NCBI GenBank assembly: GCA_013314735.1 | Contig: JABUFD010000002.1 | Span: 124,001-188,000, forward strand | DNA length: 64,000 bases | Direction of reading: 5' to 3' | DNA from: Anaerolineae bacterium | Lineage (GTDB): Bacteria; Chloroflexota; Anaerolineae; Anaerolineales; Anaerolineaceae | Shown: positions 1 to 64,000 of the stretch, in pieces | Layout: each line of letters opens with the position of its first letter | Numbering within the stretch: the stretch's first letter is position 1 | Program-made: the position numbers and the translations under genes | The notes under the pieces: generated by a model | Databases searched by the model: none | What the model was told of the DNA's origin: nothing | What the model saw: only the letters and a program-made list of their open reading frames with translations

Positions 1-481
1 CCATCACAAAATAATCAGGGATCTGGAAACCGCAGTAGTCGATCGGCACAGTATACTGGTGGCGATCCACCTTGTCGAGCAGGACGCATGTTTTCAGGCT
101 GCGGGGCTGGCGGTCCAGCAGCAGCTTGCGCACGGTGTAGATGGTGAAGCCGCGGTCAACGATGTCATCCACCAGGATCACATCCCAACCGCGGATATTG
201 GTCTTGTGGTCAGAATTGATGCGCACGAAACCCGAAGAATCATCCGATTCATAGGAAGAAACCGACATGAAATCCATCGTCATTGGGCGGTGAATCTGCC
301 GCATCAGGTCGGTCAGGAACATCACGCTGCCACGCAATAATCCCAGCAGTAACAGGTTATCGGAATCTTGATAATCTTCCATAATCTTCGCCCCGATCGC
401 GTCGACGCGCTGCTTGATTTGTTCCGGGGTGATCAGGATCTCGCCAATAAAAGGGTAAGGTTTCTGTTCGCTGGTTTCCAT
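1..481 (-). CDS. hpt: Hypoxanthine phosphoribosyltransferase, 3' end cut by window
   Basis: Purine salvage enzyme converting hypoxanthine or guanine plus PRPP to IMP or GMP in the cytoplasm. The visible 160 codons begin METSEQKPYPFIGEILIT and contain the PRPP-binding loop VILVDDIVDRGFT preceded by the loop-I region LLRGSVMFLTDLMRQ, and end around VPIDYCGFQIPDYFV, so only a short C-terminal tail is missing. The start is set by GGAGAAAAG directly upstream of ATG. It is divergent from the esterase gene. Family assignment is firm; whether it prefers hypoxanthine or guanine cannot be seen. Confidence 0.93.
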   Translation of the reverse strand, partial: METSEQKPYPFIGEILITPEQIKQRVDAIGAKIMEDYQDSDNLLLLGLLRGSVMFLTDLMRQIHRPMTMDFMSVSSYESDDSSGFVRINSDHKTNIRGWDVILVDDIVDRGFTIYTVRKLLLDRQPRSLKTCVLLDKVDRHQYTVPIDYCGFQIPDYFVM

Positions 482-563
482 CTTTTCTCCTGCCAAAGTC
501 AAAGAATCAACATGTTAAGCATACGTGCAGGGGTGATGGATGTCAAGACAGGGAAAAATTGTT

Positions 564-603
564 GCCAGATTCCAGGCAACTGGAATCTGGCCCCGCATTT
601 TTT
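564..603. terminator. Perfect 12-bp hairpin with GCAA loop, then T-run
   Basis: GCCAGATTCCAG (564-575) pairs with CTGGAATCTGGC (580-591) around a GNRA-type GCAA loop; a run of six T follows at 598-603 on the plus strand and a five-T run lies on the minus-strand side. It sits between divergent genes, where a terminator is unexpected, so it may be an attenuator for one of them or an mRNA structure. Confidence 0.4.
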
Positions 604-667
604 CGTGTATACTTTGATTGGCTGTATGGAAGCAGCCTGAACTTGAGATTTGATAGGAGAGAAAACG

Positions 668-1486
668 ATGAGCATTGATGTCATTCATCACGAAAACATG
701 GTGTATGAAAACCTGCTGCCGCGCAATGTGGATGTGTGGCTGCCGCAGCAGTATACCCAACACGCAAATCAACACTTCCCGGTGCTGTATATGCATGATG
801 GACAGAACCTGTTCGACCCCAAATTATCGTATTCCGGTGTCACCTGGGGGGTGGCTGAAGCGGTTACCCGCCTCAGCCAGGCCGGGGAGATTCTCCCCTG
901 CATCGTGGTCGGCATCTGGAACACCCCTAACCGTTTCGGTGATTACCTGCCGACCCATCCGTTTGACACCCCCCTGGGGGAAAAGATTAAAAAACGTGCT
1001 TCACGCCGGCCAGGCTTCAACCAGGTCCAATATGTTGCCGACCAATACCTGGCGTTCATTGTTAAGAAACTCAAACCGATGATTGATGGGTCGTACCGTA
1101 CCTTACCCGAATACGAGCACACGGCAGTGATGGGTTCCAGTATGGGCGGTCTGATCTCGCTGTATGCGATCACCGAGTATCCGGAGGTATTTGGGGGGGC
1201 GGGTTGTGTTTCGACCCACTGGCCGGTGGTGGACAGGGTCATTTTGCCCTACCTGGAAGAAAAATTACCCGACCCGGCCACGCACCGGATTTATTTTGAC
1301 CGCGGTACACGCAAGTTGGACGCGCGGTATAACAAAGGACAAAACAAGGTGGACAAACTGATGGCTGCCAGGGGTTATCAGCCGGATGTCAATTGGATGA
1401 CGCGTGTTTACAAGGGCCATGAGCATCATGAACGCTATTGGCAGGAACGGATTACGGTACCGTTAACATTCCTTTTCGGAAAATAA
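668..1486 (+). CDS. Alpha/beta-hydrolase, esterase D-like
   Basis: A 272-residue serine hydrolase of the putative esterase (esterase D/IroE-like) family. Near the N-terminus is VLYMHDGQNLF, the usual oxyanion strand/loop of this family. The nucleophile elbow GSSMGG follows, and a late histidine in GHEHHERYW can complete the triad. No signal peptide is seen, so it is probably cytoplasmic. ATG at 668 is chosen because AGGAGA lies 7 bases upstream; a TTG at 650 in frame is less likely. The substrate cannot be told from the sequence. Confidence 0.8.
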   Translation: MSIDVIHHENMVYENLLPRNVDVWLPQQYTQHANQHFPVLYMHDGQNLFDPKLSYSGVTWGVAEAVTRLSQAGEILPCIVVGIWNTPNRFGDYLPTHPFDTPLGEKIKKRASRRPGFNQVQYVADQYLAFIVKKLKPMIDGSYRTLPEYEHTAVMGSSMGGLISLYAITEYPEVFGGAGCVSTHWPVVDRVILPYLEEKLPDPATHRIYFDRGTRKLDARYNKGQNKVDKLMAARGYQPDVNWMTRVYKGHEHHERYWQERITVPLTFLFGK

Positions 1487-1506
1487 AAAATGTGAAAATG
1501 CATTCC

Positions 1507-1530
1507 ATAGCGGTGGTATTCCACCGCTAT
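1507..1530 (+). terminator. Hairpin downstream of esterase
   Basis: A perfect 10-bp stem (ATAGCGGTGG / CCACCGCTAT, loop TATT) lies 20 bases after the esterase stop codon. There is only a weak T-tract after it, so it is a probable but not typical intrinsic terminator. Confidence 0.5.
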
Positions 1531-1606
1531 AATTCTTAACAGGAACCATTCGCGGGCGATTGGAACCTTCACCTGGTGATCAATTTCGCAGAAAAAGGAG
1601 TATCAG

Positions 1607-2581
1607 ATGTCAGAACAGTTTCGATGGGGTATCCTCGGGGCGGGGAGTATCGCCCGGAAATTCTCAGGAGATTTAAAACGTTTGCCAGGTGCCGTATGTT
1701 ACGCGGTCGCCTCACGCACACTCGAGAAAGCACGCGAATTTGCGGATGAATTTGGCATGCCGGTTGCTTACGGCAGTTACCAGGCTTTAATCGATGACCC
1801 CAAGGTGGACGCGATTTACGTGGCAACGCCCCACAGTTTTCATATGGAACATACGATGGCCTGCTTGAAGGGTGGGAAACCGGTGTTGTGTGAAAAGCCG
1901 TTCGCGATCAATGCAGCGCAGGCGCAGGCAATGATTGACACCTCGCGCACCCACAAGGTATTCCTGATGGAAGCGATGTGGAGCCGATTCCTGCCGGTCA
2001 ATTTGCAGGTGCGCCAATGGCTGTCGGAAAATCGGATCGGCACACCGCTGTTCCTGATGGCGGATTTCGGTTTTCGTGCACAACCCAACCCCGAAAGCCG
2101 CCTGTTCAACCCACAGTTAGGGGGAGGCGGGCTGCTGGATGTGGGCATCTATCCCATCAGTTATGCCGCGATGGTATTTGGTCATACACCCACCCAGATT
2201 CAGGCCTCCGCCTGGCTGGGCAGTACCGGTGTCGATGAACAAGCCGCAATGATCCTGACCCATGCCAATGGCGCCCAGGCGTTGCTGCGCACCGGGATTC
2301 GTGTAAGCACCGAGCAGACGGTTCGAATTGAGGGGACACAGGGTGTGATTGTGGTTCCGAATTTCTGGCATGCGACAGAAGCATTCCTTTACACGGGCGA
2401 TGCTAGTCCAGTGCATTTTACCGCCGAATCCGGCTACCATTTTGAGGCAGCAGAAGTGATGCACTGTGTACGCGCCGGGAAACTGGAGAGTGATGCGCTA
2501 CCGCTTGATGAAACCCTGGCTATCATGCGTACTATGGATGAAATCCGGACGCAAATTCAACTGACTTACCCGATGGAATAA
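1607..2581 (+). CDS. Gfo/Idh/MocA family NAD(P)-dependent oxidoreductase
   Basis: A 324-residue dehydrogenase of sugars or cyclitols. The N-terminal Rossmann motif is GILGAGSIARKF, and the family motif CEKPFAIN (the EKP lysine) follows at about residue 100. The C-terminal two-thirds fits the family's alpha/beta substrate domain, with GGGGLLDVGIYPI as in trans-1,2-dihydrobenzene-1,2-diol dehydrogenase-like members. AAAGGAG precedes the ATG. It is followed after 13 bases by an aldo/keto reductase, suggesting one operon of carbonyl-metabolising enzymes. The substrate is unknown. Confidence 0.88.
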   Translation: MSEQFRWGILGAGSIARKFSGDLKRLPGAVCYAVASRTLEKAREFADEFGMPVAYGSYQALIDDPKVDAIYVATPHSFHMEHTMACLKGGKPVLCEKPFAINAAQAQAMIDTSRTHKVFLMEAMWSRFLPVNLQVRQWLSENRIGTPLFLMADFGFRAQPNPESRLFNPQLGGGGLLDVGIYPISYAAMVFGHTPTQIQASAWLGSTGVDEQAAMILTHANGAQALLRTGIRVSTEQTVRIEGTQGVIVVPNFWHATEAFLYTGDASPVHFTAESGYHFEAAEVMHCVRAGKLESDALPLDETLAIMRTMDEIRTQIQLTYPME

Positions 2582-2594
2582 TGAGGAAAATCAA

Positions 2595-3563
2595 ATGACA
2601 ACGTTGATGCAATATGGTACTGTAGCCGGTGTGGGGAAACCGGTATCCCGCCTGGTGCAGGGGACGATCATGCTGATGATGGACCAGCTGGAGCAAGGAA
2701 TTGAGCTGATGGATATGGCTTTCGCCCATGGGGTGACAGCTTTCGACTCGGCACATGTATACGGCGGCGGGCAAACTGAGCGCGTAATTGGCGAGTGGAT
2801 GCAACGCCGCGGCAACCGCGAACAGGTGGTGCTCATGACCAAAGGCTGCCATCCCAATGCGGACCGTAAACGCGTTACCCCATACGACATGGCTTCTGAT
2901 TTGTTTGATTCCCTGGCACGGCTCAAGACTGATTACATCGACCTGTACGTGCTGCACCGGGACGATATGGATGTACCGGTCGGGCCGATTGTAGAAGCCC
3001 TCAATGAACACCGTGAGGCTGGACGGATTCGCGCTTTTGGAGGCTCCAACTGGACGCATCAACGGCTGGCGGAAGCCAACGCCTATGCGGAAGCACATGG
3101 ACTGGTGCCGTTCACGGTCAGCAGTCCCAATTACGGGTTGGCAGAACAGGTGAATAACCCGTGGGGGCCGGGCTGCGTCAGCTTGAGCGGTCCGCAAGAG
3201 GCGGACGCCAGGCAATGGTACCTGCAAAACCAGATGCCGATTTTCTCCTATTCCAGCATCGCACGCGGGTTCTTCTCAGGCCGGGTGAAGGCCAATGATC
3301 CTGCTGGTTCGAAGGATGTGTTGGATTCGGTGGCGGAATATGCCTATGCCCACCCGGTCAATTTCCGCCGGCTGGAGCGCGCGGAACAGCTGGCAGCGCA
3401 AAAGGGCGTTACGGTTCCACAAATCGCAATCGCCTACATTTTGTGTTCACCGCTCAACGTATTTCCACTGGTGGCATCGTACAACACCCAGGAAATGGAA
3501 GACAATCTTCAGGCTTTTTCAGTGAAGTTGAGCCAGGCCGAGTGGGAATGGCTTGATCTGTAA
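2595..3563 (+). CDS. Aldo/keto reductase family oxidoreductase
   Basis: A 322-residue NADPH-dependent reductase with a TIM-barrel fold. The catalytic tetrad is visible: DSAHVYG (Asp and Tyr), the lysine in LMTKGCH, and the histidine in DLYVLHRDD. It resembles YdjG/GPR-type AKR proteins by overall order. It lies 13 bases behind the Gfo/Idh gene with GAGG before the ATG. The physiological substrate cannot be inferred. Confidence 0.87.
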   Translation: MTTLMQYGTVAGVGKPVSRLVQGTIMLMMDQLEQGIELMDMAFAHGVTAFDSAHVYGGGQTERVIGEWMQRRGNREQVVLMTKGCHPNADRKRVTPYDMASDLFDSLARLKTDYIDLYVLHRDDMDVPVGPIVEALNEHREAGRIRAFGGSNWTHQRLAEANAYAEAHGLVPFTVSSPNYGLAEQVNNPWGPGCVSLSGPQEADARQWYLQNQMPIFSYSSIARGFFSGRVKANDPAGSKDVLDSVAEYAYAHPVNFRRLERAEQLAAQKGVTVPQIAIAYILCSPLNVFPLVASYNTQEMEDNLQAFSVKLSQAEWEWLDL

Positions 3564-3597
3564 CGCGAAACTCTCGAAGCGTAAAGGCTGATTGGCA

Positions 3598-4851
3598 ATG
3601 ACAACGCATACCCCTGAAACATTGGCGCAACAAGCGCTTGCTTTTACCCGCAGCATGGTGGAACGTTTCGGTCCTCGTCTGGCCGGTTCGGATGCCTGCC
3701 TGCAGGCCGCGGATGCGATTGCAGAGGGGATGCAGCAGCATTGCAGACAAGTGCAGACGGAGGACTTTTCTGTGCATCCTGCTGCCTTCCTGGATTGGAT
3801 CCGTGTATTGGTGGTTTTGTACATTGTTGTGTTGGCGGCGTTGTGGATGCAGCTGGCACTGCTGGCTTTTCTCATGGTGGCAGCTGGACTGTTGTTGATG
3901 GTATTTGAATTTTTCCTGTATGGAGAGGTGATTGATCCATTGTTCCCGCGCAAAACAGGCCGCAATGTATGGGGGGTGATTGAACCGGCAGGTGAAATCC
4001 GTCAGCAGGTGATCGTCAGCGGCCATCATGACAGCGCACGGATTTTCAATTTCTTCATTCACCAGCCCAGGCTGTATTCCCTGCGGGTGATGGGGGGGAT
4101 CGGCACCTTTGTGCTGATCGGGCTGTACAGCCTGGGCTGGAGCCTGGTGCAGGGTGCGTTTGGGGGAGGCGGGCAACTACCGCTGGCAGTTGTGATCGTG
4201 AACAGCATATTCACCCTCCTGTTGCTGCTGGTTGGCCAGCTGTGGTTTTTTGCCTCCGCCAAGGGCACACCTGGGGCTGGTGATAATATGATTGCCACAG
4301 GGATTGCCCTGGCGGTGGGGGAAGCGCTCTCGGTGCAAGCAGAAGCGGGTTCGCCGTTGAAACATACCAGCGTTCACCTGGTGAGTTTTGATGCGGAAGA
4401 AGCCGGGCTGCGTGGGGCGCGCCGTTTTTTCCAGCAGCATGGGCAGGATTTATTGGAGCTTCCCACCTGGCATTTCAATATCGACTGCCCGTATACGCTG
4501 GATGACCTGTTCTTCCTGACCTCGGATATCAACGGCAGCGTGCCGTTGTCTACCGAGATGGCGGAGCGATGTGTCAATCTGGCGCATTCGATGGGATATC
4601 CGGCCATTCACAAACCAATCACATTCCTGACCGGCGGAACGGACGCGGCCGAATCGGCAAAGGTGGGGGTGAAGGCAGTCACTCTGATGGCGATGCCATG
4701 GGACAACAGCGAACGTGCTGCCGTATACCACACCCCCGATGACCTGCTGGAAGCGATTGAGCCAAAAGCGGTGGAAGCTGCGATTGCTGTGGCGCTCGGT
4801 TTTATCAACGAGGTCGATGCGCAGTCTACAGCCCACGGTTCACATCCGTGA
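3598..4851 (+). CDS. Membrane-embedded M28 family zinc peptidase
   Basis: A 417-residue protein with an N-terminal helical part, two adjacent membrane segments (about residues 60-105), a catalytic domain beginning with the zinc ligands in VSGHHDSA, and two further hydrophobic helices inserted before GAGDN. The second metal site and general base are in FDAEEAGLRGA, and a further ligand is probably in AVYHTPDD. This layout, an M28 aminopeptidase domain interrupted by transmembrane helices, suggests a membrane-bound aminopeptidase. The ATG at 3598 has only a weak AAGG upstream. It is probably co-transcribed with the aldo/keto reductase. Confidence 0.82.
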   Translation: MTTHTPETLAQQALAFTRSMVERFGPRLAGSDACLQAADAIAEGMQQHCRQVQTEDFSVHPAAFLDWIRVLVVLYIVVLAALWMQLALLAFLMVAAGLLLMVFEFFLYGEVIDPLFPRKTGRNVWGVIEPAGEIRQQVIVSGHHDSARIFNFFIHQPRLYSLRVMGGIGTFVLIGLYSLGWSLVQGAFGGGGQLPLAVVIVNSIFTLLLLLVGQLWFFASAKGTPGAGDNMIATGIALAVGEALSVQAEAGSPLKHTSVHLVSFDAEEAGLRGARRFFQQHGQDLLELPTWHFNIDCPYTLDDLFFLTSDINGSVPLSTEMAERCVNLAHSMGYPAIHKPITFLTGGTDAAESAKVGVKAVTLMAMPWDNSERAAVYHTPDDLLEAIEPKAVEAAIAVALGFINEVDAQSTAHGSHP

Positions 4852-4868
4852 GTCTGTAGGTTTGTTGG

Positions 4869-5822
4869 TTATTCGGTGAACTGTTTTCGGATGGCTTCCA
4901 CTGCTTCCCGGAAGGTTCTTACGCTGCCTGGACTCTCAAAAATACCCGCACCGCCGAATACCTGCACGCCCCAGGTGGGTACTGCGGATCGGGCGGTTTG
5001 TTCCAGGCTGTCCGGGTAATCGAGGATATCCAGGATCAACTGGACTTTGCTGCCAGGGGGGATGAATGCCGGTGAAGCTTCCAGGAAGGTTCGGCCCCAA
5101 TCCATCGGGCGGCCGCTCTTGTGCGCATAGATAAGCGGGGTAAAGACATCAATGGAAGGGGCCAGCAAACCATACTCCTGGGCAAAAATGCGGCGGAGGG
5201 CGCCGTTATATTCCTCCGGCAGCCACGGGCACATGTACGCCCCGATGATGGTACCCGGACGAAGGCTTCGGATCAGTCCGGCGTAACGGGCGGCAAATCC
5301 TGCCACACGCTCGCATTTGTGACGGGTCCATGCTTGCTGGTGGTGACCAAGGATCTCTCGTGGTGTGTCCGCGTCTATGCCAGTGGACTGGCAAAATTCA
5401 GCGATGCATGCCGGGCAAAAACAGCTTTCCTGCAAATCCGGTTCAGGGGTTTCAAACCAGCCGGCATACGTCAGATAATCCAGCCAGATACCAGCCGGGG
5501 CGTAGGTTTCCAGACCGTCCAGCAGGTGCTGTTCGGTTTCTGCCAAAAAATCGGATTGGGAAAGGCATACGCCCTGCACCAGGCTGCCGTAGCGGATCGG
5601 TTTGCCGTCGGCGCCAATCGGAATTAGTTCAGGGTGCGTGTCGAAATCGGCGCGGAAGGTTTTGAATTCCACACAGGCATGGATGCCCTTTGCCTGGCAT
5701 TGCGTGAACGCACGCTTATCAAAACCGTGAAACCAGAGGGCATTGGCGCCAGCCGTGTGAAAACGGTCGATGTGGGCTAATGCGCCTGCGCCGTATGGTC
5801 CAAACAAAAGGGGGGCACTCAT
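4869..5822 (-). CDS. TIM-barrel glycoside-hydrolase-like protein of unknown specificity
   Basis: A 317-residue protein without a signal peptide. Strand-end motifs such as NALWFHGFDKR, CVEFKTFRADFD, GIWLDYLTYAGWFE and IGAYMCPWLPEEYNG fit the (beta/alpha)8 proteins annotated as hypothetical glycosyl hydrolases. A Cys pair in ESCFCPACIAEF is typical of that group. Candidate acidic residues are the Asp of WLDYLTYAGW and the Glu of the LPEEY segment. It is 3 bases downstream of degV on the same strand, so it is translated from the same message. Function is not assigned. Confidence 0.6.
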   Translation of the reverse strand: MSAPLLFGPYGAGALAHIDRFHTAGANALWFHGFDKRAFTQCQAKGIHACVEFKTFRADFDTHPELIPIGADGKPIRYGSLVQGVCLSQSDFLAETEQHLLDGLETYAPAGIWLDYLTYAGWFETPEPDLQESCFCPACIAEFCQSTGIDADTPREILGHHQQAWTRHKCERVAGFAARYAGLIRSLRPGTIIGAYMCPWLPEEYNGALRRIFAQEYGLLAPSIDVFTPLIYAHKSGRPMDWGRTFLEASPAFIPPGSKVQLILDILDYPDSLEQTARSAVPTWGVQVFGGAGIFESPGSVRTFREAVEAIRKQFTE

Positions 5823-5825
5823 GAT

Positions 5826-6686
5826 TCACCAATCCTCGCTGTAGCCGCACAGGGCGATTGCTCGTGGGCCGGTGTGCGTTCCTAAAATGGGCGAAACGAT
5901 ACTGATAAACAATTCAACAGGATGGTGTTCTTCGCGTACCCGTTCTGCCAGGGCTAATGCTTCCGCTTCTGCGGCGTTGTGAAGCACGGTAATATGAAGC
6001 GGGGCTTCGCTGTTAACGGTGCGGAAAAACTGGCGGTACAACCCTTCGATTCCGGCTTTACGGGAACGGGCGGGAATCGAAGCACCCACCGTACCGGTAT
6101 CGGGTTTAACGTAAATCAAAGGTTTAATTTTCAGGACGGAATCGAGGAAGGAAACGGCATCGCCGATTCGTCCCCCCCTGGTCAGGTATGTCATCGTATC
6201 CAGTGAAATATGATAGGCTACATTTTTGCGGACATTTTCCGCAGCGGTGAGCATTCGCTGCAAATCACCGCCAGCATCTCGTGCACGGGCCGCAGCAATC
6301 ACCTGCCAGCCGAGACCCATCGAATTGTTTTTTCCGTCAATCACCGTCACCGGGATCGGTGAACTTTCCACTGCTTGCCTGGCGGATGCAATCGTTCCGC
6401 TCATTGCGCTGCTGATAGTGAAAACCACCGCCTGTTGATATCCTTTGTCGGCTGCCTGTTGATAGGCGCGGACAAACTGTGCCGGGCTGGGCTGCGATGT
6501 CGTGGGATGGACCGGGTCCGATTCCAGCCGCCGATAAAACACCTCGGGTTCCAGGTCGACACCGTCCAGGTAGGTTTGTTCCTTCCAGGCGATGGTCAAC
6601 GGCACAACCTCGATGTCATAATCGGATCGCCATTGTTTCGGGATGTCACAGGTGCTGTCGGTGATCAGGGCGATGGATTGCTGCAT
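5826..6686 (-). CDS. DegV family fatty-acid-binding protein
   Basis: A 286-residue protein starting ALITDSTCDIP and carrying TTSQPSPAQF, the fatty-acid-head-binding motif of DegV/FakB proteins. YHISLDTMTYLTRGGRIG is the second signature. FakB proteins present fatty acids to the kinase FakA for phosphorylation and phospholipid synthesis; no fakA is near. TTTCTCC complement (GGAGAAAAATT) gives the ribosome site. First gene of a two-gene unit with the glycoside-hydrolase-like protein. Confidence 0.9.
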   Translation of the reverse strand: MQQSIALITDSTCDIPKQWRSDYDIEVVPLTIAWKEQTYLDGVDLEPEVFYRRLESDPVHPTTSQPSPAQFVRAYQQAADKGYQQAVVFTISSAMSGTIASARQAVESSPIPVTVIDGKNNSMGLGWQVIAAARARDAGGDLQRMLTAAENVRKNVAYHISLDTMTYLTRGGRIGDAVSFLDSVLKIKPLIYVKPDTGTVGASIPARSRKAGIEGLYRQFFRTVNSEAPLHITVLHNAAEAEALALAERVREEHHPVELFISIVSPILGTHTGPRAIALCGYSEDW

Positions 6687-6854
6687 AATTTTTCTCCAAT
6701 GAAAGTGTCAAACACTTTCCAAAGTGAATTGTACAGTTGTTTCACAGGCAGGCAATGGAGCTGTAGCCTACCCTAATTGTAACAAAGTCATATTGAGAAG
6801 GGCAGTATCTACCTCGTCCCAATAAATATGTTGAATAGAAACGACCTGCATAGC

Positions 6855-6883
6855 TTGACAAGCGTCCGGGAAATTGCTACGAT
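6855..6883 (+). promoter_or_regulatory. Sigma-70-type promoter of the Mn riboswitch/ATPase unit
   Basis: TTGACA (6855-6860), a 17-base spacer and TACGAT (6878-6883): a near-consensus housekeeping promoter. Transcription would start near 6890, directly at the first conserved bases of the riboswitch. Confidence 0.8.
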
Positions 6884-6887
6884 TATA

Positions 6888-7011
6888 TTACTCTTTGGGG
6901 AGTAGCGGTTCTGTTATGGAATTAGATTATCGTCAAGACGGAGCAATTCCCGGTAATCTATACGCCGATAGCGTATGCGAGACCAACACGTAGACAGTGT
7001 TGGTCTTTTTT
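6888..7011 (+). ncRNA. yybP-ykoY (Mn2+) riboswitch with terminator expression platform
   Basis: The two signature segments of the yybP-ykoY manganese aptamer are present: CTTTGGGGAGTAGCGG (6893-6908) and ATGCGAGACC (6975-6984), joined by a stem-loop arm ending in ATACGC-CGATA-GCGTAT (6960-6976). Bases TTGG near 6896 can close with CCAA at 6983-6986, and the same CCAACAC is the left arm of the terminator at 6980-7006. The aptamer base and the terminator are therefore mutually exclusive, which predicts an ON switch: Mn2+ stabilises the aptamer and allows read-through into the ATPase gene. The class assignment is by remembered consensus, not by covariance search. Confidence 0.85.
6980..7011 (+). 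terminator. Riboswitch-controlled intrinsic terminator
   Basis: A 10-bp stem, AGACCAACAC with GTGTTGGTCT (loop GTAGACA), ends in a run of six T. Its left arm is shared with the 3' signature of the riboswitch aptamer, as expected of a transcriptional expression platform. Confidence 0.85.
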
Positions 7012-7046
7012 AATCGAATCAATGAAGTCATGGCTGGAGAATTGAA

Positions 7047-9794
7047 ATGAACAACTGGTTTCAAAAAACAACGGAAGAAATTCTTAAGGAGGCACAAACA
7101 GATACCGAGCATGGTTTGACTCCTGAAGAAGCCGCTTCGCGGCTGCAAAAGTATGGACCCAATGAACTGATCGACCGGGGCACCAAAAGTCCGTGGAAAA
7201 TCCTGGCTGAACAGTTCACTGAGACAATGGTGGTGATGTTGATCATCTCCGCAGTGATTACCCTGGTCCTGGGAGAATTCAAAGATGCGATTGCGATCCT
7301 GGTGATTGTTTTGCTAAATTCAGCGCTGGGTTTCACCCAGGAATACCGCGCCGAAAAGGCGATGGCTGCCCTCAAGAAGATGGCGGTTCCCAAAGTGCGG
7401 GTCCGGCGCGGTGGGAGCATATCCGAAGTACCCGCCCAGCAGCTGGTGCCTGGCGATATTGTATTATTGGAGGCCGGCAATGCCATTCCTGCGGATGGCA
7501 GCCTGCTGGAAAGTTTTAACTTCCGCATTCAGGAAGCAGTCCTCACCGGTGAATCAGAACCTGTGGAGAAAAACACGCAGGTTATTACAAAAGAAAACCC
7601 CTCGCTTGGTGATCAGCATAACCGTGTATTCATGGGAACCGTGGCGACCTACGGTCGTGCTGTGGCGGTGGTAACTGAAACAGGGATGCAAACCGAATTG
7701 GGAAAAATTGCTGAGATGATCCAGTCGGTGACTGCTGAGTCCACCCCCTTGCAGCGCCGCCTGGCGCAGTTGGGCAAGACGTTGGCGTTTGTCGCGCTGG
7801 GGATTGTCGCTGTGGTTATGGTTTTGGGTTTGCTGCGCGGTGAAGGATTGCGCTCGCTGTTCCTGACGGCAATCAGTATGGCGGTGGCGGCGGTTCCTGA
7901 AGGTTTGCCGGCAGTTGTGACAATCGCCCTGGCGATTGGTGCCCAGCGCATGCTGAAACGCAACTCGTTGATTCGGAAATTACCCGCGGTGGAAACCCTC
8001 GGCTCGGTGACAACGATCTGTTCCGATAAAACTGGTACGCTGACCGAGAACCGGATGACAGTAACCATGGTCGATGTGGCTGGCAATCGCCTCGATTTGC
8101 AGGAATCGCTGCATAATTTCAGCCCGACTGTCAGCAAAACCGCTTCAATAGCTCCAGTGATTGACCAGAACCATGCCGTTGCCCTGATGCTGGCGGGTGG
8201 GGCACTCTGCAACGATGCCATCCTCGAACAACGCGATCAGGAATTCACCGCGGTTGGCGATCCGACGGAGGGTGCGTTGGTGGTGGCTGCGGTTCGTGCC
8301 GGATTTTGGAAAAGTGCATTGGAACAGGCGTTGCCGCGTGTGGCAGAACTCCCATTTGATTCTGATCGGAAACGGATGAGCACAATCCACCAGATACAGG
8401 ACCTTGCCCAACTGCCAGATGTGCTGCAGGCATTGATCGCTTCGCCCGTTTTTGGGCAGGAGGGCTCCCACCTGATGCTCACCAAGGGCGCAGTTGACGG
8501 TCTATTGGAAATTACTGACCGTGTATGGGCGGATGGCCGCATGGTGCCGATGGATGAAGCCTGGAGAAAACGGATTCAGGATGCCAATAATGATCTAGCC
8601 CAAAAGGGGATGCGTGTGCTGGGGGTGGCACTGCGCCAATGCGATTGGAATGATGGCCAGCCTGTATCCGAGGAGATGGAACAGGCACTGGTGTTTGTCG
8701 GCATGTTTGCGATGATCGATCCCGCCAGACCGGAAGTGCGTGAAGCGGTGAAAACAGCGAAAGAAGCTGGTGTGCGCCCAATCATGATTACGGGCGATCA
8801 TCCTCTGACGGCCCTGCATATCGCGAAAGAACTGGGCATTGCCGAGAATGATGAGGTAGTCACCGGTGCCGAGTTGGCCAGGATGGAACTGGTTGAGCTG
8901 AAGCAGCGGGTAAAGAATGTTTCTGTCTTTGCCCGGGTTGCCCCAGAGCATAAGCTAAATATTGTCAATGCGCTGCAGGACCAGGGTCAGATTGTTGCCA
9001 TGACTGGCGATGGTGTGAATGACGCACCGGCGTTGAAAAAAGCGGATATTGGGGTTGCGATGGGCATCACTGGAACCGATGTTTCCAAGGAAGCTGCTGA
9101 TATGGTGCTGCTGGATGACAATTTTGCCACGATTGTTTCCGCTGTCAGGGAAGGGCGGCGGATTTATGAAAATATCCGGAAGTTTGTGAAATATACACTT
9201 ACATCCAATTTCGGTGAAATCGTGGTGATGCTGGTCGGTCCGTTTGTCGGCCTTGGGTTACCCTTGTTACCGTTGCAAATACTATGGGTGAACCTGGTGA
9301 CTGACGGACTGCCCGGTTTGGCATTGACACAGGAACCAGCGGAACCTGATACCATGCGTCGACCACCGCGAAATCCCAGGGAACAGATGGTCGGGCGGGG
9401 CCTTGGCGTTGATGTCCTGTGGGTGGGCGGCTTGATGGGTTTGATATCACTGCTGGTGGGATTGTGGGCCTTCCATTTCGATCACGCGCCAGCGTGGCAG
9501 ACGATGATCTTCACCACGCTGACCCTGGCGCAAATGGGCAACGCTTTGGCAACCCGCTCAGAACGCCAGACATTGCTGGAAGCCGGGCTGCTGACCAACA
9601 AAGCGTTATTGGGTGCTGTACTGCTGACCTTTGGCTTACAAATGGCGGTAGTCTATGTGCCCTTCCTCCAGGTGATCTTTAAGACAAAAGCGCTGACCTT
9701 ATCGGAATTGGGTATCAGTCTTGCCGCCTCAGTGATCGTTCTGCTGGTGATTGACGGCGTGAAGTTGCTCAAACGAGCGATTGCCAGACGATAA
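7047..9794 (+). CDS. P2-type cation-translocating ATPase, probable Mn2+/Ca2+ exporter
   Basis: A 915-residue membrane pump. Order: N-terminal cation-ATPase domain (HGLTPEEAASRL), actuator domain with LTGESEPVEK, M4 motif VPEGLPAVV, phosphorylation site SDKTGTLTEN (Asp327), nucleotide domain, hinge MTGDGVNDAPALKKADIG, and C-terminal helices with NLVTDGLPGLAL. The PEGLP and N..TD motifs mark the P2A Ca2+/Mn2+ pumps. A manganese riboswitch directly upstream makes Mn2+ efflux the likely role (inference), as for other riboswitch-linked pumps of this type. GGAG lies before the ATG, and the gene is monocistronic with a strong terminator behind it. Confidence 0.92.
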   Translation: MNNWFQKTTEEILKEAQTDTEHGLTPEEAASRLQKYGPNELIDRGTKSPWKILAEQFTETMVVMLIISAVITLVLGEFKDAIAILVIVLLNSALGFTQEYRAEKAMAALKKMAVPKVRVRRGGSISEVPAQQLVPGDIVLLEAGNAIPADGSLLESFNFRIQEAVLTGESEPVEKNTQVITKENPSLGDQHNRVFMGTVATYGRAVAVVTETGMQTELGKIAEMIQSVTAESTPLQRRLAQLGKTLAFVALGIVAVVMVLGLLRGEGLRSLFLTAISMAVAAVPEGLPAVVTIALAIGAQRMLKRNSLIRKLPAVETLGSVTTICSDKTGTLTENRMTVTMVDVAGNRLDLQESLHNFSPTVSKTASIAPVIDQNHAVALMLAGGALCNDAILEQRDQEFTAVGDPTEGALVVAAVRAGFWKSALEQALPRVAELPFDSDRKRMSTIHQIQDLAQLPDVLQALIASPVFGQEGSHLMLTKGAVDGLLEITDRVWADGRMVPMDEAWRKRIQDANNDLAQKGMRVLGVALRQCDWNDGQPVSEEMEQALVFVGMFAMIDPARPEVREAVKTAKEAGVRPIMITGDHPLTALHIAKELGIAENDEVVTGAELARMELVELKQRVKNVSVFARVAPEHKLNIVNALQDQGQIVAMTGDGVNDAPALKKADIGVAMGITGTDVSKEAADMVLLDDNFATIVSAVREGRRIYENIRKFVKYTLTSNFGEIVVMLVGPFVGLGLPLLPLQILWVNLVTDGLPGLALTQEPAEPDTMRRPPRNPREQMVGRGLGVDVLWVGGLMGLISLLVGLWAFHFDHAPAWQTMIFTTLTLAQMGNALATRSERQTLLEAGLLTNKALLGAVLLTFGLQMAVVYVPFLQVIFKTKALTLSELGISLAASVIVLLVIDGVKLLKRAIARR

Positions 9795-9819
9795 TAAAGG
9801 TTATTCATTGAAAGTAAAG

Positions 9820-9862
9820 CGGTTCACGTATCATGCTGGTAGATGATACGTGAACCGTTTTT
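9820..9862 (+). terminator. Strong intrinsic terminator after the ATPase gene
   Basis: A perfect 15-bp stem (arms at 9820-9834 and 9843-9857, beginning CGGTTCACG) with an 8-base loop is followed by five T. Confidence 0.9.
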
Positions 9863-10011
9863 GCTGCATAAGGGCTGAATGGATTATCGTCCTTTCGATA
9901 TTAACCATCGACATGGGTCGGTTTTTTGGGTACACTGTGTAATGGGTGATGCCACCCTTGAGGACGTTTTTTCTTGCCGGCCATACAAGCCGTGCTTTAT
10001 CGGGAGAAACA

Positions 10012-11421
10012 TTGCCGTTCAATAGTATCCATTTTCTTTTCATATTTCTACCAGCTGTTTTATTGGTGTATTTTGGTATCCGCAATGAAATCTGGCGCAA
10101 CCTTGTCCTGGTTGTCTTTTCCCTCCTGTTTTATGCCTGGGTTGATCTGGCGCATCTGCCACTACTGGTGGGGTTGGTTCTACTCCACTACATTGTCGGA
10201 CGGTGGCTGGGGAACCAGATTGACAGGGGAGCAACCAAAAACAGCATCATACGAATTGTGGCTGCTGTTGTGCTGGTCGATCTGCTGATGCTGGTTGGGT
10301 ACAAATATGGCGGGTTTGCTTTCTCCTGGCGACTTTTTGGGGTAGGTGATTCACCGGCAGAACAGCCATTCGGGTTCTCTTATTTCCTTCTTTCTGCTCT
10401 TTCGTATTTTTTCGATATCTATTACCGGAGTGATCGGGCAGAACGCAGCCTGCTGCGATTCACTGCTTACCTGGTGATGTTTCCGCGCCTGACCCAGGGG
10501 CCGATTGCGAGTTTTAAAGAAATCAGGCCTGGATTGCTGGGTGCGAAAGTTAGGTATGCGGACCAGGTGGAAGGTGCCCGTCGATTCATCCTGGGATTGG
10601 CAAAGAAAGTTCTGATCGCTGACCTGCTGGCTGTTCCAGCCGAGAGAATTTTTGGGGCAGATATGGCCGCATTGGGCGCGACTGTGGCATGGTTGGGGTT
10701 GATTGCCTATTCACTGCAAATTTATTTTGATTTTAGCGGGTATACGGATATGGCAATCGGATTGGGAAAGATTCTGGGTTTCAACCTCCCTGAGAACTTT
10801 AACTACCCTTATACGGCGGTCAGCATCACGGATTTTTGGCGTCGCTGGCATATGACCCTGACCGGGTGGTTTCGCAATTACGTCTTCATCCCGCTTGAAT
10901 TTGCCCGGAAACGGGTGAAAATACTTCGCCAGCAAACCGATATTCTGGTCGTATTTCTCCTGACTGGATTGTGGCATGGCGCCAGCTGGAATTTTGTTGC
11001 GTGGGGATTGTATTTCGGGTTGATCCTCGCGCTGGAAGTCAGTGGGTGGGGGAAGGTGCTCAAAAGACTACCGCCCTTGTTACAGCATGCGTATACGCTG
11101 GGCCTGGTGGTGTTGGGCTGGTCATTGTTCCGCTTTGAATCATTTGATGGTTTCCTTCAATACTGGCAGGTGTTGACGATGGGAAATGGTTTTTTTGGTA
11201 TGACCAGTCTCAGGGAATTGAATGGAGTGGGCTATTTGCCTGTGATGGCAGCCGCGCTTGTATTCAGTACGCCGGTGGTGGAAAGAGGAATGAAGCAAAT
11301 GACACAACGCCTTTCCTGGTTCCAGGTGGCAATAGATGCATGCATACTGGGATTGTTTGTGGTGTCTGTCGCAGTAGCGGTTTCCAGCGGATTCAGAGGG
11401 TTTCTGTATGCACAATTTTGA
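10012..11421 (+). CDS. MBOAT family O-acyltransferase (AlgI-like)
   Basis: A polytopic membrane protein of 469 residues that is expected to move acetyl groups across the membrane onto a polysaccharide. The N-terminus PFNSIHFLFIFLPAVLLVYF is the usual AlgI/DltB start, and the central motif DFWRRWHMTLTGWFRNYVF with the later LWHGASWNFVAWG holds the conserved MBOAT histidine. The start is taken as TTG at 10012 because GGGAGA lies 4 bases before it and it begins exactly where the family begins; a longer reading from GTG at 9946 would add 22 atypical residues. It is followed by its DHHW partner gene. Confidence 0.88.
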   Translation: MPFNSIHFLFIFLPAVLLVYFGIRNEIWRNLVLVVFSLLFYAWVDLAHLPLLVGLVLLHYIVGRWLGNQIDRGATKNSIIRIVAAVVLVDLLMLVGYKYGGFAFSWRLFGVGDSPAEQPFGFSYFLLSALSYFFDIYYRSDRAERSLLRFTAYLVMFPRLTQGPIASFKEIRPGLLGAKVRYADQVEGARRFILGLAKKVLIADLLAVPAERIFGADMAALGATVAWLGLIAYSLQIYFDFSGYTDMAIGLGKILGFNLPENFNYPYTAVSITDFWRRWHMTLTGWFRNYVFIPLEFARKRVKILRQQTDILVVFLLTGLWHGASWNFVAWGLYFGLILALEVSGWGKVLKRLPPLLQHAYTLGLVVLGWSLFRFESFDGFLQYWQVLTMGNGFFGMTSLRELNGVGYLPVMAAALVFSTPVVERGMKQMTQRLSWFQVAIDACILGLFVVSVAVAVSSGFRGFLYAQF

Positions 11422-11429
11422 GGTGTGAA

Positions 11430-12644
11430 ATGCGGGATTTTTCCTGGCGGCAAATTCCAATCACTTTCTTTTTCCTGGTACTATTCGCAGTGCCTTTCTG
11501 GTGGCTGTTAACAATAGACGCGGAACCGGAGCGTTCGATGTTGGAAAACCGCTGGTTGGCGGAATTTCCCAGGGGCTGGGGCGCGGAACCTGATGCTCAG
11601 GTACAATTTCAGCAACAGCTGGCAGCGGCGGCAGCAGACCAAATTCCATTTCGTCCTCTCTTGTTGACTATTGCGAAACGCACCGAGCAATCATTGATCC
11701 AATTGGGGTATGCTTTTCTGCCGGATGCAGCAATCCCGGCTGATTTCACCGGCCGTTACTTGATTACCCGCGACCGGACCATGTTGATGGAAGCGCCGCT
11801 GACCGTTACAGAGGCTAATTTTCCGATGATTGATCAACGGATTGCGAATTACGAGGCGTTGATCGATGCGCATCCTGATATCCATTTTTATGCATACTAT
11901 GTGGAACGGGTTCGCAATGCTTCGTACCACCCACTATTGGCCGATTATCCGAACGCCGAGAATGGAAGGGGATTCGAATATTTCCAGCAGCATCAACCGG
12001 ATGGGCTGATGCTTGGCGCGCTGACCTTTGAGGATATTTCTGAATACAGCCTGTACAATTACAATACCGACCATCATTGGAATATTCATGGCGTGGTCCG
12101 CGCCTACCAGGATCTATACGGGATGATCTCGTCATCCTACCCCGATATTCCGGACCCCATTGCTACCGGGAATTTATTCACCTACCCGGTGGATTTTTAT
12201 GGCTCTTATGCCCGACTGACCCTCGCCAGGATCGAACCGGATCCATTTGCAGTCGTATTGTTTGATCTTCCTGCGCATACAGAAATGGTCGATGGCGATC
12301 TGCGGGCGTATTCCAACCGGCAACATTACCTCAATAACCAGGTACCCATGCAACGCTATACTGACCATTACAGCCAATTTTTTGGTGGAAACCACGCCAT
12401 GGTGGTGTTTACCATAGAAAGCAACCCGGACCGAAACTTGTTAATCATTGGAAATTCTTATATCAACCCACTGGTGTCCATACTCGCGTATCATTACCGA
12501 ACAACGTATGCCATTCACCTGGAACAGGATCCTGATTTTTCGTTTTCGGAATTTTTGGAGGATCATCCGGTGGATGATGTGCTGGTGCTTGGATCGGAAT
12601 ACGTGGTATACCTTGATCCTGAACTCTGGAATATCGGCCCCTGA
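11430..12644 (+). CDS. DHHW family (AlgX/AlgJ-like) SGNH-type protein
   Basis: A 404-residue protein with one N-terminal membrane anchor (about residues 9-28) and an exported domain. The NTDHHWNIHG motif is diagnostic for the DHHW family, whose members act with MBOAT proteins in O-acetylating exported polysaccharide. A later SGNH-like block is LLIIGNSYINPL. ATG at 11430 follows GAGGTG and lies 8 bases after the MBOAT stop. A hairpin terminator follows. The glycan acted on is unknown. Confidence 0.85.
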   Translation: MRDFSWRQIPITFFFLVLFAVPFWWLLTIDAEPERSMLENRWLAEFPRGWGAEPDAQVQFQQQLAAAAADQIPFRPLLLTIAKRTEQSLIQLGYAFLPDAAIPADFTGRYLITRDRTMLMEAPLTVTEANFPMIDQRIANYEALIDAHPDIHFYAYYVERVRNASYHPLLADYPNAENGRGFEYFQQHQPDGLMLGALTFEDISEYSLYNYNTDHHWNIHGVVRAYQDLYGMISSSYPDIPDPIATGNLFTYPVDFYGSYARLTLARIEPDPFAVVLFDLPAHTEMVDGDLRAYSNRQHYLNNQVPMQRYTDHYSQFFGGNHAMVVFTIESNPDRNLLIIGNSYINPLVSILAYHYRTTYAIHLEQDPDFSFSEFLEDHPVDDVLVLGSEYVVYLDPELWNIGP

Positions 12645-12650
12645 TGCGGT

Positions 12651-12691
12651 AAAAAAGAAACAGCGAACATCGATCAATGTTCGCTGTTTCT
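12651..12691. terminator. Bidirectional terminator between DHHW gene and tRNA-Val
   Basis: A 15-bp stem (12656-12670 with 12677-12691, AGAAACAGCGAACAT and its complement) is flanked on the left by six A, giving a U-tract for transcripts from the minus strand (tRNA). It also ends the plus-strand unit. Confidence 0.8.
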
Positions 12692-12696
12692 TGTGA

Positions 12697-12770
<74 letters not shown>

Positions 12771-12935
12771 TTGTGGGTAAACGAGATTATAGCAAAGGAT
12801 TGGATTCTGTGCAAGGTTTTGTATCAGCGGTTTTCGGGGCTCAGGCATGTCGCCTGACAATTTTTTGATTTCCTTGTATTCACCTTCAAAAACCTCTACA
12901 ATAAAGGGGAGGTTTTTTGTATGGAGGATACAGCA

Positions 12936-13559
12936 ATGTGGTCCTGGTTCATACTGGCAGTGATGTTGATCTGCGGCATTCTGGCGTTCATATTCTACAT
13001 CGCCAGCGTTGGTCCGGCTGTGTTGGAACAGAAGATCGGGATTGACGCCTATGAAGTGTGCGCCAGGAAGCGCAAAATCGCGGCAGGATTGTATTCAACC
13101 TTTTTCCTCTCCTATTTCTTTTACGCGTTTTTTCCGTTGGAAAACCTGCCGATTCCACGATTTTTCGAGTGGAATTATTTTGTTTCATTCGGGTTGGGCG
13201 TGCTGGTGGGCTTTCCCTCGTTCCTGCTGCTGTTCAAAGGGATTGAGGATGGTGGGGAAGAATCATTAACCCCGCGCAAGGAGCACGGCCTGTATGGTGG
13301 GATTTATGACGTCATTCGCCATCCCCAGATTGTAGGGGAGTATCTCAGCTTCTGGTCGTTCACCTTTTTCCTGCATTCGCCATTCCTCTCGCTGCTGAAT
13401 TTCCTGTGGTTCCCGGCTTTCTGGCTGACGATCCGCGCGGAAGAACGCGACCTGAAGGTGCGCTATGGGGAGGCGTACCAGGATTACATCCGCCAGGTGG
13501 GTTGTGTAATTCCCCGTCTGCGCGCGTTTAAAAAGAAAGCAGTCCCGGATAAAGAATAA
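12936..13559 (+). CDS. Isoprenylcysteine methyltransferase/PEMT-like membrane protein
   Basis: About 207 residues with four to five membrane helices. The C-terminal signature IRHPQIVGEYLSFW followed by EERDLKVRYGEAYQDYI is that of the bacterial ICMT/phospholipid methyltransferase-like family, where the His and Glu bind S-adenosylmethionine. The substrate is unknown. ATG at 12936 follows GGAGG by 8 bases; an alternative ATG at 12921 follows another GGAGG. That first GGAGG lies inside a hairpin (AAAAACCTC/GAGGTTTTT, 12890-12917) which could act as a terminator or hide the ribosome site. Confidence 0.72.
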   Translation: MWSWFILAVMLICGILAFIFYIASVGPAVLEQKIGIDAYEVCARKRKIAAGLYSTFFLSYFFYAFFPLENLPIPRFFEWNYFVSFGLGVLVGFPSFLLLFKGIEDGGEESLTPRKEHGLYGGIYDVIRHPQIVGEYLSFWSFTFFLHSPFLSLLNFLWFPAFWLTIRAEERDLKVRYGEAYQDYIRQVGCVIPRLRAFKKKAVPDKE

Positions 13560-13607
13560 CCCCCGGAAACGGAGTTAAAGGGGTGGGTTAGGGTGCCTAT
13601 TTTCGAT

Positions 13608-14432
13608 TTAAACGCCGCTGAAGGCGGAAAAACCGCCGTCAATCGGGACGATGGTACCGGTGACAAAGCGTGAGGCATCTGACAAGAGCCAGATCACCGT
13701 TCCCAGCAGGTCTTCGGGATCGCCGTAGCGGCCCATAGGGGTGTGGTCAATGATGGTTTGTCCACGCGGGGTCAGTTCACCGCTGTGCTCATCGGTCAGC
13801 AGGAAGCGGTTTTGTTCGGTCATGAAAAATCCCGGCGCGATGGCGTTGACGCGGATGTTGGGGGTGTATTCCTGCGCCATGTGAACTGCCAGCCATTGGG
13901 TGAAGTTACTCACCCCGGCTTTGGCGGCGCTATAGGCAGGGACGCGGGTCAGCGGTTGGAAGGAATTCATCGAGGAAATATTGAGGATCACGCCCTGCCC
14001 CTGGCTGGCCATGATTTTACCAAACACCTGGCAGGGCAGGATGGTGCCGATGATATTGAGGTTGAAGACCCATTGCAGGGCATCGGCGGGGAGGTCAAAA
14101 AACGGGGTTTCGAGGCTGGTGGTGGCCTGTTTCTTATTGCCGCCGGCGGCGTTGATCAGGATATCGACCGAGCCAAAGGTTTGCAGCACCCGGGCGGCGG
14201 CAATTTCGATGGCGGCTTTATCGAGAACATCGCAGGAAATGCCAATCGCCTCTCCGCCGCTGCGGCGGATGTCGTCCGCGAGTTGTTCGGTATTGGTTGC
14301 GCCAATCCCCAGGATGGCAACGCGCACACCCAGGCGGGCTAGGGCGCGGCACATGGCCGAACCGAGCACACCGGCACCGCCAGTGACAACCGCGGTTTTC
14401 CCGGCGAGGTCAAACAATGTTTCCAGGTTCAT
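13608..14432 (-). CDS. SDR oxidoreductase, probable D-mannonate-forming fructuronate reductase
   Basis: A 274-residue short-chain dehydrogenase: coenzyme motif TGGAGVLGSA, NAAGGNKK, the active-site tyrosine and lysine in YSAAKAGV, and the C-terminal MGRYGDPEDLLGTVIWL that is typical of D-mannonate oxidoreductases of the SDR type. It is the last gene of an operon with UxaE and UxaC, so reduction of fructuronate to mannonate is the expected step. The start follows AGGAGCT. Specificity is inferred from context. Confidence 0.82.
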   Translation of the reverse strand: MNLETLFDLAGKTAVVTGGAGVLGSAMCRALARLGVRVAILGIGATNTEQLADDIRRSGGEAIGISCDVLDKAAIEIAAARVLQTFGSVDILINAAGGNKKQATTSLETPFFDLPADALQWVFNLNIIGTILPCQVFGKIMASQGQGVILNISSMNSFQPLTRVPAYSAAKAGVSNFTQWLAVHMAQEYTPNIRVNAIAPGFFMTEQNRFLLTDEHSGELTPRGQTIIDHTPMGRYGDPEDLLGTVIWLLSDASRFVTGTIVPIDGGFSAFSGV

Positions 14433-14456
14433 CAGGAGCTCCTTGTAGGTAGCGGA

Positions 14457-15887
14457 TCAGCTGGCGCTGAACGGCTGTAAATGTTTGATGAAGTGTGCTT
14501 CGAGTGTTTTCGCATAGTCAAGCGGGTAGGTGTTCAGGTAGGCCAGCAAGGCACCGCCGAATTCTGCCAGGGCGGAGCCGAAGGTGACATGCAACACCTG
14601 GCGCGCATCGAACTGGTCCAACAGGGCAGGCAGACGGGCATCATCCACGCCCCACAGCGGCGGCACCAACGCCAGGTCAGCCGAAACGTGGTAGGATACT
14701 TTGTCGGTCTCGTAGCGGCCGACGGCGAAGGCCATCACCTCACGGAAAAAGGCGGGTTCCTTGCGTGCCATCACCCGCAGGGCTTCCAGGTAGGAGGTTC
14801 CGGCGGTTTTCAAATGCACCTTGCCGCGGGTGTGACGGGCGAAGAGGGGGTAGATGCTGAACTTGTCAGAACCGGAATGGACCGAGAGTTTGTAGCTGCC
14901 AAAATGCTGTTGCACCGCGCAGTGGAGGATCAACTCACGCTCAAACAGGCTGCGGTCGCCGATGTAATCTACGCCTTTTTCAAAGCGCCCGACAAACCGT
15001 GGGGCAAGGCTGACAAAGGGCACTTCCAGGCGGATCAATTCGCTGGCAATGATGAAATGCTCGACCGGTGAGGTGGGGGTATCGGTCTCATCGACGGAGA
15101 TTTCCATCTCGAAGCGTTCAGCTGGCAGCAGGCTGGCAACAGTGTCAACCATGCGCCGGGCATGGGCGATGGCAGCGCCGTATTTGCCCATGGCGCGCAT
15201 CACCGTCTTGCGGCTGAAATTGAGGGCTGTTCCTTCCAACTGCACCGCGCGGTTCACCCATTCTTGCAGAAAGGCTTCGGGGGTGGTTTGCAGTGCGTCC
15301 CACGGCAGCGCGGAAAAGCGCTGTGCCAGGTCATCTCCTTCGGCGGTGTGGGCGGCGTTATCGACATAATCAAATGGGTCAACTGTGAAGAAGGTGTAAC
15401 CTGCTTTGGCACAGGCTGTGGCATCCTCCACTGTTTTAAGGTGGTCGGCATCCGCGCCCCAGGGTTCGCGCCAGCCGGCCTGCATCACGCCCCAGGCGGC
15501 GTCATCGAGCACTTTGCGCGGGGTGCGCAGCGTGCGCGCGTTTTCGCGGATGGATTGCTGGGCGAAGATCGGGGCAATGCCCTGCCCGGCGGCGCGCATC
15601 GCGGCAACGTGGCCGGGGGTGGCACAGCCCAGGCGGTCGCCGAAACCGGTGGAGGTTTGCAATCCGAGGGGAACCGGTTTCAGCCACGGAAATTTTTTGC
15701 GGAGATGGTTCATGTTGACGTCGCTGAGCGGTCCCACCAGCCATTCGCCATCCCGGTTTCCCTGGAAGCGGGTTCCGTCATTTCCTTCCACGCAGAATAC
15801 CTTTTGCCCCAGTGCGTTGCGCGCCAGGCAGTAACGGATGCCGTCTTTTTGCAGCACCGATTCGGGGATGATCTGGATATCAGGCAT
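14457..15887 (-). CDS. uxaE: Tagaturonate epimerase (UxaE family)
   Basis: A 476-residue protein beginning MPDIQIIPESVLQKDGIRY, recognised as the tagaturonate/fructuronate 3-epimerase family by TSTGFGDRLGCATPGHV, by the TFFTVDPFDYVDN segment and by EMEISVDETDTPTSPVEHF and VHSGSDKFSIYPLF. It converts tagaturonate to fructuronate, letting galacturonate enter the mannonate branch. ATG at 15887 follows AAGGAG and overlaps the uxaC stop by 8 bases, so translation is coupled. Upstream in-frame codons reach into uxaC and are not used. Confidence 0.85.
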   Translation of the reverse strand: MPDIQIIPESVLQKDGIRYCLARNALGQKVFCVEGNDGTRFQGNRDGEWLVGPLSDVNMNHLRKKFPWLKPVPLGLQTSTGFGDRLGCATPGHVAAMRAAGQGIAPIFAQQSIRENARTLRTPRKVLDDAAWGVMQAGWREPWGADADHLKTVEDATACAKAGYTFFTVDPFDYVDNAAHTAEGDDLAQRFSALPWDALQTTPEAFLQEWVNRAVQLEGTALNFSRKTVMRAMGKYGAAIAHARRMVDTVASLLPAERFEMEISVDETDTPTSPVEHFIIASELIRLEVPFVSLAPRFVGRFEKGVDYIGDRSLFERELILHCAVQQHFGSYKLSVHSGSDKFSIYPLFARHTRGKVHLKTAGTSYLEALRVMARKEPAFFREVMAFAVGRYETDKVSYHVSADLALVPPLWGVDDARLPALLDQFDARQVLHVTFGSALAEFGGALLAYLNTYPLDYAKTLEAHFIKHLQPFSAS

Positions 15888-17310
15888 GAGGGGCTCCTTC
15901 AAAGCGGTAGGCGATCTTCGCCAGGTCATATGCCAGCAGGCGGGCGAGGGAAGCGCCATCGGTTTCATCCATCCGGCCAGCCAGGACCATACCGGCCAGC
16001 CAATCGCAGGCCACACGGCGCCAGACATCATGCCGGGCGGGAATGGAAAGGAAGGCACGTGTATCATCATTGAAGCCGGCGGTGTTGTACAGGCCGGCGG
16101 TTTCCATCACCTGGTCAAAGTAGCGCAGCATACCGTTCGGGCTGTCGTGGAACCACCACGGCGGACCGAGCTTGACCGCGGGATAGGCGCCTGCCAGGGT
16201 GGACAGCTCGCGGCTGTAGGGGTCTTCATCCACGCTGAACAGGATCAGGGTCAGGCGGGGATCATTGCCATAGGCTTCCAGCAGCCGTAGCAGGGGGCGG
16301 GTAAATTCGACCGGGATGGGGATATCAAAACCCTTGTCGCGCCCGAAGCGGTGCAGGATGTGCGGGTTGTGGTTGCGGTAGGCCCCGGCGTGAAGCTGCA
16401 TTACCAGGCCATCTTCCACCGACATGCGCGCAAATTCGATCAGCATGTGGGCCGTAAAGCGCGCTGTGTCCGATGGTTCAGCCGACTGCCCCAGGGCACG
16501 CTGGAAGATGCGTTCCCGTTCCGCCTGGCTGAGGTGTTCGGTGGCGGCGGTGAGTACGCCATGGTCGGCAGCATGAGCGCCCAACTGTTTAAAGAATACC
16601 CGTCGCTGCCAGAGGGCTTCGAGAAAGGTGCTGAAACTATCGATGCGCATGGCGCTGGCCTGTTCCAGGCGAGCCAGTTCCACGGGCCAGGCCGGATCAT
16701 GCAGGTTGAGGAGGGCGTCCGGGCGGTAGGTGGGGAAAATCCGGCGGCCAACCGGGTCCTGCCGCGCGGTTTGGAGCGGTACCAGGTCATCAGCGGCGGC
16801 ATCGGTGGTGCACAGGATTTCGATGTTGAGCGAATCCAGCAGGGCGCGCGGGCGGAAGGCCGGGGCAGTCAGGCGTTCACTGATGTGGTCATACAGGCGC
16901 TGGGCGTTGGCCGCGCCGGGTTTTTCCGTCACCCCCAGGATTTCGACCAGTTCGTGGTCGATCCATCCGCCGGAGGGCGTTCCCTGGAAGAGGTGGTAGT
17001 GTTCGCAGAACAACTGCCAGATCTTGCGGTGGTCGGTTTCGGTGGCACCGCCATCGATGCGCGGTACGCCGAGTTGTTCCAGCGGAACACCCTGGGAATA
17101 GAGCATGCGGAAGACGTAATGGTCGGGGATGATCAGCAGCTCCGCCGGGCTGCCCAGGGTTGCCGCAGGGTCTGCGAACAGGCGCGGGTCGACGTGGCCG
17201 TGGGGGGAGACAATCGGCAGGTCTTTGACTGCCTGGTATAGGGTACGCGCCAGGCGGCGCCGGGTGGGTTCGGGTGAAAAGTAACGGTCGGGGTTCAGGG
17301 TCCAGGTCAT
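15880..17310 (-). CDS. uxaC: Uronate (glucuronate/galacturonate) isomerase
   Basis: A 476-residue amidohydrolase-superfamily enzyme. Features: SPHGHVDPRLFAD (metal-binding HxH), WQLFCEHYHLFQGTPSG, EILCTTDAAADDL, GLVMQLHAGAYRNHN, and KLGPPWWFHDSPNGM. It isomerises D-glucuronate to fructuronate and D-galacturonate to tagaturonate. ATG overlaps the stop of the LacI gene as ATGA. Length is normal for the family. Confidence 0.95.
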   Translation of the reverse strand: MTWTLNPDRYFSPEPTRRRLARTLYQAVKDLPIVSPHGHVDPRLFADPAATLGSPAELLIIPDHYVFRMLYSQGVPLEQLGVPRIDGGATETDHRKIWQLFCEHYHLFQGTPSGGWIDHELVEILGVTEKPGAANAQRLYDHISERLTAPAFRPRALLDSLNIEILCTTDAAADDLVPLQTARQDPVGRRIFPTYRPDALLNLHDPAWPVELARLEQASAMRIDSFSTFLEALWQRRVFFKQLGAHAADHGVLTAATEHLSQAERERIFQRALGQSAEPSDTARFTAHMLIEFARMSVEDGLVMQLHAGAYRNHNPHILHRFGRDKGFDIPIPVEFTRPLLRLLEAYGNDPRLTLILFSVDEDPYSRELSTLAGAYPAVKLGPPWWFHDSPNGMLRYFDQVMETAGLYNTAGFNDDTRAFLSIPARHDVWRRVACDWLAGMVLAGRMDETDGASLARLLAYDLAKIAYRFEGAPHA

Positions 17311-18347
17311 TGGATGGGAGCTCCTTTGGCATTTGGTGTGGCGGTGGATTCACGCTCCACCAGGCGGGGGGTGAGGCGGATGGTTTCGGGCTGAAGGCGC
17401 CGGTCGGTGAGCATGTCGAGCATCATCACTGCGCCGCGCCGGCCCATTTCGTATTTGGGGATGTCGACTGTGGTCAGCGAAGGGGTTACCAGCGAAGCAA
17501 GGGTGATGTTATCATGGCTGGCAAGCGACAACCGGCCGGGTACAGCAATCCCCAGTTCGGCGCAGGCGCGCAGCAAACCCGCCGCGCGGACATCGTTGTA
17601 GACCACGAGGGCGGTTAACTCAGGATGTGCCTGCAGATAGGGTTTACCGGCGGTGTAGGCGGCGTCGAGCTGGGCGCCGGTGTGCAGCATCCAGCCCGGT
17701 TCCACCGGCAGGCCAGCCTGGTGCATGGCACGCAGGTACCCCTGGCGGCGGTTTTCGCTGGAGCGGGAAACCGGCATCCCCAGGATCATCCCGATGCGCT
17801 TGTGGCCGCACTCGACCAGGTGGCGCACCGCGCTTTCGGTGCCTTCGGCGTCATCGATCAATACATTGCCGGCGTGGGGGTGGATGAATTCGCGGTTGAG
17901 CAGGATCACCGGGCGCAATTGGCTGCAAATTTCAGCCAGTTGCTGGTCTTCCATGCGCGAGGAGCAGATGATCAGGCCGTCGATCCACAGGCTGAAGAGG
18001 GACTGGATGCGGCGGTATTCGGTGGCGGGGTCTTCGTTGGTATCAACCAGGAACACATGGTAATCCCGCGCGCTGGTAAGGTCCTTGATGCCGTGCAGAA
18101 CAGCGGCATAAAACTCGTTGTCGATGGTGGGCACCACCACCCCGAAGGTGCGGGTACGCTGCCCGGCGTTGGCCAGCCCACGGGCGATGCCGCTGGGGCG
18201 GTAGCCCAGCTGCTGGGCGGTGGTGAGGATGCGCTCCCGGGTGGCGATGCTGATGCCGGGCAGGTCATTGATGGCGCGCGACACCGTCTGGCGGGAAACA
18301 CCCGCAGCGGCGGCAACATCATCGATGGTGACCCGTTTGTCCTTCAT
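17307..18347 (-). CDS. LacI family transcriptional regulator of the uronate operon
   Basis: A 346-residue repressor: N-terminal HTH VTIDDVAAAAGVSRQTVSRAIND, then a periplasmic-binding-protein-like effector domain (VVPTIDNEFYAAVLHGI, SRSSENRRQGYLRAM). It is the first gene of the four-gene operon. The start at 18347 follows GAGGTG; earlier in-frame codons lack a ribosome site. The operator at 18370-18385 lies about 23 bases upstream of its own start, which indicates autoregulation. The inducer is probably a uronate or a pathway intermediate (inference). Confidence 0.9.
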   Translation of the reverse strand: MKDKRVTIDDVAAAAGVSRQTVSRAINDLPGISIATRERILTTAQQLGYRPSGIARGLANAGQRTRTFGVVVPTIDNEFYAAVLHGIKDLTSARDYHVFLVDTNEDPATEYRRIQSLFSLWIDGLIICSSRMEDQQLAEICSQLRPVILLNREFIHPHAGNVLIDDAEGTESAVRHLVECGHKRIGMILGMPVSRSSENRRQGYLRAMHQAGLPVEPGWMLHTGAQLDAAYTAGKPYLQAHPELTALVVYNDVRAAGLLRACAELGIAVPGRLSLASHDNITLASLVTPSLTTVDIPKYEMGRRGAVMMLDMLTDRRLQPETIRLTPRLVERESTATPNAKGAPIQ

Positions 18348-18369
18348 GCCAACACACCTCATCCGGTTT

Positions 18370-18385
18370 ACGTGAGCGCTCACGT
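18370..18385. promoter_or_regulatory. Perfect palindromic LacI-type operator
   Basis: ACGTGAGC/GCTCACGT is a perfect 16-bp palindrome with the central CG of LacI-family operators. It is located in the leader of the lacI-uxaC-uxaE-SDR operon. Confidence 0.8.
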
Positions 18386-18491
18386 TTTCGAGTTGATGGT
18401 AACAGGAAGGGTAGGGGATGTCAAGGTGGGCGGTTTCACATTTCCATCCAGCATCCGCCGGGAGATAACTGAGAATATTTATATAAAAACC

Positions 18492-18520
18492 TTGAAAAAT
18501 CAGCCGCTTTTGGGTATGCT
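18492..18520 (+). promoter_or_regulatory. Promoter of the YeeE/YedE pair
   Basis: TTGAAA (18492-18497), 17-base spacer, TATGCT (18515-18520). It is 42 bases upstream of the first gene. Confidence 0.55.
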
Positions 18521-18561
18521 ATAGCCATAGTACAGGAACGAATTCGCATTGGAGGTAGTGT

Positions 18562-19083
18562 ATGCTGACATGGCTGCAGGAAACAACCTGGTCGCCCTAT
18601 ATTGTGGGGATTGGGATCGGGATATTAAGCTGGTTGACGCTGTTGATCTCAAAAAAGCCGATTGGCTGTTCGACGACCTTCGCGCGTACGGCCGGGATGA
18701 TCGAGAAGCTGTTCGCAGGGAAGAAGGTGGACGCGAAGGAATATTACCGCGAGGTGAAGCCGACCGTGGACTGGCAGTTCATGCTGGTGATCGGGATCAT
18801 CATCGGGGCGTTCCTTTCGGCGCGGTTGTCGGGTGACTTCCAGGCGCAGTGGGTGCCGCCGGTGTGGGCGACCGCCTTTGGCAGCAGCCGCCTGCTGCGG
18901 CTGGGGGCGGCGCTGCTGGGAGGCATCCTGCTGGGGTTCGGCTCACGCTGGGCCGATGGCTGCACCAGCGGGCACGGCATCAGCGGAACGATGCAGCTGG
19001 GGGTGGGCAGCTGGATTTCGGCGATCTGCTTCTTCATCGGGGGCATCCTGATGGCGTTCTTTGTGTTTGGCGTTCTGGCGTAG
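18562..19083 (+). CDS. YeeE/YedE family membrane protein (first half)
   Basis: A 173-residue membrane protein with four to five helices and the two cysteine motifs KKPIGCSTTF and ADGCTSGHGISG of the DUF395 sulfur-transport family (TsuA-like thiosulfate channels have such Cys sites). It is followed by a second gene carrying the other half of the fold. ATG follows GGAGGTAGTGT. The transported species (thiosulfate or another sulfur compound) is inferred from the family. Confidence 0.85.
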   Translation: MLTWLQETTWSPYIVGIGIGILSWLTLLISKKPIGCSTTFARTAGMIEKLFAGKKVDAKEYYREVKPTVDWQFMLVIGIIIGAFLSARLSGDFQAQWVPPVWATAFGSSRLLRLGAALLGGILLGFGSRWADGCTSGHGISGTMQLGVGSWISAICFFIGGILMAFFVFGVLA

Positions 19084-19090
19084 GCGGTGG

Positions 19091-19651
19091 ATGATGATGA
19101 CTGCAAAGAAAAAATTTGATTTTTCCCAGTTGTTATGGGGGTTGTTGTTCGGGATCATCTTTGGTTTCCTGCTGCAAAAGGGCGGTGCGACCCGGTATGA
19201 TGTGATCGTGGGGCAGCTGCTGCTGACCGATTTCACCGTGCTGAAGATCATGATGTCGGCGGTGGTGACGGGCATGCTGGGGATCCACCTGATGCGCAAA
19301 TTGGGCTGGGTGCAGTTCACGCCCAAGGCAGGCTCCTGGGGCAAGAACGTGATCGGCGGTTTGATCTTTGGGCTGGGGTTTGCCCTGCTGGGGTACTGCC
19401 CGGGGACGATTGCCGGCGCGGTTGGCAATGGGTACCTGGATGCGGCGGTGGGGGGACTGGCCGGGATCGTGATCGGTTCCGGGCTGTTGGCGGCGCTGTA
19501 TCCCAAACTGCGCAAGGGTATCCTGGCCAAGGGCGATTACGGCACGCTGACCCTGCCGCAGCTGCTGAAGGTGAATGAATGGGCTGTGATCCTGCCGCTT
19601 TCAGTGATCATTGTGGTGGGATTGTACCTGCTGGAGGCGGTGGGGTTGTAG
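19091..19651 (+). CDS. YeeE/YedE family membrane protein (second half)
   Basis: A 186-residue partner with helices throughout and the third cysteine motif FALLGYCPGTIAGA. The two-gene arrangement matches the split form of YeeE/YedE, which together equal one full-length protein. Starts MMMTAKKKFDF after AGGCGG, 7 bases behind the first gene. Several adjacent ATG codons (19091, 19094, 19097) make the exact start uncertain. Confidence 0.83.
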   Translation: MMMTAKKKFDFSQLLWGLLFGIIFGFLLQKGGATRYDVIVGQLLLTDFTVLKIMMSAVVTGMLGIHLMRKLGWVQFTPKAGSWGKNVIGGLIFGLGFALLGYCPGTIAGAVGNGYLDAAVGGLAGIVIGSGLLAALYPKLRKGILAKGDYGTLTLPQLLKVNEWAVILPLSVIIVVGLYLLEAVGL

Positions 19652-19676
19652 GGTTCAGCGACTGGTAGAATACAAT

Positions 19677-19717
19677 GCCGTCCATCCGCATGGCGGAGCG
19701 CCCAGCGGATGGACGGC
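19677..19717 (+). terminator. Large hairpin after the YeeE/YedE pair
   Basis: A perfect 13-bp stem (GCCGTCCATCCGC and complement, arms 19677-19689 and 19705-19717) with a 15-base loop. There is no T-tract, so a terminator role is only probable. Confidence 0.45.
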
Positions 19718-19806
19718 GAGTTACCGTTAATATTCTGCAGCCCCTTACTTTTTTTGAGGTTACAGTTCAATGTTGTCGGTGAAACCTGTCATGCGCCAGT
19801 GCCGAT

Positions 19807-20259
19807 TTAACCGCGTTCTGTCCATTGTTCACGGATCCATCCCAGCGCGTCACCGGGGGTTCCGATGCGCAGGCCACTGCGGCGGGAGACTTCGGGGTCA
19901 TCGATGAAATGACGGGTATTGAGCGTGACGAGGAAATCTGTACGGGATTGCACCGCGGCGGCGAGGATCGGTGCATCGTTCGCATGGGCGATCCATCCAA
20001 GGCATGCCTTTACCTCGGAGAATTCCGGATCACGTCGGATGCGAATGCGAGCCTGCAGGATCATTTCACGGACAAAGGGAAGGACGGCAGGCACCTTGCG
20101 GGCGAGGTTGCGCTCCACCTCTGCGATCATCTGTTCTGATACGGTTATGACGATTTTCTCATCTTCTGCCAGCAACAGGAGCGCGCGGGCGGCACCATTG
20201 GGGGAGATCAATCCGCTGAGCAGGGCGCTGCTGTCGAAGAACAGGTCATTTTTCGACAT
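19807..20259 (-). CDS. PIN-domain ribonuclease, putative toxin
   Basis: A 150-residue PIN domain of the type called putative toxin-antitoxin component. Acidic residues are in place: FFDSSALLSG (first Asp), SEQMIAEVERN (Glu), HANDAPILAAA (Asp), and LVTLNTRHF near the end. Such proteins cleave RNA and normally overlap an upstream antitoxin gene. Here the sequence upstream is the tail of a broken Rhs copy, and only a 29-codon reading frame overlapping the start remains where an antitoxin would be. ATG at 20259 lacks a strong Shine-Dalgarno. Confidence 0.78.
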   Translation of the reverse strand: MSKNDLFFDSSALLSGLISPNGAARALLLLAEDEKIVITVSEQMIAEVERNLARKVPAVLPFVREMILQARIRIRRDPEFSEVKACLGWIAHANDAPILAAAVQSRTDFLVTLNTRHFIDDPEVSRRSGLRIGTPGDALGWIREQWTERG

Positions 20260-20335
20260 AGTGTTGGCGGTAGTATTGTTCGCGTTCCTGGTCGAAGTAA
20301 AGGTGGATATAGAGGCCAATGCCCACTCGGATCAT
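20246..20335 (-). other. 29-codon reading frame overlapping the PIN gene start, possible antitoxin remnant
   Basis: In a frame different from the Rhs copy, MIRVGIGLYIHLYFDQ continues to EREQYYRQHYVEK and stops 13 bases inside the PIN gene, as antitoxin genes often do. Its first codons come from the Rhs hinge (the NDPSG coding bases), so it appears to be the C-terminus of an older gene now joined to Rhs sequence. Too short for a family assignment. Confidence 0.25.
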
Positions 20336-20559
20336 TGTACCGGATGGGACTCCACAAAACATACGCATATCGGTCCCAATCGCCGGCATTGCCGGGCTGC
20401 GGAATCAGGCTGTCCGCCTGGATGAAGTGCCCTAAAACGGGGTCAAACCAGCGCGCGATGTAATACGACAAACCTACCTCTTCTTCATAGCGTTGGCCAG
20501 TATACGTATAATCCGTTGGATTGGACCCGGTGGTAAAGCGTACCTCGCCGAAGGCGAAT

Positions 20560-20632
20560 GACCTGCTATCGCAGGTCAAATCGGAGTTTGAGCAAAGCTC
20601 AAACTCCACAAAGGCATTGCACAGCAATGCCT
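20560..20632. repeat. Hairpin triplet A in Rhs copy 4
   Basis: Three adjacent perfect hairpins: GACCTGC-TATC-GCAGGTC; an 11-bp stem from GGAGTTTGAGC with loop AAA; and AGGCATTGC-ACA-GCAATGCCT. It replaces the DNA for canonical GDIISRTDYT in the Rhs core while keeping the frame open. Confidence 0.9.
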
Positions 20633-20676
20633 CATCGTTATCCGTGATGACGGAGGTGGAATTGAGGTGGTCGAAT

Positions 20677-20748
20677 GACCGGCTACCGCCGGTCAAAGGG
20701 GAGTTTTCGCAACGCGAAAACTCCATCAAGGCAATACGCAGTATTGAC
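20677..20748. repeat. Hairpin triplet B in Rhs copy 4
   Basis: Same architecture as triplet A with different arms: GACCGGC-TACC-GCCGGTC; an 11-bp stem from GGAGTTTTCGC with loop AAC; and a shorter hairpin CAATAC-GCA-GTATTG. It replaces DNA for canonical TDGVLNWLFS. Confidence 0.9.
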
Positions 20749-20904
20749 TCGCGCATGGCAAAGCGCCCCGTCGGGCCGGAGTAGTATTTGGTTTCGGTTA
20801 GGGTTGTGGTATGCATTTTTAAGGGAAAGAAGCAATAACTTACACCTTATACATATCCGTAATAGGATATATTTGCAGGATATATATAAAAAATTAGAAC
20901 TACT

Positions 20905-21591
20905 TTATTGTGCTTGAATCACATTGGGGTATAAATCCGATAATTTTCCGTATCCTTTCCATACATACAAATAATCGCGAAAATTTGTAATAGAAAAATT
21001 CGCGGATGCAAGATCATGTTCAATCCAGGATTGAACATGATCAGTTTCTAGTAATATTAAACTGGCAACTCTTGCATCATCATCGATGATGAGGTCTTCA
21101 CCGTGTATGGTTGGACCAGCGAGGACAACAATTCCAGCGTTTTTAAAAAGAAAAGTAATATACAAATCTGGTTCTCTTGGAGTTTCCTTTTTAACAGTAT
21201 AAAGTGATTCAGGTTCACCAAATTGAGATATCAGGCGTCCCAGTTTCAGATAAGGAAAAATCAGTGTAATTTTTTTCAGACTGTCGTTCTCAAAGTAAAA
21301 CCAAAACGAATCTCCATACTTCTGATCAATTTGGTAAACATACTCGGTTCCATTATCTCTTTCTCGAATGATTGGATTTTGAGTAGCATTATTATCTAAG
21401 TAATCAGAATTATTCATTATGGACGTTACATCGGAGATTGTTGACGTTCCAACCTCCAGATTAAAAAAAATTGGGTTTTCTGAATCTATAAACGAAATAT
21501 TTTTTAGTATTTCATCGTTCAGATCGATTTTGCCATATAAGCAACATGAGGTAATCAATATAGACAAAATGAAATATAGAAGTTTTTTCAT
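20905..21591 (-). CDS. Putative lipoprotein, candidate immunity to the zincin tip
   Basis: A 228-residue protein with an N-terminal signal and lipobox-like SILITSC (Cys16), predicted to be anchored outside the cytoplasmic membrane. The rest (beta-rich, acidic) matches no family I recognise. It starts 7 bases after the stop of the Rhs copy with the HELAH tip. A small gene immediately behind an Rhs tip is the usual place of the immunity gene. AT-rich compared with the chromosome. Immunity is inferred from position only. Confidence 0.6.
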   Translation of the reverse strand: MKKLLYFILSILITSCCLYGKIDLNDEILKNISFIDSENPIFFNLEVGTSTISDVTSIMNNSDYLDNNATQNPIIRERDNGTEYVYQIDQKYGDSFWFYFENDSLKKITLIFPYLKLGRLISQFGEPESLYTVKKETPREPDLYITFLFKNAGIVVLAGPTIHGEDLIIDDDARVASLILLETDHVQSWIEHDLASANFSITNFRDYLYVWKGYGKLSDLYPNVIQAQ

Positions 21592-21598
21592 AAGACCC

Positions 21599-22792
21599 CT
21601 ATGGGCTTGTTAAAGTGATTATAGAATTTAGGTATAAGCGGATAACTTCGGGAACAATTTTTGTGCTATTGTTTGTAAAAATATACTGCCAGGAATCTGC
21701 AAAATAATCTGCCTGTCCAAAGTTGCCATACACCGTTTGCGAACCAGTAGATGTATCGACGATCAATAAATTTTTACTATCCAGTGCTTTGTAAAACCAA
21801 TAACCGGTATCACCCATACCTCCAGGCTCCCACTTATTGGTAAATCGTAATCCATGCGGTGAAATTCCCACAAATTCGATCAACATGTCTGAGATTCCAC
21901 CTCCAAAAAAAGTGGCAGGCAGAACAGATTGGGAATTTGAATTGTTGTCAAATACATGAGCTAATTCATGTGAAATTGTGCCCGTAGAAACAGATGCAGA
22001 ATTCAACCATATTGTATGGGTAGGATATACACAATTATAATTTTGACATAGAAATTGAGGATGCTGATTAAAAACCGCATTCCCTAAGTTCTTACTGATC
22101 CAGGCATCACCATCTACTGGCGTGTTTGCATTTATATAATTGGACATTATGTTTCCTGCTGATAATATTTCTTTTAGTAAACTTTCGCTATAAACATTGT
22201 CTATACCCCATCCAAAACGGGCCTGGATTTCATTCAATAACAAACTTAAATCAACTTCCTGTGGTGTCATTTCGCCATCTAACAATGGGTCATTATTAGG
22301 CGGTTGTTCTAAAGTATGTCCACTCGGATCATTGTACCGAACCGGATTACCTAGCACATACGCATATCGGTCCCAATCACCAGCATTGCCGGGCTGCGGA
22401 ATCAGGCTGTCCGCCTGGATGAAGTGCCCTAAAACGGGGTCAAACCAGCGCGCGACGTAATACGACAAACCTACTTCTTCTTCGTAACGCTGGCCGGAGT
22501 AGGTGTAGTCGGTTGGGTTGGACCCGGTAGTAAAGCGTACCTCGCCAAAGGCGGTGTAGTCGGTACGGTTCACGTACGAAAAGCTTTCGCTTTTCGACCT
22601 GGAGTTTGAGCTTTGCTCAAACTCCACAAAGGCATTGCACAGCAATGCCTCATCGTTATCGGTGATGACGGAGGTGGAGTTCAGATGGTCGGAAAAGAGC
22701 CAGTACAGGACTTCCTCCACGCGCATGGCAAAGCGCCCCGTCGGGCCGGAATAGTATTTGGTTTCGGTTTGGGTTGCGCCTTCCACTTTCAA
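21599..22792 (-). CDS. Orphan Rhs core copy 3 with zinc-metallopeptidase-like tip
   Basis: A 397-residue frame. Residues 1-158 are Rhs core (GRFAMR, DHLNSTSVITD, GQRYEEEVGLSYYVARWFDP, ADSLIPQPGN, hinge RYNDPSG). The remaining 240 residues are a unique tip with HELAH at 275-279 in TGTISHELAHVFDNN, an exact HExxH zinc motif. The Rhs homology starts abruptly at SIIDGV near 22840, just after the upstream lipoprotein gene, so no N-terminus, signal or proper start exists (TTG at 22792 is the first usable codon). It looks like a displaced tip cassette that would need recombination with a full rhs gene to be delivered. Confidence 0.75.
   Translation of the reverse strand: MKVEGATQTETKYYSGPTGRFAMRVEEVLYWLFSDHLNSTSVITDNDEALLCNAFVEFEQSSNSRSKSESFSYVNRTDYTAFGEVRFTTGSNPTDYTYSGQRYEEEVGLSYYVARWFDPVLGHFIQADSLIPQPGNAGDWDRYAYVLGNPVRYNDPSGHTLEQPPNNDPLLDGEMTPQEVDLSLLLNEIQARFGWGIDNVYSESLLKEILSAGNIMSNYINANTPVDGDAWISKNLGNAVFNQHPQFLCQNYNCVYPTHTIWLNSASVSTGTISHELAHVFDNNSNSQSVLPATFFGGGISDMLIEFVGISPHGLRFTNKWEPGGMGDTGYWFYKALDSKNLLIVDTSTGSQTVYGNFGQADYFADSWQYIFTNNSTKIVPEVIRLYLNSIITLTSP
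22577..22650. repeat. Hairpin triplet A in Rhs copy 3
   Basis: CGAAAAGC-TTTC-GCTTTTCG; the 11-bp stem GGAGTTTGAGC with loop TTT; and AGGCATTGC-ACA-GCAATGCCT. Hairpins 2 and 3 are those of copies 2 and 4, but the loop of hairpin 2 is the reverse complement (TTT for AAA), and hairpin 1 has unrelated arms. Confidence 0.9.
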
Positions 22793-22862
22793 CTCGTAAA
22801 TCCCCCCGACATAATAGGTGGTGACGCCGTCGATGATGGATAGATTCTTATTCTCAACTCTC

Positions 22863-24113
22863 TCATTCCACTTCTGTAGTGATGCTTGCTATAGGATTGG
22901 GTTTATATTTCCATAATAGCGGAAGATCTACAAAGGCAATTTGGTCCCCCGCCCTTGCTATTATACGCAGGGGTTCTTCATCTGATTCCAAGTCAGCAGG
23001 ATCGATATACATTTGAAATAACAAATAATCGTTTTCCCCCGCCATCATTCGCGGTACTCCTGCTTGAATTTGCCAATTCTCTACTGGTGAATACATATTT
23101 AAGCAACCATTACATATTGTGTTTTTTTGTTCAGGAGAATAGACGAAGTTCTTAATGCTCGAAAATGTTTGGTTATCTGGTGAAGAATTTACCTGCATCC
23201 ATTTGTTCTCATTAGAATTGTATTGATACACCTCGATTCCCAAATAAGGATCAAATTGAATTTCGTTGTTACTGATAATATTTAATACTAATTTTACATG
23301 TGATATGTCTGAGTGTAATAAGGAAGGAATAAGGTACGGATTATAATTTTTGGGGGCAAATAAGGTAAAGTTTTCATTTGCTTTTGCGATGATATCAGGT
23401 TCTATGTCTATCCCTGTCCATACATTGCTTAAGGTTTCATTTTTTTGGGGCAGGTAGTAATCAATAACTTTGCTAGCCACAAATTCGTCAGGTAAATAAT
23501 TTCCGGTTTTTGTGTCGATTTTGGTTGCTTTGACTGTCAATTTGTAGGTAAGGTTGCCTTGTGTATTTCCGACTGGTGGCGCAAATAATATGGTAATTAA
23601 ATACGCGTTAGGAAATAGCTCTCCAGTTTTCCCATCTGTATTACAGATCGAAACAAATTTTAGATATTCGCTATTGAACAACTGCTTATCAGGATTCATG
23701 ACGTAAAAAGGGACTTCGCTCCAGGTTTGTGTATCTGGGTCATAGAGCTCAAGTGATAGAGTTTGATCATCCATGAGCGTCATGAGATCATTACAATGGG
23801 GCACAATAGTAAACGTAAGCTGTGTCTCATGCCAAATTTCAAAGGAATTGGCTATAAAAATATCTTCAGGAATATCGATTGCCTCCTCGCAATGATTCTC
23901 AGGAGTTTCTAAGCACATCCCCCAATCATAAGATGCGAGAGGTAGAGCGATTTTGAATTGTGATTCATTATTTTCGGAATGAGGGTCGTATGAGGAGTTA
24001 TCTTCGTTAAGGGATATAGCCATGTCACCCACTTCAGTTGCATTTTGGTTTAGCAGGGAGCAGCCCATTAAGGCTAATGTTATAACTAAGATGGTAATTA
24101 ATTGTTTACCCAT
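22863..24113 (-). CDS. Putative lipoprotein, candidate immunity to Rhs tip 2
   Basis: A 416-residue exported protein: signal MGKQLITILVITLALMGC with lipobox LMGC (Cys18), then a large domain rich in beta-strand patterns and repeated phrases such as FDPYLGIEVYQYNSNENKW. No family is recognised. It begins 14 bases after the stop of the Rhs copy carrying tip 2 and is AT-rich. Assignment as immunity or partner protein is from position only. Confidence 0.55.
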   Translation of the reverse strand: MGKQLITILVITLALMGCSLLNQNATEVGDMAISLNEDNSSYDPHSENNESQFKIALPLASYDWGMCLETPENHCEEAIDIPEDIFIANSFEIWHETQLTFTIVPHCNDLMTLMDDQTLSLELYDPDTQTWSEVPFYVMNPDKQLFNSEYLKFVSICNTDGKTGELFPNAYLITILFAPPVGNTQGNLTYKLTVKATKIDTKTGNYLPDEFVASKVIDYYLPQKNETLSNVWTGIDIEPDIIAKANENFTLFAPKNYNPYLIPSLLHSDISHVKLVLNIISNNEIQFDPYLGIEVYQYNSNENKWMQVNSSPDNQTFSSIKNFVYSPEQKNTICNGCLNMYSPVENWQIQAGVPRMMAGENDYLLFQMYIDPADLESDEEPLRIIARAGDQIAFVDLPLLWKYKPNPIASITTEVE

Positions 24114-24127
24114 GTATCAACTCTTTC

Positions 24128-25375
24128 TTAGTCCCACGGATGCATAAAATCCGTATTCATAATCGATGGTTCACAATCTCCCCAGGTTAAGTTGCCTGTA
24201 AAAATGATTGGCAACCACGAATTGTATCCATTTATTGTGTATTGATAAGATAGATCTACACGAAGAGATGTTATTACTTCATCTTTATCTGGAAGTATTG
24301 CAGCACCCTGATTAATCCACTGGTAAGTACCTCCTGGATAATCGAATATTGCTGACCCTCCAGGTGAAAGAGTGGCATTATAAATGTTAGTATTAATAGT
24401 ATTCACTCGAACATCGACATTCGAATCATTCCAGATTAATACTTTTCTAACATCAAGGGCGCCTGTGTACTTCGTATAGGAAAACAGTATCCAAATATAT
24501 AGGTCTTTATTTTCATCTCTCCGTTGAATTGACATGACATTGCCAAAGTATTCGCCGATATTAAGAAGGATGCCAAACGGATCTGGGATTGGTTCGGATT
24601 GAACCATACCAACTCCACCTGTTACTATGACAGGCACATAAGGATTATCCACCGGTTCTTCCGGGGAACCATCAAAAAGGATCGGGTTCGATATCGCACC
24701 TGTAAACATTAACAAAATTTCATTAATCACCTTGTCGTTGAAATACCATGAATTTTTCTTTGATTCATTCGCAAGCATAACCATTTGAATGTAAGAATCG
24801 GCATAAACATCGCCATCGATTAATGGATCTTGATCTGTTGGGTTGTTATATTCTTGTCCTAAAGGATCGTTATACCGGACCGGGTTCCACAGCACGTACG
24901 CATATCGGTCCCAATCGCCGGCATTGCCGGGCTGCGGAATCAGGCTGTCCGCCTGGATGAAGTGCCCTAAAACGGGGTCAAACCAGCGTGCGACGTAATA
25001 CGACAAACCTACTTCTTCTTCGTATCTTTGTCCCGTATAGGTATAGTCTGTAGGATTCGTGCCAGTTGTGTTTCTTACCTCGCCGAAGGCGAATGACCTG
25101 CTATCGCAGGTCAAATCGGAGTTTGAGCAAAGCTCAAACTCCACAAAGGCATTGCACAGCAATGCCTCATCGTTATCGGTGATGACGGAGGTGGAATTGA
25201 GGTGGTCGAATGACCGGCGGTAGCCGGTCAAAGGGGAGTTTTCGCAACGCGAAAACTCCATCAAGGCAATACGCAGTATTGACTCGCGCATGGCGAAGCG
25301 CCCCGTCGGGCCGGTGTAGTTTTTCGCATATTTTGCGTAGATTGATTGGGTAAACCCTAATTCTGTGTCATCCAT
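24128..25375 (-). CDS. Orphan Rhs core copy 2 with unknown tip
   Basis: A 415-residue frame: Rhs core at about residues 20-174 ending with hinge NDPLGQ, then a 241-residue tip of no recognised family (NNPTDQDPLIDGDVY, a middle PVIVTGGVGMVQSEPIPDPFG, and a beta-rich end with YNATLSPGGSAIFDYPGG). Tips 2 and 3 both start with a DPL(I/L)DG(D/E) phrase. The frame starts inside the last codons of the preceding TolB-like gene and lacks any signal. Two hairpin triplets interrupt the core. Confidence 0.7.
   Translation of the reverse strand: MDDTELGFTQSIYAKYAKNYTGPTGRFAMRESILRIALMEFSRCENSPLTGYRRSFDHLNSTSVITDNDEALLCNAFVEFELCSNSDLTCDSRSFAFGEVRNTTGTNPTDYTYTGQRYEEEVGLSYYVARWFDPVLGHFIQADSLIPQPGNAGDWDRYAYVLWNPVRYNDPLGQEYNNPTDQDPLIDGDVYADSYIQMVMLANESKKNSWYFNDKVINEILLMFTGAISNPILFDGSPEEPVDNPYVPVIVTGGVGMVQSEPIPDPFGILLNIGEYFGNVMSIQRRDENKDLYIWILFSYTKYTGALDVRKVLIWNDSNVDVRVNTINTNIYNATLSPGGSAIFDYPGGTYQWINQGAAILPDKDEVITSLRVDLSYQYTINGYNSWLPIIFTGNLTWGDCEPSIMNTDFMHPWD
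25095..25167. repeat. Hairpin triplet A in Rhs copy 2
   Basis: GACCTGC-TATC-GCAGGTC, GGAGTTTGAGC stem with AAA loop, AGGCATTGC-ACA-GCAATGCCT. Identical in design to triplet A of copy 4. Confidence 0.9.
25212..25283. repeat. Hairpin triplet B in Rhs copy 2
   Basis: GACCGGC-GGTA-GCCGGTC, the GGAGTTTTCGC stem with AAC loop, and CAATAC-GCA-GTATTG. The loop of hairpin 1 (GGTA) is the reverse complement of that in copy 4 (TACC). Confidence 0.9.
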
Positions 25376-26652
25376 CCGATAGGTACTGTATTCTCTGTAA
25401 TTTTATACGCATTATTCGTAATAAGGTCGATAATCAATGTTGTAATATGGTCATTCATCCAAGAAGATACCACCATTGCATTGCCATCGGGTGACCACAC
25501 TGGAAATGATGGAATGAAATAATCAAGCGCGTATAGGTTTATTTCATTTTTAGATACATTCATAATTGCCAATCTATTATTCGAAATATCTCCATTCATA
25601 CAAGATAACCAAAATGCGATCTTTTTGTCATCAGGCGACCAGTGATAATCGTCTATAAGTATATTCTGTGAACAGGATATTAGGCCATCCAGATCAAGTA
25701 ACTGGATCATTGCACCATTTCTATCTACAACGTACAAATTCTCTCTAACAACATTCTGCTCTGGCATATACTCCATTAAGGTAAATACAAAAGTGTCACC
25801 AGAGTGTGACCATTCAGGTTTTCCACCATAAGGATTGCCTGTGCTTGAAAAGGTTTGAATCAATAGATTTTGTTGAATATCCCATAAAACGATGTTTGCT
25901 CCAGCGTAGCTAGGTTCACTAAGATAAACTACGCGTGACAAATCCGGACTAACGACAGGACTATAATAATCTGCTGCCACGCCTATAGGCACGGCTGTAT
26001 TGGGAAGCTCCAAAGAAAAAGTGGATTTTTCGCCCGTCGAGGCGTTAACTTTACTATATACATCATCGAAACAAAGAACATGGTTTTTATCTAACCACCC
26101 TAAGAAAAACATACAATCGGTCAACTCAAATTGGGTAATAGGTTCCCCTTCATTAAATGTCATGATACCACTTACAAAGGTAGCCTCTGTTACCCGTTTC
26201 GTGAAGAACACCTTGTCGTTATTTGGTGATATTGCATTCCATTTAATTGATGTGTCTGATTCTGACACAATTGGGTATTGAACATCTCCGGAGAGTTCGA
26301 TGGTTACAGCAGAGTTATTATTGACATTATTTAATAACAAAATGCCTTTGAATTTTTCGGGGATTTGCCCATGTTCGTAAATATTCAAGAACTGTCCTGG
26401 ATAATCTAAAGTATTCACTGTTTCTGTGATTGAATATGTAGGCGAGATCTGAATCTCAGTTGTTAACGTTATCGAGGAATTCTGAGGATCTGTTTTTGTT
26501 GGTGTGAGCAAGGGGGTATTATTCGTTGAGATAGTATGCTGTTGGAAATTTTGGCAAGTATAAATAATGAAAACAAAAAGGAAGACCAACAATGTAACGA
26601 AAATTATACCTCTTGCATTTTCAGTAATCGTGAATGAAGCTTTCTTTTTCAT
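25357..26652 (-). CDS. Membrane-anchored TolB-like beta-propeller protein, candidate immunity to Rhs tip 1
   Basis: A 431-residue protein with one N-terminal membrane segment (GIIFVTLLVFLFVFIIYTC) and an exported PD40/TolB-like propeller, shown by repeated blades such as VVSPDLSRVVYLSE, HWSPDDKKIAFWLS and VWSPDGNAMVVSS. Its ATG at 26652 overlaps the stop codon of the Rhs copy 1 gene (ATGA), so the two are translationally coupled. That coupling is what a toxin/immunity pair shows. Protection by an extracytoplasmic propeller is an inference. Confidence 0.7.
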   Translation of the reverse strand: MKKKASFTITENARGIIFVTLLVFLFVFIIYTCQNFQQHTISTNNTPLLTPTKTDPQNSSITLTTEIQISPTYSITETVNTLDYPGQFLNIYEHGQIPEKFKGILLLNNVNNNSAVTIELSGDVQYPIVSESDTSIKWNAISPNNDKVFFTKRVTEATFVSGIMTFNEGEPITQFELTDCMFFLGWLDKNHVLCFDDVYSKVNASTGEKSTFSLELPNTAVPIGVAADYYSPVVSPDLSRVVYLSEPSYAGANIVLWDIQQNLLIQTFSSTGNPYGGKPEWSHSGDTFVFTLMEYMPEQNVVRENLYVVDRNGAMIQLLDLDGLISCSQNILIDDYHWSPDDKKIAFWLSCMNGDISNNRLAIMNVSKNEINLYALDYFIPSFPVWSPDGNAMVVSSWMNDHITTLIIDLITNNAYKITENTVPIGWMTQN

Positions 26653-28532
26653 GGCTTTCCCCAATAGTGAAACCATTGGTAATGAGTCGTGATAAACGAT
26701 ACACCGGATTTGAAGTAAAAATCCGCCAAATTAGTTGAGAAGATTGGATTATTATGGACAATTGGAGTATCACCTAATTGTCTGAAATTACCGATTTTGC
26801 TTTGTGAAATTGTGCAGTAGGTTTCATTACAAAAACCATAAGCATATGGCGCATTTGTATCAAAGGTATCCCATCCGTCAGGTGGATAAAAAAACCTTGG
26901 TGCTAGCATACTTACGTTCTCGTTGTTATAGGCATAATTCCTGCTGTCACCAATAAGATTATCAATTGTCTTTGTGTTGTTAAATAGTTCTGTATGTAGG
27001 CTGGTAGCAGACTGGTGGTGACCACCTAACCAGTTAATAAAAGCAGTTTTGGATTCTGTATGATTGGGGTAACTTCCTTTTACCCATTCTCGATAATTCC
27101 GAACTGCAGCTTCAGAGAAAACCCCAAAAAGCTCGTTGGCATAAGAACGTGTCCCCCAACCATCAAATTCTCTTTCAAAAACTAATTGGATGATTGAATA
27201 CAATGAAATCGGTTGCCCAGTTAACCTTTGAATTTCCATGGCGATTTCAACGATTTTGGTCCCGCTTGATGTTAATCGAACATCTGGATCATAGTAGTAA
27301 TCATTCCAGCGATCAGTATCACAAAAAACACCATCTGGACCACATTCTGGATTATGCCCGCTCGGATCATTGTACCGAACCGGGTTCCACAGCACATACG
27401 CATACCGATCCCAATCGCCGGCATTGCCGGGCTGCGGAATCAATGAATCTGCCTGGATGAAGTGGGCGGTCGCGCTGTCATACCAACGCGCGATGTAATA
27501 CGACAGACCAACTTCTTCCTCGTAGCGTTGGCCCGTATACGTATAATCCGTTGGATTCGTGCCAGTTGTGTTTCTCACCTCGCCAAAGGCAGTATAATCT
27601 GTCCGGCTGATGATATCGCCGTCGTTATCGGTGATGACGGAGGTGGAATTGAGGTGGTCGCTGAACAGCCAGTTCAACACTCCATCCGTCCGCATGGCAA
27701 ACCGCCCGGTGGGACCGGTGTAGTACTTCAGTTCTGTCTCGGTCTGGGTGGTGGTATTCACCTTCAGCTCGTAAATTCCTCCAACATAGTAAGTGGTGAC
27801 GCCGTCGATGATGGATTTCACCATGGTCCCGTCCCCGTCATACACATACTGGATGGTGGTGAAACTGGCCATGCCTGCCACTTCCGCCGTGGGAGAGGAT
27901 TCTGTTGTGACCGTCGGGGTGAAGGTGGCGGAAGGCGTGAGGGTCTCCGTTTCCGTTGGTACCATCTCCTGAGTGGCGGTTGGTGTTGGGGTTGGTGAAG
28001 GTTCCAGCGTTTCGGTCGGGGTTGGCGAAGGTTCCAACGTTTCGGTCGGGGTCAACACCATTGTCGGTGTGAGGGAGGCTTCCAGCGTTTCGGTGGGGGT
28101 GGTTTGCTGGTTGGGGTCAACGGTGGGTTCTTCCGTCGCGGTGGGCGGGATTTCCAGCGTCTCGGTCGGCGTGAACACCAGGGTTGGCGTCGGTGACGGC
28201 AGTTCCGTCTCCGTCAGGGTAGGTTCCGGCGTTTCGGATGGAACCGGCGTGGGAGTGAGTGTTTCCGTCGGGGTGTCGGTGGGTTCCTGCTGCGCAGCTT
28301 CTGGTGTGGTGCGGGAAACCGCCACCAGGCGGTTCTCGTGGTCGTAGGTCAGGTTGTAGGTGTTGTCATCGATCACCCGCTCCACCTGGTTGCCGTTGGC
28401 ATCGTAGCTGTAGGTATTGCCGTCGTAAGCCGTGACCGCATGGGCGTGGTTACCATCCCCATACGTGAAAGCATTCATGGTGGGTTCCGGGTCAGCCGTG
28501 GTGCCTCGTGATTTTTCAGCTAAATTACCCAT
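26649..28532 (-). CDS. Rhs copy 1 with Pro/Thr-rich insert and unknown tip (N-terminally truncated)
   Basis: A 627-residue protein: YD-repeat start (NLAEKS, YGDGNHAHAVTAYDGNTYSYDANGNQ), a Pro/Thr/Glu-rich linker at residues 76-218 built on P-T-E-T-L-E-P-S-P repeats, then Rhs core 228-392 (GPTGRFAMR, DHLNSTSVITDND, TDYTAFGEVR, TGQRYEEEVG, hinge NDPSG), then a 235-residue tip of no recognised family. There is no signal peptide, and the many YD repeats of a normal Rhs protein of more than 1000 residues are missing. The linker splits the YD unit after RLVAVSR. Copy 1 lacks the hairpin triplets. Confidence 0.75.
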   Translation of the reverse strand: MGNLAEKSRGTTADPEPTMNAFTYGDGNHAHAVTAYDGNTYSYDANGNQVERVIDDNTYNLTYDHENRLVAVSRTTPEAAQQEPTDTPTETLTPTPVPSETPEPTLTETELPSPTPTLVFTPTETLEIPPTATEEPTVDPNQQTTPTETLEASLTPTMVLTPTETLEPSPTPTETLEPSPTPTPTATQEMVPTETETLTPSATFTPTVTTESSPTAEVAGMASFTTIQYVYDGDGTMVKSIIDGVTTYYVGGIYELKVNTTTQTETELKYYTGPTGRFAMRTDGVLNWLFSDHLNSTSVITDNDGDIISRTDYTAFGEVRNTTGTNPTDYTYTGQRYEEEVGLSYYIARWYDSATAHFIQADSLIPQPGNAGDWDRYAYVLWNPVRYNDPSGHNPECGPDGVFCDTDRWNDYYYDPDVRLTSSGTKIVEIAMEIQRLTGQPISLYSIIQLVFEREFDGWGTRSYANELFGVFSEAAVRNYREWVKGSYPNHTESKTAFINWLGGHHQSATSLHTELFNNTKTIDNLIGDSRNYAYNNENVSMLAPRFFYPPDGWDTFDTNAPYAYGFCNETYCTISQSKIGNFRQLGDTPIVHNNPIFSTNLADFYFKSGVSFITTHYQWFHYWGKP

Positions 28533-28817
28533 TCACCATAGATCCTTGTGTGTAAAAAGAATTTTTTGACCAGACACTTCCCCCTTTTGGAAGGTTGTGG
28601 AATCAATAGTAAGATTTGATCATTAGAATTCACTCAGATACTATTCAGAATGTAACCAAACCGCACCTCTTTGTCAACTGTGATTAATCACAGTTTTTAC
28701 CGCCCGTGAAAATGATCTGCCGGCAGGGATGGTGTGTGATATGCTATATACACCAACCGGTTCCCGGACATCGTTGATCCGGGCCCGGACACCAGTATGC
28801 ACACGATGGAGCAAGCC
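28533..28817. other. Intergenic stretch between Rhs locus and sugar-kinase gene
   Basis: No gene is visible in these 285 bases. They hold a perfect 20-bp palindrome (28676-28695) and an AT-rich stretch before it; TATGCTATAT near 28740 could be a -10 region for the kinase gene. No continuation of the Rhs N-terminus is found here on the minus strand. Confidence 0.6.
28676..28695. promoter_or_regulatory. Perfect 20-bp palindrome, candidate operator
   Basis: AACTGTGATT/AATCACAGTT, upstream of the BadF-type kinase gene. The TGTGA-N4-TCACA core resembles CRP/FNR-class sites. Which regulator uses it is unknown. Confidence 0.55.
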
Positions 28818-29795
28818 ATGGCACGTTTTGTTTTGGGAATTGACGGCGGGGGGACGCGCACCCGCGCCTGGATCCTGGATGAAACCGGCAGGTTGTGCGG
28901 TTCCGCCCACAGCGGGGCTTCGAATTATGATGACATCGGGATCGAAGCCGCCAGCCGCGAAATCGGCGCGGCGGCAGCGGCGGCGCGGCAGCAGGCCGGG
29001 TTACCGCCACGCCCGTTGGATGCGGCCTTTTTGGGGCTGGGTGGGGTGGCGTCTGCCGCGGACCGGGCGATCCTGAAGCAGATCGCGCTCAGCCTGCAAC
29101 TGGCGCCGGAAGCGATGATCGGGGTGGACCATGACCTGCGGATTGCCCTGGCCGGGGGCCTTTCCGGGCGGCCGGGGATCGTCCAGATCGCGGGGACGGG
29201 CTCTTCCTGCTACGGGCGGAACGCGGCTGGAGAAAGCTGGCGCTCCGGCGGGTGGGGGCCGCTGATCGCGGATGAAGGCAGCGGGTACTGGCTGGGAATC
29301 CAGGCGATGAAGGCGGCCACCCGTGGCTATGACGGGCGTGGACGGGCGACGCCGCTGGTTTCCGCGGTGTTGGCCCACCTGGGGTTGGCGCACATGGATG
29401 AGATCATGTTCCGGGTATATGGACAGGCAATGACACGGGCGGAGATTGCCGCCCTGGCGCCGCTGGTAATCGATGCCGCGCAAGCGGGGGATGAAACCAG
29501 CCTGGCGATCCTCGACGAAGGCGCGCGGGAGATGGCGGATTGCGTGCTGGCGGTCGCCCGGCGGCTGGGCCTGGAAGGCGGCTGTGAACTGGCGCTGACT
29601 GGCGGTGTGTTCCAGGCGGAGCTCACGGCTGCGCGCCTGCGGGCGGCGCTGCAGCGCCTGCTGCCCGGCTGCAGGGTGAGGATGGCTGAACTTCCGCCGG
29701 CTGCGGGGGCGTGCCTGCTGGCGCTGGACCTGCTGGGCATCCAGCTGCCGGCGGCGGTGCTGACGGCGCTACGAAATAACGCCAGCCAACGTTGA
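28818..29795 (+). CDS. BadF/BadG/BcrA/BcrD family ATPase, N-acetylglucosamine-kinase-like
   Basis: A 325-residue ASKHA-fold kinase: phosphate-1 motif GIDGGGTRTRAW, SGASNYDDIG (sugar-binding type), adenosine motif ALTGGVFQAE, and IAGTGSSCYGR. It is nearer to GlcNAc kinase than to the benzoyl-CoA reductase subunits, which have iron-sulfur cysteines missing here. ATG at 28818 is preceded by GGAG at 6 bases. Its convergent neighbours include a phosphomannose isomerase-like gene, fitting amino-sugar or hexose use. Confidence 0.82.
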   Translation: MARFVLGIDGGGTRTRAWILDETGRLCGSAHSGASNYDDIGIEAASREIGAAAAAARQQAGLPPRPLDAAFLGLGGVASAADRAILKQIALSLQLAPEAMIGVDHDLRIALAGGLSGRPGIVQIAGTGSSCYGRNAAGESWRSGGWGPLIADEGSGYWLGIQAMKAATRGYDGRGRATPLVSAVLAHLGLAHMDEIMFRVYGQAMTRAEIAALAPLVIDAAQAGDETSLAILDEGAREMADCVLAVARRLGLEGGCELALTGGVFQAELTAARLRAALQRLLPGCRVRMAELPPAAGACLLALDLLGIQLPAAVLTALRNNASQR

Positions 29796-29810
29796 GCGCT
29801 GCCCGGCCCT

Positions 29811-31601
29811 TTACCGCAGGCGGGCTTTGACCACCTTGCAGGTTTCGCCGCCCTGGTTAACCATGCGGTATTTGCCGAAGGTGGCCGGGATGATGACGGT
29901 TTCGGAATAGCGGATTTCGATGGCGTTGCGTGCATCATGTGCGGCATGCAGCAGGATGGATTCGCCTTCCACCAGGGTAAGGATGTGGAACTTGCCGCGG
30001 GTATCATCCTCGACCGCGTGCTCGAACTCGAGCCGGAAGACCACGTGGAAGAACTCGCGCCGGTCACCGATTAGAAATTCCGTCCAATCCGCACCGGCGC
30101 GGACCGGCAGCGGTGATTGCACCAGGTTCCTGGCGACCCACCCGCTGCGGCGGAAGGGCTTGATCACATGGAAGGCATGTTCGACATGGATCGGGCGCAT
30201 GACACCGTTCAGGTCGGGGCGGAGGTAATCGTAAATTTTGAAGGTGTAGCGGTAGGTGGTGGCGCTGATCTCCAACACCACCAGCCCTTCACCGGAGCCG
30301 TGCACTGTTCCGGGCGGGATCATCAGCAGGTCATGTTTGTGGGCGGGCACCTGGTTCACGTACTGGCTGCCGTCCAGTGGAATCCCCTGCTCATCAGCGA
30401 GACGGGCGGCCTGCTGAAATTGGTCGATGCGGGTTTCCTCGCGCAGCCCCAGTTTCACGGCGGCGCCGGCTTTGGCCTCGACGATGTAATACATTTCCCC
30501 CTGGTGGTAGGTTTCGCCAAACTGCTCGCAGATGTAGGCGGTCGTCGGGTGGACCTGGATCGAGAGGTCGCCGCCGTCCATCGTATCAAGGTAATCGAAG
30601 CGGATGGGGAACTCACCGCCAAAACGCCGCCGCGGGACGCTGCCCATGATGTTGTTGTATTGCAGGTCCAGGAACAGGGTCCACGGCAGCTCGATCAACA
30701 GGTTGTTGAGGTGGATGAGGGCGCTCATTTCGGTGGCGATCACCTCGTAACTCCAGGCGCAGTTGACCCATTCATCGGGCAGGCGGCGGATTTTTTTCAG
30801 CCATTGTCCGCCCCATGGGCCGGGTTCATACATGTACTTCAGGCGGATTGGGCTGTCGGCCAACCCGCGGCACACCTTTTGCAGGGTCGGCGCGGCAAGC
30901 AGCAGCGGCCGGTCGGGGTCATTGCCGTCGATGTAGTAATCTGTATGGGCCAGCACACGGCTGCGGTGCCGGTCGTTGACCGGCATGTCAACGTAATACA
31001 GCTTTTTGGGGCTGATGCTCTGGGTCTTGCCGGAAAGTTGGTTCCATTGCCGGTTGCGTTTCAGGCTCTGTTCGCGGGTCAGGTCGCAGTAGATGGACAC
31101 ATCATAGCGGGAGCGCAGGCTGCCCAGCAGCGCGCCCGTGCCGTAACACACGATCACGGAGAGAGGGGCTTTTTGACCATTGCGCGCCTGGCGCAAGTTG
31201 GCTTTCAATGCGGACAATTGGGCGCTGTCGCAAAATGTGCTTAACCCTTTTTTGTAGAGCCGGCCAAACACCGGATCGGTTCCGAGGTAAGGCTGCAGCA
31301 GGGCATCCATGGCCTCGTCCGCCAGGCGGCATTCCTCCACGTTCCAGCCGGTGAAGCCAACCTGGCGCTGTTCGCACGCTTCCCGCAGCTGGTGCGTGAG
31401 CGTTTGCCAATCGGTTCCGGGGTATCCGTCCATGCCGATCAGGCAGGTGTGCCGGCCGGCGGCAAACACACGGTCAGCTTCGCGCAGCAGCAGGGCGGTG
31501 ATCCCGTCCCAGCCTTCCAGCATCACATCTTCCGGCGCCAGCGGGACCGACGGGCGGTTGAGCATGTGGTCTTCGATATGATTTGCTCTACCCGGTGTCA
31601 T
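29811..31601 (-). CDS. Fusion: P-loop kinase-like N-terminus with class I mannose-6-phosphate isomerase
   Basis: A 596-residue protein. About residues 20-215 resemble a nucleoside/uridine-kinase-like domain (TCLIGMDGYPGTDW, VIVCYGTGALLG, YDVSIYCDLTREQSLKRN), but the glycine loop is not a standard Walker A. The C-terminal 380 residues are a class I phosphomannose isomerase: FPIRFDYLDTMDGGDLSIQVHP and GETYHQGEMYYIVEA with metal-ligand His/Glu, and MIPPGTVHGSGEGLVVLEIS. The start is ATG at 31601 behind AGGAC; further upstream codons overlap the previous gene. Confidence 0.72.
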   Translation of the reverse strand: MTPGRANHIEDHMLNRPSVPLAPEDVMLEGWDGITALLLREADRVFAAGRHTCLIGMDGYPGTDWQTLTHQLREACEQRQVGFTGWNVEECRLADEAMDALLQPYLGTDPVFGRLYKKGLSTFCDSAQLSALKANLRQARNGQKAPLSVIVCYGTGALLGSLRSRYDVSIYCDLTREQSLKRNRQWNQLSGKTQSISPKKLYYVDMPVNDRHRSRVLAHTDYYIDGNDPDRPLLLAAPTLQKVCRGLADSPIRLKYMYEPGPWGGQWLKKIRRLPDEWVNCAWSYEVIATEMSALIHLNNLLIELPWTLFLDLQYNNIMGSVPRRRFGGEFPIRFDYLDTMDGGDLSIQVHPTTAYICEQFGETYHQGEMYYIVEAKAGAAVKLGLREETRIDQFQQAARLADEQGIPLDGSQYVNQVPAHKHDLLMIPPGTVHGSGEGLVVLEISATTYRYTFKIYDYLRPDLNGVMRPIHVEHAFHVIKPFRRSGWVARNLVQSPLPVRAGADWTEFLIGDRREFFHVVFRLEFEHAVEDDTRGKFHILTLVEGESILLHAAHDARNAIEIRYSETVIIPATFGKYRMVNQGGETCKVVKARLR

Positions 31602-31638
31602 ACGGACCGTCCTGTGGGGAGAATCGGGGAGGGGGGCA

Positions 31639-33501
31639 TCAGAGCAACCCTTCCGCGCGCATAAGTTTGGCAAAACGGGCGACTTCATGTGGTTTGGCGA
31701 GGAACAGCCTGCCGCTGTCGCCGCCGTCACGGGCATAGGTCATCACACTTTGCAGCCGGTGCAGGCTCATCCCCTTGGAGGCAATGCCAAAATAGCACGG
31801 CACCATGCCCCAGAACGGGGCATCGAGCCCAATGATGATCCAGCCTTTGCGGTTGGCCTCGATCATTTTGCTTTCCCACGCCTGCAGGTCCTGCATCGGG
31901 TTGAAGCTCCAATGTTCCACCTGCTGATTGAGGGCGATGAAATCGCCGTTCTGGTACACGATCTCCGGGAACTGGTTCTCGTGTTTGTACGTGATCATGT
32001 ACTGGAACCCGGCTTCGGCAATCGTTTCTAACGGTGGCTCGGCGGTCCCATGCTGGTAACCCGGGCAGGCATCCTGGAACGGGTAGTAGCCGATGGGGAT
32101 ATGCCTGGCGCCGGCATGTTGTTGAATGACCTGGAACGCTTTTTCCAGGTTGGCGCGCAAAGCCTGCGGGCTGAGGTAACCTTTGGCTTCGGTGGCAACC
32201 CCGATCCCGGCGCTGGCAACCAGCGGCTCGGTGGAGGGGAAGATGCCGCCGTTTTCTTTGCTGATGTACAACTGCTCCAGCTGCTCTTCAGCATATTCCC
32301 AGTACGAAGCGGGGAATGCCAGGCCATCGACAAGCCCGTCGATGGAGTGCAGGTCCATGTGACGGGCGAGGATCGGCATGTGACCCAGGTCGGCGGCGTA
32401 ATGCAGGAAGCACACCGGGATGTTGCCGGCGTGCAGCTGCTCGAGCAAGTATTCGTCCGGCTGTTCGCATTCCCAGGGGGCGGGGGCAGTTTGGAGCCAG
32501 GCGTTGGGCAGCTGGTGGTGGTCGAGGATCGTGATCCCGACTTCCACATCATGCACCAGTGACAGGACAATATCGTGTTTGGAGAGGGCGGCGATGATGC
32601 GGTCATCATAGACCTGGCTGCCCCACACCAGCTTGTTGCCCACCTGGTCGGTCAGTTCGCCCAGCAGTGCGGCCGCCTGCGGCAGTGACCGGACCGCGGC
32701 AATCGCCAGGGTGCGTTCGCGCAGGTATTTGGGCGTCCAGCGCAGGGTGATGGCATCATTCCCCAGGGCAAAGCCCCTGGCCTGCGCCAGCCAGCGCCGG
32801 GCGATCCGCCCGGTGACGGTGGTCAGGTTGTCATCCGGCAGGAGGGTATCGACCACTTCCACTTCGAGGCCCAGTGCGGCATAACGGGCCGCTGCCGTTT
32901 CAGGGCAGAACAGGAGGTAAACCTTCTCCAATCCGGCGGCGATGAAGCGTGCCAGTTCGGCATCGGGGAGTTCGTATTGGATGGCAAGCGCGCTGCGGAA
33001 GAACACTTCCGGGTAACAAAACGTATCCAGCCCTGTATCGCCGGGGATGACGTAGGGACCCAGCTGCGCCACTTCGTTGGCAAAGGGAAATTTGGTGAAA
33101 GGAAAGATGACGGCCCGGGTGGGCAGCGGTTCCCGGAACAGGCCGAAGGCGGTGGTGTAAAAGTCAAACAATTCATCGGCGGACTTTTTCAAGATGGTGG
33201 TCCGCCCCCTGGACTGCAAGAAACGCTCAAACTGGATCGGGGCTTCTTCCGTGAGGGCCAGGAAATGGATGTGATCGTAGAAATTGGCGGTGTAATAGAA
33301 CTGCGCGTCATGCTTGTTGCCGGTGAACGGGTTCGCGTCGCCGATATCCACCAGGCTGGGGCGGACGCTAAAATAGCCGTCATAGGCGATGCCATGTTTT
33401 TCTGCCAGCCAGGCAAGCACCGGCAGAGCGGCGGCACGGGCCGGGCAGTTTTCGTGGCTGTAATAGAACAGCAGATCCGGTTTCTTGGGTTCGGTTGTCA
33501 T
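31639..33501 (-). CDS. Uncharacterised 620-residue protein of a carbohydrate cluster
   Basis: I do not recognise a family with confidence. It starts MTTEPKKPDLLFYYSHENCP, has no signal peptide or membrane helix, and falls into two parts: an N-terminal half with a glycogen-synthase-like or nucleotide-sugar-like pattern (YVIPGDTGLDTFCYPEVFF), and a C-terminal half with GIGVATEAKGYLSPQALRAN and ITYKHENQFPEIVYQNGDF that could be a barrel. It lies between a GntR regulator and the phosphomannose-isomerase fusion, 37 bases from each neighbour's boundary, so it is in the same operon. Confidence 0.6.
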   Translation of the reverse strand: MTTEPKKPDLLFYYSHENCPARAAALPVLAWLAEKHGIAYDGYFSVRPSLVDIGDANPFTGNKHDAQFYYTANFYDHIHFLALTEEAPIQFERFLQSRGRTTILKKSADELFDFYTTAFGLFREPLPTRAVIFPFTKFPFANEVAQLGPYVIPGDTGLDTFCYPEVFFRSALAIQYELPDAELARFIAAGLEKVYLLFCPETAAARYAALGLEVEVVDTLLPDDNLTTVTGRIARRWLAQARGFALGNDAITLRWTPKYLRERTLAIAAVRSLPQAAALLGELTDQVGNKLVWGSQVYDDRIIAALSKHDIVLSLVHDVEVGITILDHHQLPNAWLQTAPAPWECEQPDEYLLEQLHAGNIPVCFLHYAADLGHMPILARHMDLHSIDGLVDGLAFPASYWEYAEEQLEQLYISKENGGIFPSTEPLVASAGIGVATEAKGYLSPQALRANLEKAFQVIQQHAGARHIPIGYYPFQDACPGYQHGTAEPPLETIAEAGFQYMITYKHENQFPEIVYQNGDFIALNQQVEHWSFNPMQDLQAWESKMIEANRKGWIIIGLDAPFWGMVPCYFGIASKGMSLHRLQSVMTYARDGGDSGRLFLAKPHEVARFAKLMRAEGLL

Positions 33502-33547
33502 CTTACTCCTTTGCGGGTTGCAGGGTAAATCAAATGCGGCACATGGG

Positions 33548-34315
33548 TTATCGCTGGCGGATCATTTCCACCTCGAAAATATTGCGGTCGCCGCGGTACA
33601 GCCCTGTATAATATTCGACCGGGGTGCCATCGGCGGTGCAGGTGGTGTTCTGGATCACGATCAGGGGATCGCCGGGCTGGATGTGAAACAGGTCTGCCTG
33701 GTACGTACTGGCCGAAGCGGCGCCGATGATGCGGTGTCCGCGGGCCAGTACCAGACCATATTCTTGTTCCAACCATTGATAGAGGGAGATGCGGGAGAAA
33801 TCGACGTTCTCCAAACCCGGCACCAGGACACCGGGGAGGTAGGTATCGGTGAGGACGATGGGTTCGTGGTTAACGAAGCGCAGGCGGTGCAGGCGTACCA
33901 CCGCTGCACCAGGCTGCAGCTGCAGCTGCTGCGCTACCTGTTGATCGGCGGGAACAATCTCCTGATGGAGCACGCGTGTGAACGGCGTCAGTCCGCGAAT
34001 TTTCATGTCCCTGTAAAAACCGGTCAGGTTGGCACTCAGCCGCTCGATGGCGTGGGGACGGGCGATGAAGGTACCGATGCCTTTTTTTCGTGACACCAAC
34101 CCTTCCAGCTCCAATTCTGCCAGCGCCTGTCGGATGACGGTACGGCTGACCGAAAAGATGCGGCACAGCGTGGGTTCGCCAGGCAGCTGGTCGCCCTGGC
34201 GGAGCGTGCCATCGGCGATGGATTCCCGCAAGCGGTTTTTCACCTGGACGTAATACGGCAGGGGATCATTGAAGTTGATGGGGGATTGTTCCAGGACGGA
34301 TGCAATCTCTGGCAT
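33548..34315 (-). CDS. GntR family regulator with UTRA (HutC-type) effector domain
   Basis: A 255-residue regulator: winged HTH around LPYYVQVKNRLRESIADG and GEPTLCRIFSVSRTVIRQALAELELEG, then a UTRA domain with VRLHRLRFVNHEPIVLTDTYLP and VEYYTGLYRGDRNIFEVEM. HutC-subfamily members often sense sugar phosphates such as GlcNAc-6-P. Start at 34315 behind GGAGGAG. First gene of the minus-strand carbohydrate unit. A short inverted repeat CCTGT-CATT-ACAGG (34361-34374) lies 46 bases upstream and could be its operator. Confidence 0.88.
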   Translation of the reverse strand: MPEIASVLEQSPINFNDPLPYYVQVKNRLRESIADGTLRQGDQLPGEPTLCRIFSVSRTVIRQALAELELEGLVSRKKGIGTFIARPHAIERLSANLTGFYRDMKIRGLTPFTRVLHQEIVPADQQVAQQLQLQPGAAVVRLHRLRFVNHEPIVLTDTYLPGVLVPGLENVDFSRISLYQWLEQEYGLVLARGHRIIGAASASTYQADLFHIQPGDPLIVIQNTTCTADGTPVEYYTGLYRGDRNIFEVEMIRQR

Positions 34316-34453
34316 AATACTCCTCCAGGATGGAGACGGGCGGTTTATTCCACCTGTCATCCTGTCATTACAGGGATTCTACCACAATAACCTCCCAATG
34401 CCTACCTGGCGTTTTATCTCCCGCCTGGTTTGCAAAAAGCACGATGGGTGGAG

Positions 34454-34999
34454 CTATTTCGCCTGGATGGGATACAGCTCAGGGTTCTTAAACGGGATCA
34501 GGGCCAGAATGACGGCGTTTTCGTGCACCTCGCGGCGGGTGACAGCATTGCCGGTCAGCAGGCCGACGGCGCCGTTCTTTTGCTTGCTGTGCTGCTGGGC
34601 AAAGACGCGGTCCATGGCTTCACCCAGTTCCAGCCCGGCTTCGATGTGTTCGATCACGGCCGGGGGTAAAAAGGAAATGCCGGTGGTGGCCTTGCCAATG
34701 CGCCCCTCGGTGGAGAGGATCACGGTCCAGGAAAAGGAAGCCATTTCGCCGTCCCGGCGTTCAATCCCGGCCTCGATCCCAACCCAGTAGTGGGCTGCGG
34801 GGTGCTGTTCGCGGCTGTTGAAGACGCGCTGCATTGCGCCGCGCAGGCATTCGGTATCGCTGTCCGGCTGATCCTTGACCCCGCTGGGCACCTCCACACC
34901 AATAAATTCGTATTCAGTGCCCGGGAACACGCGTTGGAATGCGTGCCGGACAGCGGTGACCTTGACCGGGTTGGTGGAGGCGATAATCACCGTCTGCAT
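34454..34999 (-). CDS. yjjX: Inosine/xanthosine triphosphatase (YjjX/DUF84 family)
   Basis: A 181-residue house-cleaning NTPase that hydrolyses ITP and XTP. It starts VIIASTNPVKVTAVRHAF, with VPSGVKDQPDSDTECLRGA, YWVGIEAGIE and the late GAVGLLTGNAVTRREVHENAV. Length and motif order are normal. Adjacent to a nitroreductase gene (3 bases apart). Confidence 0.9.
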   Translation of the reverse strand: MQTVIIASTNPVKVTAVRHAFQRVFPGTEYEFIGVEVPSGVKDQPDSDTECLRGAMQRVFNSREQHPAAHYWVGIEAGIERRDGEMASFSWTVILSTEGRIGKATTGISFLPPAVIEHIEAGLELGEAMDRVFAQQHSKQKNGAVGLLTGNAVTRREVHENAVILALIPFKNPELYPIQAK

Positions 35000-35002
35000 C
35001 GG

Positions 35003-35803
35003 TTATTCTTCCTCATCCTCATCCAAGACCATGCTTTCGCCGCCCTGGGGCATGACAAACCCGACCTGCTCATAGGCGGCGCGCAGGTTCATGTCAGTAT
35101 ACAGGGCGCACTTGCGCGAGATATGCTCCGTCCAGGAATAATTCTCGAAGGTGAAGGTTTCCTCTTTCACACCCCGCAGGGGGATCATCACATTCTGGCT
35201 GGCGTAATAACCCTGGGCAAGGTAGCCTTCATCCATCACCTGCATTGCGGCTTCGACTTCAGAATCGGTCAATTCTGGGTAGCAGCCTTCGAAACAGGTG
35301 AAACTCATCGGGTAGCGCGGGCGGGGCGGGAATTCCGCTTCGGATGGATCCGGATAGCCGACTGCCAGACCGACCACCGGGAAGACGCGCTGCGGCAGTT
35401 TGTATTTTTTCTGCATCGCCGGTGCGATGAAGGGATACACCCCCAGGTAACAGGATGCCAGCCCGAGGCTTTCAGCGGCGATCACCATGTTCTGCGCCAT
35501 GTAGGCGGCGTCCTGGAAGCCGAACGCCATCAGCTGCAGGTCATCAACGGCGATCTCCCAGGCGCGTTTGGCGGCAACCAGTGCCATGCGGTGGGCATCG
35601 TAGCAGATGAGGAAGAACAGGGGGGCTTTAAAGGGGTTCTTGCCGCTGCGGTCGAGCACCATGCTGCCCAACTGGTAGGCAAAAGGCGCCTGCTGCCCGG
35701 CAGCGACCAGGGTCTCGATGACTTCCTCCGAGGGAACTTCATCGGTGAAGGTACGGACGGATTTGCGATTAAGCATCGCGTCAATGATAGGGTTGTGGAT
35801 CAT
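35003..35803 (-). CDS. Nitroreductase family FMN-dependent oxidoreductase
   Basis: A 266-residue flavoprotein: RKSVRTFTDEVPSEE (FMN-binding start), AAYMAQNMVIAAESLGLASCYLG, VVGLAVGYPD. The acidic tail VLDEDEEE and the segment between are longer than in minimal members, similar to NADPH-dependent FMN reductases. Start at 35803 behind GAGGAG; a long upstream frame in the same phase lies antisense to the next gene and is ignored. Same operon as the NTPase gene. Confidence 0.88.
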   Translation of the reverse strand: MIHNPIIDAMLNRKSVRTFTDEVPSEEVIETLVAAGQQAPFAYQLGSMVLDRSGKNPFKAPLFFLICYDAHRMALVAAKRAWEIAVDDLQLMAFGFQDAAYMAQNMVIAAESLGLASCYLGVYPFIAPAMQKKYKLPQRVFPVVGLAVGYPDPSEAEFPPRPRYPMSFTCFEGCYPELTDSEVEAAMQVMDEGYLAQGYYASQNVMIPLRGVKEETFTFENYSWTEHISRKCALYTDMNLRAAYEQVGFVMPQGGESMVLDEDEEE

Positions 35804-35980
35804 GGTTTTCTCCTCGTTTCTTCGGTTCTGGTGGTAATTGTAACTGGTTTTCCGCGTGGAGTTGCGGCAGACAGGAAAAAAAGATACTCTTTGCAGCTCG
35901 TGGAAGGGCCGTGCTGCCTGCGGCATGCCCGTGTTTGCTGTATAATGAAGGCAACTTTGACCATGTGAATGGGAGACAGG

Positions 35981-38170
35981 ATGAAGCAATTGCTGCAAAA
36001 CATGAAAGACGGCGAAGCGGTGGTAGTCGATCTGCCGGTGCCGGATACCAGCCCGGGGATGGCGCTGGTGCGCACCGCGGCCTCGCTGGTTTCCGCCGGG
36101 ACAGAGCGGATGGTGGTGGAATTTGCTGAAAAAGGCCTGATCGGCAAAGCACGTTCCCGCCCGGACCTGGTGAAACAGGTGCTCGACAAAGCCCGTCGGG
36201 AAGGCATTCTGAGCACGGTGGAAGCTGCGTTGAACCGCCTCGACCAGCCGATGGCACTGGGTTATTCCTCCGCCGGCACGGTCACCGCGTTGGGTGCAGG
36301 GATGGAAGGTTTCCAGGCCGGCCAACGGGTGGCGTGCGCTGGCGGTGGGTATGCTGTCCACGCCGAATACGCCCTGGTGCCGAAAAATTTGCTGACCCCG
36401 CTGCCAGACAGCGTGGATTTTGAATCCGCCGCGTTCACCACCATCGGGGCGATTGCCCTGCAGGGCTTCCGCCTGGCGGAAGTGCAGTTGGGGGAACGCG
36501 TGGCAGTGATCGGGCTGGGACTGCTGGGCTTGTTGAGTGTGCAGCTGTGCCATGCGGCCGGATGCAGTGTGTTCGGGGTTGATCTCGATCCGCAGCGTAT
36601 TGAAATGGCGCAGAAGATGGGTGCAGCGGCTGCCGGGCGGGATGCCGCCGAAGCGGCTGCGGCCGAATTCACCCGCGGCGAAGGCTTCGATGCCGTACTG
36701 ATCTGTGCTGATACCACCTCGAATGACCCGGTATGGCTGGCCGGGCAAATCGCCCGTGACCGAGCGAAGGTTGTGGCTGTGGGCGCGGTGGGGTTGACCA
36801 TCCCGCGAAAAATTTATTACCAGAAAGAGCTATCGCTGGTGGTTTCGCGTTCCTATGGCCCGGGGCGGTATGACCCGGCCTATGAAGAAGGCGGGGTCGA
36901 TTACCCGATCAGTTATGTGCGCTGGACCGAAGGCCGCAACATGGCCGGATTCGTTGATTTGCTGGCAAAAGGACGTATCGATGTGCGGGAGATGATTACC
37001 CATCGCTTCCCGATTGCGGATGCCCCGCAGGCGTACCAATTGATCACGGGCAAGCGCGAGGAACCCTTCCTCGGCGTTCTGCTGACATATCCGCAGCATG
37101 AGGTGCAGGCCGTTGTGCGGCGGGTCACCTTGCCGCAGCCATCGACGGCGAAAGCCGCGGGTGCGCTCTCATTGGGGGTGCTGGGGGCGGGGAATTACGC
37201 CCAGGCGGTGTTCCTGCCGATGGTCAAAAAAACGGGGGATGTCCAATTGCATACGATTGTCTCCGGCGCGGGAATGACGGCGGCTACGGCCGGAAAGCGT
37301 TTTGGTTTCCGTTATGCTTCCGCCAGTGAAGTCGATATCCTGGAAAACGAGAATATCAACCTGGTGGCGATTCTCAGCCGCCATCAGCACCATGCGCGCC
37401 AAACAGAAAAGGCGCTGCGCCAGGGACAGCATATATACTGCGAAAAACCGCTGGCGATCCGCGAGGAGGAACTTGCCGCGCTTGCTGCAATCCTGAAGCG
37501 TGAAACCTCCGCCATGTTGTGCGTGGGTTTCAACCGCCGTTTTGCCCCGCTGGCGATCACCATGAAACATGCCCTGCGCGGGAGTGAGCCGATGGTGGTG
37601 CATTACCGCATCAACGCCGGGATGCTGCCAGCCAACCACTGGCTGCATGACCCCAACCAGGGCGGCGGGCGGATCATCGGGGAAGGCTGCCATTTCATTG
37701 ATTTCATCAATTTCCTGGTGGGTGATATCCCCGCCACAGTCCGGGCGGATGCGTTGCCGGATGATGAACGCTATCACCTGGATAACGTGATCCTGACCCT
37801 GCGTTATGCCAACGGCAGCATTGGTACGGTTGCATACCTGGCCAACGGCGACAAGGCATTCCCCAAGGAGGCGGTCGAGGTATTCCAGAACGGTACCGCC
37901 GCGCGCCTGGATGATTTCCGAACGCTGGAGTTGTGCCGTAACGGTAACCGCAAGGTGATCCACAACCGCCTGCGTCAGGACAAGGGACACGCCTCCGCCT
38001 GGCAGACCTTCCTGCGGGCCGTCCGCATAGGCGGTGAAGCGCCGATCCCATACCGGCATATCCTGGGCAGCACCCAGGCCGCTTTCGCGGCCATGGAGAG
38101 CCTGCGTACCGGTGGTGATGTGCCCGTGGTCGACCGTTGGACGGAAATCCCGGAAACCCTATCCGAGTGA
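35981..38170 (+). CDS. Bi-domain oxidoreductase: zinc-type alcohol dehydrogenase fused to Gfo/Idh/MocA
   Basis: A 729-residue fusion. Residues 1-365 are a medium-chain dehydrogenase (GERVAVIGLGLLGLLSVQL nucleotide motif, GYSSAGTVTALG) lacking the clear structural-zinc cysteine cluster. From about residue 393 a Gfo/Idh domain starts (LGVLGAGNYAQAVFLP), with YCEKPLAIREEE and GEGCHFIDFINFL. Such fusions occur in polysaccharide gene clusters next to heparinase II/III-like and glycosyltransferase genes, exactly as here. TATAAT at 35940-35945 is a possible -10. The sugar substrate is not known. Confidence 0.85.
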   Translation: MKQLLQNMKDGEAVVVDLPVPDTSPGMALVRTAASLVSAGTERMVVEFAEKGLIGKARSRPDLVKQVLDKARREGILSTVEAALNRLDQPMALGYSSAGTVTALGAGMEGFQAGQRVACAGGGYAVHAEYALVPKNLLTPLPDSVDFESAAFTTIGAIALQGFRLAEVQLGERVAVIGLGLLGLLSVQLCHAAGCSVFGVDLDPQRIEMAQKMGAAAAGRDAAEAAAAEFTRGEGFDAVLICADTTSNDPVWLAGQIARDRAKVVAVGAVGLTIPRKIYYQKELSLVVSRSYGPGRYDPAYEEGGVDYPISYVRWTEGRNMAGFVDLLAKGRIDVREMITHRFPIADAPQAYQLITGKREEPFLGVLLTYPQHEVQAVVRRVTLPQPSTAKAAGALSLGVLGAGNYAQAVFLPMVKKTGDVQLHTIVSGAGMTAATAGKRFGFRYASASEVDILENENINLVAILSRHQHHARQTEKALRQGQHIYCEKPLAIREEELAALAAILKRETSAMLCVGFNRRFAPLAITMKHALRGSEPMVVHYRINAGMLPANHWLHDPNQGGGRIIGEGCHFIDFINFLVGDIPATVRADALPDDERYHLDNVILTLRYANGSIGTVAYLANGDKAFPKEAVEVFQNGTAARLDDFRTLELCRNGNRKVIHNRLRQDKGHASAWQTFLRAVRIGGEAPIPYRHILGSTQAAFAAMESLRTGGDVPVVDRWTEIPETLSE

Positions 38171-40116
38171 TGCAAATGCGGCTTTCTCTCCTGTTGACCG
38201 CGTTGCGAGAACTGGGCTGGGAACAAATTGGTCTGAACCTGCTCTACCGGTTGGGGCTGCGGCTGGGGGCATGGCGGTGGCTGACATCCGTTAAGCGTAA
38301 GCCCTGCAGTGTGAGTCTGTCAGCGTTGTTGCCCATCCCGGACCCAACCATGCTGCGCAGCCTGATGGGTGAGGAAGGTATTGCGGCAGCCCTCAAGGAA
38401 GCCGATGAACTGGTGGAGGCCGGCCTGTTCTCTCCCTTTGGGGGGGAGAAGGCGCGGCTGAACCTTTCGCAGATAACAGTGGAGATGTTGCAGCATTGGA
38501 CCCAGTATGAGACCGGGAAGGCCGGCTTGCCGGTGGAGGACGTGAAGTTGATCTGGGAAGCAGGACGCCTGGGATGGGCCTACCGGCTGGCGCGTGCTTA
38601 TGTGCTGAGCGGAGATGAACGTTACCGGGTGTTTTTCTGGCAGCGCCTGGTGGAATTCCTGGAGAGCAATCCCCCGATGTTGGGACCGCACTGGATGTCC
38701 GGGCAGGAAACGGCGATCCGCCTGGTTGCGATGGCCTGGATGGGAGCAGTTTTCCTGGCGGGTGATCCACAGGCGGAACAGCACCGGCAGCTGCTGGCAC
38801 AGGCAATCCATGACCATGCCCGGCGCATTCCTCCGACATTGCTGTACGCCCGTTCCCAGTTTAACAATCACCTGGTGACGGAATCACTCGGGTTGATTGT
38901 GGCGGCAAGGGTGCTGCCTGAAGCGCCAGAGGCGCTGTCCTGGCGGCGTACCGGCTGGCATTGGCTGAACCACGCCCTCGAAACACAGATCAATGCCGTG
39001 GGTGAATACGCCCAGCACAGCAACAATTACCACCGCCTGATGCTGCAATGCGCCTGCCTGGCAGCTGTACTGGCACAGGGCGAGCCCTTCCGGCTCTCGG
39101 ACAAGGCGAAGGCGAAACTCAAGTCGGCGGCTGTCTGGCTATCTGCGGAGGTGGAACCCCACAACGGGCAGGTGGCGCTGTATGGGCACAATGATGGGGC
39201 CTATTTGTTCCCGCTCGACAGCGGGGGTTTTGATGATTACCGGATGATCATTCAGGCAGCCAGTCGGCTGTTTGGCGGGGAGAATCTCTATCCTGTCGGT
39301 AGATGGGACGAGTTTCAGGCGTGGTTGGGGCTGGAGCCGGAGGCCTGGGGAGCCGAGGGCGAACCGTTCCGGCGGCCGGCAGGTTTATTAAAAGCGGGCA
39401 CGACCCGCACCTGGGCACGCCTGCGCAGCAATTACCACACCAGCCGTCCGGCGCATGCTGATCAACTTCACATGGACCTGTGGTGGAAAGGCAGCCCGGT
39501 GGCACTGGACGCAGGTACCTACCGCTACACGAGCGCTGCGCCGTGGGATAACCGGCTGGCAGGAACCGCCGTGCATAACACGGTGATGGTGGATGGCTGC
39601 GACCAGATGAGGCGTGTGGGACGTTTTCTGTGGCTGGAATGGGCACAGGCCTGCGCGATGCAGACCGAATCCCCGCAACAATCGCTGCAGGGAGAGCATA
39701 ACGGCTACCGCCATATGGCAATCCTGCATCGCCGTCGGGTGGATTGGGCTGCCGCGGGAGAATGGTTGGTGACCGATTTGCTGTACCAGCCGCAATCTGT
39801 ACAGCATCCGCAAAGCCACAAGGTGCGCGTACACTGGCTGCTGCCGGATGGACGATGGCGTTTGGAAGGCACGCGTTTGGAAATGGCTGTGCCGCAGGGA
39901 CAATTTTCTCTGGCGGTATCGGCAGAAGATGGCCAGGCAGGAACCGTGACCCTCTGCCGAGCCGGCGAAGTCCTCTATGGCCCAGGTGACTGCCAGCCGC
40001 AATTGGGTTGGGTCAGTCCGTACTATAATGAAAAGATTCCCGCGCTTTCATTCGCCGTGGAATATCAAACAAAATTGCCTGCATCGATTTCCAGTCGGTG
40101 GACATTTTCCGATTAA
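38170..40116 (+). CDS. Heparinase II/III family (alginate-lyase-like) protein
   Basis: A 648-residue protein with an N-terminal alpha/alpha-toroid half (NPPMLGPHWMSGQETAIRL, RSQFNNHLVTESLGL, NAVGEYAQHSNNYHRLML) and a C-terminal beta-sandwich with HADQLHMDLWWKGSPVALD and GTAVHNTVMVDG, the PF07940-type signatures. No signal peptide, so it acts inside the cell or is exported by another route. ATG shares its A with the stop of the fusion gene (TGATG), so they are translationally coupled. Likely acts on the same uronic-acid-containing glycan as its neighbours (inference). Confidence 0.85.
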   Translation: MQMRLSLLLTALRELGWEQIGLNLLYRLGLRLGAWRWLTSVKRKPCSVSLSALLPIPDPTMLRSLMGEEGIAAALKEADELVEAGLFSPFGGEKARLNLSQITVEMLQHWTQYETGKAGLPVEDVKLIWEAGRLGWAYRLARAYVLSGDERYRVFFWQRLVEFLESNPPMLGPHWMSGQETAIRLVAMAWMGAVFLAGDPQAEQHRQLLAQAIHDHARRIPPTLLYARSQFNNHLVTESLGLIVAARVLPEAPEALSWRRTGWHWLNHALETQINAVGEYAQHSNNYHRLMLQCACLAAVLAQGEPFRLSDKAKAKLKSAAVWLSAEVEPHNGQVALYGHNDGAYLFPLDSGGFDDYRMIIQAASRLFGGENLYPVGRWDEFQAWLGLEPEAWGAEGEPFRRPAGLLKAGTTRTWARLRSNYHTSRPAHADQLHMDLWWKGSPVALDAGTYRYTSAAPWDNRLAGTAVHNTVMVDGCDQMRRVGRFLWLEWAQACAMQTESPQQSLQGEHNGYRHMAILHRRRVDWAAAGEWLVTDLLYQPQSVQHPQSHKVRVHWLLPDGRWRLEGTRLEMAVPQGQFSLAVSAEDGQAGTVTLCRAGEVLYGPGDCQPQLGWVSPYYNEKIPALSFAVEYQTKLPASISSRWTFSD

Positions 40117-40127
40117 AATAACAACCT

Positions 40128-41348
40128 ATGCACATCTTGTTGATTCACCAGGCTTTTGCCGCATTGAACCAGGCGGGGGGCACCCGTCACCATGAACTGG
40201 CGCGTTACCTGGCCGGGCAGGGGCACTGTGTGAGTATTGTTGCCAGCCCGGTAAGTTACCTTACCGGGGATGATGGCGACAATGGTGCAGCGCTGGAGGA
40301 TAATCCGCGGATTCAGATATACCGCAGCTATACCTACAATAAGCTGCACAAAAGTTTTTTCCATCGCCTGCTGAGTTTTTTCAGTTTCATGGTTTCTTCA
40401 TTCATCACTGCGATCCGCATCCGCGCGGTGGATGTGGTGTGGGGGACCTCACCACCGTTGTTCCAGGCGCCTTCGGCGTGGCTGGTGGCAAAATTGAAGC
40501 GCAAACCATTCCTGCTGGAAATTCGCGACCTGTGGCCGCTGTTCGCCGTGGAAGTGGGGGTGTTGAAAAACCCGTTCCTGATCCGTCTGTCTGAGATGCT
40601 TGAGAAATTTCTATATCGCCAGGCAGATTGCGTGGTGGTGAATTCGCCGGGATATATCGATCATGTGCGTTCACACGGAGGGCGGCGTGTGGAACTGGTC
40701 CCCAATGGTGCCGATCCTGATCTGTTCGCGGCTGAACCCGATCAGGCGCAAGCCTTCCGGAAAGAACATGGTCTGGTTGGAAAATTTGTCGTCCTGTATG
40801 CCGGGGCGCACGGCATTTCAAATGACCTGACGGTGCTGCTGGATGCTGCCGATCTGCTGCGTAGCAATCCAATGATCCATTTCCTGCTGGTAGGGGATGG
40901 CAAGGAGAAAGGCAACCTGATGGCGCGCGCCGAAACACTGGCACTGCCCAATGTGACTTTTCTTCCGCCGGTAGCGAAAACGAAAATGGATACCATCCTG
41001 CAGGCAGCCGACCTGTGCGCGGCGATTCTCAAGCCAATTAATGTGTATAAAACCACCTATCCCAACAAGGTGTTTGATGCCATGGCGGCGGGAAAAGCGG
41101 TTTTGTGCGTGATTGACGGTGTGATCCGCACCGTGGTGGAAGAAGCGGAAGCCGGAGTTTACACCCCGCCGGGGGATGCCAGGCAGATGGCAGCGGTAAT
41201 CACCGCCCTGGCGGCGGAACCAGAACAGGTGTCCGTGATGGGCCGTAATGGACGGCAGGCAGTGGAAACACGCTTCCATCGCAAAGATCAGGCAGCACGC
41301 ATTGAAACGATATTCGCCTCATTGGGATTAACCCCGGATGGGGAATAA
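40128..41348 (+). CDS. Glycosyltransferase family 4 protein
   Basis: A 406-residue GT-B enzyme: N-terminal glycine loop after LIHQAFAALNQAGGTRHHELARYL, AVDVVWGTSPPLFQAP, acceptor-side LEIRDLWP, nucleotide-sugar domain with VVLYAGAHGISND and the E-x7-E region in TTYPNKVFDAMAAGKAVLC. It is the third gene of the glycan unit, 11 bases after the heparinase-like gene; no clear Shine-Dalgarno is seen. Donor and acceptor are unknown. Confidence 0.9.
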   Translation: MHILLIHQAFAALNQAGGTRHHELARYLAGQGHCVSIVASPVSYLTGDDGDNGAALEDNPRIQIYRSYTYNKLHKSFFHRLLSFFSFMVSSFITAIRIRAVDVVWGTSPPLFQAPSAWLVAKLKRKPFLLEIRDLWPLFAVEVGVLKNPFLIRLSEMLEKFLYRQADCVVVNSPGYIDHVRSHGGRRVELVPNGADPDLFAAEPDQAQAFRKEHGLVGKFVVLYAGAHGISNDLTVLLDAADLLRSNPMIHFLLVGDGKEKGNLMARAETLALPNVTFLPPVAKTKMDTILQAADLCAAILKPINVYKTTYPNKVFDAMAAGKAVLCVIDGVIRTVVEEAEAGVYTPPGDARQMAAVITALAAEPEQVSVMGRNGRQAVETRFHRKDQAARIETIFASLGLTPDGE

Positions 41349-41451
41349 TTTCCCATTTTGTGTTTCGGTTGTTTCACCTTATAATTAACCCATCATCAAG
41401 ATACCATCATGGGTGTGATTGCCCATCTCATTCACAGAGGAGTGTTGAACC

Positions 41452-42132
41452 ATGCCGCGAACCACGTTGGATCGAAAATTACAGGAGTTACAGGAAGAAA
41501 TACTCCTACTGGGCAGCCTGGTTGAGCAAACAACCTTGAAGACAATTGATGCCCTGCGAAAACGCGATACGATCACGGCCCGCCAGATTTACCTGGATGA
41601 TGATGTGATCAATGGCAAGCGGTATGCGATCGAGAATGCGATTGTGATTCTGATGGCCACCCAGCAGCCACTGGCGCATGACCTTCGCCTGCTGATCGGG
41701 ATGCTGGAAATAAACACCGAATTGGAACGGATGGGGGATTACTCCAAAGGCATTGCCAAAATTATTATGAAATTGGGGGACAAAAAGGTACCAATCCCCA
41801 TCGACAAGATCAGCCGAATGGCAGACCTCACGGTCGGGATGCTGCACCGGGCATTGGGCGCTTTTATTACCGAAGATACCCAACGTGCGTCTGCGATCCC
41901 ACAGGAAGATGACCTGGTGGATCAGATCTATGAAGAAATCTATCATGAGCTAATCAAATTGATGATTGCCAACCCCGAGATTGTTGACCTGGCGAATTTT
42001 TCACTGTGGGCGGCCCACAACCTGGAACGGATGGCGGATCGGGTGACCAATATTTGTGAGCGGACTGTATTCATTGCCACCGGTGAAACAATCGAAACCG
42101 CCAGTGATGATGATGAAGTGCTGCTGCCATGA
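41452..42132 (+). CDS. phoU: Phosphate signalling/transport regulator PhoU
   Basis: A 226-residue helical protein with two PhoU repeats (RKLQELQEEILLLGSLVEQ and NTELERMGDYSKGIAKII; later NPEIVDLANFSLWAAHNLERMADRVTNI). It restrains Pst/PhoR signalling. No pst genes are nearby; instead it overlaps a CHAD gene by ATGA, suggesting a polyphosphate-linked role. Ribosome site AGAGGAG. Confidence 0.92.
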   Translation: MPRTTLDRKLQELQEEILLLGSLVEQTTLKTIDALRKRDTITARQIYLDDDVINGKRYAIENAIVILMATQQPLAHDLRLLIGMLEINTELERMGDYSKGIAKIIMKLGDKKVPIPIDKISRMADLTVGMLHRALGAFITEDTQRASAIPQEDDLVDQIYEEIYHELIKLMIANPEIVDLANFSLWAAHNLERMADRVTNICERTVFIATGETIETASDDDEVLLP

Positions 42133-43106
42133 CCCTGTCCGACGGTGAGCTGCAAGCCAATGGAGAATATCCTTCCATGCCCGAACCAGCGGTGGAAGCC
42201 CCGGAGTCAGTGAAACATCTGGCCGCGACATTTTTGCAATCGCCTGTGTCCTATGTTGAACAAAAAACAGCGCTTTTGATCCGCAAGCAGGCATTGAAAA
42301 CCAAACAGGTGCATCGCTTGCGGATCGAGCTGCGGCGTTTGCGAAGCCAGATCAGCAACTTCAAGGATTGTTTTCAACCCGAAGTTTATGCGGAAATTAA
42401 AACCGCGTTAAAAGCATTTCACGTCGGGCTGGCTGAATTGCGGGAATTGGATGTGTATCGACTGGAACTGGACCGGCTGAGTACCCTCTCTTATACCCAG
42501 CGGATCCATCAAATCCTGCCAGGCATGATGGATCAGGCGACATATCGAAGACAGGACCTGCTGCAGACGCTCCTGCGTGACAGCCAGGATTTCCTTCAAA
42601 CCGGTGGCTGGCAGCAGTTGGCACAATACCTGTCAGCGTATCAACAGACGGGTGAGGAAGTCTCAGTCGAGATGATCGAGAGCCTGGACAGGCTGCCGAT
42701 GATTGTGTCTGGCCGGGTGGAGAAAATTCTCTCATTACAGGCTTGCCTGGATGAGGAAGCACCGGGAGAAGCTTTCCATGCACTGCGGATCGAACTCAAA
42801 GCCCTGCGCTATACCCTGGAAGATTTCGACCCATACCTCGACGGAAGATATGATGGTGCATTGCGAGAATTGCGGCCAATTCAGGACCGAATGGGATTGA
42901 TCCATGATCGCCAGATGTGGTTGTCGTTCACCAATCTGCCACAAGGTGAGTCCTGGCATATGCAGGGAGAGGTTCCAACGGCAGATGCATTGAATGTTTT
43001 CCGTCAACATTGGATTCTTGAAATCGGCGAGGGCTACCATCAATTCCAGAAGTTATGGCAGTACCTGGTGCGCGATGGGTTCTGGCAGAACCTCTCTGAT
43101 GCGTAA
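42129..43106 (+). CDS. CHAD domain protein
   Basis: A 325-residue all-helical protein with the histidine/arginine-rich signature twice: VHRLRIELRRLRSQISNF and FHALRIELKALRYTLEDF. CHAD domains bind polyphosphate. Start ATG overlaps the phoU stop, tying it to phosphate storage. Confidence 0.9.
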   Translation: MTLSDGELQANGEYPSMPEPAVEAPESVKHLAATFLQSPVSYVEQKTALLIRKQALKTKQVHRLRIELRRLRSQISNFKDCFQPEVYAEIKTALKAFHVGLAELRELDVYRLELDRLSTLSYTQRIHQILPGMMDQATYRRQDLLQTLLRDSQDFLQTGGWQQLAQYLSAYQQTGEEVSVEMIESLDRLPMIVSGRVEKILSLQACLDEEAPGEAFHALRIELKALRYTLEDFDPYLDGRYDGALRELRPIQDRMGLIHDRQMWLSFTNLPQGESWHMQGEVPTADALNVFRQHWILEIGEGYHQFQKLWQYLVRDGFWQNLSDA

Positions 43107-43127
43107 CCCCTGGAGACAGTTTCCGGG

Positions 43128-43739
43128 TTAGAACAGTGTGGCAATCCAACTGCCGGCGTAAGCAAATACCAGCATTTTTAATATCTTTCCCAATGCGCAC
43201 CAGAACAGGAAACGAGGCAGGCGCATTTTCAGGGCACCGGCGATCATCCCCGCCATGTCGAACAGAGGATTGGGAATGAATGCAAGGATCAGGATTGTCC
43301 AATTGCCATATTTGACCATCCAACCCGAAACACGGTCGTACCATTGTCTGCGCTCGATGATGCCCTGTCCGCTGAAACCAGCCAGGTAGCCGGACAGTTC
43401 GCCCAATGATGCGCCCAGGCCGGCAGAAACCGCCACCCCGATGGGATGGAAAATTGAACCGAAGATTGATGTCAGCACCACACCCGGCAAGGGGATGATG
43501 ATGGTGGCATTGGCAGCGATTGACACCCCGAAAATGGCGGGATAGGCAAACCATCCCAGGTTAGGGATGGTTTCCGTAAAGGCCTGAATTCTGTTCGCGA
43601 TCGAAAACAGGTAGAGAGTCAGGGCAACCACAAACAGGATCGCTGCCCAGCGCAGGACAGTCGCACGCCGGGAGGAGGGCGTTGAACCAGGCGGTCCCGA
43701 GCGGTTATCCTCCGGGTTGGTTTTGTCGATCTTGTCCAT
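43128..43739 (-). CDS. VTT-domain (DedA/YqaA-like) membrane protein
   Basis: A 203-residue protein with a Pro/Ser-rich cytoplasmic start, one helix (AAILFVVALTLYLFSI) and the VTT core: GVSIAANATIIIPLPGVVL, GASLGELSGYLAG, then WTILILAFIPNPLFDMAGMIAG. Such proteins act as lipid scramblases or in membrane homeostasis. Adjacent to udk by 6 bases, same direction. Confidence 0.82.
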   Translation of the reverse strand: MDKIDKTNPEDNRSGPPGSTPSSRRATVLRWAAILFVVALTLYLFSIANRIQAFTETIPNLGWFAYPAIFGVSIAANATIIIPLPGVVLTSIFGSIFHPIGVAVSAGLGASLGELSGYLAGFSGQGIIERRQWYDRVSGWMVKYGNWTILILAFIPNPLFDMAGMIAGALKMRLPRFLFWCALGKILKMLVFAYAGSWIATLF

Positions 43740-43745
43740 GGTTGC

Positions 43746-44372
43746 TTATTCGAGGTGGAGCATTTCGGCAATGTGAGCGGTGACCATATCGAGGGCTACC
43801 CGGTTGAAGCCGCCTTCGGGGATGATCACATCCGCGTAGCGTTTGGAGGGTTCAACAAACTTGAGGTGCATCGGGCGAACGGTTTCGAGGTATTGATTGA
43901 CGACTGATTCCTGGGTGCGGCCTCTTTCCTCGATATCGCGCTGTAAGCGGCGGATAAATCGGATGTCAGCATCGGTATCGACATAAATTTTCACATCGAA
44001 CAAATTGCGGAGTTTTTTGTTCTCAAAGATCAGGATGCCATCGACCAACACAACAGTTTGCGGTTCCACCCGGATCGTTTCGAATTTTCTGCGGTGAGTT
44101 GTGAAATCATACACCGGCATATCGACAGGGGTGTTTTGTTTCAGGCACTTGATATGTTCGACCAGGAGTTCCGTCTCCAATGAATCAGGATGGTCATAAT
44201 TTAACCTGGCTCGTTCTTCGAGGGTCAGGTCAGGACGGTCGCGATAATAGGCGTCGTGCGAGAGCGAGGCGATGCGGTTGGTGCCGATGCGCTGCAAAAT
44301 CTGACGGGCTATCGTTGTTTTACCCGAGCCGGTGCCACCGGCAATTCCAATCACAAGGGGGTGATCTATCAA
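43746..44372 (-). CDS. udk: Uridine kinase
   Basis: A 208-residue pyrimidine salvage kinase: Walker A GIAGGTGSGKTTIA, SHDAYYRDR, HPDSLETELL, DFTTHRR, VVLVDGILIFENKKL, FIRRLQRDIEERGRT. The start is set at TTG 44372 (GAGG 8 bases upstream), which gives the family's usual length; longer in-frame readings extend into sequence unlike Udk. Confidence 0.93.
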   Translation of the reverse strand: MIDHPLVIGIAGGTGSGKTTIARQILQRIGTNRIASLSHDAYYRDRPDLTLEERARLNYDHPDSLETELLVEHIKCLKQNTPVDMPVYDFTTHRRKFETIRVEPQTVVLVDGILIFENKKLRNLFDVKIYVDTDADIRFIRRLQRDIEERGRTQESVVNQYLETVRPMHLKFVEPSKRYADVIIPEGGFNRVALDMVTAHIAEMLHLE

Positions 44373-44516
44373 TCCTGAATCCTCATTCCTGATCTGGGTT
44401 GTATTGACGCTATGGCATATCAACATGACAGGGTCAAACTGGCTGAAAAGTGTTGAACACCTGTATGATAACACAACCGGCATGAATCGGCTGGCTGTAC
44501 GATAACTTGCCAGTTC

Positions 44517-44966
44517 TCAATAACCAGCTGGCAGGTTCTGCATGATCGCATTGGTGATGGAAGCACCAATGATGGAGAAGAGGATGAAGAAGAATACCGA
44601 AAGGACAATCGAGATCAGCAGGTTGGCGACAAACCAGTGACCGTAAATGGAAAAAGCCCGGACAAGGAAACTGTCACTGAAAACACCTGACTTGGGCAGG
44701 CGGATCCCGTCAAGCCGGGATAGCAGCTGCACAGTTTCTTTTTTCGTCACCTTGTCATTCAGCGCCTGGCGCAGTGCGTCGTTTTCACCTTCCAACTGCT
44801 CCACCCGGGTTTGCAGTTCGGAAAGGATATTCACCAGGTCTTTGACGGTTTTGATTGGCTGCGGTGGTGTTTTGGGTCGTGATGCCGGTGGGTTTGGTGG
44901 TTGATCATTGAAATCGACAAATTTTTTTTCAGGCATCAAGGGAAAGGGATCAGATGATTCAGACAT
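44517..44966 (-). CDS. Small membrane protein with coiled coil
   Basis: 149 residues: proline-rich cytoplasmic N-terminus (QPPNPPASRPKTPPQPIK), a coiled coil (VNILSELQTRVEQLEGENDALRQAL) and one C-terminal membrane segment (VANLLISIVLSVFFFILFSII). Start at 44966 behind AGGAGC. Family not recognised. Confidence 0.7.
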   Translation of the reverse strand: MSESSDPFPLMPEKKFVDFNDQPPNPPASRPKTPPQPIKTVKDLVNILSELQTRVEQLEGENDALRQALNDKVTKKETVQLLSRLDGIRLPKSGVFSDSFLVRAFSIYGHWFVANLLISIVLSVFFFILFSIIGASITNAIMQNLPAGY

Positions 44967-45173
44967 TTGGGGCTCCTGCTCATATGAATAACACGAATTG
45001 GCCAATCCCCCCATCGGATTTCCAATCGTAAAGAGCGAATCAAAATGGTCAAGATTCTATTAGGTACAGTTTAACATATTTTGGTCATGATGAAACAAGG
45101 ATTTACCACCTTTTTTCAATTTTGTGTACAATTGGCTGATAGTCAGGTCGAAACACCTGAAGAAGGAGATCAC

Positions 45174-45503
45174 ATGGTTTACGAATTACGAACATATTGG
45201 GCCGCCGAAGGGAAGCTGGAGGCGCTTCACCGCCGTTTTCGGGAGGTGACCCTGGGGGTGTTTGCCAAACACGGCATGACCGTGGTCGGTTTTTGGACAC
45301 CGGCAACCGCCACCGAAGAAAGCGGAGACCTGGTGTACCTGATGGCCTTTCCCTCAGAAGAAGCCATGAAGGCGGCATGGGCCGCATTCCGCGAGGACCC
45401 GGATTGGGTGAACGGCAAGGCGCAGAGTGAAATGGACGGTGTGCTGGTGCGGCGGTTAACCAGTGTGGTGCTGCACCCAACCAACTATTCGCCGATTCAA
45501 TAG
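45174..45503 (+). CDS. NIPSNAP family protein
   Basis: A 109-residue single-domain protein of ferredoxin-like dimeric alpha/beta fold: YELRTYWAAEGKLEALHRRF, VVGFWTPATATEESGDLVYLMAF, and DPDWVNGKAQSE. Strong AAGGAG before ATG and a good terminator behind it. Biological role not known. Confidence 0.88.
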   Translation: MVYELRTYWAAEGKLEALHRRFREVTLGVFAKHGMTVVGFWTPATATEESGDLVYLMAFPSEEAMKAAWAAFREDPDWVNGKAQSEMDGVLVRRLTSVVLHPTNYSPIQ

Positions 45504-45514
45504 CAGTATTCGAC

Positions 45515-45544
45515 AAAAAAACAGCGGCTTGCCGCTGTTTTTTT
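45515..45544 (+). terminator. Intrinsic terminator after NIPSNAP gene
   Basis: AAAAAAACAGCGG with CCGCTGTTTTTTT around loop CTTG: a textbook A/T-flanked hairpin that also works on the minus strand, i.e. for the tRNA-Pro gene. Confidence 0.9.
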
Positions 45545-45548
45545 AAGC

Positions 45549-45597
45549 TGGTCGGGGCGAGAAGATTCGAACTTCCGACCTCTTGCACCCCATGCAA
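45549..45597 (-). other. 3' half of tRNA-Pro(GGG), prophage attachment site (attL)
   Basis: On the minus strand: anticodon-loop side TTGC-ATGGGGT-GCAAG (anticodon GGG), extra loop, T arm GGAAG-TTCGAAT-CTTCT, acceptor 3' strand CGCCCCG, discriminator A and encoded CCA. The 5' half (acceptor, D arm, first anticodon-stem base) is absent and replaced by unrelated sequence from 45598. This is the signature of integration into a tRNA gene, with the intact gene rebuilt at the other end outside the window. Confidence 0.85.
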
Positions 45598-45754
45598 CAG
45601 GCGGAAGGTACGAACTGGAGACCGCATACCTGGCAGTTTTCAGGGTGGCATGAGGTGTGCGGTTGGTGGGGGCGAATTGCGGGGTATGAGGTTTGCGGTT
45701 GTTGTTAAAGAGGCATCTGAATCTGCCATTTACGGCAATTGGCATAATAGAACA
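45598..45754. other. Prophage end segment without genes
   Basis: GGTACGAA occurs at 45606-45613 close to the att core and again before the RHH gene. G/T-rich imperfect repeats of GCGGTTG-type follow (about 45655-45710). No reading frame has a convincing start. It may hold integrase arm sites. Confidence 0.35.
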
Positions 45755-45804
45755 AACATGCTATTTTATAACCTCATGGAGGTATGTAATAGCATGTTGT
45801 TTTT
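45755..45804. terminator. Long inverted repeat between att site and repressor
   Basis: AACATGCTATT (45755-45765) and AATAGCATGTT (45788-45798) with a partly paired middle (ACCTC/GAGGT), followed by GTTTTTT on the plus strand. It lies just behind the repressor stop codon and probably ends its transcript. Confidence 0.6.
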
Positions 45805-46302
45805 TCAGCTCAAGTTTCCTGAAGATGATGACCTTTTGGCATCAGTAACGATAATGCCGTGTTCGGCGAAGATGCGTTCGGAGAGCTCGAGGGCTTCCGG
45901 GGAATCAAGTGAAAGATTGCGAAGCCCGATTTGCTTTTCTATTTCTGTCATGGCTGCCAGGAAGCGTTGGCGCGACTGTGGGGGAAGTGAATTGAGTGAA
46001 GGATCGGGGGGATCGATTCCCAATATGTGATAGACATTAATGCCATAAACTTTTGCCAGCGCATCAACGTGGCGGTAGTCACGGGCGGTTTTGCCTGTTT
46101 TGCTGACCCACGAGCGGACGACTTCGTAGTTGATGCCCAGGTATTCTGCATAAGCGGTCAGTGATCCCTCGTTGCCGACCTTATTGCCTACCCATTCGCG
46201 GTATTTGTCGATGATCCAGGTGTTGAAATCGACTAATTCGCTGCCCTGGGGTAGGCTTTTTTCGATACTGTGATCGAATGCTTTGAGTGTTTCCTCATCC
46301 AT
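45805..46302 (-). CDS. Prophage repressor-like HTH protein
   Basis: A 165-residue protein with an atypical helix-turn-helix domain (NEGSLTAYAEYLGINYEVVRSWVSKT, then YRHVDALAKVYGINVYHILGI) in the arrangement of XRE/CI-like regulators, followed by a helical C-terminus. It is the only leftward gene of the prophage and faces the rightward genes across an operator-rich gap, as a lysogeny repressor does. Start at 46302 behind AAAGGAG. No peptidase (LexA-like) domain is present. Confidence 0.72.
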   Translation of the reverse strand: MDEETLKAFDHSIEKSLPQGSELVDFNTWIIDKYREWVGNKVGNEGSLTAYAEYLGINYEVVRSWVSKTGKTARDYRHVDALAKVYGINVYHILGIDPPDPSLNSLPPQSRQRFLAAMTEIEKQIGLRNLSLDSPEALELSERIFAEHGIIVTDAKRSSSSGNLS

Positions 46303-46331
46303 AGTTAACTCCTTTTGATAGCGTTGTATAG

Positions 46332-46402
46332 CAAATGATAGCATTTGATACCAATTGCTTGCAATTTATCGTACAAAGTACTACAATAAACGTACAAAGT
46401 AC
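46332..46402. promoter_or_regulatory. Prophage switch region: rightward promoter with two operators
   Basis: Rightward promoter TTGCAA (46359-46364), 17-base spacer, TACAAT (46382-46387). The 12-bp site CGTACAAAGTAC occurs twice: at 46370-46381 inside the spacer and at 46391-46402 over the start point, 21 bp apart (two helical turns). An inverted repeat CAAATG-ATAG-CATTTG (46332-46347) lies on the repressor side. The same CGTAC-N3-GTAC site recurs at 60383 and 62160. Confidence 0.8.
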
Positions 46403-46425
46403 AAAAAACGAACCAGGTACGAAAC

Positions 46426-46629
46426 ATGAGCAAGCAGATCAACATCCGAATGGAACAAGACACACTTGACAAGCTAGATTTGTTGTGTCACCGGTTATAT
46501 CGCAATCGGCGCGAGATGGTGCGCTGGTTGATCGATGCTGCACATGAGAATCTAAACGGGGCTGAAAACGGCGCCGAAGGTGACGATATGAACTGCCGCG
46601 GCGTGGTGAACCGCGGTTCATCTGACTGA
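46426..46629 (+). CDS. Ribbon-helix-helix DNA-binding protein
   Basis: 67 residues: beta strand INIRM followed by LDKLDLLCHRLYRNRREMVRWLIDAA, the CopG/Arc pattern. First gene under the rightward switch promoter, so it may be a Cro-like or early regulator. The C-terminal 25 residues are polar and unstructured. Confidence 0.75.
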   Translation: MSKQINIRMEQDTLDKLDLLCHRLYRNRREMVRWLIDAAHENLNGAENGAEGDDMNCRGVVNRGSSD

Positions 46630-46691
46630 CTCCTTTTTGACAGCGGGCGGTCTCTCCTGACCGCCCGCAAAGGGGTTTACCAGGAGGAACA

Positions 46692-46847
46692 ATGAGCATG
46701 TCAATTGATCTTTTTTTACTGGTGGTTGGTGTTTTCAGCGCAGGCTGGGGCGCGCATGCGCTGGTTACCTGGGCGCGGAAGTCTGATGCGGTGAAGCCGG
46801 TGGAAGGTAGATCGATTTCGATGGCCAAACCAATGGGGGAGCGATGA
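46692..46847 (+). CDS. Small single-span membrane protein
   Basis: 51 residues (MSMSIDLFLLVVGVFSAGWG then a basic tail). AGGAGGAAC before ATG is strong, and the stop overlaps the next start. Function unknown; position suggests an early phage gene. Confidence 0.55.
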   Translation: MSMSIDLFLLVVGVFSAGWGAHALVTWARKSDAVKPVEGRSISMAKPMGER

Positions 46848-46990
46848 GGATGGCGCGTTTTGCCAGGACGTTGGAATGCGCAGTTGTGTATCTAGCGGTA
46901 ATCATTGAGCGAATTCGCATGCGGAAACCGCAGATGATGTTCCAGGCTGCAAAATGGGCAGCGGAGGACTGGCTGAACGAACGATGGTAG
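46844..46990 (+). CDS. Small hypothetical phage protein
   Basis: 48 residues, MRMARFARTLECAVVYLAVI with a basic middle and AAKWAAEDWLNERW at the end. Start overlaps the previous stop as ATGA. No family recognised. Confidence 0.5.
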   Translation: MRMARFARTLECAVVYLAVIIERIRMRKPQMMFQAAKWAAEDWLNERW

Positions 46991-47030
46991 GAATAGCGGT
47001 GCGGGGCACTACAGAAAGGAGAACTCCCAG

Positions 47031-47111
47031 GTGATCCAGCCCCGCACCGTTTCCCATTTGATGGGACTGATCGCATTAGTGAAAGAGAGGCTAACAGGTG
47101 AAACCGAGTGA
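47031..47111 (+). CDS. Very small hypothetical phage protein
   Basis: 26 residues from GTG (VIQPRTVSHLMGLIALVKER). AAAGGAG lies 9 bases before the GTG and the frame overlaps the next GTG start. Could instead be a leader of the next gene. Confidence 0.35.
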   Translation: MIQPRTVSHLMGLIALVKERLTGETE

Positions 47112-47307
47112 ATTGCAGGGGCAGATGAAGGATACGATGCGCGGGGTGGTGGAGATGATGATGACGATGTCTCCACTGAACCCGGAAAACAGTGGGCTGA
47201 TCCAACGCGGTGGCAGGAAAAGCAATACGAAGAAAAATTTCAATTTTGGCAAGGCGAAGACACGGCGGAAAATGGCGGCGGCGAGCCGGAAAATCAATCG
47301 GAGCTGA
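47098..47307 (+). CDS. Small basic hypothetical phage protein
   Basis: 69 residues from GTG: KPSELQGQMKDTMRGVVEMM, then a strongly basic tail (RGGRKSNTKKNFNFGKAKTR). GAGGC precedes the start. Possibly nucleic-acid binding; unknown. Confidence 0.45.
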   Translation: MKPSELQGQMKDTMRGVVEMMMTMSPLNPENSGLIQRGGRKSNTKKNFNFGKAKTRRKMAAASRKINRS

Positions 47308-47384
47308 TGATATCAACGGGGCGATGTGGTGGGACACATCCCGTAGAGTAGGCAGATGAGTTAACAGGACCGGAGATCAGGCAA

Positions 47385-47591
47385 ATGTCTTACAAGAGAC
47401 CCAACCCAGGGAAGCGCGAACGAGAGGCTAGAAAACGCCATGGGCGTGGCGGTGTGATGAGCGCCGCAACAGATTGGAAGCTGTTGAAGCTCGGTCGTAA
47501 GCATCACTGGCGCTGGACGCGCCGCTCCATGTGTGTGGATGATGCCGAAAGCGGGAAGCAAAAACAGTCAAGGAGCTTCCAAGGCAGCTGA
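47385..47591 (+). CDS. Small basic hypothetical phage protein
   Basis: 68 residues (MSYKRPNPGKREREARKRHG), very rich in Arg/Lys, tryptophans in the middle (KHHWRWTRR). Start context is weak, and the C-terminus runs into a tRNA-like segment, so it may not be real. Confidence 0.35.
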   Translation: MSYKRPNPGKREREARKRHGRGGVMSAATDWKLLKLGRKHHWRWTRRSMCVDDAESGKQKQSRSFQGS

Positions 47592-47942
47592 ATGGGTTCG
47601 AATCCCATCCCTATAGCACGATATAAACAAAATTTTTGATGAGACAGCCCGGAAAGACGGCAACACGGTGAGTGGCTAGACCATTGGGTAGTGGTCGTAC
47701 ACGTGGGAAGGTTTGGAAGCAGCCTCAGGACTTTGAAATATTATGGGCGGCTGGCGCAATGCAGGAAGATACCTGCAGCAGGTTCGATTCCTGACGCCGC
47801 ATTTTCGTCAAGGGATAACGGGTTTTCATGTGGTACTCCTCTCTATAAGGGGCTGTCCGACTCTCCTCGGACAGCCCCGATGGTGGGAACCTGGCAAACC
47901 CTGACGTAGAGAGTTTACAAGGAACAGAATGGAGACAGCTAG
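47592..47942. other. Gene-poor segment with tRNA-like pieces and a hairpin
   Basis: Contains a perfect T-arm-like ATGGG-TTCGAAT-CCCAT (47592-47608) without a matching acceptor, a 54-base tRNA-like fold (47747-47800), and a 12-bp hairpin GGGGCTGTCCGA/TCGGACAGCCCC (47849-47878). A 72-codon frame at 47691-47909 covers these structures and is not supported as a gene. Confidence 0.5.
47747..47800 (+). other. tRNA-like fold lacking a D arm
   Basis: GCGGC pairs with GCCGC at the ends; TGCAGG-AAGATA-CCTGCA forms an anticodon-like arm; CAGG-TTCGATT-CCTG is a good T arm, followed by A. Acceptor pairs 6-7 fail and there is no D stem, so it is not an ordinary tRNA. It may be a degraded phage tRNA or a tRNA mimic. 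Confidence 0.3.
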
Positions 47943-48083
47943 ATGAAGGCATTTTACGGTGAAAAAGAGATCACAGAGATCAGGCGGTTTTTTAAGATCG
48001 GGCAGATGCGGCTGGCAGATGTGCGATTTGCAGATGGCAGCCGGGATCGGTGTGTTCCGGTGGCGCTGGTGGTGTTTGGTTAG
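47943..48083 (+). CDS. Small hypothetical phage protein
   Basis: 46 residues (MKAFYGEKEITEIRRFFKIG ... RCVPVALVVFG) with GGAG 8 bases upstream, just ahead of the integrase. Unknown; size would fit an excisionase, but no winged-helix signature is clear. Confidence 0.45.
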   Translation: MKAFYGEKEITEIRRFFKIGQMRLADVRFADGSRDRCVPVALVVFG

Positions 48084-48155
48084 GTTGTTAATGTGCGGGG
48101 TGTTATGAGCAGAATATAGCACCCGGTACGATGTTTCAGTGATTTTTGTAGAAAG

Positions 48156-49043
48156 TTGAGTGTCGATATGTGGATCAATGAAGTAGTGTGTTCAGCCGAA
48201 ATGGCGAAATATTCCGAGAATACTATTTCCGCACTGGAGCGGGACCTGATGGTATTCTCGGATTGGTTTGAGGAGGAAAATGGCGAGGTGTTCCTCCCAG
48301 AGAAATTGACAAATTATGATGTGCGCCGGTTTCGAAAATTCCAGCTGGAGCAGGCGCGGGTAAGCGCCGCCACCTGGAACCGACGAATGTGGTCACTGGG
48401 GCTGTTGGCTGACTGGTGCCAGGCGCGGGGGTATGTGAAAACGAGCCCAATGGAAGATATTGAAGGGGTGGCTGTGCAAGCGCTGGCGCCGAAGTGGTTG
48501 TCGAAAAGTGATTGGGCACGGTTCATGCGCCAGGTTGAGCGGGATGTGAACGCAGCATCAACGAGCCTTCAGATTACCACGGCGAAGCGGGATCAGGCGA
48601 TGGTGGGGTTTATGGCGTTCGCGGGCTTGCGTGAAGGTGAGTTGGTGCAGATCAGGGCAACGGATGTGGTGCTGCGCGAACGGAGCGGTTGGGTGTTGCT
48701 GAAGGCAGACATTACCAAAGGGGAGAAGGAGCGGATTGTGCCGTTGAGCCGTGAAGCGCGGCGGATGATCGAACCGTGGATGGATATGAGCAGCAGCGAG
48801 GTGCTGTTCCCGATGACAGAGCGGAATGTGCAGCTGCGGGTGCGGGCGATCAGTGACCGGGCGGGGTGTGATGCCCAGGTGGCACCGCATATGCTGCGGC
48901 ACTCGTTTGCAAAGCGGATGGCGGACAAGGGGGTGCGGGATACCGAGATCGCAGACCTGTTGGGTCATAGTTCATTGGACACGACGAAACGTTACACACG
49001 TCCGGGGATTGATGACCTGGCAGAAGCGGTGGAGCTGGTATAG
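48156..49043 (+). CDS. int: Tyrosine recombinase (phage integrase, XerC-like)
   Basis: 295 residues: N-terminal SAM-like core-binding domain (ENTISALERDLMVFSDWF) and catalytic domain with Arg159 (GLREGEL), His245 and Arg248 (HMLRH), His271 (LLGHSS) and the nucleophile Tyr280 (TKRYTRP). It integrates the prophage at tRNA-Pro. Start may be TTG 48156 or ATG 48168; neither has a strong ribosome site. Unusually it lies about 2.6 kb inside the element rather than next to the att site. Confidence 0.93.
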   Translation: MSVDMWINEVVCSAEMAKYSENTISALERDLMVFSDWFEEENGEVFLPEKLTNYDVRRFRKFQLEQARVSAATWNRRMWSLGLLADWCQARGYVKTSPMEDIEGVAVQALAPKWLSKSDWARFMRQVERDVNAASTSLQITTAKRDQAMVGFMAFAGLREGELVQIRATDVVLRERSGWVLLKADITKGEKERIVPLSREARRMIEPWMDMSSSEVLFPMTERNVQLRVRAISDRAGCDAQVAPHMLRHSFAKRMADKGVRDTEIADLLGHSSLDTTKRYTRPGIDDLAEAVELV

Positions 49044-49049
49044 GAGGGG

Positions 49050-49727
49050 ATGATGAGCCACAGCATGATATTTCAGGCAGACAGTATTACACGGATTTTG
49101 AGCCACACGAAGGTGATGACCCGCAGAACGCGAGGCCTGGAGCTTGTCAATTTGGATCCGGATGAATGGCGCCTGACTAACCAGGGTGAATACATGGAAA
49201 TCAAGATGACACGCACCCGGATTTATTACAAGCCGATGCCGTTCAGCGCTGAGTTTGCCAAGGGCAATCAATCTGTGATCCTCAAAGCGCCTTATGGCGG
49301 GCCGGGTGAAACAATCTGGGTGCGGGAGGCCTGGTGGGACCATAAACTGCGCCCAGCTGAACAACCAGGGGCTGTGTATTATAGCCAGGATCTATCAAAC
49401 TCATTGATGCAAGACAGGCATCGATGGCTGCGTGAATGGTACCGGCCAAAATCGGCAATGTTCATGCCCTATTGGGCACACAGGATTGACCTGGAAGTGA
49501 TCGGTGTGCGAGCGGAGCGACTGCAAAGCATATCGATACATGATGTGATTCGAGAGGGAATCCGGCCTGGTGGTGTTCCGATTGATGAGTATCTGGATAT
49601 GTTTGGGGAAGTTTGGGACGGGATCAATGCCAAACGAGGGTATCCCTGGGCATTGAATCCATGGGTATGGGCATACACCTTCAAAGTGATATCGAGAAAA
49701 AGGCAGGAGGAAAGTAGCAATGAGTGA
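49050..49727 (+). CDS. Phage ASCH/PUA-like hypothetical protein
   Basis: 225 residues. The pattern TKVMTRRTRGL, YGGPGETIWVREAWWDH, FMPYWAHRIDLEVIGVRAERLQSIS, EVWDGINAKRGYPWALNPWVWAYTFKVI matches a widespread phage protein family of ASCH-like fold, often near replication genes. ASCH proteins are thought to bind RNA or modified bases. AGGAGG lies just upstream of two ATG codons (49050, 49053). Overlaps the next gene. Confidence 0.7.
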   Translation: MMSHSMIFQADSITRILSHTKVMTRRTRGLELVNLDPDEWRLTNQGEYMEIKMTRTRIYYKPMPFSAEFAKGNQSVILKAPYGGPGETIWVREAWWDHKLRPAEQPGAVYYSQDLSNSLMQDRHRWLREWYRPKSAMFMPYWAHRIDLEVIGVRAERLQSISIHDVIREGIRPGGVPIDEYLDMFGEVWDGINAKRGYPWALNPWVWAYTFKVISRKRQEESSNE

Positions 49728-50394
49728 TGTTTATATGTATGTGCGGTTATGGATGGATATTGATTCGGGAGAGCGGCCCGATCTGGTTGATTATCTGACG
49801 GCTGTCGGGTATTCGGAGTCTGAGATTCGAAAGCGTATTTCGTGCGAATTGGAGGAGAGTTTGCCTGAATTCGATTCCTGGGAGGAACTGGTGCTGCGGA
49901 TGTGCGATTGGATGCTTCAATTTTCAGTTGGGAGTGACCTTGTCATTTCGAGCGTCGAAAACACAAGAACTCCAGAATTCCCACTCGCTGAGGGCATTCT
50001 GGGAGGTGATCTTCAGGAAGATGATCGCGGTGGGGAGGAGGCAGAAGGCGTGTATTTGCTGGAGCCCAGTCGTAAAGAACGTGCTTTGTGTGTGTTGGAA
50101 AAACTGTTTTGTAGAGATGAAGCTCAAAAAGACGAGAGAAAACCGGTGAAGTCGGTCAGGATACCAGCTACTAAGTTTCATGAGGGTTTTGGGGCTGTGG
50201 AGGTACGTTTGCATTGGTTGTGTCCCGTGTGTGGTGGGCCCAGGGGTGAGATTCATCCGGCACGGTCCTACGATGGCAGCAGGATCCTGTATTGTGATGG
50301 CTGGTCAAACCCGTGCGGGCATGTCGATACGTATAAGGACTGCCGGGTGGAAGCAGCTTCGAATGGCTTGAACCAGGAAAGGAAGAAAGAATGA
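49720..50394 (+). CDS. Hypothetical phage protein with C-terminal zinc-binding motif
   Basis: 224 residues; the C-terminus CPVCGGPRGE ... LYCDGWSNPCGHVDTYKDC is a treble-clef-like cysteine cluster. The middle (from 49935, TTGTCATTTCGAGCG) reads like an inserted chromosomal repeat translated in frame. Start overlaps the previous gene. Role unknown. Confidence 0.6.
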   Translation: MSDVYMYVRLWMDIDSGERPDLVDYLTAVGYSESEIRKRISCELEESLPEFDSWEELVLRMCDWMLQFSVGSDLVISSVENTRTPEFPLAEGILGGDLQEDDRGGEEAEGVYLLEPSRKERALCVLEKLFCRDEAQKDERKPVKSVRIPATKFHEGFGAVEVRLHWLCPVCGGPRGEIHPARSYDGSRILYCDGWSNPCGHVDTYKDCRVEAASNGLNQERKKE

Positions 50395-50615
50395 ATACGG
50401 TTCGGGTAATTGTCAGTGGGCCAGCAGCCACATTGATGGCGGTTCGGGAAGGTCTGGCCCAGGTGTTGGCTGAACACGGTTTGGATGTGACAGAGAAAGG
50501 CGTACCGCGTCCAGGGAAAGGCGGGTTTGATGTGATGTATTTGACCGGCAAGGCATTGCCGATGGTAGCTGACGATTGTGAGCTGCATTATGTAGATTTG
50601 GAGGAAGCAGCATGA
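50391..50615 (+). CDS. Small hypothetical phage protein
   Basis: 74 residues, MNTVRVIVSGPAATLMAVRE ... ELHYVDLEEAA, alpha/beta pattern. ATGA overlap with the gene before and after, so it is part of the translated chain. No family recognised. Confidence 0.6.
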   Translation: MNTVRVIVSGPAATLMAVREGLAQVLAEHGLDVTEKGVPRPGKGGFDVMYLTGKALPMVADDCELHYVDLEEAA

Positions 50616-50980
50616 TGAACATGGCGAATGTCGCGGTAGTTCCTGCTCTGTGGATTATTGTGAGCGCGGCGATTATGAGCGGCCTGATCCTCGGGATTGG
50701 CCATTGGTTTCCGTGGGAGGCGTGGTTGAAACGGAGGTTGCCCAGGTTGCTTTCTTATGGGTATGGCCTCGTGGCGGTGTTGGTCCCGGCTTCATTGGTC
50801 ATGGCCATTTATGAGCAGTGGATCGCTTTGGCAGCAGTATGGGGGTGCGCAGTAGTCGGAGGTTTGACTGTTGTGGGAGGGTATGGGCTGGATTCGTTTG
50901 TCGGTGCCATGAATGAGCGTCGAGTAGCGCAGGAGGAAGGGAGGCTGTTGCGTGGCCAGGTATACGAAGGACGTGAGTGA
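50612..50980 (+). CDS. Small phage membrane protein
   Basis: 122 residues with three hydrophobic segments (PALWIIVSAAIMSGLILGIG, LLSYGYGLVAVLVPASLVMAI, ALAAVWGCAVVGGLTVVGGY) and a charged C-terminus. Overlaps both neighbours. Could be a holin-like or exclusion protein; unknown. Confidence 0.6.
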   Translation: MMNMANVAVVPALWIIVSAAIMSGLILGIGHWFPWEAWLKRRLPRLLSYGYGLVAVLVPASLVMAIYEQWIALAAVWGCAVVGGLTVVGGYGLDSFVGAMNERRVAQEEGRLLRGQVYEGRE

Positions 50981-51293
50981 GACGTTGGAAGAAGTTGAGG
51001 GCGCAGCATTCGCCCTGGCCAATGCGTTGGTGCTGATGGGGCTGGTGGAAGTACGTTTGTCCCATGGCGCACAGAGAGGGCAGTGTTCGTTGTTGGAGCC
51101 TGGTATTCGCGACAATGGCAAGGCGATGGAACTGGTGCGCAGTGTTCAGGTGTGGTTGGCCAGGCTGGGCAGAGACGATGGTGGAAAGTCAGTAGGAGAA
51201 AAACTCGAAAAATTCACACATTCACCCTCCGGCGCCCTGTGTCCAGAAAAAGGCGGGCGGGCTTCGCATAATACGCATTATGCGAAGGATTGA
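50952..51293 (+). CDS. Hypothetical phage protein
   Basis: 113 residues from GTG (VARYTKDVSETLEEVEGAAF), starting inside the previous gene. The C-terminus is encoded by the dif-like palindrome at 51262-51287. Mostly helical; unknown. Confidence 0.5.
   Translation: MARYTKDVSETLEEVEGAAFALANALVLMGLVEVRLSHGAQRGQCSLLEPGIRDNGKAMELVRSVQVWLARLGRDDGGKSVGEKLEKFTHSPSGALCPEKGGRASHNTHYAKD
51262..51287. repeat. dif/XerCD-like palindrome
   Basis: CTTCGCATAAT-ACGC-ATTATGCGAAG, a perfect 11-bp inverted repeat. Read as 10-6-10 (CTTCGCATAA, TACGCA, TTATGCGAAG), it has the layout and CGCATAA/TTATG core of a dif site. A third CTTCGCATAAT half-site is at 51348-51358. Confidence 0.5.
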
Positions 51294-51459
51294 GGGGCGT
51301 GGATGGTGTTTTTCGGCCTGTGGGAGCTGTGTAATGCCGGTGATTCACTTCGCATAATGTTGGATCAGCCGGGGCGGGGTGAAATTACGGATTTGGGTGG
51401 TCGCTACGCTCATATGGTGCGGTGAAAATTGCGAGCACATTGAAATAAAAGGGTCGCAG

Positions 51460-54405
51460 ATGAACGTTGAGGAAATTAAGCAAAAAGCAGAAATCGCTGA
51501 GATCGTCGAGCGCAGCGGTTATAAACTCACCGGACGGGGCCGGTACCTGACTGTTGTTGGCCATGATAGTTTGGTCCTGGATACATTCAAGAACTACTAT
51601 TCATGGAACTCCACGGGGGAATCAGGGAGCGTGATTGACTGGGTGATGAATCGTGAGGGGCTGGATTTCAAGGATGGCGTACGGCGGGTTTGCGAAATCA
51701 GCGGCTTACCTGCGCCTGATTGGTCTCAGGTGAATGTTGCCCGGTATGCTGCTGCTAAGGTAAAGATGGATGCGTGGACCGTGGCAGCCGGGGTACTGTC
51801 CCTGTGGCTGCAACGATCAGTCCCGGCCATGGCATATGCCCATGCGCGCGGTTGGTCTGATGGTACGGTGAAGGCTGAAACACTCGGTTTTACCGGGTGG
51901 GTGGACTGGAATGCTGCTACTGCCTGGGATGATTATGAAAAGCTGGCGAAAGAAATGCGAGATACGCTGCTGCTGGCCGGGGTGGACTTGAAACACCCGG
52001 CGGCGATTGCCCTCCTGGGCAAGAAGTTTGGGTCAGCGGCGGAAATGCAAGCCTGGCAGGATGAGTATCAGATTGATCCGGTGGAATTCGATTCGCGCTG
52101 GCTGGAATCGAAACGGGTGCCCGGGTTGCTGGGTAGAGGCATGCTAGTTTACCCGCATTTCGAACGTGGGAAGGTGGTTTACTTCTCCTGCAGATCGGTG
52201 CCGGAATATGCTGAAAAGGCACATTACAACATACCGGTGGCTTTGGGAGGGCAAAAACAACGATTTTATAACCACGAATGGACGCCCAGGGCGGAGGTTT
52301 GTATCGTGGTGGAGGGGCAGGCATGCGCAATCTCGTTGGGGCAGTTGGGGTTCGCTGCGGTGGCGCTGGCCGGATTGAACGCGGATGCTGACCTGGGAGA
52401 TCTATTCAAACATCATAAAAAATTGTATGTGGCGCTGGATGCAGACAAGGCCGGAAAGACTGGTTTGAATGCCATTTGTGAAGCAATCCATCCCCTGGTG
52501 GGTGTGATCCAGCTGCCAAAGAATGTTCGGGCAGGCGAGGAATTGATTGAGATCAAAGATTTCAACGATTTGCATCAAGCGATGATCAAGGCTGGATATG
52601 ACGAACAAACTCAGGCGAGCCAGGTCAGCGGATTGTTGGTGAATTCGATCAGCTACCTGGAGATCAGGGCAGCGGAGGCAGGGGCTACTCAGGACCGAAC
52701 AGACAGGGATACCCTGACGTTGCAGACGCTGCAGCAGTATGTCAAGCTGGATGCCACACAACGCGATCTTTATCGGGACCGAATTGCCCAGGCACTGAAA
52801 ACGAAAATCCGCGCGTTTGATCGACTGGTGAAACGGTTGGAAGGCAACCAGGAAGACGACAAGGACAAACCGGGTGAATATGTGAGCTGCTGGGGCGGGA
52901 CGTTTGAGGGATGGAAAATGGAGTATGTTTATGATCCCGAAAGCAAAACGGCCAGCTGGGCGTATCGTGATCCGGATGGCAAGCTGGGAACGGCTGCATA
53001 CCTGGACCTGTGGCGGGGTGGGAAAAAGGTGCGGTATGTACCTGCAGAGCCATATGAGTTTGTGCACAGTGGCCAGATACGGTTCCCTTCGCGTTTACCA
53101 GAGAAAACCAAGGATGTAAAAGAACTGCTGGCGATCATCAATGCCTTTCTGCGGCGGTATTACTTTTTTACAGATGAACGGTATGCGCAGCTGATCAGTT
53201 ATTGGGTGCTGGGGTCATGGTTCTATGATGCGTGCGAGGCGTACTGCTACCTGCGGGCGCTGGGTCCTGCTGGCTGCGGGAAGACAGAGCTGATGAAACG
53301 GGTGACGCAACTGTGCTACCACCCGATCCGCTCGAGCGGTGTGGATACGACGGCGGTGCTGTTCCGAACGATCGAAATGTTTGAGGGCGGGACGCTGCAT
53401 ATCTCGGAGTACGACCAGGAGAATTCGGATACAGAAAACAGCTTCATCAAAATCCTGCTGGATGGATCCATGCGGGGCGGGAGTGTGAACCGGTTGGTGA
53501 AATATACCGATGAGAATGGAACGGAGCGGATGCGGCCAGAGGGGTTCCGGACCTACTGCCCGAAAGCGCTGGATGGGCGCAAGGAAACCAAAGATGACGC
53601 GCTGGCCACCCGGTGCATCACGATCTGGACGTACCCGGTGAACCAGGAAGTGCTGAAGACGGCGAACATCCCGCTATTTGTGGATGACAAGTTCCGGGCG
53701 GCAGCATTGACGATCCAGAATGAGCTGCTGCGGTACCGGTTGGAGAACTGGCAGGACAATTTTCCGATTGACAATGACCTGGATGTGGATATCCGGGTGA
53801 GTCCGCGCATGAACCAGGTGGTGGCACCGCTGCGGACGATTGTGCGGATGACGGGGGATGAGATTGCCCTGGAGAACCTGAACAGCCTGCTGCGGGAGAT
53901 CCATGACCAGGAGCGCAACAGCCAGGTGGTGACCTCGATCACGGCGCGGGTGGTGGAAGGGTTGTGGAAAATTTTGATCACTCCGATGATGTTCAAAGAA
54001 GGAATCGAGATCAACGAAGAAGGTTTGATGCTGGTGAAGACAGGTTACGTAGCGATGGTGACGAATGACCTGATCGACAAGATGAATGAGGTGGATGAGG
54101 AGGACGAGGAAAACAAGTACAAAACGAAAAAGGGGTTGACGGCGCGCGGGGTGGGGAGCATTCTGAAAAGCCAGTTGAGCATGACCAGCATCCGGAAGAG
54201 TACCGGATTCCATTATGTGATCAACCTGCCCGCGCTGGTGGGGCAGATGACAACGTACCTGGTGCCATGGCAGGAGGACCTGGCGATGATGCTGGGAACG
54301 ATCCGGAAGACGGATATCCCCAAACCGATGCTGAAACTGGCAGAAGAGTATGAGATTGAACCGGTGATACCGGCAGGATACCAGCGCCAGGACGGAATAT
54401 TATAG
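51460..54405 (+). CDS. Phage primase-helicase
   Basis: 981 residues. N-terminus (MNVEEIKQKAEIAEIVERSG, YYSWNSTGESGSVIDWVMNREG, FKDGVRRVCEISG) has the DnaG zinc-domain fold pattern but lacks the CHC2 cysteines. A Toprim domain follows at about 280-335 (CIVVEGQACA with Glu near 285, VALDADKAG near 326). The C-terminal half is a P-loop ATPase: Walker A GPAGCGKTE (Lys608) and GGTLHISEYDQE as Walker B. ATG at 51460 is taken where primase homology starts. Main replication protein of the prophage. Confidence 0.85.
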   Translation: MNVEEIKQKAEIAEIVERSGYKLTGRGRYLTVVGHDSLVLDTFKNYYSWNSTGESGSVIDWVMNREGLDFKDGVRRVCEISGLPAPDWSQVNVARYAAAKVKMDAWTVAAGVLSLWLQRSVPAMAYAHARGWSDGTVKAETLGFTGWVDWNAATAWDDYEKLAKEMRDTLLLAGVDLKHPAAIALLGKKFGSAAEMQAWQDEYQIDPVEFDSRWLESKRVPGLLGRGMLVYPHFERGKVVYFSCRSVPEYAEKAHYNIPVALGGQKQRFYNHEWTPRAEVCIVVEGQACAISLGQLGFAAVALAGLNADADLGDLFKHHKKLYVALDADKAGKTGLNAICEAIHPLVGVIQLPKNVRAGEELIEIKDFNDLHQAMIKAGYDEQTQASQVSGLLVNSISYLEIRAAEAGATQDRTDRDTLTLQTLQQYVKLDATQRDLYRDRIAQALKTKIRAFDRLVKRLEGNQEDDKDKPGEYVSCWGGTFEGWKMEYVYDPESKTASWAYRDPDGKLGTAAYLDLWRGGKKVRYVPAEPYEFVHSGQIRFPSRLPEKTKDVKELLAIINAFLRRYYFFTDERYAQLISYWVLGSWFYDACEAYCYLRALGPAGCGKTELMKRVTQLCYHPIRSSGVDTTAVLFRTIEMFEGGTLHISEYDQENSDTENSFIKILLDGSMRGGSVNRLVKYTDENGTERMRPEGFRTYCPKALDGRKETKDDALATRCITIWTYPVNQEVLKTANIPLFVDDKFRAAALTIQNELLRYRLENWQDNFPIDNDLDVDIRVSPRMNQVVAPLRTIVRMTGDEIALENLNSLLREIHDQERNSQVVTSITARVVEGLWKILITPMMFKEGIEINEEGLMLVKTGYVAMVTNDLIDKMNEVDEEDEENKYKTKKGLTARGVGSILKSQLSMTSIRKSTGFHYVINLPALVGQMTTYLVPWQEDLAMMLGTIRKTDIPKPMLKLAEEYEIEPVIPAGYQRQDGIL

Positions 54406-54547
54406 AAAAAAGTATTAAATATAGTGAATGAGTGAATGTTATTAACATTGTAGGGCGGTAGGGGCGGTTTGTAATGTAATTTTCACTGCCGCAAAAATTA
54501 CAAATCATTTGGCCCCAAAACCCGCCAAACTCGTTTTCAACATACAT

Positions 54548-54575
54548 ACATTCACTGACTTGTACAAATGTTCTA
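54548..54575 (+). repeat. 28-bp direct repeat, copy 1
   Basis: ACATTCACTGACTTGTAC followed by AAATGTTCTA; copy 2 at 54695-54722 differs by one base (ATATGTTCTA). Confidence 0.85.
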
Positions 54576-54694
54576 TAAAAATCAAAAAACTGATGAATAA
54601 TTTGAATATTAATGAATAAATATGTGTGCATTAAGCGTGTTTAGTAATCATAGAGAAAAAGTACTTAACATTGGCAAAGTGCCAATGTTAAAGA

Positions 54695-54722
54695 ACATTC
54701 ACTGACTTGTACATATGTTCTA
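54695..54722 (+). repeat. 28-bp direct repeat, copy 2
   Basis: Second copy, ending immediately before the ribosome site (AAAAAGGAGG) of the next gene. Confidence 0.85.
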
Positions 54723-54738
54723 AAAAGGAGGTAAATTG

Positions 54739-55194
54739 ATGAATGTATACCAGGTCATTGAACAGACGATGGACCCGAACGCGGGAATTGGTCAAGCCCG
54801 ATTGTTGTTTGACCGCTGCCGCAACCCGGAGCAGGTGATCCAGACGCGGTTCCTGCAGCGGCATGAGCGACCGGAGCGGGTGATCATGAATCACCAGGAA
54901 GTACTCGACATGAGCACGGCAGCGGTATCGTGGCGGCTGCGGCGGTATGGGACGCTGCGGGGCCTGGGGGCGGCTGTGGTGTGGTGGTTCGGGGAGCGAA
55001 TTGAGATCGGGGATTTGTGGTGCGCGGGGCTGCAATTCTATGACTGCGCGGGGCGGTATCCTTCGGTGCTGCTGGTGCCGTGCGGGTGGGATGGGGCAGA
55101 AACGCTGCATGTGAAGGGGTACTGGGATGACCGGTTCACGGTAGGGGTGGGTGAGATGGAAAGCCTGGCGAATGATGTGATGGTGATGCTGTAA
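54739..55194 (+). CDS. Hypothetical phage protein
   Basis: 151 residues, starts MNVYQVIEQTMDPNAG after AAAAAGGAGG. Mixed alpha/beta; WRLRRYGTLRGLGAAVVWWFGER in the middle. No family recognised. Confidence 0.6.
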   Translation: MNVYQVIEQTMDPNAGIGQARLLFDRCRNPEQVIQTRFLQRHERPERVIMNHQEVLDMSTAAVSWRLRRYGTLRGLGAAVVWWFGERIEIGDLWCAGLQFYDCAGRYPSVLLVPCGWDGAETLHVKGYWDDRFTVGVGEMESLANDVMVML

Positions 55195-55216
55195 CCCTTC
55201 GACAGGCTCAGGGACC
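55195..55216 (+). repeat. REP-like repeat
   Basis: CCCTTCGACAGGCTCAGGGACC, an interrupted palindrome. The same core, CTTCGACAGGCTCAGCGACC, recurs at 60492-60511. It lies directly after a stop codon. Confidence 0.7.
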
Positions 55217-55272
55217 GCCTTTTGACAGGTCCAAGGCAGTCGTCGCGAAAGACGTAAAGGAAGAGTAATTAA

Positions 55273-55761
55273 ATGAAAATATTAACAGCTAACACGCTAA
55301 CGACCAAAGAATACATGCGAAAGGTGAGAAGCAGATATGTTCATCGGATGCGGGTATTAAAAAATGACATTGAAAGTCCTGCGCATGAGCCAAGTATGAG
55401 TAAAGCTCAATCTGCAGCGACGCGGAAAAATAACAAGTTGAAAAAAGATTTTCCATTGTTTGACCAGGCAGGTTTGCTGGAAGACCAGAAGCTTGATCCC
55501 GCCGCATATTATCGAGAAAAAGTGCGTTCGTTTCAGTTTTGGTTTCCAAAGGGAGCCAGTCGATACATGGATGAACTGCGGGAAATTGAAGAATTTGTTT
55601 TTACGGAAGATCCATTTGTGATCTATATCATCAACGGACTGCGTTTGAAGGGATTCTGCAATCCCTTTGATCGAAATTCAATTGAACTGATCCGAATGAT
55701 CTATAAAAGGACCTACGGAATTGAGCCAGTGTGGTATGGCAGAAAGTATTTTGGTGAGTGA
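55273..55761 (+). CDS. Hypothetical phage protein
   Basis: 162 residues, MKILTANTLTTKEYMRKVRS, basic N-terminus and aromatic-rich C-terminus. It is clearly more AT-rich than its neighbours and preceded by a REP-like repeat, so a recent acquisition is possible. AGGAAGAG before the ATG. No family recognised. Confidence 0.6.
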   Translation: MKILTANTLTTKEYMRKVRSRYVHRMRVLKNDIESPAHEPSMSKAQSAATRKNNKLKKDFPLFDQAGLLEDQKLDPAAYYREKVRSFQFWFPKGASRYMDELREIEEFVFTEDPFVIYIINGLRLKGFCNPFDRNSIELIRMIYKRTYGIEPVWYGRKYFGE

Positions 55762-55773
55762 AAGGTGGTTTCT

Positions 55774-56247
55774 GTGGAATATCCATTGATTGATCTGAAT
55801 ATGTTTGGGAAGGATGTACGGCGGTGGCGGACCGGGTTGAAGTTGCGGCAGAGTGATGTGGCAGACCTGGCGTTTTGCACGAAGGCGACGATCAGCCTGC
55901 TGGAGAATGCAAGGCGGAATGGTTTACGGATGCAGACGTATAACTGCCTGGCCGCACTGGTGAAAATGGAGCCGCGGCTGATGTGGTGGGATTACCGGCG
56001 GACGGCACCCGGGGTGTATGCGCGGGGGAGGCATGATGCGGATCTGTTTCGCGGGTTGTGCATCCGGCGATGGGGGGGATTGGATGAAGTGCTGGTGGAT
56101 GGCCTGGCGATGGAACTCAGGGCGGAGCTGTTCGACCGTGGGCCGGTACGGCATGGGTATTTGTTCCGGCTGCCGGGTCCGTACGGGTACCAGCTGGAGG
56201 ATGCGCCGAAGCAGGGGGCATTTGAAGCGACTGTGATGTGTTTGTAA
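55774..56247 (+). CDS. XRE-like HTH protein
   Basis: About 157 residues with an N-terminal helix-turn-helix: FGKDVRRWRTGLKLRQSDVA, then FCTKATISLLENARRNGL. The C-terminal part (CIRRWGGLDEVLVDGLAMEL) is unknown. Start GTG 55774 has AAAGG at 8 bases; GTG 55765 is an alternative. Probably a phage regulator. Confidence 0.65.
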   Translation: MEYPLIDLNMFGKDVRRWRTGLKLRQSDVADLAFCTKATISLLENARRNGLRMQTYNCLAALVKMEPRLMWWDYRRTAPGVYARGRHDADLFRGLCIRRWGGLDEVLVDGLAMELRAELFDRGPVRHGYLFRLPGPYGYQLEDAPKQGAFEATVMCL

Positions 56248-56278
56248 CCTTGAAAATTAAAGTGAAAGGAATTGCGTA

Positions 56279-56749
56279 ATGGACAAGTTGATTGTGACAG
56301 GAAATTTGGGACGGGATGCGGAACTGCGGTATGCGCCGAACGGTTCGCCGATCTGCCAGTTTTCGGTGGCAGCTACGCGGAAATGGAAGGACCGGGACGG
56401 GGAAAAGAAGGAGCATACGAACTGGTACCGGTGTGCGATCTGGGGAAAGCGGGGGGAGGCGTTGGCGCAATACCTGGTGAAGGGGACACGGGTGCTGGTG
56501 GAGGGCCGCTTGAACGGGGACGGGCATGGGGGGCCGCGGGTGTGGAGGACGGATGGTTCGAATGATTCACCATCCGAATATCGGGCCAGTTTTGAGGTAA
56601 CGGTGGAAGAGATTGAGCTGTTGGGCGGTTCCAACCGGAAGGCGGGGGGCGGCAGTCCTGGACATGCTCAGGGAGCGGATACGGGGGATGATGGTCTTGC
56701 GGATTTCGGGGATTTCCCGGATGAGGATTTTGCCGGGATCGATTTTTAG
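56279..56749 (+). CDS. ssb: Single-stranded DNA-binding protein
   Basis: 156 residues: OB-fold DKLIVTGNLGRDAELRYAPNG, FSVAATRKWKDRDGEKKEHT, WYRCAIWGKRGEALAQYLVKG, a Gly-rich linker, and an acidic tip ending DFAGIDF comparable to the DIPF tip of cellular SSB. AAAGGAA precedes the start. Replication module. Confidence 0.93.
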   Translation: MDKLIVTGNLGRDAELRYAPNGSPICQFSVAATRKWKDRDGEKKEHTNWYRCAIWGKRGEALAQYLVKGTRVLVEGRLNGDGHGGPRVWRTDGSNDSPSEYRASFEVTVEEIELLGGSNRKAGGGSPGHAQGADTGDDGLADFGDFPDEDFAGIDF

Positions 56750-56758
56750 GAGGTTGGC

Positions 56759-57052
56759 ATGAGCAAAATTGATATGACGATATTGGATGGTTTTCGCTGG
56801 GAAGATGTTTGGGGGGTACCACAAGAGCAACTGACTGAGCGTCAAAAACTTCAGTGTGAGGTCGCGCGCCTGGTGTATTCGGTGGTAGATGATGTCCGGC
56901 GATATGTGAAGACATCCTCCATGCTGGCATTGCTGCATGCAGAGGCGATTTTGCCAGGGCGTCCAATGGCAACAACGGCGTTGAATATGGTGAAAGCGGA
57001 GCTGCGAAAGCGGGGACGAGTTCGACAGGCATTAGATGGGAGCCGAAGATGA
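56759..57052 (+). CDS. Hypothetical phage protein
   Basis: 97 residues, helical, MSKIDMTILDGFRWEDVWG; the C-terminus is basic. Stop overlaps the next start (ATGA). AGGAGG upstream. Unknown. Confidence 0.6.
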   Translation: MSKIDMTILDGFRWEDVWGVPQEQLTERQKLQCEVARLVYSVVDDVRRYVKTSSMLALLHAEAILPGRPMATTALNMVKAELRKRGRVRQALDGSRR

Positions 57053-57939
57053 AAGAAAAATTTATTGACCATGCATTTTCGAGGAACAGCCTGGTAATGA
57101 TCGGCCAGATCAACCGGATTCTTCAGGAGTACGAGGGGCAGGGGTACACGCTTTCATTGCGGCAGTTGTATTACCAGCTGGTGGCGAGGGATATGGTTGA
57201 GAACACGCAACGATCCTACAAAAACATTGGGAACCTGGTTTCGCTGGGACGGCAAACGGGGATGATCGATTGGCGCATGATCGAGGACCGAAACCGAGAT
57301 ACGGCAATACCGGCGCACTGGGCTGATCCGGGAGCAATTGTTCTGGCGGCGGCGCAGCAGTTTCGGATCGATAAGTGGGAAGATCAACAATACCATGTGG
57401 AGGTGATGGTCGAAAAGGACGCTTTATCGGGCGTGCTGGAGCCGGTGTGCCGCGAGCTGGATATTGGCATTACGGCCAACAAAGGGTATTGCAGTTCATC
57501 GACGATGTATGAGATTGGGCGGCGGCTGCGGGAAAAGTATTATGCTGGCAAGCGCATCTGTATCCTGTACCTGGGGGACCATGACCCCAGCGGGATTGAC
57601 ATGACGCGAGACATTGAGGAACGGTTGGGATTGTTTTCACGGCTGGGAGATCTTGAAGGGATTGAAATTGAGCGGTTGGCATTGAACTGGCGCCAGGTGG
57701 AGGAATGGGACCCGCCGGAAAATCCAGCAAAGCAGACGGACAGCCGGTTTTCAGCGTATGCCGCCGAGTATGGCGAAAGCTCGTGGGAATTGGACGCGGT
57801 GGAGCCGACTGTGCTGGCAGACCTGGTGCGGGCAGCAGTGTTGGAGCGGTTGGATATTGATGCATGGGAAGAACGCGTTGCCGAGGAGCAACGGATGCGT
57901 AAGGATTTGCTAACGTTTGCAGAAACGTATGGATCGTGA
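57049..57939 (+). CDS. Toprim-domain protein, topoisomerase VI subunit A/Spo11-like phage protein
   Basis: 296 residues. N-terminal LSLRQLYYQLVARDMV is the 5Y-CAP-like region with tyrosines, then a Toprim fold: VEVMVEKDALSGVLEPVC (Glu), KGYCSSSTMYEI, and ICILYLGDHDPSGIDMTRDI (DxD). The order is that of Topo VI A-like proteins found in phages, without a subunit B gene nearby. May nick or bind DNA in replication or recombination. Confidence 0.72.
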   Translation: MKEKFIDHAFSRNSLVMIGQINRILQEYEGQGYTLSLRQLYYQLVARDMVENTQRSYKNIGNLVSLGRQTGMIDWRMIEDRNRDTAIPAHWADPGAIVLAAAQQFRIDKWEDQQYHVEVMVEKDALSGVLEPVCRELDIGITANKGYCSSSTMYEIGRRLREKYYAGKRICILYLGDHDPSGIDMTRDIEERLGLFSRLGDLEGIEIERLALNWRQVEEWDPPENPAKQTDSRFSAYAAEYGESSWELDAVEPTVLADLVRAAVLERLDIDAWEERVAEEQRMRKDLLTFAETYGS

Positions 57940-57963
57940 TTTTTATTGTGAAAGGAAAATGAG

Positions 57964-58185
57964 ATGGCTGGTAAACGATTGACAAAGCGGCAGCAGGAGA
58001 AGATGGTGGCGGCCTGGAATGCGAGGTACCCGGTGGGGACTTCGGTGGCGGTGACGATGGATGATGGGAATGTGTTCCGGACGGTGACGCGGAGCCAGGC
58101 GGAGATGTTGAGCGGGGAAACGGCGGTGATCTGGGTGGAGAACATCCAGGGGTGTTATTTGTTGGAAAGGGTGAAGGCGATTTGA
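57964..58185 (+). CDS. Small hypothetical phage protein
   Basis: 73 residues: basic start (MAGKRLTKRQQEKMVAAWNA) followed by a short beta-rich domain (TSVAVTMDDGNVFRTVTRSQ). AAAGGAAAATGAG upstream. Unknown. Confidence 0.55.
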   Translation: MAGKRLTKRQQEKMVAAWNARYPVGTSVAVTMDDGNVFRTVTRSQAEMLSGETAVIWVENIQGCYLLERVKAI

Positions 58186-58234
58186 GGCAGGGCCTGTGAG
58201 GGGCAGGAAGGCGGGGCGGGCAGAAATGCCGGAC

Positions 58235-58271
58235 GGGCAGAAATGCTGCACTTCGTTCCGCTTTTCTGCCC
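58235..58271 (+). repeat. Hairpin repeat of the GGGCAGAAA family
   Basis: GGGCAGAAA (58235-58243) pairs with TTTCTGCCC (58263-58271). A partial copy GGGCAGAAATGCC starts at 58218. A longer relative with a CTTCGACAGGCTCAG insert is at 60476-60525. Confidence 0.75.
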
Positions 58272-58361
58272 CTACCGGGGAAACTTTTGTGTTCATTCAT
58301 TTGCGGTAATCAAGTACAATAATAAAAATTCACTCATTTAGTTAATGAAAGGGGTCACACC

Positions 58362-59042
58362 ATGAATCGAAAATCAAAACTGTACGTTATCCTGTTTGTG
58401 TTCGCTGTGTTTTTGTCCAGTTGCGGGGAAAAACCGCCAATAATTGATTATTCGCCAACCATATCTGCATTGGAAACCCAAGTGGCCAGGAACATTGTGG
58501 TTCTCTCTACAAAGGAAACTGAGTTGGAGAGTATGATGTACGAGAATGAAAGCCTGGATGAAGCATTAACAGCGGAAAAAGAGATTGTCAGCACCTTGGC
58601 TGCCTCTGAAGCTGAACTGTCTGATCAACTATTGGAGAAGAATGATGATGGGGAAGCGCTGAGAGCGATGGTGCAGGAATATCACGACCTGTTTATGGCG
58701 GTACAAGGGGACAAGCAGGGAGAATATGTTTTTTGCACCTATGCTTTTGAACGAACCTTTGCATATATTGATAAAGTTTCGATGCGAACAGAACTGGCCC
58801 AATATGTGGCTTCGGTAATGGGTATCAATGCGGACAGCATCCAGACCCAGCATCAAATGATCTGGGGTAATACTGATGATGGACTGATCAAAGTGTTTGC
58901 CGGTGGTTATATGTATCCATTTATCGTCCGGTTTGAAGATGCAGAGTTTGGTACCGAGGATTCAGTGTATTCTTTGGCCTCTGGTTGTTTTGTGGATTAC
59001 CCAGCACTGGAAGAAAATTTTCTGTCGGTTGAGGGAAACTAA
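58362..59042 (+). CDS. Prophage lipoprotein with coiled coil (moron candidate)
   Basis: 226 residues: signal LYVILFVFAVFLSSC with Cys21, then a coiled coil (ISALETQVARNIVVLSTKETELESM and beyond) and a compact C-terminal domain. Surface exposed. It is AT-richer than the phage genes around it, has its own upstream spacing with a possible -10 TACAAT near 58316, and is flanked by a repeat and by an independent RNA. Such genes often alter the lysogen surface or block superinfection (inference). Confidence 0.7.
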   Translation: MNRKSKLYVILFVFAVFLSSCGEKPPIIDYSPTISALETQVARNIVVLSTKETELESMMYENESLDEALTAEKEIVSTLAASEAELSDQLLEKNDDGEALRAMVQEYHDLFMAVQGDKQGEYVFCTYAFERTFAYIDKVSMRTELAQYVASVMGINADSIQTQHQMIWGNTDDGLIKVFAGGYMYPFIVRFEDAEFGTEDSVYSLASGCFVDYPALEENFLSVEGN

Positions 59043-59057
59043 ACAACATCATATGTG

Positions 59058-59086
59058 TTGAAAAGTGTATGAAAATAGCTTATAAT
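59058..59086 (+). promoter_or_regulatory. Promoter of the structured leader RNA
   Basis: TTGAAA (59058-59063), exactly 17 bases, TATAAT (59081-59086): near consensus. Start expected near 59093, at the first base pair of the long helix. Confidence 0.8.
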
Positions 59087-59092
59087 GTAAAT

Positions 59093-59235
59093 GTAGCTCG
59101 CAACTATATATGACGCGGTTTTTCTTCTTAAAACCATGTCCGTAAATTAATTTATGGGAAAAGTCCCGCGTATGGTCTGAAGTTCCGTGTCTGGTAGTTG
59201 CGAGCTCCACATGGTAGACCTACGCGGGATTTTTT
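59093..59235 (+). ncRNA. Structured leader RNA or small RNA with switch-like alternative helices
   Basis: Helix A, AGCTCGCAACTA (59095-59106) with TAGTTGCGAGCT (59195-59206), encloses helix B, ACGCGG (59113-59118) with CCGCGT (59166-59171), and hairpin C, CCGTAAA-TTAA-TTTATGG (59140-59157). A terminator helix, TCCCGCGTA..GGTCT (59164-59178) with AGACCTACGCGGGA (59216-59229), uses the right arm of helix B and crosses helix A, then six T. A third AGCTCGCAA (59250-59258) covers the ribosome site of the next gene and can pair with 59198-59206. No known family recognised. Confidence 0.75.
59164..59235 (+). terminator. Terminator of the structured leader RNA
   Basis: A 14-bp stem with one bulged base (59164-59178 with 59216-59229) and T6 at 59230-59235; its loop holds the right arm of helix A. 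Confidence 0.75.
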
Positions 59236-59259
59236 CATTTACCAAAAGGAGCTCGCAAA

Positions 59260-59568
59260 ATGACTGAATCGATGGAAGTGATGGTGTATGCAGGGGAAAG
59301 TGAGTACCCGGAGAAGCTGGAGCAGGATGCGGTGCAGGGGCGGAAGGTGCCGCTGTGGATGCTGGAACTGCTGATGGAGCAATATGAGAATATGTTCGAG
59401 GAGCAGTGCCCGGAGTGGTTTGCGGCGGTGGAGGATTTGATCCTGATCGTGGAGGCGGTGACGCAGGTGCGGACCCTGGGGGCGATGGAGACGGTGACGG
59501 CGGCGTGCATTGGACAGGAGTTGTTTGACCTGCTGGCGATGGTGAAGCGGCAGGAACCGGTGATATGA
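59260..59568 (+). CDS. Hypothetical phage protein under the structured leader
   Basis: 102 residues, acidic and helical (MTESMEVMVYAGESEYPEKL, then LWMLELLMEQYENMFEEQCP). The ribosome site AAGGAG (59247-59251) is embedded in a 9-base copy of the leader's helix-A arm. Unknown function. Confidence 0.65.
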   Translation: MTESMEVMVYAGESEYPEKLEQDAVQGRKVPLWMLELLMEQYENMFEEQCPEWFAAVEDLILIVEAVTQVRTLGAMETVTAACIGQELFDLLAMVKRQEPVI

Positions 59569-59583
59569 ATGGAGATGATGACG

Positions 59584-59799
59584 ATGTGTGAAGCCAATGG
59601 CAACAAGAAGAGTGCGGTGCCGGTGGGGGCGGCGGAGATGTGGTATATGACGCTGGTAGAGATTACGGGGGATCTGCAGAATGCGGCGGCGATGGGGCTG
59701 ACGTTTGATGAGGATTTAGACCGGTTGGCGGCGGTGCTGGCGGAGATGCGCAACACGCTGGATGACCAGGGGAAGGGGGTGGATGATGGCGGTCTATGA
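59584..59799 (+). CDS. Small hypothetical phage protein
   Basis: 71 residues from ATG 59584 (GGAG at 59571-59574); ATG 59569 is possible. Helical, VPVGAAEMWYMTLVEITGDL. Overlaps the next start. Unknown. Confidence 0.55.
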   Translation: MCEANGNKKSAVPVGAAEMWYMTLVEITGDLQNAAAMGLTFDEDLDRLAAVLAEMRNTLDDQGKGVDDGGL

Positions 59800-60238
59800 C
59801 GCGGCAACGGGAAAGGAATACAGTGCCGAGGAATGGGCGGCGAAGATGGAAAGCGCGACACCGTTTGGGGAGATTGACTTCGAAGGGCAGTTTGCCTCCG
59901 GGGAATTCCGGTGGACGGTGCAGGGCGGGGTGGCCACGCCGGATGGCGGGGTGCAGGTACTGGACGGGGGGTGCGCGCTGCAGGGGAATGTGCGGGATGG
60001 GAATGGATTCCTGAAGCGAACGACCTTCCGCAACAATGAGCGCGATACGGTGCGGTACACGGTGCGGAAGGGTGAGATCACCGGGAGCGAGGGGCACCAT
60101 ACGAACCAGAATGTGGCCAAGGGTTCCGGGAGCAGGCACGTGGATGCGCCCAGCGGGCGGGTGGATCATGATTCGAGCGATGCGGAGAAGATTGCCGCGG
60201 GGTATTACCGGGATGGGCATGGGAACTGGCGGCGGTGA
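59783..60238 (+). CDS. Hypothetical phage protein
   Basis: 151 residues from ATG 59783 behind GGGGAAGGGGG: MMAVYDAATGKEYSAEEWAA, beta-rich middle, and polar C-terminus SGSRHVDAPSGRVDHDSSDA. Followed by a terminator. Unknown. Confidence 0.6.
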   Translation: MMAVYDAATGKEYSAEEWAAKMESATPFGEIDFEGQFASGEFRWTVQGGVATPDGGVQVLDGGCALQGNVRDGNGFLKRTTFRNNERDTVRYTVRKGEITGSEGHHTNQNVAKGSGSRHVDAPSGRVDHDSSDAEKIAAGYYRDGHGNWRR

Positions 60239-60274
60239 GCGGGGTTAAGCGCCAGAAATGAAGGATTGAAAAGG

Positions 60275-60312
60275 ATCGAGCCGCCAGGGATGGCGGCTCG
60301 ATGGTGTTTTTT
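60275..60312 (+). terminator. Intrinsic terminator ending the middle phage unit
   Basis: 12-bp stem ATCGAGCCGCCA/TGGCGGCTCGAT with loop GGGA, then six T (60307-60312). Confidence 0.88.
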
Positions 60313-60354
60313 GGGGTGGATGGAAAAATTGTTCTAGATTGTTTGTGTTGCAAC

Positions 60355-60394
60355 TTGACAGATTGTGTTAAAATTGATATAGCGTACTTAGTAC
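60355..60394 (+). promoter_or_regulatory. Late promoter with repressor operator
   Basis: TTGACA (60355-60360), 17 bases, TATAGC (60378-60383), then CGTACTTAGTAC (60383-60394) over the start point. This is the CGTAC-N3-GTAC site of the switch region, placed as operator 2 is there. Confidence 0.78.
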
Positions 60395-60414
60395 TATAAA
60401 AATACTCTCCAATG

Positions 60415-60452
60415 AAACCCCGGTTTGCAGAAAAACTGCGAACCGGGGTTTT
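60415..60452 (+). terminator. Terminator immediately downstream of the late promoter
   Basis: 16-bp stem (60415-60430 with 60436-60451, one U.G), starting AAACCCCGG, loop AAAAA, ending in TTTT. It lies about 25 bases after the predicted start, so late transcription needs read-through or antitermination. Confidence 0.82.
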
Positions 60453-60475
60453 GGCATTTAACAAGTAATTAATGC

Positions 60476-60525
60476 GGGCAGAAATGCTGCGCTTCGACAG
60501 GCTCAGCGACCACGCTTTTCTGCCC
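60476..60525 (+). repeat. REP-like hairpin with CTTCGACAGGCTCAG core
   Basis: Outer arms GGGCAGAAA/TTTCTGCCC, inner CTTCGACAGGCTCAGCGACC. Related to the elements at 55195 and 58235. Confidence 0.75.
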
Positions 60526-60553
60526 CTACGAGATGATGAAAGGAACCTGACAA

Positions 60554-60919
60554 ATGAATGTGTTAACAATGTTGTTTGAATCGCCGGTGATTTTGATTTT
60601 GACACTGGTGGGCCTGGTAGAGGCGGCGAAGGTCCTGTGGATTGAGCGCAAAAAGTTCACGAAGCAGGAATTGCAGATATTTGCGGTGTCGGCCTTTCTC
60701 GGCCTGGTGTTGGGGGTGGTGGTACAGATCTATGTATCCAGCATTCCGAACAGTTTCAACGGCTGGGTGGACCTGGTTCTATTCGGGCTTTTTCTCGGTG
60801 TAATTGCCCCATGGATTTACAAGGCGGCTGGCAACATTCTGGAAAAAGCGGCTGGAAAGTTCATTGTGATGGCATCCGGCGAAATAGGTGAGGCAGTAAA
60901 GAAGCCTGACGAGGAATAA
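60554..60919 (+). CDS. Holin-like membrane protein
   Basis: 121 residues with three membrane helices (VILILTLVGLVEAAKVLWI, FAVSAFLGLVLGVVVQIYV, WVDLVLFGLFLGVIAPWIY) and a charged tail. Position two genes before the endolysin supports a holin role. AAAGG precedes the ATG. Confidence 0.65.
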   Translation: MNVLTMLFESPVILILTLVGLVEAAKVLWIERKKFTKQELQIFAVSAFLGLVLGVVVQIYVSSIPNSFNGWVDLVLFGLFLGVIAPWIYKAAGNILEKAAGKFIVMASGEIGEAVKKPDEE

Positions 60920-60924
60920 CGCAG

Positions 60925-61314
60925 ATGGCGGGGACGTCGCAGGTGAACTGGGAAGGTGTGACATCAGTGGTCAGCGCGATGGTGGCGGTGATCGCAGTGA
61001 TCGTCCTGGTGGTTAAGTTGGGCGCGGAAAAGGGGAGCCTGATCACGGCATCGGCTGAAAGGGTGACTGGGATGATGCGAAAGCAGATGGATGAACAGGA
61101 AGAACGCCTGGCGATCCAGGAAGGAAAGATTGATTGCCTGGAGAAGCAGATCAGGGCGCAAGACCGGAAGATCTCCCGGCTGGAACTGCATCTGCGGCTG
61201 GCGGTGGAAAAGGTACGGATGTATTACTTCCAGCTGAAAGAAGCGGGATTGACCCCTGAGCCTTTGCCGGATTTCCTGGAGGCGTACCAGCGAGAAGAAG
61301 AAAGGAACTCGTAA
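60925..61314 (+). CDS. Membrane-anchored coiled-coil protein of the lysis module
   Basis: 129 residues: one N-terminal helix (VTSVVSAMVAVIAVIVLVV) and a long coiled coil (RKQMDEQEERLAIQEGKIDC, EKQIRAQDRKISRLELHLRL). Stop overlaps the endolysin start. Could be a second holin, an antiholin or a spanin-like part; the family is not recognised. Confidence 0.6.
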   Translation: MAGTSQVNWEGVTSVVSAMVAVIAVIVLVVKLGAEKGSLITASAERVTGMMRKQMDEQEERLAIQEGKIDCLEKQIRAQDRKISRLELHLRLAVEKVRMYYFQLKEAGLTPEPLPDFLEAYQREEERNS

Positions 61315-62144
61315 TGGAACGAACAGAGCCATTTGGGATTGATGTCAGTGCGTACCAGACGCTGCGAACGAGTGATGGGAAGGTGGTGCTGAAGCACATC
61401 GACTGGGAACGGGCGCTGGCGCACGCAATGGGCATCCGGTTTGTGGGGGTACGCGCGGCGATCAGTTGGGGATATACGGACCCGGCGTTTGCATACAACT
61501 GGCAGGCATTGAAAAAGGCGCATGTGCCGCGCAGCGCGTACCATGTGTTTTATCCGAATGAAGATGCCCACCGGCAGGCAGACCATTTCTGTGCTGTGCT
61601 GGCGGGGGATTGGGGTGAGCTGCCGATGACGGCAGACCTGGAGCTGGCCACCGGCGCGCATGCGTGCAGCAAGGCACATTACAGCAGCCAACTGCGGCGG
61701 TACCTGGAACGGCTGACCAACAACACCGGTCGGATTCCGATCGTGTATACGCGGGCGAGTTTCATGGATGCCTACGCGGCGGTGCAGGAGTGGTACAACG
61801 AGTACTGGTGGTGGCTGGCGCAGTACCTCTCGAACGGGGAAGAACATGCGGGAGAGCCGACTTTGCCGAAGGGGGTAGAACGGTGGAATGTGATCCTGCA
61901 CCAGACCAGCCAACGCGGGGACGCAAAAGCGTTCGGGATGCAGAGCGCAGGACTGGACTACAACCGATGGATCGGCAAGATGGGGCTGGAAGGCTTTTTG
62001 GCCGAGGAGCAGCACGGACTGGATGAAGAGGGGCTGGAACTGGTGGAAAGCGCGAAGCGGATCGAAGCGCAAAGCCAGGCGGTACTGGCGGAAGCGGTTG
62101 CGCTGAAAGAGCGCCTGGCGGATTGGTTCGCGCCAATTCGGTGA
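61314..62144 (+). CDS. GH25 muramidase, phage endolysin
   Basis: 276 residues: GH25 barrel with GIDVSAYQ (catalytic Asp), VGVRAAISWGYTDP, SAYHVFYPN, MTADLELATG (second acidic site), IPIVYTRASFM, WWWLAQYLS. A C-terminal helical tail (about 215-276) replaces a typical wall-binding domain. No signal peptide, so it needs the holin. Cleaves peptidoglycan. Confidence 0.92.
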   Translation: MERTEPFGIDVSAYQTLRTSDGKVVLKHIDWERALAHAMGIRFVGVRAAISWGYTDPAFAYNWQALKKAHVPRSAYHVFYPNEDAHRQADHFCAVLAGDWGELPMTADLELATGAHACSKAHYSSQLRRYLERLTNNTGRIPIVYTRASFMDAYAAVQEWYNEYWWWLAQYLSNGEEHAGEPTLPKGVERWNVILHQTSQRGDAKAFGMQSAGLDYNRWIGKMGLEGFLAEEQHGLDEEGLELVESAKRIEAQSQAVLAEAVALKERLADWFAPIR

Positions 62145-62159
62145 AAATAGCCCAAAAAA

Positions 62160-62171
62160 CGTACGCGGTAC
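62160..62171. promoter_or_regulatory. CGTAC-N3-GTAC operator before the terminase genes
   Basis: CGTACGCGGTAC in the short gap between endolysin and terminase small subunit; GATAAA follows directly. Fourth copy of the site. No good -35 is seen. Confidence 0.5.
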
Positions 62172-62237
62172 GATAAAAGGTAATCTTACTCCGGCAAAAC
62201 GGAGAAACACGAAAAAGAAGGAAATCAAACGGTACAA

Positions 62238-62891
62238 ATGCAGGAACAGTTACTTCCTCTCGACGAGATAGAAGGTGAAGGCCTGGATTATCACGAGGTC
62301 AGGCAGATCAGCGAAGCGGCGATGCAGGCGTTGGAAAAGCGATTGAGCGACAGCGCGCAGAATGACGCCACGTTTTCGCGGATTTACTGGATTCTGCGAG
62401 ACAATGGGTATTCGTGGCGGAAGTGTGCATGGGTGGCATGGGAAAGCCTGCCGCCGATGCTGCGGGAGCCGAAAACGAAGGAGCAATTTGCGATCGATGT
62501 ATTGGGGCTGACCTCGGCGCGGGTGCTGTATACGTGGGAAACGAAACACCCGGAATTGAAAACGGTGATCGAGCGGATGCGGGTGAATCCGCTGCTTTCG
62601 GCGCTGCCGGAAATCTGGAACGCGTTTTTGAAGGTGGCGACCACGGCGGATTACAAGAGCATCCCGGCGTACCGGATGGCGTTCGAGATGGCGGGATTGC
62701 TGCGGGATGAGACGGTGATCCGGCATGTGCACGATGGTGATCTGGACCTGAAAGAGATGACGTATGAGGAAATATTGCAGCTGGAGGAACGGCTGCGTTC
62801 GCAGAAGAGCCAGCTGAACAGTGTGATAGAAGCGGAGCTGCGCCCCACATCTGACGATGAAGGCGTTGGAATGGGGGGCGGGCATGGGTGA
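62238..62891 (+). CDS. Putative terminase small subunit
   Basis: 217 residues, helical: an HTH-like segment YSWRKCAWVAWESLPPMLRE and TKEQFAIDVLGLTSARVLYTWETKHPEL, and a C-terminal coiled coil (EEILQLEERLRSQKSQLNSV). Overlaps terL by 8 bases, the usual terS position. The assignment leans on that position. Confidence 0.65.
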   Translation: MQEQLLPLDEIEGEGLDYHEVRQISEAAMQALEKRLSDSAQNDATFSRIYWILRDNGYSWRKCAWVAWESLPPMLREPKTKEQFAIDVLGLTSARVLYTWETKHPELKTVIERMRVNPLLSALPEIWNAFLKVATTADYKSIPAYRMAFEMAGLLRDETVIRHVHDGDLDLKEMTYEEILQLEERLRSQKSQLNSVIEAELRPTSDDEGVGMGGGHG

Positions 62892-64000
62892 TGATCTGCT
62901 GACGCGGGTGCAACTGGAGCGCCAGGAGAGGGAGATACAGATCGCCAAGGCGAACAAGCGCCTGGTGGATTTCTGTGAATATGTGGATAGGCATTACCAT
63001 GCGGAGCTGCATCACCGGCTGGTTGCTGATAAGCTGGAACAGGTGGCGTTGTACCTGGGCAGTGGGGGACAGGAAGGGATCAACCGGTTGATGATCTTCA
63101 TGCCTCCGCGTGAGGGGAAGAGTGAGCTGGTGAGCCGCAAGTTCCCGGCGTGGGCGATGGGGCGGCTGCCGAATTTGAAGGTGATCCAGTGCTCGTATGG
63201 GGCAGACCTGGCGTATGAAGACAGCGCGGCGGTGCGTGATTTGATCCGTGATGGGCGGTACCAGGATATCTTTGGGGCACACAGCCCATTGATCGAGGAA
63301 GATATGCCGCCGGTGATGGTTGATGCCAATGCGGCGGCAAAGAGCGCGTGGCGGCTGGACGGAACACGCGGGCAGTATGTAGCTGCCGGTATCGGGGGGG
63401 CGATCACGGGTAAAGGCGCGAACCTGGCGATCATCGATGATCCGTACAAGAACCGGGAAGAGGCAGACAGTGAAGCCAACCGGAAACGGATCGAACGGTG
63501 GTACCGTTCGACTTTCCGCACAAGGCTTGAAGAACCGGGAGCGATCATCATTGTGCATACGCGGTGGCACCGGGAAGACCTGGCAGGATCGTTGCTGGCA
63601 GATTCGGTACGGTCCGCTTACGGTGACCGGTGGGAAGTAGTAATGCTGCCAGCGGTGGCGCTGCCGGATGGGGACTATCCAAAAAATGAGATGGAGCAGG
63701 TGAAGCTGATTTCCAGCGGGATCTATTTGCCGGTGGGCGGTGATATTCTGGGCCGCAAAGCGGGTGAAGCGCTGAACCCGAAGCGGATGGACAGCGAGAA
63801 GCTGGAGAAGACCAAGCATGATGTGCAGGATGAATGGCTGCCGCTGTATCAGCAGCTGCCAGAAGAAGCGAAAGGGGAATTCTTCAGCGAAGGGATGTTT
63901 GACATCATCCCGGAACGGATGGTGCCGGAAGGATTGGCATGGTACGGGTATATTGATCCGGCGGTGGGGAAAACGGAGCGGGCAGACTGGAACACGGTGC
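62884..64000 (+). CDS. terL: Terminase large subunit, 3' end cut by window
   Basis: The first 372 codons are seen. ATPase motor with Walker A variant MPPREGKSEL (Lys79), CSYGADLAYEDSAAVRDL, Walker B LAIIDDP (Asp185-Asp186), VHTRWHREDLAGSLL as coupling motif, and the start of the nuclease domain GYIDPAVGKTERADW with Asp358. It packages phage DNA into the prohead. Confidence 0.92.
   Translation, partial: MGDDLLTRVQLERQEREIQIAKANKRLVDFCEYVDRHYHAELHHRLVADKLEQVALYLGSGGQEGINRLMIFMPPREGKSELVSRKFPAWAMGRLPNLKVIQCSYGADLAYEDSAAVRDLIRDGRYQDIFGAHSPLIEEDMPPVMVDANAAAKSAWRLDGTRGQYVAAGIGGAITGKGANLAIIDDPYKNREEADSEANRKRIERWYRSTFRTRLEEPGAIIIVHTRWHREDLAGSLLADSVRSAYGDRWEVVMLPAVALPDGDYPKNEMEQVKLISSGIYLPVGGDILGRKAGEALNPKRMDSEKLEKTKHDVQDEWLPLYQQLPEEAKGEFFSEGMFDIIPERMVPEGLAWYGYIDPAVGKTERADWNTV

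Follow-up and report, generated by a model that had tools for sequence, protein, structure and literature searches.

A probable leader-RNA switch with an antisense-immunity layout, present in three copies in an Anaerolineae prophage

A prophage of an Anaerolineae bacterium carries three cassettes, each comprised of a promoter, a leader RNA and a gene for an acidic protein of ~100 aa. One internal strand of the leader is complementary both to the 5' end of the transcript and to the Shine-Dalgarno (SD) region of the gene, and all three sites have changed together from cassette to cassette. The sequence makes it rather probable, if well short of certain, that the element is a prophage leader-RNA switch of the layout known from antisense immunity. 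That it acts as a switch at all is something we infer, with reasonable support. The first cassette has its leader at positions 59058 to 59262 of the window, which is the whole stretch of 64,000 nucleotides that was analyzed; coordinates prefixed C11 refer to the contig that contains it. The sequence-only reading had called this RNA unrecognized, and the covariance search against Rfam agrees, with nothing above cut-off; overlaps with mir-2513, mir-1784 and trpB at E values of 0.09 to 8.6 are taken as chance.

Parts and helices of the leader RNA

The first cassette contains the following parts.

59058-59086, + strand: promoter TTGAAA-17-TATAAT (TTGAAA 59058-59063, TATAAT 59081-59086), 11 of 12 consensus matches
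59095-59106, + strand: P1a, the 5' arm AGCTCGCAACTA; upstream copy, like b1 of C4 and seqA of phage P4
59112-59118, + strand: P2a, GACGCGG; partner either Ta (CCGCGT) or CCGTGTC; its ACGCGG is common to the terminator 3' arm
59133-59139, + strand: P4a, ACCATGT; partner ACATGGT at 59209-59215; base 59139 is common to P3
59139-59158, + strand: P3 hairpin, 59139-59146 with 59151-59158, 8 bp including an outer U.G
59164-59178, + strand: Ta, 5' arm of the intrinsic terminator, TCCCGCGTA-T-GGTCT (TCCCGCGTA 59164-59172, GGTCT 59174-59178)
59185-59191, + strand: P2'b, CCGTGTC, alternative partner of P2a
59195-59208, + strand: P1b plus CC (TAGTTGCGAGCTCC), the shared anti-SD strand; like b' of C4 and seqB of phage P4
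59209-59215, + strand: P4b, ACATGGT, partner of P4a
59216-59235, + strand: Tb, terminator 3' arm with T6 (AGACC 59216-59220, TACGCGGGA 59221-59229, T6 59230-59235)
59248-59258, + strand: GGAGCTCGCAA, the SD overlapped by the second arm copy; pairs with P1b plus CC over 11 bp; like b2 of C4 and seqC of phage P4
59260-59568, + strand: putative controlled gene for a 102-aa acidic protein (pI 4.05), no family above cut-off

The promoter, the 12-bp helix P1 (59095-59106 with 59195-59206) and the 6-bp helix of ACGCGG (59113-59118) with CCGCGT (59166-59171) had been read from the letters before and are present as described; P1 is Watson-Crick paired throughout. The hairpin given as 7 bp exists and reaches 8 bp when the outer U.G is counted. 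The terminator with its T6 likewise exists, overlaps the inner helix and crosses P1 as claimed, but its stem is not an unbroken 14 bp: it is formed by 9 + 5 bp with one bulged T. Its loop of 37 nt, against a maximum of 8 in the simple terminator scan, explains why that scan misses it. What had been described as three copies of one arm are three sites, two of them same-sense copies and one a complementary copy. The 9-base copy at the SD of the next gene is AGCTCGCAA (59250-59258), immediately 3' of the GG of the SD. Since the arm copy continues this GG, P1b plus CC can cover GGAGCTCGCAA, and the pairing extends to 11 bp (TTGCGAGCTCC with GGAGCTCGCAA), which the sequence-only reading had not listed.

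Two further pairings were absent from that reading. The strand 59112-59118 is also complementary to CCGTGTC at 59185-59191, and P4a with P4b forms a possible pseudoknot, a candidate whose CCATG/CATGG is kept in all three copies. The leader thus has two central strands, each with an upstream and a downstream partner: Ta with P2a or Tb, and P1b with P1a or the SD. The transcript of the window cassette probably starts at about 59093, where GTAG begins; GTAG starts 6 nt past the -10 hexamer in each of the three cassettes. The fold of 59093-59236 has a z score of -5.7, and none of 200 shuffled sequences is as stable.

Three cassettes in one prophage

Two further cassettes, which the sequence-only reading did not contain, lie ~13.6 and ~22.2 kb downstream of the window copy.

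45548-45597 (C11:169548-169597), no strand: left att repeat, 50 bp, with an identical copy at C11:206963-207012 in tRNA-Pro
C11:196706-196872: cassette copy 2, 74% identity to the window copy (E 1e-20)
C11:205312-205456, extending to the gene start: cassette copy 3, detected by a protein profile and, in a separate search, by the RNA model of the other two copies alone

All three cassettes lie between the att repeats and therefore belong to one prophage of ~37.5 kb, which bears out the prophage location proposed earlier. The prophage contains genes for terminase, portal, capsid, endolysin and integrase. Copy 2 stands directly 3' of a 334-aa late gene without family match, taken as a tail gene by its position, and copy 3 adjoins the right-end integrase. 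Two integrases are present: one near the left end (window 48156-49043, PHROG) and one on the opposite strand by the att site in tRNA-Pro (C11:205893-207008, Pfam Phage_integrase, E 1.4e-34).

The leaders are conserved at least as well as the genes in every pair. Leader identities for copies 1-2, 1-3 and 2-3 are 78.0, 71.3 and 68.2% (60 to 61% when shuffled), and gene identities are 71.9, 69.2 and 68.0% (64 to 65% when shuffled). The 250 to 300 bp flanking the cassettes are at about the shuffled level, with the exception of the region upstream of copies 2 and 3, which shows 74% identity and is another common repeat. The promoter of copy 3 scores 9 of 12 in the simple scan; for copy 2, the simple scan lists no sigma-70 promoter, and the sequence there is TGC-TACACT with a poor -35. 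The terminator tail of copy 3 is TTTTGT.

Covariation and chance expectation

The 9-letter arm differs in each cassette (AGCTCGCAA, AGCAAGCAA and AGACACGAC in copies 1, 2 and 3). The full arms are AGCTCGCAACTA, AGCAAGCAACTA and AGACACGACTC, and P1b is in every case fully complementary to its arm. The SD regions are GGAGCTCGCAA, GGAGCAAGCAA and GGAGACACGAC. In every cassette the arm and the SD region have 9 letters in common, and P1b plus CC matches the SD region over 11. As the complement and the SD copy change along with the arm in all three, a helix of 12, 12 or 11 bp competes with one of 11 bp in each. Compensatory changes, whose absence the sequence-only reading would have counted against a switch, are thus found: the two paralogues change P1, the helices of the ACGCGG strand, the terminator and the SD copy. 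A covariance model from copies 1 and 2 alone, the kind of check proposed at that stage, recovers copy 3 at E = 6e-13.

In the alignment of the three copies, 7 of the 12 pairs of P1 have changed on both sides with every counted cell paired, a number that depends on gap placement within the copy 3 arm; between copies 1 and 2 alone, 2 of 12 have changed. The whole structure shows 9 pairs changed on both sides, compared to 3.0 after shuffling (none of 500 shuffles is as high) and 0 to 1 in slid controls, in an alignment that was fitted to a model from two of its three copies and is biased towards the structure. Copy 2 has P3 out of register there, with 5 cells unpaired, and copy 3 is gapped at one end pair of P1 and at two pairs of P2'. 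Because the alignment leans towards the structure, the pairs are also listed copy by copy: P2' is GACGCGG/CCGTGTC, GACGCG/CGTGTC and ATAGCAG/CTGCTAT in copies 1, 2 and 3, and P3, the ACCATG/CATGGT pairing and the terminator form in each copy with partly different letters. P2a and Tb have 5 to 6 letters in common (ACGCGG, ACGCG and GCAGG). Since no relatives were met beyond this prophage, the covariation is that of three paralogues. The three-way covariation, together with the covarying terminator, supports a real RNA switch.

A word-blind scan of the 102-kb region for any 9-letter word followed by its reverse complement and by the word again, with no start codon required, returns the three cassettes and nothing else on the + strand; 100 shuffles in 100-bp blocks gave 5 hits (+ strand). 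The three hits on the - strand are the cassettes read backwards. When words of 8 letters and a start codon after the last copy are required, the scan finds 3 places, whereas 20 shuffles in 200-bp blocks give 0.1 hits per strand.

A DNA-binding protein would likewise use one word in inverted and direct copies, with the arms as operators or iterons of cassette-specific specificity and the RNA pairing incidental. The RNA model does match the reverse strand of the window element as well (28.8 bits, which is usual for long inverted repeats), and palindromic GTAC-type sites occur near several prophage promoters. Such a DNA-level element is nevertheless very improbable in our estimation: a second same-sense copy sits on the SD beside the start codon in all three cassettes, the 5' arm lies at the predicted transcript start in all three, and P2', P3 and the terminator of copy 3 hold G.U pairs valid on this strand only (the helices having been chosen with G.U allowed).

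Predicted energies and proposed mechanism

The two duplexes of P1b are balanced. With the SD, P1b reaches -22.2, -20.4 and -22.5 kcal/mol in copies 1, 2 and 3, and with P1a -21.5, -22.0 and -19.0 kcal/mol, differences of 0.7, 1.6 and 3.5 kcal/mol. Non-cognate pairs of P1b and SD reach -7.1 to -15.1 kcal/mol, which is 5.6 to 15.4 weaker than the cassette's own; with a private arm sequence in each cassette, the three circuits would therefore be largely insulated from one another. Before Tb is transcribed, the combination of P1, P2' and P3 is the best or near-best fold (-45.5 compared to a best of -46.1, -40.4 compared to -42.8, and -40.8, itself the best). Once Tb is present, the terminator fold is the best at -52.7, -55.0 and -49.1, compared to -47.4, -44.9 and -47.1, an advantage of 5.3, 10.1 and 2.0 kcal/mol with pseudoknots ignored.

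These values are compatible with a working in two layers. Transcription would begin at P1a and by default stop at the terminator, leaving an RNA of ~140 nt; with most transcripts ending there, the small gene would normally be off. In a read-through transcript, a closed P1 would occupy P1b and leave the SD free, the ON state. Where P1a is unavailable, or where the terminated short RNA offers its own P1b, the SD would be covered, the OFF state. In this reading, termination is the default and a second lock acts on translation. In cis, P1 forms before the SD is transcribed, so the SD should rarely invade and repression would require some additional event. The lock therefore makes most sense with P1a removed or occupied, for instance by P1b of another, terminated RNA copy. 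A leader peptide is not favored, as the leader AUGs lack an SD and their frames differ among the copies (by eye). One AUG within the copy 2 leader does, however, begin a 138-aa frame that runs uninterrupted into the gene, and in copy 3 the gene can be extended in frame by 10 codons.

Occupation of P1a by P1b of another RNA would be the logic of C4 and CI, which favors a contribution in trans. An additional action of the terminated RNA in trans, on the mRNA of its own cassette, appears about as likely as a purely cis-acting attenuator. The latter would resemble a riboswitch: the fold of P1, P2, P3 and P4, stabilized by a ligand or by the encoded protein, would block the terminator and free the SD, with the short RNA as a by-product. 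The nested P1, P2 and P3 would indeed withdraw Ta and P1b from their OFF partners, and in copies 1 and 3 the core fold differs rather little in energy from the terminator fold. The conserved UUAA and GGGNRAAGUCC outside the main helices, together with the CCAUG/CAUGG invariant in all three copies, resemble a folded core. However, a ligand switch has no need of arms diverged to private sequences, three copies of one such switch in a prophage would be unusual in our judgement, and before Tb the variant with P1 and P2 is 4.5 to 10.5 kcal/mol weaker than that with P1 and P2'. No Rfam riboswitch matches the element. We regard a purely cis-acting leader as possible but on the doubtful side.

Comparison with known RNA elements

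The antisense-immunity reading draws on the C4 RNA of phages P1 and P7 and the CI RNA of phage P4. For control, stretches of phages P1 and P4 chosen for the known loci were scanned with the spacing widened and the start-codon requirement dropped. In phage P1, words of 7 letters, and none longer, return the two target sets of the annotation and nothing else: a1 48255, a' 48393 and a2 48423, and b1 48269, b' 48380 and b2 48452, with the start of icd at 48470 in the record annotation. In phage P4, 8-letter words return, apart from origin repeats that are unrelated, one set: TTCACAGG occurs at 8651 and again at 8384, where it sits on the SD of an ATG, and the complement lies at 8463. We take these three places to be seqA, seqB and seqC. 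In the literature, seqA and seqC flank CI upstream and downstream (PMC4825925). The Rfam models of isrK and C4 cover the first two phage P4 places: C4 (RF01695) matches phage P4 at 6e-14 and phage P1 at 2e-12, and isrK (RF01394) matches phage P4 at 1.1e-11. For the three cassettes, neither model gives a match up to E = 10, and the cassette RNA model matches neither phage P4 nor phage P1.

All three cassettes show the layout of C4, with an upstream arm, an internal complement and a second copy at the ribosome-binding site (RBS) of a small gene. In C4 of phages P1 and P7 (RF01695; c4-a1b1, RF03163), a1 and b1 likewise stand upstream, a' and b' inside and a2 and b2 ahead of and at the beginning of the small gene icd, within a single leader. 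Two word families are also present here, the 9-nt arm and the 5- to 6-nt word common to P2a and the terminator arm. In contrast to C4, the complementary strand of the cassettes pairs over a full 12 bp with the very 5' end, and an intrinsic terminator makes use of these strands too. The order of the upstream copies is reversed, and three paralogous sets occur in one prophage. C4 adopts a three-stem fold with a processing site and yields a processed RNA of ~77 nt; the helices here are others. To our knowledge, the orders that bear C4 are all proteobacterial. A list of bacterial orders carrying C4 is given in PMC5320573, where a 4-nt difference is also said to restrict cross-action between the C4 RNAs of P1 and P7 and many C4 relatives are described within one Acinetobacter genome. 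Going by that paper, neither multiple copies nor arm specificity are therefore new in themselves.

The cassettes resemble the CI locus of phage P4 in the sequence of word, complement and word on an SD before an ATG, but the spacings are ~190 and ~80 nt there and ~100 and ~52 nt here, and CI is processed from a larger transcript according to PMC4825925. In IsrK of Gifsy-1, a short terminated leader and its read-through mRNA also have complementary strands in common, through which the RBS of a small open reading frame is controlled (PMC4825925). There the terminator appears to precede the anti-RBS strand, whereas here it follows it, so that the short RNA holds both arm and anti-arm.

The layout is common to these systems and the Rfam models give no match, so the architecture and probably the logic are common, while no kinship was detected. 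The element thus probably works like C4 and CI, though it is not a detectable member of either family. A further-reaching and more tentative proposal is an independent invention of an immunity RNA of the C4/CI kind, in which the same strand pair governs termination as well as translation and is also the source of a trans-acting repressor; the three mutually insulated copies would then give each of the three sister proteins an RNA code of its own.

The small protein

The three paralogous proteins have 93 to 102 aa and pI values of 4.05 to 4.88; those of copies 2 and 3 are 51% and 44% identical to the window protein. The model of the 102-aa protein is all-helical with low confidence (pLDDT 65.7) and has no fold match at E ≤ 0.001, for which reasons a guess at its function was dropped. 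Pfam, PHROG and PDB sequences give no match above cut-off. A similarity to DUF3861 (E 0.0013) lies below cut-off and occurs in one of the three paralogues.

Promoter, structured RNA, terminator and protein gene also follow one another in type III toxin-antitoxin and AbiF loci, as outlined in PMC12373285, and the gene order and terminator placement are those of ToxIN and AbiF/RCd22. With RNA and protein co-diverged across the three cassettes, the RNA could be an antitoxin that binds the encoded protein. The cassettes differ from these systems in having neither repeated RNA motifs nor a known toxin family: the RNA of copy 1 holds no tandem array, with a two-copy 11-bp match (59055-59075) upstream of the RNA as the only repeat, and none of the three copies has an Rfam antitoxin match. 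The acidic protein, with its low-confidence helical model, shows no known family or fold above cut-off and no match to ToxN, CptN, TenpN or Abi_2 in Pfam, PHROG or PDB sequences. An antitoxin would also leave unexplained why the SD copy tracks the arm, and we judge this reading improbable.

Search for relatives

No earlier description of the element was found in Rfam or among the papers that the literature searches listed. The genome samples of the separate searches overlap. A DNA search of 101 related genomes matched 7, namely the genome itself and 6 with matches of 18 to 27 nt (E 0.008 to 0.08) that are taken as chance. A two-protein profile in 400 genomes of the order found the genome's own three places, and a three-protein profile in 396 genomes of the class likewise found its own only. 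The RNA model returned the genome's own cassettes and 3 weak matches (E 0.05 to 0.97) among 147 genomes of the family; one, on inspection, is a 47-nt match without the arm triple. In 400 genomes of the phylum (the best candidates, at most 7 per genome), it found its own only. A match at E 0.007 among 400 genomes of the order, again from at most the 7 best candidates per genome, was rejected, as it lies by eye in an NAD kinase-like gene with no triple.

Protein-guided scans for the small protein met no true relative in viral or genome contigs; the match in one viral contig (L003) consists of 13 residues inside an otherwise unlike frame of 356 aa. The 334-aa late protein upstream of copy 2 has no relative found either. 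Among 24 viral contigs selected by DNA patterns, none matches the RNA model up to E 10, and two (L024 and L034) hold a chance triple elsewhere on the contig. One viral and 13 genome contigs, also selected by DNA patterns, lack a triple where they match, and the RNA model gives nothing below E 3.6 in them. In 73 terminase-related viral contigs (0.97 Mb), the best model match has an E value of 4.6, and inspection by eye shows the triples there to be repetitive or palindromic sequence or to have no SD. Phage and plasmid collections gave no DNA match; two records matched the protein (E 0.5) inside a capsid gene and were discarded.

Other elements of the prophage

A second repeated element lies directly upstream of cassettes 2 and 3 (C11 ~196461-196595, L002:1256-1390, and ~205126-205255, L012:1136-1265). 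Its sequence, with a promoter-like GTGCTAKACT, a GCCGGTYAGAACCGGY hairpin and, in copy 2, a GCCCAGCGCTCA/TGAGCGCTGGGC stem, is probably transcribed and non-coding; Rfam gives nothing above cut-off for it. A phage tRNA-Thr(CGT) has the anticodon arm CATTCTTCGTAAG (C11:205027-205039), which is exactly complementary over 13 nt to CTTACGAAGAATG (C11:205153-205165) in this second element, ~125 nt downstream of CATTCTTCGTAAG; both words lie within L012:1011-1175. The copy of the element upstream of cassette 2 has a different word there, with no complement within the 102-kb region.

Palindromic GTACNNAGTAC and GTACNNNGTAC sites occur near several prophage promoters (window 60384-60394; C11:170371, 170392, 197204 and 205262), two of them in tandem near the left end of the prophage; they are candidate operators of a phage repressor. 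A similar block follows the genes of cassettes 1 and 2 (window 60350-60455; L002:1975-2145), with a promoter-like TTGAC...TTAAAATTGATATAGCGTACT, a GTAC palindrome and a terminator-like hairpin AACCCCGGTTTGCA...TGCGARCCGGGGTT. The dispersed inverted repeat GGGCAGAAATGCTGC...TTTTCTGCCCCTAC, found at two intergenic places of the prophage (window 58217-58274 and 60476-60529), possibly belongs to a host repeat family. Immediately upstream of the leader element, a 226-aa lipoprotein-like gene (window 58362-59042), whose N-terminus ends in SSCG by eye, shows no convincing family match and is a possible lysogenic-conversion gene.

Significance

C4, CI and IsrK are currently found by family models tied to particular folds. 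The cassettes would present the same logic three times over in an RNA without Rfam match, and their natural compensatory differences amount to a ready supply of mutants. The three are potentially orthogonal natural switches. Such logic may have arisen more than once, and would be detectable by a word-blind scan.
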